A stretch of DNA of 28,046 bases, taken from positions 1 to 28,046 of the IMG/VR virus record IMGVR_UViG_3300046000_006242; one strand, given 5' to 3'. Within the stretch, counting starts at the first letter, position 1. The number at the start of each line of letters is the position of its first letter. Shown here piece after piece: positions 1-28,046 of this stretch. A program made the position numbers and the translations under genes. This DNA comes from a virus. Below the pieces are notes generated by a model. It was given only the letters and a program-made list of their open reading frames with translations. It made no database searches and was not told the DNA's origin.

Positions 1-313
1 GAAATCCAAGGAGTAATTAGGAGTATAAAAAGATTCCTTACCACGGGGGCCGAAGGACGATGAGGACGTTCTTCCGTGGTTTGCACCCTGTTCCTATTCG
101 ATGAGGGGAAAGAAAAACTAGCTGGTAGCAGTTATTATCGTCCTTATCTCCTTAAGAGAGATATAAAAGACTGTTGGTAAGTACCTTCTGGTGCAGGAGA
201 TGGTGTGGAAGCATCGTCCCGAGGAGGACGATGATCGTCCCGAATGTGAGCGCCAAGCTGAAACCCATGCCCTTCTTCCGGATTCCATGGCATTCTCAGG
301 ACGATCATCGTCC
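1..313. other. Non-coding left end with hairpin and iteron-like repeats
   Basis: No convincing gene is visible here. Open frames crossing this stretch are rich in Ser/Arg runs generated by the GGACGAT repeats and have no ribosome binding site. It contains one nested hairpin (40-80) and seven of the eight GGACGAT/ATCGTCC heptamers. If the molecule is circular it joins the non-coding right end (27935-28046), giving an intergenic region of about 430 bases between the end of the replication operon and the terminase genes. That would be a natural place for an origin, packaging site or control region. Confidence 0.6.
40..80. other. Nested hairpin with purine-rich loop
   Basis: ACCACG (40-45) pairs with CGTGGT (75-80). 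Inside, GAAGGACG (52-59) pairs with CGTTCTTC (67-74) with a single G-T wobble, leaving the loop ATGAGGA (60-66). The GGGGCC at 46-51 is an asymmetric bulge. About 14 base pairs in 41 bases is a strong fold. One GGACGAT heptamer (55-61) lies in the inner stem and loop. There is no U-tract after it on either strand, so it is not a standard terminator. It could be an origin structure, an RNA element or a protein-binding cruciform. Confidence 0.55.
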
Positions 314-348
314 TCATTCCTTCGACGGACCAAAGGGCGTGGGACGAT
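55..348. repeat. Iteron-like cluster of GGACGAT / ATCGTCC heptamers
   Basis: The heptamer GGACGAT occurs on one strand or the other at 55-61, 137-143, 213-219, 226-232, 234-240, 299-305, 307-313 and 342-348. Two pairs form the same 15-base palindrome: GGACGATGATCGTCC at 226-240 and its reverse complement GGACGATCATCGTCC at 299-313. Copies at 212-219 and 226-233 also form an inverted repeat with a 6-base spacer. Eight copies in about 300 bases is far above the roughly 0.04 expected by chance. The mixed direct and inverted arrangement fits binding sites for an initiator or repressor. The last copy lies within the small lipoprotein gene. Confidence 0.7.
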
Positions 349-502
349 CGGCAGCGGCGTGATGGCCTGCGGTAGCACCGTCAATAAGTCCGGATGTATA
401 GGCTCCGAGAACCGCATCAGATCGCATCAGTTTATCGGGAGCGCACCCTGCCGTGACGAGTGCCATGAAAAGGAAAACCCTGTGCAATAAGGCCGCAGCC
501 AT
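314..502 (-). CDS. Small putative lipoprotein (62 aa)
   Basis: The first 20 residues form a bacterial lipoprotein signal: a basic/hydrophobic start, the core VFLFMALV and the lipobox-like TAGC, so Cys20 would be lipidated after cleavage. The mature part is about 43 residues with no recognised domain. The gene starts 34 bases after the stop of the helicase gene, in the same direction, and would be the last gene of the replication operon. No strong ribosome binding site is visible. Thr at the -3 position of the lipobox is tolerated but not typical. It could be an envelope protein of the lysogen, for example in exclusion. The call rests only on the signal sequence and position. Confidence 0.45.
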   Translation of the reverse strand: MAAALLHRVFLFMALVTAGCAPDKLMRSDAVLGAYTSGLIDGATAGHHAAADRPTPFGPSKE

Positions 503-536
503 GCACAGGGTGATCTCTTGCGGAAGTATGATGATC

Positions 537-1640
537 TTAGCTCACGCGCCACTTGCGGTCGTTCTTGCCACCTACTCGCTCCAGCTTGATCGTACCCAGC
601 TCCTCACCGAAGCGGAAGACGCGGCCATTGTACCGGGCAAAGAGCCGGGACATCTTCGTCCTCGAGGAGGAATAGATCTCAAACTCCTTCGTCTCCCTGT
701 CCACCTTCCCCTTGATCTGCTCATCGAAGAGCCCCCGGTCGCGGCAGATCCAGATCACGTCATCGAAGGAGACGCCTGCGCGGCACATATACTCCAGACC
801 GTCGCGGAAGACCCCCTCCGCCATCACCTTCACGAGATCGCGCATATCGGCAGCGTCAGGATCGCCGAAGTCCTCCGAGTCGGGCTTCCGCAGCGGATCA
901 CCGAACCCTGCAAACTCCACGATCCCCGCGATCACCTTACTCCACCCCTCGAAGCCTACGAGCCGCGACGAGCAGGGAGGACGACCGGCCTTGTCCCAAG
1001 CATGAACGAGTGACCAGAGAGCCGAGAGAATCGCGAAGCGAACCTCCGGACGCGCGAGATACTCAGCGCCCATAGGCCTCTCGATCTTGCGGGCCTGCGG
1101 ATCGGCCTCCTTCTGGAAGAGATCAATGAAGATCGCCCGGCGAGCGATGTCAGACGAGACCTCCGCCTGGTTCGAGGTGAACATCAGCATCGTCTGCTTT
1201 GCGACCTCATACTTGGCCGAGGATCCCAGCCGCCGCACCGAGACCACCGAAGACGTGGCAAACTGCTCCAGATAGGCCGAGTCGATCTTATCCTTCACAT
1301 TGTCAAAGATCACCGCGTCCGATCCAGCCAGCACCTCCGAGTCCAGCACCTTCTGGAGTTCCTCCTTCTCCTCCGGGAGTGCTCGCATCGAGGCAAATCC
1401 CCTCACCGGCACCTCCACTACCATCGCCAGCAGAGACTTGCCTGCGGCGGGACCATTGGCATTCCAGATGACCAGCGGCACCTGATCCTCCTCCTTGAGC
1501 AGGGAAGAGGCAAAGCGTGTCACCATCGCCGCCACCTGACAGGAGAGAGAACGTCCCCCGTCATCGGCGAAGGGGAACTCATGGAGGAGATCCGCGATGT
1601 AATCAACGGCTGCCTCCTTCGGCATTAAATCATAGGTCAT
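537..1640 (-). CDS. SF3-like replicative helicase / primase-helicase C-terminal ATPase
   Basis: This 367-residue protein has the ATPase core of phage and plasmid primase-helicases. Walker A is around residues 61-70 (GPAAGKS, Lys68), a hydrophobic Walker B is at 109-115 (AVIFDNV), and sensor 1 is at 152-158 (LMFTSNQ, Asn157). DIARRAIFIDL at 164-174 supplies the likely arginine finger and matches the end of the SF3/D5-type ATPase domain. The C-terminal third may be a DNA-binding region. Expected role: ring helicase unwinding phage DNA at the origin, working with the primase at 3418-4620. Usually these domains are in one polypeptide; here the ATPase has its own gene. The start follows the upstream TAA after one base. 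Confidence 0.82.
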   Translation of the reverse strand: MTYDLMPKEAAVDYIADLLHEFPFADDGGRSLSCQVAAMVTRFASSLLKEEDQVPLVIWNANGPAAGKSLLAMVVEVPVRGFASMRALPEEKEELQKVLDSEVLAGSDAVIFDNVKDKIDSAYLEQFATSSVVSVRRLGSSAKYEVAKQTMLMFTSNQAEVSSDIARRAIFIDLFQKEADPQARKIERPMGAEYLARPEVRFAILSALWSLVHAWDKAGRPPCSSRLVGFEGWSKVIAGIVEFAGFGDPLRKPDSEDFGDPDAADMRDLVKVMAEGVFRDGLEYMCRAGVSFDDVIWICRDRGLFDEQIKGKVDRETKEFEIYSSSRTKMSRLFARYNGRVFRFGEELGTIKLERVGGKNDRKWRVS

Positions 1641-1641
1641 A

Positions 1642-1950
1642 TTATTTCAAGTTGTCGGCACTTTCTGAAATAGAGGTGATTCTTATTTCAGCCTTGAGTG
1701 CAGCGAGTCTTGCTTCGGCTTCATTCCAGTTGTCTGAACTGCGGAAATAAACCATGAGAGAGTCAGCAATCTCAACGGCTCTGTTAAGCTGTGATCGAAG
1801 CCTCTCGACCTCGGCCTTTGATGCTTCCAGATCCGTTTCCGACATTGTTGCTCGTTGCTTCCAGCCAACCATTAGGCGGTTTAATTTTGCGACCTCGGCC
1901 TCTAGCTTATCTCGCCTGTACGCCATCTGTATTAATTTGGGGAACATCAT
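1642..1950 (-). CDS. Small coiled-coil protein (102 aa)
   Basis: The protein is almost entirely predicted coiled coil, with heptads around LEAEVAKLNRL (about 17-27) and KAEVERLRSQLNRAVEIAD (about 45-63). It shares the AEVERL phrase with the C-terminal half of the upstream gene at 1947-2588, so the two look like partial paralogues. It overlaps that gene by a stop/start overlap (ATGA at 1947-1950) and ends one base before the helicase start, so it is translated as part of the replication operon. There are no catalytic motifs. A structural or adaptor role near the replication proteins is possible but unproven. Confidence 0.65.
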   Translation of the reverse strand: MMFPKLIQMAYRRDKLEAEVAKLNRLMVGWKQRATMSETDLEASKAEVERLRSQLNRAVEIADSLMVYFRSSDNWNEAEARLAALKAEIRITSISESADNLK

Positions 1951-2588
1951 TTGATTTTAGGGTTGAGGGCTTCTGTGAATGCTTGGATTTGAGTCAATAG
2001 GGATTCGGCTTTTTCAGCTCTGTCTTTGAAGTTGGACGCTCTGGCATCTCCAAGGTGGGCGGCTTCAATTACCATTGCCCGAAGCCGCTCGACCTCTGCC
2101 GTTAGAGTTAAGATTTGGTCAACAAGGGAGTGACCCTCGTTTGTACCAAGGGCGAAGAAAATCTCCTCTAGCTCGTCTTGTTGCGCTTTGACTATACCTT
2201 TCAGCCTCTCGACCTCGGCCTCGTGCTTGCCTTCCGATTGCTCTGCTTCGTAGGTTTTGGCTTTCCAAAACTCGACTTCTGCCTCTAGTTCACAGGCAAA
2301 TCCCTTTGGAACTACTGGTTCGTCAAAATGCCAAAGCTGTGCGGCATCGGTGCGCGGTGTGTCTGATCCTTTAACATGGATCTGATCCAGCCCCTTATGA
2401 AAGGCTGTGTTTAGTTTGGCGGTCATTTTGTTGCATAACTGTTGATATAGCTCAACTGGATCGGATTGTGCCGTAAGCATAGACTGATTGGAGGGCATGG
2501 CATCCGTTCGTGGTGTGTCAGAATTAGGTGTCAAGGAATCCTTGACTACTGGCATTGAATGGTGAGGGCATGGTTCGTTGGTTGTCAT
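1947..2588 (-). CDS. Coiled-coil protein with two SDTPRTDA motifs
   Basis: The 213-residue protein has two copies of SDTPRTDA, around residues 23-30 and 75-82. A long coiled coil follows from about residue 100 to the end, with AEVERL recurring near 123 and 165. The TPRTDA octamer is a recurrent, uncharacterised signature of small phage proteins, usually placed before a coiled coil. Its function is unknown to me. The start ATG overlaps the stop of the upstream TPRTDA gene in the -1 frame (ATGA at 2585-2588). Two motifs in one chain suggest an ancient fusion or internal duplication. Confidence 0.68.
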   Translation of the reverse strand: MTTNEPCPHHSMPVVKDSLTPNSDTPRTDAMPSNQSMLTAQSDPVELYQQLCNKMTAKLNTAFHKGLDQIHVKGSDTPRTDAAQLWHFDEPVVPKGFACELEAEVEFWKAKTYEAEQSEGKHEAEVERLKGIVKAQQDELEEIFFALGTNEGHSLVDQILTLTAEVERLRAMVIEAAHLGDARASNFKDRAEKAESLLTQIQAFTEALNPKIK

Positions 2589-2802
2589 AAATCAAAGGTA
2601 AAGACGCGAAGAGAGGCATCATAACCGGCCTCCATGAGTACAAGCTCTCCATCGACCAGCTTAACTTGAGGTACGCCATGGACCTCATCGATGCGGCCGA
2701 GCGACTCCACGAAATGATCCCAGTGACTCCGTTATAGGTCGCCCAGGCATCCGTCCTCGGCGTCTCAGTTGTTGGTATTTCATCATTCATAATTTTTTTC
2801 AT
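2585..2802 (-). CDS. TPRTDA protein with apparent -1 frameshift
   Basis: The gene starts at ATG 2802 with GGAG eight bases before it and encodes ETPRTDAW at about residues 13-20. After codons for TYNGV, at about 2720-2735, the sensible reading moves to the -1 frame. That frame gives HWDHFVESLGRIDEV and then a hydrophobic/acidic tail to a TGA at 2585 that overlaps the next gene's ATG. The original frame stays open to 2524 but yields a Ser/Met-rich sequence and overlaps the next gene by 65 bases. Either the sequence lacks one base (error or mutation), or ribosomes shift by -1 here. No classic X XXY YYZ heptamer is seen. The coupling at the -1 frame stop is the best argument that this frame is the native end. 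Confidence 0.6.
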
Positions 2803-2824
2803 TTATCATTCTCCGCCTTTCACA

Positions 2825-3343
2825 TTACGCCTCCTTGACGAGGATCTTGGTCACCTCGTCATAGCCGGGGCCTTGGAGAGTGAGCAGTCCATCTCGGAAG
2901 ATCGGGACCGGCACCCGCGAGATTCGGCGCAGCGGCCTCTGGATCTCCAGAAACTGGTGAGAGGTCAGACAGGCCTCCGCCTGCATCTTATTCATCGAGT
3001 CAGGCCGCGCCTCATAGGCATCCGATCCGTCCTCCTTCTTCCATGGCATCTTGACCATCTTCACCGTCCGGAGATTCTTCTCCGCGTAGGTGCGGAAGCA
3101 GGCCGGAGTCAGCGGCGACATCCGATCAGTCCGAGGCTCCAGGACAACAGGCAGCCCATCTTGGAGAAAGACGCCATTAGTCGCCATCACCGCCCCGACA
3201 TCAGCGGCAAAGTCGCTCAGAATCCGACCCACCCTCGGCAGCTCGATCTGAGGGAGATCGAGGGGGCCTCCCCCGGGGGAGATATTCCCAGCCGGGGATG
3301 GAGGCAGGGAGGGGGGGGAGTCATTAGTATTTTCAGTCATCAT
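2825..3343 (-). CDS. Primase-helicase linker-type protein (172 aa)
   Basis: The first 35 residues are Pro/Gly/Ser-rich and probably disordered. The C-terminal part contains RVPVPIFRDGLLTLQGPGYD followed by a short strand. This resembles the segment (arginine-rich strand, DG, then PGYD) that precedes the ATPase core in single-chain phage primase-helicases. I therefore infer that it is the linker domain between the primase at 3418-4620 and the ATPase at 537-1640, carried as its own gene. The start has a good ribosome binding site (GAAAGGA) and follows the primase by 74 bases, in which there is a TTTGACT close to the late-gene motif. The domain match is by eye only. Confidence 0.6.
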   Translation of the reverse strand: MMTENTNDSPPSLPPSPAGNISPGGGPLDLPQIELPRVGRILSDFAADVGAVMATNGVFLQDGLPVVLEPRTDRMSPLTPACFRTYAEKNLRTVKMVKMPWKKEDGSDAYEARPDSMNKMQAEACLTSHQFLEIQRPLRRISRVPVPIFRDGLLTLQGPGYDEVTKILVKEA

Positions 3344-3417
3344 GTGTGTTCCTTTCTTCAGTCAAATTTTTGCTATTTAGTTTTCAGCTTTCAGCCTTCC
3401 GGATTCACTCCCTCCCA

Positions 3418-4620
3418 CTACTGGGAGTGGAGGTCCGAGAGCACCTGCGCATCCCGTCGTAGCTCCTCCGCCATCGCGGGGAACTTCGGGTTGCATGGTG
3501 CGTAAAATTCCAGCCTCTCCGCGCAGCCGCGCATCTGCTCCGCATCCTCCGAGTGGACAGCCGCCTTGGCAGCCTCCACCGCATCCCGCAGCGCATCCCG
3601 GACAGGAGGCCGATCCATGATCCTCTCACCGAAGGGAGGCCACGGATTCACATAGAGCAGCTTTTGCAGTTGCCCCTTCTCCGCGCGGTACTGCTGCGGC
3701 AGCCGCGTCAGCCGGACAGCCGTCAGTGCCTTTGGATCGGCACCGATCCGAGCGAGAGAGTCTTTCATGGACCGCGCCCAGGCATCCCACTCCACCTTCG
3801 ATGAGGGGCCTGAGAGAGCCGACATCCCAGTGCCAGCACCCGGCACACGGATCAGAGCGTGGACAGACCGACCCCCCGACGAGTAGATCGCAGAGATCGG
3901 CAGAGTGGACTTCGCCAGGGCAGCCAGCCAGAGGCGCGGATCGGCCTCATCAGATTCGAGGAGAGCATACTTCCAGCGAGTGACAGACTCCTCCGAGCGT
4001 CGGGAGGGCTTCCCTGTGCGCGGGTTCGGGTACGACTCACCCGAGACAGGGTTCGCGAGATACCACATCCCACGGTGCCCGGCAGCAGGGACAGCCTCAT
4101 CCGGCCAGAGAGCCTGACCCTGCGAGCGATCATCCGAGAAAATCAGCACCTTCTCCCCCGAGTAAAGGAGCGAGAGGAAGCCCGCCGAATCCAGCAGCGC
4201 TGGGTCGGCATACGAGCGCGAGGCGAACCAATCCAGCCGGGGGCGGAACTCCCCCGCCAGAGCCGCAAGGGCCGCAGGGTCGAAGCTCACCTTCTCCACC
4301 GGCTCCGGGGCCGACCACTCAGGTTTCACGTTTCCGGTTTCAGGTCTCCGGTTCTCTCCGATCAGATAGCCTGTCCCCTTCGAGGAAGAGCTACCCGCAG
4401 CCGAGCGGAGCTTATAGGCCAGATCCCGATCCGACCACGGGGGAGCGCAGCGCAGATTATACTCCGAGAGGAGCGCCATCGCCTCCCCCTCACCCAGGGC
4501 GAACCCATGGACCAGCGCACAGGCCACTGAGAAGAGCGCATCATGACCCCCCGATCCAGAGACCGCAGCATCCATGCGCGAGACATAGCGCGAAGCCCTT
4601 TCGGCGATGGTCATACTCAT
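3418..4620 (-). CDS. Archaeo-eukaryotic-type DNA primase with N-terminal PriCT-like domain
   Basis: Residues 1-75 resemble the PriCT helical domain (GGHDALFSVACALVHGFALGEGEAM, then YNLRCAPPWSDRDL and KLRSA). The middle carries the AEP primase motifs: acidic motif I in YALLESDEAD (about 218-227), the SGGRSVHALI motif with its histidine (about 248-257), and the basic motif in VRLTRLP (about 302-308). The order, PriCT before the catalytic core, is unusual because PriCT normally follows it. Expected role: primer synthesis for phage replication. It starts by ATGA overlap with the 35-codon gene upstream and is followed by the linker and helicase genes, so primase and helicase functions are on separate chains. 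Confidence 0.75.
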   Translation of the reverse strand: MSMTIAERASRYVSRMDAAVSGSGGHDALFSVACALVHGFALGEGEAMALLSEYNLRCAPPWSDRDLAYKLRSAAGSSSSKGTGYLIGENRRPETGNVKPEWSAPEPVEKVSFDPAALAALAGEFRPRLDWFASRSYADPALLDSAGFLSLLYSGEKVLIFSDDRSQGQALWPDEAVPAAGHRGMWYLANPVSGESYPNPRTGKPSRRSEESVTRWKYALLESDEADPRLWLAALAKSTLPISAIYSSGGRSVHALIRVPGAGTGMSALSGPSSKVEWDAWARSMKDSLARIGADPKALTAVRLTRLPQQYRAEKGQLQKLLYVNPWPPFGERIMDRPPVRDALRDAVEAAKAAVHSEDAEQMRGCAERLEFYAPCNPKFPAMAEELRRDAQVLSDLHSQ

Positions 4621-4724
4621 ACAGGGGAGACTGTTAGCGGTTTAGGCTGAAGGCTGTTAGGTTCAGACAGAAACGCATCCGTTCGCGGTGTATCTGATTC
4701 ATTTCCTGAGTTCCTGAGTTCCAT
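4617..4724 (-). CDS. TPRTDA microprotein (35 aa)
   Basis: An ATG at 4724 opens 35 codons that encode NESDTPRTDAFLSEPN and end in a TGA overlapping the primase ATG (ATGA at 4617-4620). The SDTPRTDA octamer is the same as in the two larger genes at 1947-2802, and the remainder is polar and Pro-rich with no coiled coil. The motif and exact coupling to the primase indicate a real gene. A near-perfect direct repeat of TTCCTGAG lies in its first codons (about 4704-4719). No strong ribosome binding site is present. Function unknown. Confidence 0.6.
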   Translation of the reverse strand: MELRNSGNESDTPRTDAFLSEPNSLQPKPLTVSPV

Positions 4725-4729
4725 ATTAA

Positions 4730-4921
4730 TCAGATAGAGAGGCTTGAGTTTTTAGACCGCAGGCCCGGCACCTCGAGGTCGGAGAGCTTCACCCAGAGAC
4801 CGATATTCGACTTGCCCGTATCAGCCGGCAGCACACAGAGCTGCCCCGTCTTGACATGCACCTGGAGCACCTTCATCAGACGGCCCGACGACTTCATCGT
4901 CACCAGATCGCCCGCCTTCAC
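4730..4921 (-). CDS. Small beta-barrel-like protein, DUF2158/YodC-like
   Basis: A longer open frame exists, but the start chosen is GTG 4921. It has GGAGGT five bases upstream and overlaps the stop of the preceding gene (GTGA). The 63-residue product begins with KAGDLVTMKSSGRLMKVLQV, close to the GDxVxLKSGGPxMTV pattern of the DUF2158/YodC family of small SH3-like proteins. It continues with further strand-like segments. The family has no well-defined activity. Located just before the TPRTDA microgene and primase. Confidence 0.65.
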   Translation of the reverse strand: MKAGDLVTMKSSGRLMKVLQVHVKTGQLCVLPADTGKSNIGLWVKLSDLEVPGLRSKNSSLSI

Positions 4922-5334
4922 AGGGCACCTCCCTCGTCCGTGGATTCCGTCTTCCGGTGCTCCCACATCTTGAACGTGGCCGAGGCCCTATGGAACCGAT
5001 CCAGCTCCACCATCGTTAGCGGAGCCACCGAAGAGGGCACCATCCCGATCCGCTTCCTGATCCGACAGGCGTGGTGGTTGGTGAGATTGCAGAGATACTC
5101 CAGCCCATTGCCAGCCAGCCACGCGATCAGCTCCAGCGCCTCCGAGGCCGAGGCATAGCCGAGCGGCTTGCAGTAGCCACGATGGCCGAAGGTCCGCCGC
5201 GCCCACGCCGAGACATCGACCTCCCGACCCCGGATGATCTTCTTCTCCGACAGGTGGACGTAATCCTCCACCGCTTGCAGAATGATTGCCTCCGCCAACT
5301 CCACCAGCCCGTCATCAGGATGAATCTTTCTCAT
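4918..5334 (-). CDS. Hypothetical protein (138 aa)
   Basis: No recognised domain. The N-terminus is a helix (LVELAEAIILQAVEDYVHL, about 10-28), similar to short helical phage proteins with an IILQAVxDY phrase. A middle segment with EALELIAWLAGNGLEYLCNLTNHHACRIRKRIG has alternating hydrophobic and basic residues and could bind nucleic acid. The gene starts by ATGA overlap with the gene upstream and ends by GTGA overlap with the gene downstream. It therefore belongs to the coupled early operon. Confidence 0.65.
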   Translation of the reverse strand: MRKIHPDDGLVELAEAIILQAVEDYVHLSEKKIIRGREVDVSAWARRTFGHRGYCKPLGYASASEALELIAWLAGNGLEYLCNLTNHHACRIRKRIGMVPSSVAPLTMVELDRFHRASATFKMWEHRKTESTDEGGAL

Positions 5335-5555
5335 CGGGAGGATTTCCTAGCCTTGGAGGCCTCGGGAGTCATCGACGGGGCAAAGCGGTCCAGCTCGATC
5401 TGGAGCTTCCGCATCGCGCCACCGAGTTCCGCGAGTTCCTCCGAGGAGTTGAACGACGACTTGTCCAGCACATGACCGGCAGCCGCCCGGAGCCGCCTCA
5501 CCTCCGCCCGCAGCGCCGAGACCAGATCGACGAGATCTTGAATTCCAGAGTCCAT
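5331..5555 (-). CDS. Small coiled-coil protein (74 aa)
   Basis: ATG 5555 is preferred over the in-frame GTG at 5570, because GGGGGA lies about seven bases before it. The protein is mainly a helix with heptads (LVDLVSALRAEVRRLRAAAG, then LAELGGAMRKLQIELDRF) and a basic tail. It lies between the DUF551-like gene and the gene at 4918-5334, with which it overlaps by ATGA. No function can be assigned. Dimerisation through the coiled coil is likely. Confidence 0.6.
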   Translation of the reverse strand: MDSGIQDLVDLVSALRAEVRRLRAAAGHVLDKSSFNSSEELAELGGAMRKLQIELDRFAPSMTPEASKARKSSR

Positions 5556-5557
5556 AA

Positions 5558-5770
5558 TTAGTTCCCCCACTCAGCGGGAGCCTCCGGTTCAGGTAGATGG
5601 GCCCAATGCGTGATGTACGAGTCGATGGGATCGCTGGTGTGGGCGTTGATCCACTCACCATCCTCGAAGATAGCAATGAAGTGGGATTCCTCATCCCATG
5701 CCAGGACGCAGATCGGACGGTCAGGCTGGAACTCCGATGAGTACCACTCAATGGGCTTCGGCTTCTTCAT
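5558..5770 (-). CDS. DUF551-like small protein (70 aa)
   Basis: The sequence ends ITHWAHLPEPEAP, the hallmark THWxxLPExP ending of DUF551-type small phage proteins. Before it come the strand-rich PICVLAWDEESHFIAIFEDGEWI and a surface-exposed acidic patch. Family members are common in phage early operons but have no known activity. The start codon shares one base with the stop of the gene upstream (TGATG at 5768-5772), and the stop lies two bases before the next start. Confidence 0.72.
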   Translation of the reverse strand: MKKPKPIEWYSSEFQPDRPICVLAWDEESHFIAIFEDGEWINAHTSDPIDSYITHWAHLPEPEAPAEWGN

Positions 5771-6225
5771 CAGTTGGAACTCCTGTTGACGTGGAGGAAG
5801 CGGCCGATCCGATGATGGATTTCTACCGCAGCCGCAAGAGCCCTATGGACAGTCTGAAGATATTCTACGTTCCCCTGCTTGATTGCCCATTCCCACCGGG
5901 GGGCGAGCTTATCGAGCGACTTAATGAATGCGTCCGTAGTGGGCAGATCGAACGAGTGATCCTTTTCTGACTCTGATTTCAGAAACTTAACAAGGAACCC
6001 CAGTTCCGTGATGATCTCACCCTCGATGGACACGGCTTCATCGGGCCCCCATGACTCGAAGGCAAATAATCTGAGGTCGTTCTCGATCTTGACGGATGCC
6101 GCCTTGAGGGCCTTCACCTTCATCCACCCGTCCTTCAGCTCCTCGCGGGATGTCGTTGGATCAATGACTGCCCCTTCCATGGAATAGGTTATCTTCCCTT
6201 CTATTAGTGTGAGTTGTTGGTTCAT
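5770..6225 (-). CDS. Hypothetical protein (151 aa)
   Basis: No domain recognised. The protein looks mainly helical and rich in charged residues, with helices around 28-60 (SREELKDGWMKVKALKAAS) and 70-95. The C-terminal helix TVHRALAAAVEIHHRIGRFL is amphipathic. It starts by ATGA overlap with the HTH gene at 6222-6812 and is followed directly by the DUF551-like gene. Its place suggests an early accessory function. Confidence 0.6.
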   Translation of the reverse strand: MNQQLTLIEGKITYSMEGAVIDPTTSREELKDGWMKVKALKAASVKIENDLRLFAFESWGPDEAVSIEGEIITELGFLVKFLKSESEKDHSFDLPTTDAFIKSLDKLAPRWEWAIKQGNVEYLQTVHRALAAAVEIHHRIGRFLHVNRSSN

Positions 6226-6812
6226 TTCTTTGATTTTTTAAGGTAATCCTTCAGTTTTTGGCGGTGGCTCACTGCAGTTGGTTTGGTTTGTTTTTTCCGG
6301 CGCGTTTCCCATCCCTTTTTGGATGTTGTCTTGTAGATCTTGCTGGCCTCGGTGCCCTTCATCCCCCGGCTATGGATTCCCCAAATGCGCTCAAAGTGCT
6401 TCGCCCAATGACAATAGATGGCTCTACTCAGGCGGGTTTTCTTTGCGATCTCGTTCATACTGATGGCCCCAAGCTCACAACGACTGCTCTGTAGCATATG
6501 AAGCAACGTCAGAACCCTGACTCCTACGGCCTGCGGGATCGCTGAATTTAATCCTCCGAATGTCTTTCCGTTCTCATCCCGTTCTGGGATGAGCGCCTCC
6601 AATGTTTTCAGAAGCACATTCCCAGAAACTCCCTCCCGTGAGGTGAACTCATGGTTTTCCAGAATCTCCTGCGCCTCTGGATCATCTTTGTTTTCAAGCG
6701 CCCACTTGAGATCCATCGCCGAGGCATAGTCAGGGGCATGAATGCCTGCCTCCATCTCGTCCCGCTGACGAACCATGAATGCCTCTGCTGCCTGGGGGGA
6801 TGCCGAGATCAT
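6222..6812 (-). CDS. Putative HTH DNA-binding protein (196 aa)
   Basis: Residues about 118-145 (SMNEIAKKTRLSRAIYCHWA) form a helix-turn-helix, preceded by a helical segment VGVRVLTLLHMLQSSRCELG typical of a winged-helix start. The final 35 residues are strongly basic (KKGWETRRKKQTKP...KLKDYLKKSKK), giving non-specific DNA contact. The N-terminal 100 residues are acidic and unrecognised. It begins with an excellent ribosome binding site (GGGAGGTG, four bases before ATG) and overlaps the stop of the previous gene. Its role may be early gene control or replication initiation, binding the left-end repeats for example. That last link is inference. Confidence 0.6.
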   Translation of the reverse strand: MISASPQAAEAFMVRQRDEMEAGIHAPDYASAMDLKWALENKDDPEAQEILENHEFTSREGVSGNVLLKTLEALIPERDENGKTFGGLNSAIPQAVGVRVLTLLHMLQSSRCELGAISMNEIAKKTRLSRAIYCHWAKHFERIWGIHSRGMKGTEASKIYKTTSKKGWETRRKKQTKPTAVSHRQKLKDYLKKSKK

Positions 6813-7051
6813 GCGGCACCTCCCGACGTGAACTTCCGCTTGCAGTGAGCCTTCGCCCGATAGAGTTCAGCCAGACAGCTATCCATCTCCGTCAGGCCGA
6901 CTCTCTCCAGAGCACTCCCGGCAGCGGCCAGATGGCCGAGACACTCCGGACAGACATGGTAAGTGTTCTCATGGACTACCGTGGCGGGGATCTCCACGCA
7001 GATGTCGCAGAGAGCCACCTGACCGGTGGCCGAGATCAGCACCCCGTTCAC
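6809..7051 (-). CDS. Small zinc-ribbon-like protein (80 aa)
   Basis: The start is taken as GTG 7051, not a longer frame, because GGAGGTGG lies just upstream and the GTG overlaps the stop of the microgene before it (GTGA). The sequence contains CDIC near residue 15 and CPEC near residue 35, a CxxC-x(~17)-CxxC pattern that can hold one zinc ion. A helix and a basic tail (YRAKAHCKRKF) follow. Such small zinc proteins are common in phage early regions as regulators or nucleic-acid binders; no specific function can be given. Confidence 0.65.
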   Translation of the reverse strand: MNGVLISATGQVALCDICVEIPATVVHENTYHVCPECLGHLAAAGSALERVGLTEMDSCLAELYRAKAHCKRKFTSGGAA

Positions 7052-7140
7052 CGTCCACCTCCCTTCCGAAGGAAATTCCAAGCCATCACAAGAGTAGCCC
7101 CCGCTGCCAGAGCGATGTAAAAGCGGCCACAGTCGCTCAC
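7048..7140 (-). CDS. Membrane microprotein (30 aa)
   Basis: GTG 7140 has a very good ribosome binding site (AGGAGGT, five bases before) and overlaps the stop of the gene upstream (GTGA). The product is one transmembrane helix (FYIALAAGATLVMAWNFL) followed by the basic tail RKGGGR, so N-out/C-in topology is likely. The gene is too short for normal gene callers. A longer frame through it (to 7374) has implausible composition. Its stop overlaps the next gene's GTG. Possible role in membrane signalling or exclusion; unknown. Confidence 0.6.
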   Translation of the reverse strand: MSDCGRFYIALAAGATLVMAWNFLRKGGGR

Positions 7141-7322
7141 TTGTACCTCCTCTGGCCCAAAGGCTGCCTGACCAGACGAGGAGGAGTCGCCATCCCAAAA
7201 GGGAAAAGACGTGAGATCAGCGAAGGCCAAGGCTGAAGAGCCACCGGCTCCACCCAGCGCCCAGGTGAATAAACCCGCTTTCCCACCGAGCGCAGCGCAG
7301 CCGAAAGAGTAGCGTCCTTCAC
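7137..7322 (-). CDS. Small basic protein (61 aa)
   Basis: GTG 7322 has GGGGAGG five bases upstream and overlaps the stop of the preceding membrane microgene. The product is basic (MKDATLSAALRSVGKRVYSPG..., ending LGQRRYK) with no recognised domain or cysteines. The stop overlaps the next start (GTGA at 7137-7140). The ribosome binding site and the coupling on both sides argue that this is the translated frame. Function unknown. Confidence 0.55.
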   Translation of the reverse strand: MKDATLSAALRSVGKRVYSPGRWVEPVALQPWPSLISRLFPFGMATPPRLVRQPLGQRRYK

Positions 7323-7417
7323 TTGAGCCTCCCCATGAAAGAGGCCAGAACCTCCGCAAACTCCCTCCTACCAAGGCAGAGAACCGCCGTTATCACAAAA
7401 AAGATGAGGGCCATCAT
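7319..7417 (-). CDS. Membrane microprotein (32 aa), first gene of early operon
   Basis: Two ATGs at 7417 and 7414 follow GGGAGGGG. The product is a single transmembrane helix (ALIFFVITAVLCLG) and an amphipathic basic tail (RREFAEVLASFMGRLK). It is the first gene of the leftward early operon, immediately beside the attP arm repeats. Its stop overlaps the next gene's GTG. With the microprotein at 7048-7140 this makes two single-span membrane proteins in one small-gene chain. Function unknown. Confidence 0.6.
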   Translation of the reverse strand: MMALIFFVITAVLCLGRREFAEVLASFMGRLK

Positions 7418-7438
7418 TTGCCCCTCCCTGCCCTAAAA

Positions 7439-7608
7439 TTTGGGACAACCTTGGGACAAAACGCCCCTAGAGGCTCATTCAGACTGACCCCGCCGGGAAT
7501 CGAACCCAGATCTAGAGTCTGTGGGTGGGTTTCTTTGTTTTTCATTTTTTCTCTGTAGGATTTCATTTTTCGTTGTTTTTTTTACTCAGATTTGGGACAC
7601 ATGGGACA
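7439..7608. other. attP-like site: tRNA 3' fragment flanked by paired arm repeats
   Basis: Position 7485-7516, read on the minus strand, has GGGTTCGATTCCCGGCGGGG, which is a tRNA T-arm and acceptor 3' strand. No D-arm or anticodon arm precedes it, so it is a fragment and not a gene. It is flanked on the left by TTGGGACA at 7440-7447 and 7451-7458, and on the right by TTGGGACA at 7592-7599 and ATGGGACA at 7601-7608. Core plus paired direct repeats on both sides is the layout of a phage attP, with arm-type integrase sites. The integrase starts six bases after the right pair. The right side (about 7520-7590) is T-rich, possibly a bend. Confidence 0.75.
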
Positions 7609-7613
7609 CAAAC

Positions 7614-8666
7614 ATGGCTAAAATTTACTACCGAAAGACGTCCCCGATGATCTGGATTCAGCGGAAGGTTGCTGGCAAGTGGGTCAGGGAGCGCACTGAG
7701 TGGAAGGTTGGCGACCGCGCCGGGGAGCGGAAGGCTCTCGCTTTGTGCGCTCGGCTCTCCCTCGAGGAGATGAGTGGTGGGAAGCGGGAACTCTCCGGTG
7801 ACTTCGCCCACTGGGTGGAGCCGTGGCTGTTGGAGAAGTACGGAGGCAGCACGACGACCACTCTCTCCGTGTACCAGCGCCAGTGGCGGCACCTGAGCAA
7901 GTGGATGGAGGCCAAAGGCCACCGTCATCCGCTCGACATCACAAGGACTTCCCTCTCCGACTACAGGGCGTGGCGCGATCCCGACGCGCAGCTCAGGAAC
8001 CTCGGTGCCCGAATCAATACGGTGATCGGCGAGATCCGGACGCTCGGCGTGATCTTGAAGGAGGCCAAGGCTCGCGGTCACTGCCGTGAGATCGTGACGG
8101 ATAAGCTGGGCTGGAAGAGTGAGCCTCGCAGGGAATACGAACCTTGGACGGACGAGGAGTTTGCCAAGGCCCTCACCGCCAGCGAGGGTCTGAGGGGTGA
8201 TCGGGCGTGGATTCGTGTCGCCCTGATCCTCGGAGCCTATCAGGCAGCTCGAGGGCGTCAGGTTCAGGTGCCCCTTAGTGCCATCGACTTTGAGGGAGGC
8301 ATGATCTACTGGCCCAAGGAGGTGATGAAAGGCAAGCGAGCCGACTGGGTGCAGCCGCTTGATCCCCGCGCTGCCGTCCTTCTTAAGCCGATTGTCGAGG
8401 CGAGGAGAAAGGAGCGAAAGACCACGCTGGCTGACGTGGCCCTGCTGAACTCGATCAAGATGCGCCGCTTCCTCGATCAGCTCGGCATTGCCAAGGTCCA
8501 CCACGGCCTGAGAGCCACATGGATCACCAAGGCGGCACTCGCGGGAGTCCCCCAGGCGGTGGCCATGGCCTTTGTGCATCATAGTGGTCCGGCGGTTCAT
8601 CGGTTGTACCAGAGGGTCAAGCCGTCGCAGTCTGCCGAGTTCCTAAAGCAGATTTCTTTTGGCTGA
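7614..8666 (+). CDS. int: Tyrosine recombinase / phage integrase
   Basis: ATG 7614 (MAKIYYRK) is preferred to a longer frame from 7521 that would translate the arm repeats. The 350-residue protein has an N-terminal arm-binding region, a SAM-like core-binding domain (about 60-165) and a catalytic domain. Catalytic residues visible: Arg in QAARGRQ (about 213-215), HGLR (His297, Arg300), His323 and the nucleophile Tyr332 in VHRLYQRV. It recombines attP with a host tRNA gene. Its 3' end overlaps the convergent HTH gene by 50 bases, so antisense transcription could restrain it. Confidence 0.92.
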   Translation: MAKIYYRKTSPMIWIQRKVAGKWVRERTEWKVGDRAGERKALALCARLSLEEMSGGKRELSGDFAHWVEPWLLEKYGGSTTTTLSVYQRQWRHLSKWMEAKGHRHPLDITRTSLSDYRAWRDPDAQLRNLGARINTVIGEIRTLGVILKEAKARGHCREIVTDKLGWKSEPRREYEPWTDEEFAKALTASEGLRGDRAWIRVALILGAYQAARGRQVQVPLSAIDFEGGMIYWPKEVMKGKRADWVQPLDPRAAVLLKPIVEARRKERKTTLADVALLNSIKMRRFLDQLGIAKVHHGLRATWITKAALAGVPQAVAMAFVHHSGPAVHRLYQRVKPSQSAEFLKQISFG

Positions 8667-8865
8667 CCTTGGGGGTGATCTTCGGGCCGTAGGCATCGGC
8701 CACGCGGAAGTCGGGATTTTCTGCCATCCATGTCATGGCGGCTTTGAGCGTGGTTCGACCGCAGGGCGTGGTGAATCCGCGCTTCACCATTGCGGAGACG
8801 TAGCCCTTGGAGCGGCCTAAACTCTTAGCTAACTGAGATTTATTGAGGAGTTCCGTGTTGTTCAT
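8617..8865 (-). CDS. Small HTH protein, excisionase- or repressor-like (82 aa)
   Basis: LLNKSQLAKSLGRSKGYVSAMVKRG (about 5-29) is a helix-turn-helix, followed by TLKAAMTWMAENPDF and a basic tail. Length and position beside the integrase fit a recombination directionality factor, but a regulator is equally possible. Its promoter has a perfect palindrome in the spacer (8888-8904), so it or a neighbour probably represses this promoter. Its last 50 bases overlap the end of the integrase gene on the other strand. No strong ribosome binding site. Confidence 0.65.
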   Translation of the reverse strand: MNNTELLNKSQLAKSLGRSKGYVSAMVKRGFTTPCGRTTLKAAMTWMAENPDFRVADAYGPKITPKVSQKKSALGTRQTATA

Positions 8866-8882
8866 ATGTCGAAGTGCTTAGA

Positions 8883-8911
8883 TTTGTATAAGGAGTTTCC
8901 TTATTCGTCAA
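8883..8911 (-). promoter_or_regulatory. Promoter of the HTH gene with operator in its spacer
   Basis: On the minus strand TTGACG (8911-8906) and TACAAA (8888-8883) are separated by 17 bases, a good sigma-70 layout. The perfect inverted repeat ATAAGGA-GTT-TCCTTAT at 8888-8904 almost exactly fills the spacer, so a dimeric repressor bound there would block the promoter. The site lies between the minus-strand HTH gene and the plus-strand ribbon-helix-helix genes. Confidence 0.6.
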
Positions 8912-8975
8912 CGGATTTTATGAAAAATCGTGATAAAATTTGAAGGAGTGTCAAAAAGGGGTGAAGTTTATCCCC

Positions 8976-9233
8976 ATGGCCAAGCCTACGAACCCCGCTG
9001 CGAAACTCTTTACCGTCCAGATCCCTCGGGAACTGGTCGGCTATTTGCGTGGCCGTTCCCAAGAGATGGATCTCTCCATGCCCCAGTATGTGGCAAGGTT
9101 AATTCGGGAGGATCAGATCAACCTCGGCACCCCTCGGATTGAGTACCCGATTGACTACTCGGGACCGGTGATGAAGTTAAGGGTTGCGGAGCCGCCGACG
9201 CCCGATTTGCGAAAGAAGAAGTCTGGGGTATAG
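8976..9233 (+). CDS. Ribbon-helix-helix protein (Arc/CopG-like, 85 aa)
   Basis: FTVQIPRELVGYLRGRSQEMDLSMPQYVARLI (about 12-43) gives the strand-helix-helix of the Arc/MetJ/CopG fold: the alternating strand residues would contact DNA and the helices would dimerise. The ATG at 8976 is one option; GTG 8961 after AAGGG, or TTG 8940, would add 5-12 residues. The C-terminal 40 residues are Pro-rich and probably flexible. It is divergent from the HTH gene across the palindrome at 8888-8904, so it may be the repressor acting there. Confidence 0.7.
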   Translation: MAKPTNPAAKLFTVQIPRELVGYLRGRSQEMDLSMPQYVARLIREDQINLGTPRIEYPIDYSGPVMKLRVAEPPTPDLRKKKSGV

Positions 9234-9324
9234 TCCCCCATCATGGGTGTCGTCAGTTGTAGTTTAATGACCATGCACCGCAATACAATTTTACAAGGAG
9301 GACTGGACGGGCAAAGTAATCGGC

Positions 9325-9519
9325 ATGACTCAGAAGAACATCGTCAAGACGTTGCGGATTCCGCAGGGATTGATTGACCGTGTTCGGAAGGTGGCAGCTC
9401 GCAGTACCTTGGAGGAGTCAGATCTCTACAGGATAGCCATCATTGCGGGGATGGACCGGATCGAGGCGGGGGAGTTCAACCCGTTCACAGATCCTGACGG
9501 GAAGAAGCCGAAGAAGTAA
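9325..9519 (+). CDS. Second small ribbon-helix-helix-like protein (64 aa)
   Basis: IVKTLRIPQGLIDRVRKVAARSTLEESDLYRIAIIAGMDRIE matches the RHH pattern: a short strand, a helix beginning at PQGLIDRV, a turn, and a second helix. The basic C-terminus is GKKPKK. A GGAGG lies about 20 bases before the ATG, too far for an ideal ribosome binding site. It follows the first RHH gene on the plus strand and converges with the gene at 9528-9815, only eight bases away. Two different RHH regulators side by side suggest a lysogeny switch or partition-like control. Confidence 0.62.
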   Translation: MTQKNIVKTLRIPQGLIDRVRKVAARSTLEESDLYRIAIIAGMDRIEAGEFNPFTDPDGKKPKK

Positions 9520-9527
9520 GCGGGGAT

Positions 9528-9815
9528 TTAGGTGGCTTTCTTCCAGCCTTCCTCATCCTCATCCTCATCGGGATCGCCACTCCCCTCGCCTTCCCCCTCA
9601 TCGAGCATCGGCTCCAGTTCGCCGTCGGCGTAGTCCAGGGCGAGCTTGGCAATGCCGAACTTGTTGCCCCATTCAGTACGTGCGAAGCGGGTGGCCCCCT
9701 CTTCGAGGTGGGATACAACGATGAAGCCCATATCGAAATGTTCGACGAGGATGTCCCGCGCCTGCTTCATCGCGGCGAGTCGCCCTTTGTGATCGTCCTG
9801 GGTGGCGTCACTCAT
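9528..9815 (-). CDS. Hypothetical protein with acidic tail (95 aa)
   Basis: The first 70 residues look globular with helices (HKGRLAAMKQARDILVEHF, GIAKLALDYADGELE) and one strand (MGFIVVSHL). The C-terminal 25 residues are almost all Glu/Asp/Gly. Acidic tails of this kind occur in DNA-mimic and inhibitor proteins, but that is speculation here. It overlaps the preceding winged-helix gene by ATGA and is the last gene of the leftward late operon. Confidence 0.55.
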   Translation of the reverse strand: MSDATQDDHKGRLAAMKQARDILVEHFDMGFIVVSHLEEGATRFARTEWGNKFGIAKLALDYADGELEPMLDEGEGEGSGDPDEDEDEEGWKKAT

Positions 9816-10063
9816 TTGATTTTGTAATGAGTGGTCGGGTAGATTTTCCCTTCGCCATCGCCGACCTTCAGTTTTAACTCCTCGATCAAGCCAAGTGTTC
9901 TGGCCTGTTTGATGTGGAGGCGAGTCATCGTGACGCTCTTGCGTGTCTCCTTGGCGATTTCCTCAATGGTCTGGTAGCCGGGAGGAATGATGTCTGGAGT
10001 TTTCTTTCCAGCCGCCGCGAGAACGGCGAGCCAATCGTTTGGGGTGGGCGTCTTTTTCTTCAT
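9812..10063 (-). CDS. Small winged-helix protein (83 aa)
   Basis: ATG 10063 (MKKKTPTPNDWL) is preferred over a longer frame because it follows the metallophosphoesterase stop by two bases. YQTIEEIAKETRKSVTMTRLHIKQARTLGLIEELKLK (about 30-66) is a winged helix-turn-helix with recognition helix SVTMTRLHI, and a wing follows (KIYPTTHYKI). It is probably a transcription regulator. Its position at the end of the lysis region, close to the lysogeny genes, fits a late- or lysogeny-control role. Confidence 0.6.
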   Translation of the reverse strand: MKKKTPTPNDWLAVLAAAGKKTPDIIPPGYQTIEEIAKETRKSVTMTRLHIKQARTLGLIEELKLKVGDGEGKIYPTTHYKIK

Positions 10064-10065
10064 GG

Positions 10066-10815
10066 TCAAAAAGGCAAGCGCCACGCATCGCCGGGGTTGC
10101 GCTGAGTGATCTGCAAAGAGGATTGATTTAGCTCCTCGCAGTATTCCCCCCATAAAAAGGCCTGCGTCCACGCGAGGGTTGCCCTGCGGGTGTTGGCGTA
10201 GTCCATCCCTCCCCGCTGGGTTAGTGTTCCGATGTTGTAGCCGGTGCCTCCGTTGATCGTCCTCGCGCTTTGAATGCTGACCTTGTGCGTGTGACCGAAT
10301 ACCACCTTGCGGCGGGTGGAGCTGCAGGCCATCTCCGCCATGTCTCGGGATGCCATCTCGTTAAAAATACTGCCGTGGGAAAATCCCACATCCGCAACGT
10401 CAACCATCTGGAAAATCCCATCGTAAGGGACGAGCCTCGCCTTGAGCTTCTGGCACGTCTGCTCCATCGCCTCGACGATCTTGTAGGAGGCGTAGGCAAC
10501 CGGCGCTGATGGCGATCCTCGGAGCTTGAAGGCTCTCACCTCATGGTTGCCGCAGAGGACGATCTGAGGCCGTAGCTCCCGGAGATGCTGGAGGCCGGTG
10601 TCGATGTCGGGGATGAGAGGCTCCGCTTCGCTGCATCCTTTCGCTCCACCCATGAGGGAGGTGAGATCCACGAAGTCGCCGCAGTGGATTGTGGTCGTTG
10701 GCTTAAATGCAGTCTTGAACTTCAGCACCGCAGCCCATGCTTCTTTGTCGCAGTATTTAGCGTGACTGCACGAAACCGCCATGAGGCGCTTCCAGCGATG
10801 AGTGATGTTTGCCAC
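10066..10815 (-). CDS. Calcineurin-like metallophosphoesterase
   Basis: The 249-residue protein carries the metal-binding motifs of the family in order: SCSH (15-18), GDFVD (46-50), GNHE (89-92), SHG (146-148) and GHTH (174-177). In the first motif the usual Asp of DxH is Cys16, so the metal site may be altered. Members hydrolyse phosphomono- or diesters in nucleotides, nucleic acids or other substrates; the substrate here is unknown. It starts with GTG without a ribosome binding site and lies between the endolysin and two regulators, an unusual place. It could act in nucleotide metabolism or host takeover. Confidence 0.8.
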   Translation of the reverse strand: MANITHRWKRLMAVSCSHAKYCDKEAWAAVLKFKTAFKPTTTIHCGDFVDLTSLMGGAKGCSEAEPLIPDIDTGLQHLRELRPQIVLCGNHEVRAFKLRGSPSAPVAYASYKIVEAMEQTCQKLKARLVPYDGIFQMVDVADVGFSHGSIFNEMASRDMAEMACSSTRRKVVFGHTHKVSIQSARTINGGTGYNIGTLTQRGGMDYANTRRATLAWTQAFLWGEYCEELNQSSLQITQRNPGDAWRLPF

Positions 10816-10823
10816 AAGCAGGG

Positions 10824-10847
10824 TTTAGACAATGCGGCTTGTCTAAA
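10824..10847. other. Perfect 9-bp hairpin between endolysin and phosphoesterase
   Basis: TTTAGACAA (10824-10832) and TTGTCTAAA (10839-10847) enclose the loop TGCGGC. It lies between the endolysin stop (10849) and the phosphoesterase start (10815). No T-run follows on the minus strand, so a factor-independent terminator is doubtful. An operator or mRNA-processing hairpin that lowers expression of downstream genes is more likely. Confidence 0.55.
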
Positions 10848-10848
10848 G

Positions 10849-11412
10849 TCAGACGCAGAAGGTGGCGCGGAGGTCTGCGCTCCGGTTGAGCCAACCTCGG
10901 AGGAACTTCTCCCGCTCGCCGGTGGCGATGCCACGGTAGTAGGCATTCCCCTTGCTGATGACGGCGATGGCCAACTCCCTCGAGGAGGGAACTTTCCACG
11001 CTGCGGAAAGGGAGCGTGTTCCTAAGATTCCGTCAACTGTGACTTTGGCACCGAAATCGAGGAGGGCGGTCTGGAGGAATCGGGCGGCGCGGGTGGGGCC
11101 GCAGTTCAGAGCGTAGTTGGCGACGCATTCTCCGACAGCCAAGGGCAGGGCTTCGGCTTGCGATTTGATCCAGTATTTCTCTCGGTAGGTGTAGGCAATC
11201 CAGATCGGCGTAACGTCAGGCGTCATGCCGTCGTCCCTTTCCGTGAGGCCTGCAAAGGTCAGGCCACCTGAGTCCCCCGGTACATTCTCGGTGCGGATCT
11301 GACCATCGCTGTCCGTCTCGACTTCCCATTTCAGCGAGAAGGCAAGCCAGCGGCGGAAGCGGCTGGAATATCCCGCCGTGTTCGTGGCGCTCAGAATGTC
11401 GGCAATGGTCAT
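10849..11412 (-). CDS. Endolysin, GH108/zliS-like muramidase
   Basis: The 187-residue protein has the layout of the phage GH108 lysozyme family. An N-terminal helix carries a Glu (WEVETDSDGQI, about 29-39), then GDSGGLTFAGLTERDD corresponds to the family's DPGGxTxxGI segment. The helix ECVANYALNCGPTRAARFLQTAL (about 94-116) corresponds to the NxGxxxAxxxLQ motif. VDGILGTRSLSA is the peptidoglycan-binding-type end. It cleaves murein at lysis. No signal peptide, so it needs a holin; the candidate small membrane proteins directly upstream fit that. Confidence 0.8.
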   Translation of the reverse strand: MTIADILSATNTAGYSSRFRRWLAFSLKWEVETDSDGQIRTENVPGDSGGLTFAGLTERDDGMTPDVTPIWIAYTYREKYWIKSQAEALPLAVGECVANYALNCGPTRAARFLQTALLDFGAKVTVDGILGTRSLSAAWKVPSSRELAIAVISKGNAYYRGIATGEREKFLRGWLNRSADLRATFCV

Positions 11413-11630
11413 GGTTGCTTTGTCTCCGCGAATTTCTGCGCAACTTTGGCGCTGGCTGTCGTGGCGAGCGTGATCTCAAGCAGGCTGCCGATCCCGTGTG
11501 GAATGTCTGCGCCGGTGAGAAGCCAGCGACCGACAGCGACGGCGATGAGTACCAGGACGACTAAGAGAGAAAGCCTCGTCATCGAGAGGGTTCCGGGGGC
11601 ATCCGTCAGGAGTGAGGAGAGAGCGTTCAT
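11409..11630 (-). CDS. Putative holin (73 aa)
   Basis: One strong transmembrane helix (LSLLVVLVLIAVAVGRWLL, about 20-38) is followed by a less hydrophobic second segment (GSLLEITLATTASAKVAQ). The short charged tail is KFAETKQP. Size, position between the endolysin and the other membrane proteins, and ATGA overlap with the endolysin suit a holin. The family cannot be named. ATG at 11582 (MTRLSLL) would give a shorter form, so a dual start (holin/antiholin) is conceivable. Confidence 0.6.
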   Translation of the reverse strand: MNALSSLLTDAPGTLSMTRLSLLVVLVLIAVAVGRWLLTGADIPHGIGSLLEITLATTASAKVAQKFAETKQP

Positions 11631-11737
11631 TTCTTGCGGGAGAAAAACTCCTCGATCTCAGGGATGAGGCAGATGGCGATGAACATCACCAGCATCCCGA
11701 CTGCCCCCGCCAGAAAACAGGCGAGGAGATGGATCAT
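11627..11737 (-). CDS. Small membrane protein (36 aa), lysis cassette
   Basis: ATG 11737 overlaps the stop of the u-spanin candidate (ATGA); a longer frame to 11824 would only reuse that gene's sequence in another frame. The product is one hydrophobic helix (MIHLLACFLAGAVGMLVMFIAICLIP) plus the tail EIEEFFSRKK. It ends by overlapping the putative holin gene. It could be a second holin, antiholin or pinholin-type protein. Confidence 0.6.
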   Translation of the reverse strand: MIHLLACFLAGAVGMLVMFIAICLIPEIEEFFSRKK

Positions 11738-12240
11738 GGGAGGAAGGTTTTCAGGCCACCCTTGAAGGCAATCCACCCCGCGACGCAGCCGATCTGCGTC
11801 AGGATGATAAGCCGCCAGAACCAAAGCTCGCGGAGGCAGGAGGAGTGTTTGGAGTTCCAGTAGGTTGCGCTTTCCTCGGCCTTGCTGAGTGCCACGCTCA
11901 CGGCGTCCACCTTGGCGGAGTACGAAGCGACTTCAGTCAAGGAGGAGTCAAGGGAGGCATTCAGCGCGGAGAGGGTGCGGATGCCCTCGGGGGTGGAGAC
12001 TTGGTGCTGGAGCGCGGAGGCTGATTGCTTGGCTGCGGTCACCGCACGAAGGACTGCGGAGGAGCTGGGGGCGTAGGTGGCTTGCGGAAGCGGTGCTGTC
12101 GCGCAGCCGGTGAGGATGAAGGCGAATAGAAAGAGGCCCGACAACCGGAGGAGCCAGTAATGAAATCTGATCTGGGTCTCAACCCACCAATAGGCGAGGC
12201 AGACTAGGAAGTGGCGAGCAAGGAGGCCGAGGATCTTCAC
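11734..12240 (-). CDS. Putative u-spanin: lipoprotein with C-terminal membrane helix
   Basis: GTG 12240 starts a 168-residue protein. A long N-terminal segment leads to the core LSGLFLFAFI and a perfect lipobox LTGC (about 43-46). A helical periplasmic region (about 60-130) with coiled-coil character (LNASLDSSLTEVASYSAKVDAVSVALSKAEES) follows, then a C-terminal transmembrane helix (LWFWRLIILTQIGCVAGWIAF, about 138-158). Lipid anchor in the outer membrane plus inner-membrane helix in one chain is the u-spanin layout; these disrupt the outer membrane at lysis. The long N-terminus before the lipobox is odd; TTG at about residue 33 could be the real start. A TTTGACA (12255-12261) lies 14 bases before the GTG. 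Confidence 0.65.
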   Translation of the reverse strand: MKILGLLARHFLVCLAYWWVETQIRFHYWLLRLSGLFLFAFILTGCATAPLPQATYAPSSSAVLRAVTAAKQSASALQHQVSTPEGIRTLSALNASLDSSLTEVASYSAKVDAVSVALSKAEESATYWNSKHSSCLRELWFWRLIILTQIGCVAGWIAFKGGLKTFLP

Positions 12241-12281
12241 AAGGAAGGACGGCCTGTCAAAGAATCGTGGAGAAGTTCTCG

Positions 12282-12467
12282 CGCAGAGGCGCAGATGGGA
12301 AGGATGAATCTGCCTTAATTACAAAACCTCGACAGATATTGATACGTGTTTAGGTCTTGTAAATGAGTCGGAGGGAAATTTGAACTCCCATTCCCGTTCA
12401 TGATGAAACGGTTCTTTTGCGTTAGATGATCCAGCTTAAAATATCTCTGCGCCCCTACGCCTCTGCG
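12282..12467. repeat. Inverted CGCAGAGGCG repeats around the tRNA-like element
   Basis: CGCAGAGGCGCAGA occurs at 12282-12295. Its reverse complement, slightly changed, occurs at 12444-12467 (TCTCTGCG...CGCCTCTGCG). They enclose the tRNA-like sequence at 12365-12436. CGCAGAGGCGCAGAG-type sequences are, to my knowledge, abundant intergenic repeats in some bacterial phyla, including Verrucomicrobiota. This block may therefore have been picked up from a host chromosome. The whole gene-free stretch 12241-12479 holds these repeats, the tRNA-like fold and one TTTGACA. Confidence 0.55.
12365..12436 (-). tRNA. tRNA-like element, possibly degenerate tRNA (CAT anticodon?)
   Basis: Read on the minus strand, this 72-base stretch folds like a tRNA. 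AGCTGGA pairs with TCCGACT, six of seven positions including one wobble. The D-stem is only three pairs (TCT/AGA). The anticodon stem is CCGTT/AACGG with an 8-base loop TCATCATG, and a 4-base variable region follows. The T-arm is GGGAG TTCAAAT TTCCC, with a consensus T-loop. Oddities are the C-A mismatch in the acceptor, a weak D-arm without GG, and an extra base in the anticodon loop. The loop contains CAT twice after T. It may be a decayed host tRNA or a divergent phage tRNA. Confidence 0.4.
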
Positions 12468-12479
12468 GGAAAACTCAGT

Positions 12480-12734
12480 CTAGTGCTTCTCCAGCCCCCG
12501 AATCCGTGACTCATGGTCGGCCAGTAGGAGGTCGTGCCTCTTGTCGGTCTCTTGGCTCGACTCCATGCGGATGAGGAGTTTTTCCACGGCCTCGATGCGT
12601 CCGCTGAAACGCTCGGCGGTCGCCATGTATTCGTTTCTCGTCACGAAGGACTGAGAGATTAGGAGGAAGGCCACGACGCCGACAGCCGGGAGCGCCTTGA
12701 AGGCTAGGTCAGTCCATTTGAGGAGATCACTCAT
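12480..12734 (-). CDS. Small membrane/coiled-coil protein, XhlA-like
   Basis: ATG 12734 overlaps the stop of the gene upstream (ATGA). The product has a transmembrane helix (AFKALPAVGVVAFLLISQSFV, about 11-31) followed by a coiled coil (RIEAVEKLLIRMESSQE...DHESRIRGLEKH). XhlA-type lysis proteins have the same two parts, in the other order. It could be an accessory lysis protein or a tail-associated membrane protein. It is the last gene before the tRNA-like non-coding stretch. Confidence 0.6.
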   Translation of the reverse strand: MSDLLKWTDLAFKALPAVGVVAFLLISQSFVTRNEYMATAERFSGRIEAVEKLLIRMESSQETDKRHDLLLADHESRIRGLEKH

Positions 12735-13069
12735 GAGAGAGAAACCCACGCTGAGAGAAGCCCGTCGCGGAGATCAGAGGGGAGAGATTCGCTGGAGATC
12801 GAGAAGGTACGTTGACCTAGCGGCGCGGTTACGCTTACGGCGGCGTTGAGGGAGGGGCGGGAGGTCTCATCCTCCAGAGTGATGCTGCCAGATGATTCCA
12901 GCACGACTTGGGAGACGGTCTCGCCAGCTTCAAGCTGCAAGGAGAGCCAAGTGAGGAGGGAAGCCGAGACGCTGGCGAGGTCGCCAGTGAGGGGGATGTC
13001 TTGGGAGTAGCTGTAGGCTCCGTTCGTACCGAACTTGGTCAGGCTGGAGGGGGTGAAGATTAAGGTCAT
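12731..13069 (-). CDS. Hypothetical distal tail protein (112 aa)
   Basis: ATG 13069 ([14 protein letters not shown]) overlaps the stop of the collagen-like fibre gene by ATGA; a longer frame to 13234 would lie within that gene. The protein is Ser/Thr/Leu-rich and strand-forming, without cysteines or known motifs. Position directly after the fibre suggests a fibre-associated protein, chaperone or host-recognition part. Confidence 0.6.
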
Positions 13070-14169
13070 TTGACGAAGAGAACAGGAATGGACGGGACAG
13101 AAAATGTCATGGAGACGGGGGTCCCTGTAGAGGGATTCACGGCCACAATGTCGAGCCACGCGAGCGAACCCGTCATAACTGTCGGGCCACCGCTGATTGA
13201 GGTGGTGGAGAGGTTTGATCGCGAGCCTGCCCATGCAAGCGAGTAATAGAGGGTGATCGTTCCAGCCCCGTCACTGGTGAGGATGAAAGTCAGCGGATAC
13301 ACACCCGCAGGATTTCCGCTCCAGAGTGGAAACCAAGCCCCCGTGGTGTAGGTGGTGCCGTTGTGAGCGAAGAGGCGACCACTATGCCCTGTGGACGTTG
13401 GGTTGCCCATTTCCAGCCCGAAACCGCGAGTGGTCAACGCATTGGCGTCGGCTGTTGCGGGGACTCCTCCATTCCCGCCGAAGATAATTCTGGCGCGGCT
13501 ATTCGGGTCAGAACCAATCGCGAGGGTGGACATACAACGCAGAGAGACTCCCATCTTTTTGCTGAAATCAATCGCTGTGCCTGTTATGGATGGAACCGTT
13601 GTGAGGCAACGGTAAATGGAGGCGCGGCCATAACCATTAACTGCACTCCCAGAGATCACATTCGCGTAGCGGTCGCCAGCACTTGCTGCGGAGCCAGCAC
13701 CTAATCCAGCTTGACCCACTGCGGGCAGTGGGTGAGCAAGGAATACCTCGCCGTTTTGGAACAGGGCTTCGTAGCCCACCAGATCCCTCGTCATCAGACT
13801 CGACCCGCTCGCTGCCGTTTGATTCGGCGCGGTGTTCGCGGTGCCAGAGAATGTTTGATTGGCGGTCCAAGTGTTTGCGGTGGTCAACCCACCAGCACCG
13901 GCTGGGCCAGTGGCTCCTGTTAGACCTGTATCGCCCTGGTCACCCTGAATGCCTTGGGGGCCAGTGTCTCCCGTCAGGCCGGTATCGCCTTTGATGCCTT
14001 GGACCCCCTGAATGCCTTGCGGTCCTGTCAGGCCGATTGCGCCCTGAATGCCTTGGATTCCTTGGATTCCTTGGCTTCCTGTCGCTCCCGTCAAGCCGAT
14101 CGTGCCGGTACGGAGGACGGTCGAGGTCGAGACGCGAGGAGTGATCGTGACGAGGATCGTGCTGCTCAT
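13066..14169 (-). CDS. Collagen-like tail fibre protein (367 aa)
   Basis: After about 22 residues the chain has uninterrupted Gly-X-Y triplets up to about residue 95 ([35 protein letters not shown]), predicting a collagen-type triple helix and a trimer. The remaining 270 residues are a Gly/Ser/Thr-rich domain with LamG/jelly-roll-like composition ([22 protein letters not shown]) and probably bind the host surface. The DNA at about 13890-14090 is repetitive (CCTTGAATGCC-type units), so unit number may vary by slippage. Position after the distal tail genes supports the fibre role. Confidence 0.8.
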
Positions 14170-14175
14170 GGTCGG

Positions 14176-14556
14176 TTAGCGGGAAGCAGCAGGGGTGACG
14201 GAGAGGTAGGTCAGCGGGACAAGATTTAGCGTCCGACCATCAGCCAAGTCAGCAAAGACATCGTGTGCCCATCCCGACTCGCACGAGGTGGCGGGGAGCG
14301 TCGAGGTGATGGAGTTGTCGAGGGAGAAACTCACCTTGCCAAGAGTCGGCGAGGGCAGCGCAGCGGTGAAGGTTGCCAGAATCGTGGTCGAAGCTGGGGC
14401 GCGGCGGAGCTGGGCGCGGAAGGTGGCCCCTGTCAGGTTGACCGGCGTTGCTGTCGTAGCCGGGGAGATGATCTCGCTCACCTCAAGGTCGTAGGCGTAG
14501 TCGGCCCCGCAGATGATCGGCTCGAAATCAGAGGAGGGGGTGGTGTCGCAGCTCAC
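14176..14556 (-). CDS. Small tail/fibre-associated beta-rich protein (126 aa)
   Basis: GTG 14556 (MSCDTTPSSDFEPIICGADYAYDLEV) is followed by segments typical of small phage baseplate Ig-like proteins: VNLTGATFRAQLRR, TILATFTAALP, GKVSFSLDNSIT, and WAHDVFADLADGRT before a final strand. This is the pattern seen in BppU-like and related fibre-attachment modules. A TTTGACA (14571-14577) that includes the stop of the gene upstream lies 14 bases before the GTG, and no ribosome binding site is present. It probably links fibre and tail tip. Confidence 0.6.
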   Translation of the reverse strand: MSCDTTPSSDFEPIICGADYAYDLEVSEIISPATTATPVNLTGATFRAQLRRAPASTTILATFTAALPSPTLGKVSFSLDNSITSTLPATSCESGWAHDVFADLADGRTLNLVPLTYLSVTPAASR

Positions 14557-14572
14557 AAGAGAGCGAGCGATG

Positions 14573-15148
14573 TCAAAGGGGCGCCCATGCCGGATCGGGG
14601 AATCCCTTTTGCTGCCAGTTCTCTGGATTGCTCAAGTCAGGCTCGTAGCCGGGGACATAGGAGTAGTTTGTTATCCAGCGCGCCCTAGTCGTCGCTCCCC
14701 CAGGGGTCGCTGGCGTGTCGGCATAGAGCCAGTCACCCCATTCTCCGATTTGATTCTCCGAGGAGAAAATCGAACCCAGAGGGTCGGCGAGCGTCCCTGT
14801 CCAGACATAAGGTTCCAGTTCTGTTGTGGTATATGCCCATTCATACTGGAACGATGAATTAATAGACCGAACCCCGACTGCTTCACTGATCCAGACCTTC
14901 AAATATCCCGTCCCTTCCGCGATGTGGCGGAGGCGATAACGTGCTTTCACGTTGTAAGTAATAGTGGATGAGCCATTTACTAGTTGACCCGCGCCGTTTG
15001 CCACCAAAATAGTCAAACCCCACCCATTCAGGTCAGTGACTATCTCCTGCTCAACTTCCAGCTCGGGGGGGGCCGTAATCGGATCGAGCGGGAGGTCGCA
15101 GGCCCACGGCGGAGATACTAAGGTCGAGAGGTAGGTTGTCTCGGACAT
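14573..15148 (-). CDS. Hypothetical distal tail protein (191 aa)
   Basis: No domain recognised. The protein is rich in Tyr, Trp, Thr and Pro, with strand-like segments (TITYNVKARYRLRHIAEGTGYLKVWISEA) and an aromatic C-terminal half, as in receptor-contacting proteins. It starts at ATG 15148 after a direct repeat of CTAAAGT (15151-15166) and has no ribosome binding site. It lies between the tail-tip candidate at 15162 and the small Ig-like protein. Confidence 0.6.
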   Translation of the reverse strand: MSETTYLSTLVSPPWACDLPLDPITAPPELEVEQEIVTDLNGWGLTILVANGAGQLVNGSSTITYNVKARYRLRHIAEGTGYLKVWISEAVGVRSINSSFQYEWAYTTTELEPYVWTGTLADPLGSIFSSENQIGEWGDWLYADTPATPGGATTRARWITNYSYVPGYEPDLSNPENWQQKGFPDPAWAPL

Positions 15149-15161
15149 CTGACTTTAGACT

Positions 15162-15800
15162 TTAGCCAGCGGACACGGAAAGCGTGTTCGGGAAGTTGGC
15201 CCGGAAGTAAGGAGGCGAAGCTGCCCCCCAATCCCTGAAGATGATCGCATACACAGGGCCATAGCGGGTGTTGGTGACAACCCACTTCCCACCGGCTGCG
15301 CTGTCATCGCTCGCCCAATGCACCGTCCCGATCTCAACGTAGTCGGTGCCATCCTCGGCGGCTGGAAGTTCTGTGAGAATCTCCAGCCAGCGGGACGTGA
15401 CTTGTCCGTCACTTGTCCCCCATGTGATCCCGCCGACTAGGAGGCCCTCAGTCGGCTCAAGGAAGTAGGGGGGGTCATCGCCGAGGCTGAACCCTAGATC
15501 GGTCATACTCCCTCCAGCGAGGGAGGATGGGATGACTCGAATCATTGGGGCGGGTGGGGAGCTTGTATCAGCAGGGTCGGTCGTGACGATGAGTTGGAAA
15601 GGTAGTCCCGACGCCACCGCCGCCGCGCCTGCTCCCGCCTTGACCACAAGCGAGGCTCCGCCGGGGCTGTTGGTCACGGTGTAACCGACTCCCGGTTGGA
15701 GGGTGGCCTCGCGGAAGTTATCCTCGATTACCCGCGCCACGCCCTCCCATTGCGAGGGAGTGAGGATGCCGGACTTGGAGAGCCGAGGAAGCCGTTTCAT
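15162..15800 (-). CDS. Hypothetical tail-tip protein (212 aa)
   Basis: The N-terminus (LSKSGILTPSQWEGVARVIEDNF) is a helix, like the attachment helices of short baseplate proteins. The rest is a Gly/Ser/Pro-rich, strand-forming region (GASLVVKAGAGAAAV, LPFQLIVTTDPADTSSPP, TRYGPVYAIIFRDWG). No known catalytic motif. As the second gene after the tape measure, it is likely part of the tail tip or baseplate. Confidence 0.6.
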   Translation of the reverse strand: MKRLPRLSKSGILTPSQWEGVARVIEDNFREATLQPGVGYTVTNSPGGASLVVKAGAGAAAVASGLPFQLIVTTDPADTSSPPAPMIRVIPSSLAGGSMTDLGFSLGDDPPYFLEPTEGLLVGGITWGTSDGQVTSRWLEILTELPAAEDGTDYVEIGTVHWASDDSAAGGKWVVTNTRYGPVYAIIFRDWGAASPPYFRANFPNTLSVSAG

Positions 15801-15821
15801 GCCGTAAGTGACCTGAAAGGC

Positions 15822-16478
15822 CTAGCCGTAGAGTTCAGACTCCCAGCCGCCCTTACCGCTGGCCCGATACTCACGCGAGATGCGCCACTTGCCATTCTGG
15901 AGGGCGGAGAAGTTGCACCCTGAGAAGAGCCAGTCCCCACCTGACGGAAGTGTGGGGGCGTTACTCAGGCCGGAAGCGATTTTCCCAAGGTCAGATAGGG
16001 CAGGGACGCTGCTCTCGTCATCGGTGATCGTGAGCGTCACGGTGGGAGCATAGAAGGATTCAATCCCCGCCAGGATGAATGTGGCGTACTGAGCGAGGCC
16101 TCCTGTTCCGGCAGCGTGGTCCTTCCACTTAGTCGGATCTGCTTCAGCTTCCTTGATCTTCGTCTTGTCATCGTCGGAGAGCGCCCATGCTCCCCCAGAC
16201 TGAAAGGAGCCAAAGGTGAGAAGAGGCTCCGTGGAGACGGAAGTGTGGCACTCGTAGTTGTAGGATGAGGCGGCACCGCCACCGCCGCCCGCGCCGGTCG
16301 TGTCGCCGTTGTCCTTGTAGCTGACCCGGTAGGTGCCACCCTCGACCGACTTGGTGACGTCGATGGCTCCAGCAGGGATCGCAGGGAATGCGGTCAGGTT
16401 CTCCAGTGTCGTCGTGGTGATGAAATTCCCGATCTTGGAATCCCATGTCGCAGATTTGGAAACGATGACGTCAGACAT
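15822..16478 (-). CDS. Hypothetical tail protein (218 aa)
   Basis: Directly follows the tape measure gene. The chain is strand-rich at both ends, with a Gly/Ala linker (GAGGGGGAASS, about 63-73) between two parts. The second part contains YATFILAGIESFYAPTVTLTITDDE and ends GKWRISREYRASGKGGWESELYG. In siphoviruses the first gene after the tape measure is often the distal tail protein; that assignment is by position only. Confidence 0.6.
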   Translation of the reverse strand: MSDVIVSKSATWDSKIGNFITTTTLENLTAFPAIPAGAIDVTKSVEGGTYRVSYKDNGDTTGAGGGGGAASSYNYECHTSVSTEPLLTFGSFQSGGAWALSDDDKTKIKEAEADPTKWKDHAAGTGGLAQYATFILAGIESFYAPTVTLTITDDESSVPALSDLGKIASGLSNAPTLPSGGDWLFSGCNFSALQNGKWRISREYRASGKGGWESELYG

Positions 16479-16483
16479 AAAGA

Positions 16484-17992
16484 TTAAGCGGTGAGGCCGT
16501 CAAAGCTGGCGGCACCATTCGAGGAGGGGCTTTTGATGGATTGAGCGATCTGAGCGAGGAGGCTGGTCTGCCGCTTGTTCTCTTCCAGGATCGGGTCGCT
16601 TGATGGTCCGACTGAAAAACCGCCGCCGCCGACCTTTGCAAGTGAATCAGCAACGATTGTCTGCTTCGCCGCCATGCCGATTGCGGAGGGGTTGAAGGGA
16701 GCCGAGCCGGTGACGCGATTTGCGTTGGCATCTGTCGCGGCTGCGTTGGCGGCTTCTGTTGCGGAGGTTGCTTTGATGACCGGAGCAAGTGATGCAAGGG
16801 CGGTCTCTTTCAATCGGGCCACTCGCTCCTTGAAATCAGAGGAGACTATATCTCTATTCTCTGCCCCTCCCGTTGTGGCATTTGCCAGCCCATTGCCTCT
16901 GGACTGTACCTCTGAAAGCGTGGAATCAAACGAGGATGCTGCAAATCCACGGAGGCCAAGGCTCTTTCCAAGCATTGGGATCTTTCCGAGTTGCTCCATA
17001 ACCAACTCGACGGCGTGTTGCATTCCAGCCTCAAGGTACTCTAGCGGCGTCTTGAATGCCTTGATGAGTCCATCCCCCATCTTGGAAGCGGCAAGCAGGA
17101 GACCTTCTCCAAAGGCGATCAGACCATCTCCGCTAAAAGCAAGAGCAAGCATTTCAGCCAGGAAAGATCCGATCTTTTCCAGCTCGTCCATGAAGTCCGT
17201 GGAAAAGTTTCCGGCAACATTCCCGAGGCTTTGCCCAATTCCAGAAAGGTCGATGGAGTCGATGCCGTTGGCTATTTGATCCAGGAATCCAGTCGCCCCG
17301 GCAGCCATGCCGACGAAAAGCCCCTGTAACTTGGGGCCGACATGACCCAATGAATCGCTTGCCTTGTCGAAGATCCCGGCGTTCTCGCCAAGCAGCTTGG
17401 CTGTGTTGGAAATGTTCCCGGCATTCTTGAAGTTCGGGTCCATGAATACCTGAAGCATCTCGGCTCCTCCCTTACCAAAGAGATTCATGCTTGCGGCTGC
17501 CCTCTCGGTACTGTTTGGCAGAGCAGCGATGCTGGCCCCGATCTTGGCGAATGCTTGGCCGGAATCCATTGAGGCGAGCGCCTGTGGATCTAGGCCCATC
17601 CCCTTGAGGACATTTGCCTCCTTGCCACCACCGACGGCCCCCGCCAGAGCCTTCTGCATTTTATTGACCGATGGGCCGAGCTTCTCGGCATCGACGCCTG
17701 CGTCTTTGAATGCCAGCTTCAGCCCGTAAAGCGACTCGACGGCGATCCCTGTCCTGTTGGAGAGATCCACCATCTCACTCCCAAGATCAAGCGCCCCTTT
17801 CATCCCGGCCATGATGGCGGTGATGGAGCCAACACCGGCGATCACTCCGGCTATTGGTCCAAGCAACTGTCCAAACCCTGCAGATGCCATCCGAGATGTC
17901 GAAGAAGAGACGGCGGAGGTAGCCCTACTCAGTGACTGCTGGAGGCCGCTAATGTCGAGGCCGAAACTAGCTTGGAGGGATTCGTTAGCCAT
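16484..17992 (-). CDS. Tail tape measure protein (502 aa)
   Basis: Residues 1-60 are helical, followed by a Gly/Ala hydrophobic stretch (FGQLLGPIAGVIAGVGSITAIMAG). A long Ala/Leu-rich helical chain follows, with a hydrophobic region around 260-320 (AEMLALAFSGDGLIAFGEGLLLAASKMG). SLYGLKLAFKDAGVDAEKL is typical of tape measure N-terminal parts. At about 0.15 nm per residue it implies a short tail of about 75 nm. It is preceded by a TTTGACA (18009-18015) and GGAAAG, and by the gpG/GT pair two genes upstream. Confidence 0.85.
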   Translation of the reverse strand: MANESLQASFGLDISGLQQSLSRATSAVSSSTSRMASAGFGQLLGPIAGVIAGVGSITAIMAGMKGALDLGSEMVDLSNRTGIAVESLYGLKLAFKDAGVDAEKLGPSVNKMQKALAGAVGGGKEANVLKGMGLDPQALASMDSGQAFAKIGASIAALPNSTERAAASMNLFGKGGAEMLQVFMDPNFKNAGNISNTAKLLGENAGIFDKASDSLGHVGPKLQGLFVGMAAGATGFLDQIANGIDSIDLSGIGQSLGNVAGNFSTDFMDELEKIGSFLAEMLALAFSGDGLIAFGEGLLLAASKMGDGLIKAFKTPLEYLEAGMQHAVELVMEQLGKIPMLGKSLGLRGFAASSFDSTLSEVQSRGNGLANATTGGAENRDIVSSDFKERVARLKETALASLAPVIKATSATEAANAAATDANANRVTGSAPFNPSAIGMAAKQTIVADSLAKVGGGGFSVGPSSDPILEENKRQTSLLAQIAQSIKSPSSNGAASFDGLTA

Positions 17993-18017
17993 CTTTCCAG
18001 AGTGCTGATGTCAAAGG

Positions 18018-18659
18018 TTAGATTCCCCTCACCTTGAAGCCGGGATATTTCTTTGCCATTGCAGCCACCTTCTTGAATGCTCCGCTGCGGAGGTTTCTGT
18101 AGAAATAGCCGGTGCGTCCGTTAATCGCTTTAAGGAGCGCCGCCTTGCCTGCTCCACGGATTGCCGCCCTGGTGAAGTTATCAATAGTGAAGCCTACCTT
18201 CCCCATGCTCACTTTCCGGGTGTGGGAGACCTCACTTGTGAGTGCCTTGCCATTCACTAGGGCCTTGGCCACATAAGCCGGGGGGGCCTTCGGGAGCGTG
18301 ATGCCCATCTGGTTTGCAAGCAGGAGCCAACTCTTCTTGGCCGTTCCGATGCGCTTGATGAGTTCAACGATGCGGCGATCGCGGGAGGAGATGATGTGCT
18401 GCCAGAGGTCATTTGACCAATGGTTGCGGAGGTAGTATCGGGTGACTTTCCCGCCGCCATCCTTTAGCACGAGCCAGTCGCCCAAGCTCTTTTTAATGGT
18501 CGCCCGTGTTGCCTTCTTCGTGTTGGTGATGGTCTGGGAAAGGATGCTTCCGATCTCGGCCTTCAGGACATCCTCAAACTTGACGCCGGTCAGCCGAGAC
18601 AACTCTTTCACGGCGCGGTTAAAATTTCGCGTGTCGATGGTTAGTCCGTTCTTGCTCAC
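18018..18659 (-). CDS. Hypothetical tail protein upstream of tape measure (213 aa)
   Basis: GTG 18659 overlaps the stop of the gpGT extension (GTGA). The protein is basic, with helices (FNRAVKELSRLTGVKFEDVLKAEIGSI, about 13-39) and repeated Arg/Lys stretches (NTKKATRATIKKSL, RIVELIKRIGTAKKSW). The first part loosely resembles the start of gp10/tail-completion-type proteins, but the order is unusual because the gene sits between GT and the tape measure. Function not assigned. Confidence 0.6.
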   Translation of the reverse strand: MSKNGLTIDTRNFNRAVKELSRLTGVKFEDVLKAEIGSILSQTITNTKKATRATIKKSLGDWLVLKDGGGKVTRYYLRNHWSNDLWQHIISSRDRRIVELIKRIGTAKKSWLLLANQMGITLPKAPPAYVAKALVNGKALTSEVSHTRKVSMGKVGFTIDNFTRAAIRGAGKAALLKAINGRTGYFYRNLRSGAFKKVAAMAKKYPGFKVRGI

Positions 18660-19305
18660 TCTTCCTCCTCGATGTCAACCGCTGCCGCCGCGAAGGCTAG
18701 GAGGTTGTCGATCTGACTTTCTGCCGGGGCGGAGGGTTTCACCGTCCAGCAGTCGTGACTACGGAGCGCGGCGTGGTAGTAGGCATTCATGCGGTACACT
18801 GGCATCTCCATCAGCTCTGCCTCTGAAAAGCCCCCCTCCTTGGCCAGCGTGAAGATCAGCGCGGCGAGTGAGGGAGGCTCTAGGAGTTTGGGGGTGCGGT
18901 CTCCGAGGGGGCCGAGGAGGGCTTCGGAAGCACCTCGACCGCTGTCTCTCGCTCCAGCCCGGTCACGGTGACAAACCAATCGGCTCCAGCCTTCAAGTCG
19001 TCATCCTTCAAGTCAGCCAGGAAGGCGTCCTTGTCGATGAGGTAGGCCGAGCGGTTCAGCGTGTTGAGTGAGACACGCTCAATGGGTGCGGCAATGAGGT
19101 AAATGAACCCAAAGAGTATTTCCTCGTTCCTGTCAGTTTCGTCCTCGCAGGCCGTCCACCTGAGCAGGCGGGAGAACTTGAGCTTCACCGTTTGGTTATA
19201 GGGGCGCACCTTCACCCCTGCGATGATCGGCTCCTCTTGGTAGATGCGCTCGTTTAGCGTGGGAGCGTCCGACCGATAAAGGGTGTCCTGGGTGATGTTG
19301 CTCAT
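18656..19305 (-). CDS. gpG-gpGT-type tail assembly chaperone pair, -1 frameshift
   Basis: The first frame (18880-19305, gpG-like, 141 aa) ends just after the heptamer CCCAAAC at 18886-18892. Its zero-frame codons are CCA AAC, then TCC TAG. A -1 slip gives CCC AAA, then an open frame to 18656 that adds 76 residues, so the fusion (gpGT-like) is about 216 aa. The X XXY YYZ pattern, the position directly upstream of the tape measure region and the size fit the lambda-type G/GT pair. GT binds the tape measure and helps tail polymerisation. The extension begins LLEPPSLAALIFTLAKEGGFSE and is not a gene on its own. Confidence 0.85.
18886..18892 (-). promoter_or_regulatory. CCCAAAC slippery heptamer for gpG/gpGT
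   Basis: The sequence CCCAAAC in the G reading frame (C CCA AAC) matches X XXY YYZ, and TAG follows after one codon. The -1 frame is open past it. It is the only site in the overlap where slipping would keep near-cognate pairing in both the P and A sites, so it is the probable programmed frameshift site. Confidence 0.8.
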
Positions 19306-19309
19306 GACT

Positions 19310-19762
19310 TTAGAGTTTGCTCAGGAGTTTGCTGCGCTCGGCCTCGGAAGCACTTGCCGGGATGTAGGCGGCGCGGCCTCCCCTTGTGACTTTGATCGTC
19401 GGGGTCTGATCGCGGATTGCGTCACGCAACTTGGCCAGCGTCTGCTGGTAGTAGCGCATGTAGGTGAGCGGGTGATCGGGATTTGCGGCGAGCCATTCCT
19501 TGTCCATCCAGCGGCGAATAAACTCTTGGGTGGAGATGGTCTCGGCCTCGACGGCGGAGAAGCTGATCTCTTTGTCGGCCATGAGCCAGACAACTGTGCG
19601 TCGGGGATTGCCATCCAGCCCCTGCTCGATGGTGTCGAGGTAACCCTGTGGGGCGAGTTCCGCGCCTGCGGTGCAGGCTGCGGCGACGAGGTGGGTATTC
19701 GCGCTCTTGAGCGGGTGTTCGTGGTCGGCGAGGACGCTGACCTTGGTGTTGGTGTCGATCAT
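19310..19762 (-). CDS. Hypothetical tail-region protein (150 aa)
   Basis: No domain recognised. The protein has a helical middle part (TISTQEFIRRWMDKEWLAANPDHPLTYMRYYQQTLAKLRDAI) and a C-terminus rich in Ala and Ser. The gene lies between the tail-tube paralogues and gpG. Its start (ATG 19762) has no ribosome binding site. Likely tail assembly, by position only. Confidence 0.55.
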   Translation of the reverse strand: MIDTNTKVSVLADHEHPLKSANTHLVAAACTAGAELAPQGYLDTIEQGLDGNPRRTVVWLMADKEISFSAVEAETISTQEFIRRWMDKEWLAANPDHPLTYMRYYQQTLAKLRDAIRDQTPTIKVTRGGRAAYIPASASEAERSKLLSKL

Positions 19763-19796
19763 GATAAAATGTATGGGCTAGCCTTACTAGGAGGCT

Positions 19797-20123
19797 TTAG
19801 GTGGCGTTTGGGTAGTGGTCGCCCGAGTATTCCCAAGACTGCCAATCGTCGTTCTTCTCGGACTTTTTGAATGAGGTGATGACGAGGACGCCGCCAGTGA
19901 GGGTGCTGGGGAGGTTCGTGGAGGCCACGCCGAGGGTGATGCTTGGGTAGTCGCCCGATCCGCTCACCGAGAAGCTGCCGGTGGGGTCGAACTTGGCTGC
20001 GGCGGAGAAGGCTCCAGCAAAATCCTTCAGTACCTTGGTCTCGACTTTGCGAGAGGTGGTGACTTTGGAAATCGTGCCAGTGGTGAAGGAGGAGATCCCG
20101 ATGGAGGCTGTGACGGCAGGCAT
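19797..20123 (-). CDS. Major tail tube-like protein, copy 2 (108 aa)
   Basis: Small strand-rich protein, about 60 residues of which align by eye with the upstream neighbour: (E)TKVLKDFAGAF, SFSVSGSGDYPSITLGVA, GGVLVITSFKKSEKNDDWQSWEYSG against VKTIKNSSGVT, KISVKGKGAPALSLVVA, TGTVAITSVSVDESNEDYPDFSIEA. So the two genes are a tandem duplication. Position before gpG/GT fits a tail tube subunit. No ribosome binding site precedes ATG 20123. Confidence 0.6.
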   Translation of the reverse strand: MPAVTASIGISSFTTGTISKVTTSRKVETKVLKDFAGAFSAAAKFDPTGSFSVSGSGDYPSITLGVASTNLPSTLTGGVLVITSFKKSEKNDDWQSWEYSGDHYPNAT

Positions 20124-20156
20124 GGTGTGGGGAGGTTGGGGATGAAGGGTTAGGGG

Positions 20157-20492
20157 TTAAGCCCAAGAAATCGCTTCGATGCTGAAGTCGGGGTAATCCT
20201 CGTTGCTCTCATCCACGGAGACGGAGGTGATGGCCACGGTGCCTGTCGTGATCGCTGCGCCGACGCCTGCCGTCCCAGCAACCACCAGCGAGAGAGCCGG
20301 AGCGCCCTTGCCTTTCACAGAAATCTTGGTCTCCACCACGGGGAGGACGCCGACTTGGACGGTGACGCCAGAGGAGTTCTTGATGGTCTTGACTTCCTTG
20401 GACTGATCTTGGCTAACCTCGGTGATGACAGTCCCGGTGCCGGGGGTGACGAGTGCCTGAAAGGCGGATGAGACTCCGATTGTTGCGGCCAT
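20157..20492 (-). CDS. Major tail tube-like protein, copy 1 (111 aa)
   Basis: A 111-residue, strand-rich protein with the conserved pattern described for its neighbour at 19797-20123. It starts at ATG 20492, one base after the stop of the 32-codon microgene (TAATATG), and so is translated by coupling. One of the two proteins is probably the tube subunit; the other may be a minor tube or connector subunit. Which is the main one cannot be decided from sequence. Confidence 0.6.
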   Translation of the reverse strand: MAATIGVSSAFQALVTPGTGTVITEVSQDQSKEVKTIKNSSGVTVQVGVLPVVETKISVKGKGAPALSLVVAGTAGVGAAITTGTVAITSVSVDESNEDYPDFSIEAISWA

Positions 20493-20493
20493 A

Positions 20494-20592
20494 TTATTGG
20501 GTGGCTGGGGGTGTTGGTGAGGAGGGAACTGGAGGAGTGGCGACTACATCCTTTTCGAGGATGAGGGGGTTCGGCTTGCGCTCGTCGGACAT
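20494..20592 (-). CDS. Pro-rich microprotein (32 aa)
   Basis: ATG 20592 opens 32 codons, MSDERKPNPLILEKDVVATP then a Pro/Ser-rich tail, with TAA one base before the next ATG. A TTTGACA (20606-20612) lies 13 bases before the ATG, as in the other late genes, and AAAGTC directly touches the ATG. The gene is too short for most callers. Coupling and motif support translation. Perhaps a tail-assembly peptide; function unknown. Confidence 0.55.
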   Translation of the reverse strand: MSDERKPNPLILEKDVVATPPVPSSPTPPATQ

Positions 20593-20615
20593 GACTTTGG
20601 GTAGGTGTCAAATGC

Positions 20616-21023
20616 CTAGAGGGAGATCCCAACGATGGCGGTGATCTCGGCCACCCATCCGTGGTCGTGCTGGCTGCTCTTGGTCTCCTCGACCCAGAGG
20701 CCACTGAAGGTCGGTGTCCCGGCAGCGGTCGGCCAGTTGGTCGTGAAGTAGGCGGCGGTGAGGTTATTCTGGAGGACGGCGAGTGCATCACTCATCTGAG
20801 CGTAACTCGTCGCACCCAGGAGAGCGGGGGCCGTGACCTTGAAGGTGACGTTGCCCTTGTAGAGTCCGCCTGCCGTGTGAGGGAGGGAGTCCACGGAGAC
20901 GATGAGATTCAGCGTCTCAGGCGTCAGCTCGTCGTAACTCGTGCCGGTGTAGATCGTGGTGGTCGGGAAGGCGGAGGCGGCGAGCGCGGCCTTCAGGGCG
21001 GTTTCGAGCAGGAGGGGGTTCAT
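20616..21023 (-). CDS. Tail terminator/completion-like protein (135 aa)
   Basis: Starts MNPLLLETALKAALAASAFPTTTIYTGTSYDELTPET and continues with an aromatic- and strand-rich part (LYKGNVTFKVTAPALL, MSDALAVLQNNLTAAYFTTNW, DHGWVAEITAIVGISL). The helix followed by strands and the location between head connectors and tail tube genes fit gpU-like tail terminators. Begins three bases after the stop of the gene upstream. Assignment is by size and order. Confidence 0.6.
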   Translation of the reverse strand: MNPLLLETALKAALAASAFPTTTIYTGTSYDELTPETLNLIVSVDSLPHTAGGLYKGNVTFKVTAPALLGATSYAQMSDALAVLQNNLTAAYFTTNWPTAAGTPTFSGLWVEETKSSQHDHGWVAEITAIVGISL

Positions 21024-21026
21024 AAA

Positions 21027-21350
21027 TTATCCCCTAAAGCCTGTGACGTGGATGGCCTGACCCATGGCCCCAGGGCGTGTTACTGGCGGCGTCTTGATTT
21101 TGAAGGAAAGGTTTTGCTCAACTAAAATCAGCGTTGATCCAATGGCGGGGGCCGGAGCTACTCCCACCGGCCACCATGCATTCACTTGCCACTCCGTATC
21201 AAAGCCACCCATTCCCAATGGAGCATCAGAAGTAGGGATGCTGGTGGTTGCCCGAAACTGAAGGCCGTTGATTGAGATAAGGGTGCCATGCCCTTCATTG
21301 ATTGCTTTCAAGTCCCTCTTTCGTGCGGCGGCAATGGCAAGTGGATTCAC
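21027..21350 (-). CDS. Head-tail connector-like protein (107 aa)
   Basis: GTG 21350 is preceded by TTTGACA (21366-21372) at 15 bases and has no ribosome binding site. The protein has an N-terminal helix (PLAIAAARKRDLKAINEGHG) and several strands (LISINGLQFRATTS, STLILVEQNLSFKIKT), compatible with a small beta-barrel head-closure protein. It is the first gene after the capsid terminator hairpins. Confidence 0.55.
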   Translation of the reverse strand: MNPLAIAAARKRDLKAINEGHGTLISINGLQFRATTSIPTSDAPLGMGGFDTEWQVNAWWPVGVAPAPAIGSTLILVEQNLSFKIKTPPVTRPGAMGQAIHVTGFRG

Positions 21351-21377
21351 TAACTACGCTGCGGCTGTCAAAACAAG

Positions 21378-21431
21378 AAGGCCGACCCCCATTTAGAGGA
21401 TCGGCCTTGCTGGATAGTCTCTGAGGAGACT
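21378..21431 (-). terminator. Two hairpins after the capsid gene, likely terminator
   Basis: AGTCTC/GAGACT (21416-21431, loop TGAG) lies nine bases after the capsid stop. It is followed by AAGGCCGA/TCGGCCTT (21378-21408), whose stem may be longer, since GATCC and GGGTC lie on the inner side. On the minus strand the second hairpin is followed by CTTGTTTT, a U-rich stretch. This suggests partial termination after the highly expressed capsid gene. Confidence 0.65.
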
Positions 21432-21439
21432 GGGGAGGA

Positions 21440-22297
21440 CTAGGCGGCTGCGACGATCAAGCCCATCGTTCCGCTGGTGACAGCCTTCACTGCACCAAAC
21501 ATTACCTCGGCGCTTGCCACAATGCTTCGGGAGCTAGGATCTGCCCACACATTGTAGTAGATGCTCAGTCCGAGGCTCTCAAGAACCACGACATCGCTCA
21601 CAAGCATATTGCTGCGGACGTGATCGAGGCTAGGAGCTGCGGAGGCGATCGCAAGAGCCTCGGGGCTGCAAGCGAAACCGGCGAGACGGGTCTGTCCGCT
21701 GAACGAGTTCGCGTAGAAGATTCCGCTGTCGAAACCGTAAGCGCCTTTGTCGAGGGTCAGGCCAGTCGTGGCCGTGGGGATGATGCCGCTGTAAAGCGTA
21801 GGCGAGAGGACAAGCCCCTTGCTGCCGCTCTTGGAGACGGAGGACCAGAGCTTGGCCAGATCGCCTGCGGCGAAGTTGGCGGCTGCTGTTGCTGGAGCCA
21901 CGATTGCGCTGCCGAAGTTGGCAACGGTGATCGGGGTTGTAACGATCGACCAGATCTTGTCGGCGAGGGCGTTCAAGTTGATCTTCACGAGCTTCTCGAG
22001 CTTCACTGCATTCTGGATGTCACCATACTCCAGTCCAAACGGCTGGTAGATGTGATCGAGGGCGACGGTTGCCTTGTCCAGAGTCGTGCCACCGACGCTA
22101 TTGAAAGCAGTGGGGTTGGTCTGGGTGCTGGCGGTTGCCGTGGCGACGGCCACCTGAACGGTGTCCTTGGGCTTCTTGACCTCTGCGGAGAAGTCAGATG
22201 AAAAAAGGCTCAGGGCGGCCAGGCGGTTGCCAAGTACGGTCTGAGCCTGCTCGCTGATGGTAGAGCCAATCAAGGCTGCATCAATGGTATTAGGCAT
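21440..22297 (-). CDS. Major capsid protein (putative HK97-fold, 285 aa)
   Basis: Length, position after the protease-scaffold gene and before the connectors, and composition (Ala/Ser/Val-rich with few Cys) support a major capsid protein. Segments: LGNRLAALSLFSSDFSAEV near the start, the middle VKINLNALADKIWSIVTTPITVANFGS, and VMFGAVKAVTSGTMGLIVAA at the C-terminus, as in encapsulin-like subunits. The ATG follows a C/A-rich leader without a ribosome binding site. A double hairpin ends its transcript. Family not named. Confidence 0.75.
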   Translation of the reverse strand: MPNTIDAALIGSTISEQAQTVLGNRLAALSLFSSDFSAEVKKPKDTVQVAVATATASTQTNPTAFNSVGGTTLDKATVALDHIYQPFGLEYGDIQNAVKLEKLVKINLNALADKIWSIVTTPITVANFGSAIVAPATAAANFAAGDLAKLWSSVSKSGSKGLVLSPTLYSGIIPTATTGLTLDKGAYGFDSGIFYANSFSGQTRLAGFACSPEALAIASAAPSLDHVRSNMLVSDVVVLESLGLSIYYNVWADPSSRSIVASAEVMFGAVKAVTSGTMGLIVAAA

Positions 22298-22357
22298 GGT
22301 GGGTGGGGTTGGGTTTGTTGTTGCTGGCTTTCCTGAGAGAGTTAGTCCCTCATGAAA

Positions 22358-23440
22358 TTATTTGCCGTTTCTAGCGGCGAAAATTGCTTTCTTGTGATCC
22401 TTGAAAAGATCGGCGGCGAGCTGCTTGTTCCCGGACTCGACGGCTGCGGAGTAAGCCTCGACAGCGTTGAACGGGGTAGCGTCGATGGAGATCTCCAGCT
22501 CGACATCCGATGGGAGAAGCCCGGCGGCGCTAAGGGCGATTCGCTTGGTCTTTTCAAGGGAGGCGATGCGGAGATCCTTGTTGGCATTCTCCGATTTGAG
22601 GTTTGTGATCTCAATCGTTGCGGCCTGAAGGTTGGCGCGGAGGGAGATGATCTCGCCTTTCTGGAGGTCAAAGGACTCGACCACCACGGAGAGCTTGGTC
22701 TGGATGACCTTCTCGGCCTCCTCGTCGGAGAGGACGGGATCGACCACCTCTGGAGCCTCAGTCGCTAGATTCTCATCCTCTAGCGAGACAATCTCGGTCT
22801 CTACTGCCACTTCTATGGCCACCTCTTCAGCCACTTCGGGAGCGGTCTCAGGAACTGGCTCGGAGGAGGTGATGACAGTCTCAACGAGCGGGGTGACTTC
22901 CTCGGACAGCACCTCTTCAACAGGGGCAACGACGGGAACCTCTTCTGGGGTGGTGGTGTCTGGCATAGATTGAAAAAGGCCGGTAGGGTTTGCTGCTGGC
23001 TGATCCACAAGGTCAGCGGAATAAATCTCCATGCAGCGAGCGGACGGAATCTGTCCCTCTGTCATAGCTTCACTTTCTCCGCTGAAGGAGATGGAGAGGC
23101 CGAAGCTGCCGGGCATATTCTCGGCCATCTCAAGGATCTTCTCAAAATCCTCATGACTCTTGAGAAGGTGGAGGTCGGCGCGGAGTTGATTTCCGTCGAT
23201 TGAGAAGTCACGGAGGACTCCCACCATGGCCTCGATGCCGGTGCAGTGATCCAGCTTGACCCTCAGTCCGTCCACGTAGGTCTCGGCGCAGGCCTTTACT
23301 TGCTCCAGGGTGATCGAATCAACGATCATGCCGTGACCTTTGGCCTCGCCCTCGGTGATGACTGAGCAACCGCGCAGTACGCCAGCCTCGCGGTCAACTT
23401 GTGACCCGGCAGCTGCTGCAAATAAGGTGATGCGACCCAT
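22358..23440 (-). CDS. Prohead protease fused to scaffold (360 aa)
   Basis: ATG 23440 (MGRITLF) is preferred; TTG 23464 would add eight residues and overlap the portal. The first 165 residues are protease-like: VKLDHCTG supplies His and GSFGLSISFSGES the likely catalytic Ser, in the order of HK97-type prohead proteases, and MEIYSADLVDQPAA is the usual ending of that domain. The remainder is Glu/Val-rich and helical, with a coiled coil (LRANLQAATIEITNLKSENANKDLRIASLEKTK), a scaffold. The capsid gene is next. TTTGACA (23459-23465) precedes the ATG by 18 bases. Confidence 0.75.
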   Translation of the reverse strand: MGRITLFAAAAGSQVDREAGVLRGCSVITEGEAKGHGMIVDSITLEQVKACAETYVDGLRVKLDHCTGIEAMVGVLRDFSIDGNQLRADLHLLKSHEDFEKILEMAENMPGSFGLSISFSGESEAMTEGQIPSARCMEIYSADLVDQPAANPTGLFQSMPDTTTPEEVPVVAPVEEVLSEEVTPLVETVITSSEPVPETAPEVAEEVAIEVAVETEIVSLEDENLATEAPEVVDPVLSDEEAEKVIQTKLSVVVESFDLQKGEIISLRANLQAATIEITNLKSENANKDLRIASLEKTKRIALSAAGLLPSDVELEISIDATPFNAVEAYSAAVESGNKQLAADLFKDHKKAIFAARNGK

Positions 23441-23460
23441 GATTGAGATTTGTGAGGATG

Positions 23461-24966
23461 TCAAACCGAGGGGTCGATCTGAGGTTCTAGCTGGGGGATC
23501 GGCATCGGCGAGCCGGGGGCGGGCGGGAAAACTTCATTCACGCTGATCTCGACACCTTCCTCGGCGGCGATCTCTGCTACCCGCTTCTTCCTACGGACTG
23601 CTGCGCGGATGGTGTCATCGAGTACCTTGTCGTGGTCCTTGCCCTGCATATTAAAAAAGTCCTGCGGGGAAATCTGACCACGCTGGAGCATATCGGAATA
23701 GAGGCGACCATCGCGCCCGATGTCCACCGAGACATTCATGGGAGCGACCCAATCAATACTATTCAGGAAAGCTCCTTCATCATTTGGGAAAGGAAGTCGG
23801 CCAGCCTCGATCTCTTGGAAGATCCAAAATTTCCAGAATGGGGCGCAGAACTGCTGAATGATAATCTCTTGAATGCGGGAGATGGTCTTGGCTGCATCGA
23901 CCATCGCGTAGCGCATCGTTGCTCCACCGGCGGCCTCTGGATCAAACAAGACAGAAGCAGGGATATTGAATCCATGCGCGATGTCGCGGCGAAGATAGGT
24001 CAGGAAGGCGTCGAGATTGTTGGCGGGATGGGTGTTATTTAATGAGGTTATCGTCTCTCCCGGCTTGAGCTGGGGGATCATGGATCCGCCTTCGGTAATC
24101 ATGTCCTTGGTGATGGAGCCACCGCCGCCGGTCGCCACTTTGTTTAGCGAGCTGCCGAGGCCGATGCTTCCGCTCTCAGGCGAGGTGATGATAAAGGCTA
24201 GGGATGCCCCGAGCTTGGCGCTCATCTTCTCGTAGGAGACGATCTCGGAGGCATCCTGAAGGTTGTCGGCGGCGCGGTGAAGCCAAGGGCGGGAGCGAAC
24301 CTGACCGATCCGATCAATCTTGCCCACGCGGGTGAGAGCATCGGCGCTGATCTCGTTATACTCGCTATAGCTGCCGGGGGACTTGAGGACTCGGTAGCGC
24401 ACCGCAGCGCCACTCTTGGAGACCTTCACTCCGTCTTGCCATCCATCCTTCACATCTGCATGGGAGGAACCGATATTCTCTCCTGGTATGATGCGAAAGA
24501 GGGCGCGGCCTGAGTTGGAGGTCTGCTTCTGCCAGAAGACATCACCAGCGAGAGCCATCTGCTTCACCAGTAACTCTTGTGCATCGTAGAAGTTGACCTG
24601 CTTGGCGACATCGACACCGAAAGGAGCATTCCCACAGGCACTCTCGAAGGCCTGCTCTGCTAGTCTGTTCCACTTCTCATCGGCGGTCTTAGCCTGCGGG
24701 ATGAGGGGGCCGACAAACTTTGCAATACCGTCCACGGCCCGCGCTGCGAGGCCGATGTTCTCGTAGAGGAAGAAGCTCTTCTTGGTCTGCTCTAATCGCG
24801 CCGAAGGAGTGAGTGCCTTGGATGCGTCGAGGGTCGGCGTGTAGATCCACATCCGCTGCGGGGATGCGATGCCGTCAGTCTGGGAGAAGTTGGTCCCCTT
24901 CTTAGGTCGGCCTGCGCCTTCCCTTTTCCCGCCGCGCTTTGATTTTCCGTCGAGTGATGTCGCCAT
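23461..24966 (-). CDS. Portal protein, lambda gpB-like (501 aa)
   Basis: ATG 24966 (MATSLDGKS) is preferred to TTG 24987 with a shadow extension. Portal features: helical N-terminal part, ELLVKQMALAGDVFWQKQTSN, the clip region near FRIIPGENIGSSHADVKDGWQDG, and a C-terminal part with GFNIPASVLFDPEAAGGATMRYA, a typical lambda-type portal block. The N-terminus carries KRGGKREGAGRPKKG, a tag more usual at the start of terminase small subunits. TTTGACA (24982-24988) lies 15 bases before the ATG. The portal is the dodecameric DNA channel at the capsid vertex. Confidence 0.85.
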   Translation of the reverse strand: MATSLDGKSKRGGKREGAGRPKKGTNFSQTDGIASPQRMWIYTPTLDASKALTPSARLEQTKKSFFLYENIGLAARAVDGIAKFVGPLIPQAKTADEKWNRLAEQAFESACGNAPFGVDVAKQVNFYDAQELLVKQMALAGDVFWQKQTSNSGRALFRIIPGENIGSSHADVKDGWQDGVKVSKSGAAVRYRVLKSPGSYSEYNEISADALTRVGKIDRIGQVRSRPWLHRAADNLQDASEIVSYEKMSAKLGASLAFIITSPESGSIGLGSSLNKVATGGGGSITKDMITEGGSMIPQLKPGETITSLNNTHPANNLDAFLTYLRRDIAHGFNIPASVLFDPEAAGGATMRYAMVDAAKTISRIQEIIIQQFCAPFWKFWIFQEIEAGRLPFPNDEGAFLNSIDWVAPMNVSVDIGRDGRLYSDMLQRGQISPQDFFNMQGKDHDKVLDDTIRAAVRRKKRVAEIAAEEGVEISVNEVFPPAPGSPMPIPQLEPQIDPSV

Positions 24967-25000
24967 ATAGGTGGCGGCGGCTGTCAAAGAATCAAAGGAA

Positions 25001-25318
25001 TCAAATCGAGAATCGCGCCCCGCTGAAGTCAGGACGGGTGCCGAGTTGGCGTCCGATCATCGTGCCGTCGGAGCGAAGGGGGACTTCCCCGAGTTCCGCC
25101 AGCACCTCTTCGATGGCATTTAGTAAGATCCCCGCTGGCATGGAGACCTCGCCACCGGCGGAGCCTCCCTCTGCGGCGGTATTTAGGATGACCACTTCCT
25201 CGACTGCCTTTCCAAAGCAGGCATCCGCCAGAGCCTTTAACTCTTCAACACTCTTGGTGCGGCGGAGATACTTCTTAACTCCCGCGCTTTTGACGGGATC
25301 GGTGATGTCGGAGGCCAT
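25001..25318 (-). CDS. Small head protein between TerL and portal (gpW position, 105 aa)
   Basis: ATG 25318 has GGAGG in a good position and TTTGACA (25332-25338) 13 bases before. The middle is helical (SVEELKALADACFGKAVEEVVILNTAAEGG, GILLNAIEEVLAELGE), and the end is RSDGTMIGRQLGTRPDFSGARF. In lambda the gene between terminase large subunit and portal is gpW, a head-tail joining protein of 68 residues. This protein is longer and the similarity is not clear by eye, so the assignment rests on gene order. Confidence 0.55.
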   Translation of the reverse strand: MASDITDPVKSAGVKKYLRRTKSVEELKALADACFGKAVEEVVILNTAAEGGSAGGEVSMPAGILLNAIEEVLAELGEVPLRSDGTMIGRQLGTRPDFSGARFSI

Positions 25319-25333
25319 GCCTCCGCCGCCGTG

Positions 25334-25630
25334 TCAAAGGTTAGTGATTCGGGAGGGGTGAATGATTTTCGTCCATTTGATCCATGACCAACCCAAGTCA
25401 TCCACGATGCGGCCTGGCTTGGAGATGATCGCATCGAAAAGAGTCTCTGTGCCCGTGATCTTGGCGGCGCGGCGTGCGTGGTCCCTCCCCCGGGCCGACC
25501 ATAGGATCAACTCATAGCCCTCTTCCTTTTTCACCCGGAGCCAAGAAATTAAAACGTCATTGACTGCTGATCCATGAATTAAGGTGCCATCGACATCGAC
25601 AGCGATGACGTTCCTGATCGGGTAGTTCAC
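25334..25630 (-). CDS. HAD-superfamily phosphatase (98 aa)
   Basis: Motif I is VDVDGTLIHG (about 11-20), motif II SARGRDHA (about 45-52, Ser45), motif III the Lys in IISKPGR, and motif IV DDLGW (about 77-81). This is a minimal HAD fold of the kind seen in small phosphatases and sucrose/polynucleotide-kinase-associated families. GTG 25630 overlaps the TerL stop (GTGA). Presence inside the packaging module is unusual. The substrate is unknown; a nucleotide or DNA end phosphate is one possibility. Confidence 0.78.
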   Translation of the reverse strand: MNYPIRNVIAVDVDGTLIHGSAVNDVLISWLRVKKEEGYELILWSARGRDHARRAAKITGTETLFDAIISKPGRIVDDLGWSWIKWTKIIHPSRITNL

Positions 25631-27360
25631 AACTTCTCCCGGAGGATGGCCCAGGCAATGCAGTGTAACTTAGTGCAGTCTCCGAAGTGGTCGTTCTCGA
25701 GGTTTTTGAATTGGTAAGGGGTATTGCGGTTGTTCTTGTTCTCGATCAGGACCTGTCCGCTATGACCGGCAAGGAAGTCTCGGGAGACATCCATCGGGAA
25801 GTGAAGGAGTGGAGGGAGTTGCTTCTGGATACGCTCGACGTAGAGGTGCATCTTCCAAATAAAATCGGAGTAGGCGTATAAGATGGAGCCGATGCCGGGG
25901 AGTGGGCTGGCGCTGAAGTGCTTGAAGGTGGCGGCGCCTCCCTTGCTCGGGTAGTAGAGTCCATCGGATCTGGAGCAGACGCCATAGACTCGCTCGGTGA
26001 AGAAGCCTGAGTCGATGAGTCCGGCCATGGGGGCCACGGTCGTCACTCCATCCGGGAGGAGGTACTTGCGGGCCTGTAGAAACTCTTCGCTAACGAGGTC
26101 GTCCACTTCCCCTACCTCACCCCAGTCGATGACCCAGCTCTCTCCGGTCATGATCCTAGCCTCGACGGTCCAGTGGGTCCGCTTGCCACCGGGATCGGCG
26201 CAGAGGGTGAGCATGGGTGCCTGTCCGTCGATCACCGCAGCCGTCGGGATCTCTCTCTGGCGGTAGCCGCCGCGTAGGTCAAGGAGGCTCTCGTCCTTAA
26301 TGGTGGTCGCTCTCGCCTCGAAGGGCAGGCCTTCGTAGGTGTTGCGAAAATCATGGAGGCCGCCCGGGGTTTCTTTCTTCTGGAGGAAGAGTTTAGCAGT
26401 CTCGCCCCACGTCATCTGGGGGGAATAAAGGCAGTTAATATGGCAGGAGATGTGATCCCTCGGGGCGGTGGGATTCCCGGCGATCCACTCGCCACGCGAG
26501 ACGAGGTCGCGTTGCATGGTCTGGGGCCAGAGTTCCCCACACTCCTCGCACTGGTAACACGCGGTATCGGCCACGCCATCCTGATCCCACGCCCCGTCCG
26601 GACCGCGTAAGTCGAGTGACCATTGGACCTGCTCGAAGCGGAGGTGCTGGCGGTGGCCGCAGTCGGGGCAGGCGATGTGGAAGCGGTGCTGGCTCCCGGC
26701 GAGGAAGTTGGTCCAGATGGCGGACGTGGGGACGGTCGGCGTCGAGACGAGGACTCTCTTGCAGATGGATCGGTAGAAGTTGGTTCTCGCCAGGGCAAGC
26801 TCGAGGGCCGGTGCCTCAGTATCGGAGGAGTCTGGCCACTTGGAAACCTCATCAGCGAAGAGGTAGCGGATCGGTCTGGACGCCAAGTTTGCCTCGGACA
26901 TGGAGCCGGTCAGCTTGACGGTGCAGGATTTCATGGAAAATTCTGTCTTCTTCATGAGGTCGGGATCGTCCGGGATGAGGTGGCGCAGCGCGGCGCACGA
27001 TCTGATCCGTGGAAGTAGCTCCCGCTCGCTCCATGACTTTGCATTCTCCGCCGTGGAGGTGACGTAGAGCACCGGCCCCGGCTGCTCGGCGATGACCCAC
27101 TGGATGAGATTAGCAAGGAGGGTAGTCCCTCCAACTTGGGCGCTCTTCACGAAGGTGATCTGCCGGACAGAGGAATCTCCGAACCAGAGGTGCAGCCGAC
27201 GAAGGTAGGGGGTGAAGTCGCAGGAAAAGCGCCCGGGCTTCGGACTGAAGCGAGGGTCGATAGTCACTTCGCTCTCGGCCCACGCGAGGGGGTCGGGGCG
27301 AATCCGTGGCTCCCACATGGAGGCCAGTTCGGTCTCAAGCTCCAGCAGTGCCGGTGACAT
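25627..27360 (-). CDS. Terminase large subunit, GpA family (577 aa)
   Basis: ATG 27360 (MSPALLELETEL) is preferred to the upstream frame within TerS. The packaging ATPase carries the deviant Walker A KSAQVGGTT (about 70-78; Lys at the start, as in lambda gpA), Walker B YLFADEVSKW, and a metal-binding CPDC...CxxC segment (IACPDCGHRQ, CYQCEECGE) near the middle, as in GpA. The C-terminal nuclease includes LTLCADPGGK and the acidic IDSGFF. It cuts concatemers and pumps DNA into the prohead. It overlaps TerS by 26 bases and the HAD gene by GTGA. Confidence 0.9.
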   Translation of the reverse strand: MSPALLELETELASMWEPRIRPDPLAWAESEVTIDPRFSPKPGRFSCDFTPYLRRLHLWFGDSSVRQITFVKSAQVGGTTLLANLIQWVIAEQPGPVLYVTSTAENAKSWSERELLPRIRSCAALRHLIPDDPDLMKKTEFSMKSCTVKLTGSMSEANLASRPIRYLFADEVSKWPDSSDTEAPALELALARTNFYRSICKRVLVSTPTVPTSAIWTNFLAGSQHRFHIACPDCGHRQHLRFEQVQWSLDLRGPDGAWDQDGVADTACYQCEECGELWPQTMQRDLVSRGEWIAGNPTAPRDHISCHINCLYSPQMTWGETAKLFLQKKETPGGLHDFRNTYEGLPFEARATTIKDESLLDLRGGYRQREIPTAAVIDGQAPMLTLCADPGGKRTHWTVEARIMTGESWVIDWGEVGEVDDLVSEEFLQARKYLLPDGVTTVAPMAGLIDSGFFTERVYGVCSRSDGLYYPSKGGAATFKHFSASPLPGIGSILYAYSDFIWKMHLYVERIQKQLPPLLHFPMDVSRDFLAGHSGQVLIENKNNRNTPYQFKNLENDHFGDCTKLHCIAWAILREKL

Positions 27361-27934
27361 CGGGTGACGGGGTGCTCCACGGTGTGGATCTGGAGGAGAC
27401 AGCCAGCTCGCGGAGGATGACATGGACTTCCTCGCGCGTGATGGCGGAGACATCGACGGCGGAGTCGATCCTCGAGGCCAAGATGTCGGGGAGGTTTTCC
27501 ATGAGATGCTTGGCCATGGCGAGATTCCCCAGTATGAACTCGCTGACCTTGGCTACCTCGACCAGCTTTCCGGAGGCGGTGGCGAGCTTGAGGTTATTCT
27601 CAGCGGCGATAATCCAGAGCTTATGAGCGTCGGTCGTATTCTTGATGAGGGTGCCGAGGCTGTTGATGTTTCCATTGGCCTCGGCCTGATCGCAGAGGGA
27701 AGAAAGCCTTGAAACCCTGACCGCTGCGGCGGTCTCAGCTTCGTCCGGAGTCATCGGCTTGGCGGAGGCCTCGGGGCGGGCAAAGGAAAAGGTGGCATCC
27801 TGTGCCCGGGACCGGACGAACTCCCTCCAGCGTGGATCTTCACGAGTGCGCCAGTTCCGAACTGCGCGGACGGAGACGGAGTGAGCGGCGGCGCACTCCT
27901 CGATCAGGGCGGCGTCATGTCGGGAATTCCTCAT
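27335..27934 (-). CDS. Terminase small subunit (199 aa)
   Basis: An N-terminal helix-turn-helix (IEECAAAHSVSVRAVRNWRT, about 11-30) would recognise the packaging site. The central part is helical (SSLCDQAEANGNINSLGTLIKNTTDAHKLWIIAAENNLKL) and oligomerises. ATG 27934 has GGAAG nearby and TTTGACA (27948-27954) 13 bases before. Pentamer repeats just upstream (27955-27990) are candidate binding sites. It guides TerL to the phage DNA. The assignment is by position and domain; family membership is not certain. Confidence 0.75.
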   Translation of the reverse strand: MRNSRHDAALIEECAAAHSVSVRAVRNWRTREDPRWREFVRSRAQDATFSFARPEASAKPMTPDEAETAAAVRVSRLSSLCDQAEANGNINSLGTLIKNTTDAHKLWIIAAENNLKLATASGKLVEVAKVSEFILGNLAMAKHLMENLPDILASRIDSAVDVSAITREEVHVILRELAVSSRSTPWSTPSPDVTGTAGA

Positions 27935-28046
27935 TGCTTCCGTTGGATGTCAAAGGAACGGAACGGAATGTGATCGGAACGGAAGGAAACAGATGGACTT
28001 CCCTAATGTCCGGACAAGATACTCTCATAAGTAAAGAGATCGGCCA
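27935..28046. other. Non-coding right end with GGAAC repeats and palindrome
   Basis: This segment carries two blocks of GGAAC-like pentamers (27955-27969 and 27976-27990), whose starts are 21 bases apart, two helical turns, and the perfect palindrome TGTCCGGACA at 28007-28016. No gene is visible. It lies immediately upstream of the terminase genes and would join position 1 in a circular molecule. A cos/pac site or late promoter region would be expected here; no clear sigma-70 promoter is seen. Confidence 0.55.
27955..27990. repeat. GGAAC pentamer direct repeats, possible TerS binding site
   Basis: Block 1 is GGAACGGAACGGAAT and block 2 is GGAACGGAAGGAAAC, with a spacer of six bases between them (GTGATC). 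They repeat with a 21-base period, so the blocks face the same side of the helix. Arrays just upstream of terS are typical recognition sites for the small terminase subunit. Confidence 0.55.

Follow-up and report, generated by a model that had tools for sequence, protein, structure and literature searches.

A heptamer block beside a phage helicase gene is a probable replication origin with iterons matched by winged-helix residues of the helicase

The phage genome and its replication group

The window, meaning the whole stretch of DNA analyzed here, is a complete IMG/VR record of 28,046 bp. All genes considered lie on the minus strand: terS, terL, and portal occupy the right end, a replication group the left end, and tail genes the middle part. 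The replication group includes a helicase-like protein (positions 537 to 1640, minus strand) and a separately encoded primase-like protein (3418 to 4620, minus strand). The replication operon is closed by a terminator-like hairpin (477 to 511, minus strand) with 10-bp arms and a T-rich downstream stretch, equivalents of which occur in relatives. A small open reading frame with a lipobox-like Cys (VTAGC) runs on the minus strand from 502 to 314, starts inside the 3' arm of this hairpin, and is present in some relatives only. A tRNA search of the window returned none.

A DNA-level search of annotated phages yielded no relative, nor did two scans of genome contigs. Among named phages, the nearest is Akkermansia phage Moulinsart, which has a similar gene order and shares 30% identity in the helicase and 31% in the large terminase. 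Because of this affinity, the host is probably a verrucomicrobial bacterium, and the window probably represents a small phage that infects Verrucomicrobia. The comparisons below draw on 30 relatives (24 from a first scan and 6 from later scans), or 31 genomes with the window.

A cluster of heptamers after the helicase gene

The original prediction described eight copies of GGACGAT/ATCGTCC clustered at 55 to 348. All eight exact copies were found, starting at 55, 137, 213, 226, 234, 299, 307, and 342, where ∼0.05 copies are expected in 294 bp (Poisson estimate for at least eight copies, ∼1e-15). Four further GGACGAT copies are scattered outside the cluster, giving 12 in the 28,046 bp; dinucleotide shuffles of the record gave a mean of 4.67 copies and a maximum of 10.

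Four of the copies form two 15-bp palindromes, pair a (GGACGATCATCGTCC, 299 to 313) and pair b (GGACGATGATCGTCC, 226 to 240). Both are real, and each is the reverse complement of the other. They had been termed mirror-image palindromes; their type is in fact the ordinary two-fold one, and they differ only in the center base. Jointly, they provide 20-nt inverted arms that stand 52 nt apart. Pair a consists of exact copies, and its position is kept in relatives with other heptamers. Pair b lies 73 bp from pair a in the window, 73 to 74 bp in close relatives, and 84 to 85 bp in the most distant ones. Around palindrome a (245 to 350), a CCC-N3-CCC motif stands upstream and a GGG-N3-GGG motif downstream, and the middle three bases of these motifs do not co-vary.

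The remaining candidate iterons lie to the left of pair b. Iteron c is an exact copy (213 to 219, minus strand) 21 bp from b, and iteron d2 is likewise exact (137 to 143, minus strand), as is e2 (55 to 61, plus strand). Comparison with relatives added three diverged copies that the first reading had overlooked, at positions where several relatives carry true copies: c' (GGAGAT, 196 to 201, plus strand), matched in several relatives by an exact inverted copy; d1 (GGAGAT, 146 to 151, minus strand), whose counterpart in several relatives is a full copy at a distance of 9 bp from d2; and e1 (GGACGTT, one mismatch, 64 to 70, plus strand), 9 bp from e2. Between the left and right sets lies an AT-rich stretch (154 to 183; 21/30 A/T) that is a candidate unwinding element; only 0.8% of the 30-bp windows of the record reach this content. 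The eight exact copies do not all appear to belong to one set. The copy at 342 to 348 is probably coincidental, because it falls inside a conserved CGTCCCxCGCCC stretch that mostly does not follow the heptamer in relatives, matching it only in some, and it was therefore left out of the site layout.

The block is kept in relatives, often with another heptamer

All 30 relatives carry the same noncoding block after the helicase stop codon, with the layout kept and the heptamer often different. Absence of the repeats from relatives had been named as grounds for discarding the prediction. The literal GGACGAT is indeed missing from many relatives, and those genomes carry another heptamer at the same places. 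Eight heptamer types, distributed by lineage, were found among the 31 genomes: GGACGAT (the window and eight other genomes), GGACGGT, GGACTAT, CGACTAT, CGATGGT, CGACTGT, GGCAGGT, and TGCAGGT. Within a single genome, most heptamer copies change together. In most regions there are several exact copies of the own type, with counts reaching nine, and other types are near zero. The CGACTGT type is weak, with one or two exact copies per genome and the remainder diverged.

Several copies of one short sequence thus occupy a single noncoding place at positions conserved among relatives. Measured from the left arm of palindrome a, the sites lie at 0 and 8 to 9 (a), 73 to 74 and 81 to 82 (b; 84 to 85 in the most distant group), 94 to 95 (c), 113 (c'), 161 to 164 (d1), 170 to 173 (d2), and about 243 to 256 (e). 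In most genomes, the AT-rich stretch is located between c' and d1, and an AT-rich 30-mer (at least 21 A/T) occurs among the iterons in every genome tabulated, although its offset is not always equal. In two genomes only (L004 and L010), an extra hairpin with long C/G runs (CCCCCCCC ... GGGGGGGG) lies in the first 110 bases after the helicase stop codon, between helicase and block.

The palindromic motif alone is uninformative, since a pattern search of viral contigs gave more than 100 matches, and those checked had at most four copies nearby. No comparable array was seen in the stretches of Akkermansia phage Moulinsart that were read by eye.

Palindromes with co-varying repeats could also be hairpins of a noncoding transcript, the repeats changing together to keep their pairing. 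The minus strand of the block does fold better than shuffles (z = −3.6), and the CCC-N3-CCC and GGG-N3-GGG motifs around palindrome a recur in most relatives compared. However, within each genome the same sequence is found in separate hairpins and in single direct copies, and these change in concert, which pairing alone does not need. Pairing also leaves the match with helicase residues described below unexplained, and no Rfam family matches the block. We consider a structured RNA very unlikely.

Genome ends and neighboring elements

Two related contigs (G013 and G020) have ends that overlap each other, by 9 nt (GTGGTCGTA) and 12 nt (GTTGGGCGCACT), respectively, in this region, and the start of the window lies within about a base of the aligned end site (the 28046/1 joint). 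Together, these observations indicate cohesive ends just beyond the repeat block. The terminal repeats of four other contigs (G002, G015, G016, and G024) are those of circular assemblies. On the linear genome, as read on the coding strand, the candidate origin would thus be at the right end, and it would come to lie beside terS once the genome has circularized, presumably via the cohesive ends.

Given this location, the small terminase might instead read the block as a packaging site (cosB- or cosQ-like), as the block ends near the cohesive genome end and terS comes next. Yet no column of the small terminase tracks the heptamer in the portion that all rows cover, and a different repeat (TTCCGTTCC) and an invariant element (GTAAGGAATC) are closer to cos and terS. 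A packaging role for the heptamers is therefore hard to credit.

Other elements of the region were noted in passing. In relatives, a nearly invariant element, GGTAAGGAATCTTTT (28 to 42, minus strand), stands between the genome end and the iterons. Akkermansia phage Moulinsart (L209) has it as well, in its 5' region (about 315 to 328); it is possibly part of cos or of a late control signal. Just upstream of terS (about 27945 to 28000), there is a second repeat family, TTCCGTTCC/GGAACGGAA, whose sequence differs in the G017/G019 group, where the small terminase is 43% identical. This repeat family and the small terminase may be another co-changing pair.

The helicase carries a predicted winged helix

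The helicase (367 amino acids) aligns ungapped over its whole length in all relatives. It contains a P-loop (GPAAGKS, residues 63 to 69), an acidic motif (DN, 113 to 114), TSN (155 to 157), and RR (167 to 168), and these residues are invariant or nearly so in relatives. Its PHROG matches are to phage proteins, among them a DNA polymerase/primase family. An SF3/D5-like helicase would be expected to have a P-loop, an acidic motif, a sensor Asn, and an Arg finger together with a significant family match; the motif residues are conserved here, and the match to DUF5906 falls below the cutoff. A sequence search of the PDB gave nothing meaningful.

The C-terminal end is predicted to form a winged-helix DNA-binding domain (residues 255 to 367; 540 to 878, minus strand). 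Modeled as the domain alone with 20 sequences, it gave a confident AlphaFold2 prediction (mean pLDDT, 90.9; pTM, 0.84), whereas the full-length model was poor (pLDDT, 43). In the domain model, a recognition helix (residues 324 to 337; 630 to 671, minus strand) is followed by strands and a wing loop (residues 357 to 362, GGKNDR; 555 to 572, minus strand), i.e., the succession of recognition helix and beta wing of a winged helix. Structural neighbors of the domain are largely winged helices of the Fur, Zur, ORC, and PadR types, with Z scores of at most 6, which are weak taken alone. Foldseek retrieved nothing significant for the domain from the PDB; among viral models, the best match was a Caulobacter phage protein, whose group had matched the helicase in sequence comparison as well. 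A search for other proteins with the same domain returned only the same helicases.

Helicase residues follow the heptamer

The last 45 residues of the helicase differ in step with the heptamer. In a set of 22 distinct helicases, base 6 is fully predicted by residue 328 (A goes with Thr; G with Ala, Gly, Cys, or Ser) and base 1 by residue 361 (G goes with Asp or Glu; C with Asn or Lys; T with Ala). Each of these residues is the sole such column of the 367. The start of the recognition helix and the wing are the usual DNA-reading parts of the winged-helix fold; the two specificity positions therefore fall where this fold ordinarily contacts DNA. Residues 324 to 329 as a whole vary with the heptamer, and bases 3 to 5 are explained by several helicase columns, partly via shared ancestry, which makes this the loose part of the code. 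These bases may be read by some combination of helix positions 324 to 329, inseparable here from ancestry. The distant relatives with TGCAGGT (61 to 64% identity) and the phages with GGCAGGT have a PKSxSR helix in common.

The match recurs along the phylogeny. On a tree built from helicase codons 1 to 310, the heptamer changes at least nine times, bases 1 and 6 require five parsimony changes each, and the matching residue classes change equally often. When heptamer labels were shuffled in the close clade, the observed result was reached in 1/5000 shuffles, a procedure that ignores relatedness.

A deflationary explanation is that the winged-helix codons and the repeats are merely neighbors, co-inherited by recombination and free of any functional link. 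One genome provides a clear cassette exchange of this kind: the helicase of G008 is for the most part like that of G001, but its C-terminal end and the repeat block are like those of G007, so that domain and origin can move as one piece. The cleanest comparison is that of near-identical helicase pairs. Over codons 318 to 367, pairs with the same heptamer have 0 to 14 synonymous and 0 to 1 amino acid differences, while pairs with different heptamers have 8 to 17 synonymous and 4 to 8 amino acid differences. No contrast of this kind is seen elsewhere in the gene. At similar synonymous divergence, amino acid changes thus appear only with a differing heptamer, nearly all of them at the helix and wing. 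Linkage likewise leaves unexplained why the repeat copies within a genome change jointly. We regard mere linkage as improbable in the extreme. Most likely, judging from these comparisons, the start site and its reader evolved together.

Other readers were also considered. Another 16 proteins, each matched in six or more genomes of the clade, were scanned, and no column that follows the heptamer was found where columns were comparable. For the large terminase and the tape measure protein, not one column was covered in all rows, and the comparison extended to only part of the small terminase and of the portal. The small terminase, the primase, and the other shared proteins were accordingly rejected as readers. 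Among the binders proposed originally, the helix-turn-helix protein at 6222 to 6812 cannot be a general reader of the sites, because only 2 of the 24 relatives have a match to it, and these carry different heptamers. The RHH proteins, likewise proposed, were considered only collectively, through the scan of shared proteins. The helicase, also among those proposed, is favored by the tracking of bases 6 and 1 by winged-helix residues 328 and 361. As judged by covariation alone, it would have the matching specificity of a cognate initiator.

A probable replication origin

We interpret the block as the replication origin of the phage and the heptamers as iterons for the winged helix of the adjacent helicase, a reading to which we assign a probability of roughly 85%. 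The original prediction had offered an origin with iterons or a multisite operator at the end of the replication operon. The comparative evidence, with eight heptamer types that each have matching helicase residues, favors the former, and the block does lie between the end of that operon and the terminase genes.

This position would equally suit an operator at which the helicase, or another protein with the same sites, controls the late operon (terS onwards) or its own operon, with replication starting elsewhere. GC skew, which had been suggested as a check, lends no support to an origin at the block. In most near-complete relatives, the coding-strand skew passes from plus to minus at the block, the opposite of the usual bidirectional origin, and returns about 7.5 kb upstream, where the usual skew minimum lies and where, on this evidence, a start would be favored. 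The one-strand gene order may explain the reversed sign. Against an operator, the protein that matches the sites is helicase-like and not a regulator, the AT-rich center and the sites 9 bp apart resemble known origins, and the accessory helix-turn-helix protein is missing from most relatives. On balance, an operator is unlikely.

For the block as an origin, the best reading of the comparisons is that a self-loading initiator helicase binds the iterons. The heptamers would be bound by the winged helix at the C terminus of the helicase, whose gene lies immediately upstream, with the recognition helix (residues 324 to 329) reading bases 4 to 6 and the wing (residues 359 to 361) reading base 1. 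Several subunits would occupy the iterons of either orientation, direct or inverted, that flank the AT-rich stretch on its two sides, assemble into rings, melt this stretch, and begin unwinding, whereupon the separately encoded primase would prime replication. Because specificity would reside in a short domain beside the origin, the two could change or be exchanged together, which may have given rise to at least eight specificities in this phage group. A more far-reaching proposal, to which we give even odds, is that eight or more origin specificities arose from few substitutions in one winged-helix domain, follow a readable code (residue 328 for base 6 and residue 361 for base 1), and spread by exchange of domain-plus-origin cassettes, so that related co-infecting phages replicate only their own genomes.

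The initiators of these phages form a natural series: they are near-identical, their differences fall mainly at positions likely to contact DNA, and each is paired with an origin sequence of its own. In this series, the joint change of an initiator and its full set of binding sites becomes directly testable. From the match, one can also predict between which phages, or satellites with identical iterons, replication could be shared or hijacked.

Comparison with known systems

Several known replication systems resemble parts of this arrangement. The alpha protein of phage P4, which itself has a C-terminal winged helix, is a helicase-type initiator, and its crr lies directly downstream of the alpha gene with type 1 repeats in direct and inverted orientation, some of them 9 bp apart. 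In P4, however, primase and helicase are fused, whereas here a stand-alone helicase of 367 amino acids is accompanied by a separate primase (3418 to 4620). The P4 repeats are octamers rather than heptamers, and a second repeat site, ori, lies at a great distance from crr in P4, in contrast to the one cluster found here. An hhalign comparison of the helicase with the single P4 alpha sequence, based on a low-diversity alignment, gave no meaningful match.

A comparison has been drawn between P4 alpha and a replication protein that has a winged helix at its C terminus (PMC4234260). In the crenarchaeal plasmid pRN1, a replication protein with a helicase and a C-terminal winged helix is encoded upstream of an origin that contains a stem-loop with a 21-nt stem and a 58-nt loop (PMC4234260). 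This stem-loop recalls the 20-nt arms and 52-nt gap of the present palindromes, although no iterons were found in pRN1.

The staphylococcal pathogenicity island (SaPI) Rep and SCCmec Cch2 recognize a site just downstream of their own gene via the C-terminal domain (PMC7581432). As here, these origins follow the helicase gene and consist of several short iterons; they belong to staphylococcal islands or cassettes with other iterons, whereas the present system belongs to a tailed phage with cohesive ends. By analogy, the helicase may work like P4 alpha and SaPI Rep, a likeness in mode of action.

Specificity changes among close relatives also have precedents. Closely related geminiviruses differ in their iterons, each set being read by its own Rep (PMC12548392), although this Rep is a rolling-circle initiator of single-stranded DNA viruses. 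A further parallel is the Vibrio cholerae satellite PLE, in which the RepA DNA-binding domain varies with the origin, modules are swapped, and, by experiment, only cognate pairs replicate (PMC8263062). A nuclease driving specificity change, as in PLE, was not identified in the present phage group. The initiator DNA-binding domain co-varies with the origin in both systems, but RepA belongs to the RepA_N family and forms two specificity groups, whereas the phages described here have a helicase and eight.
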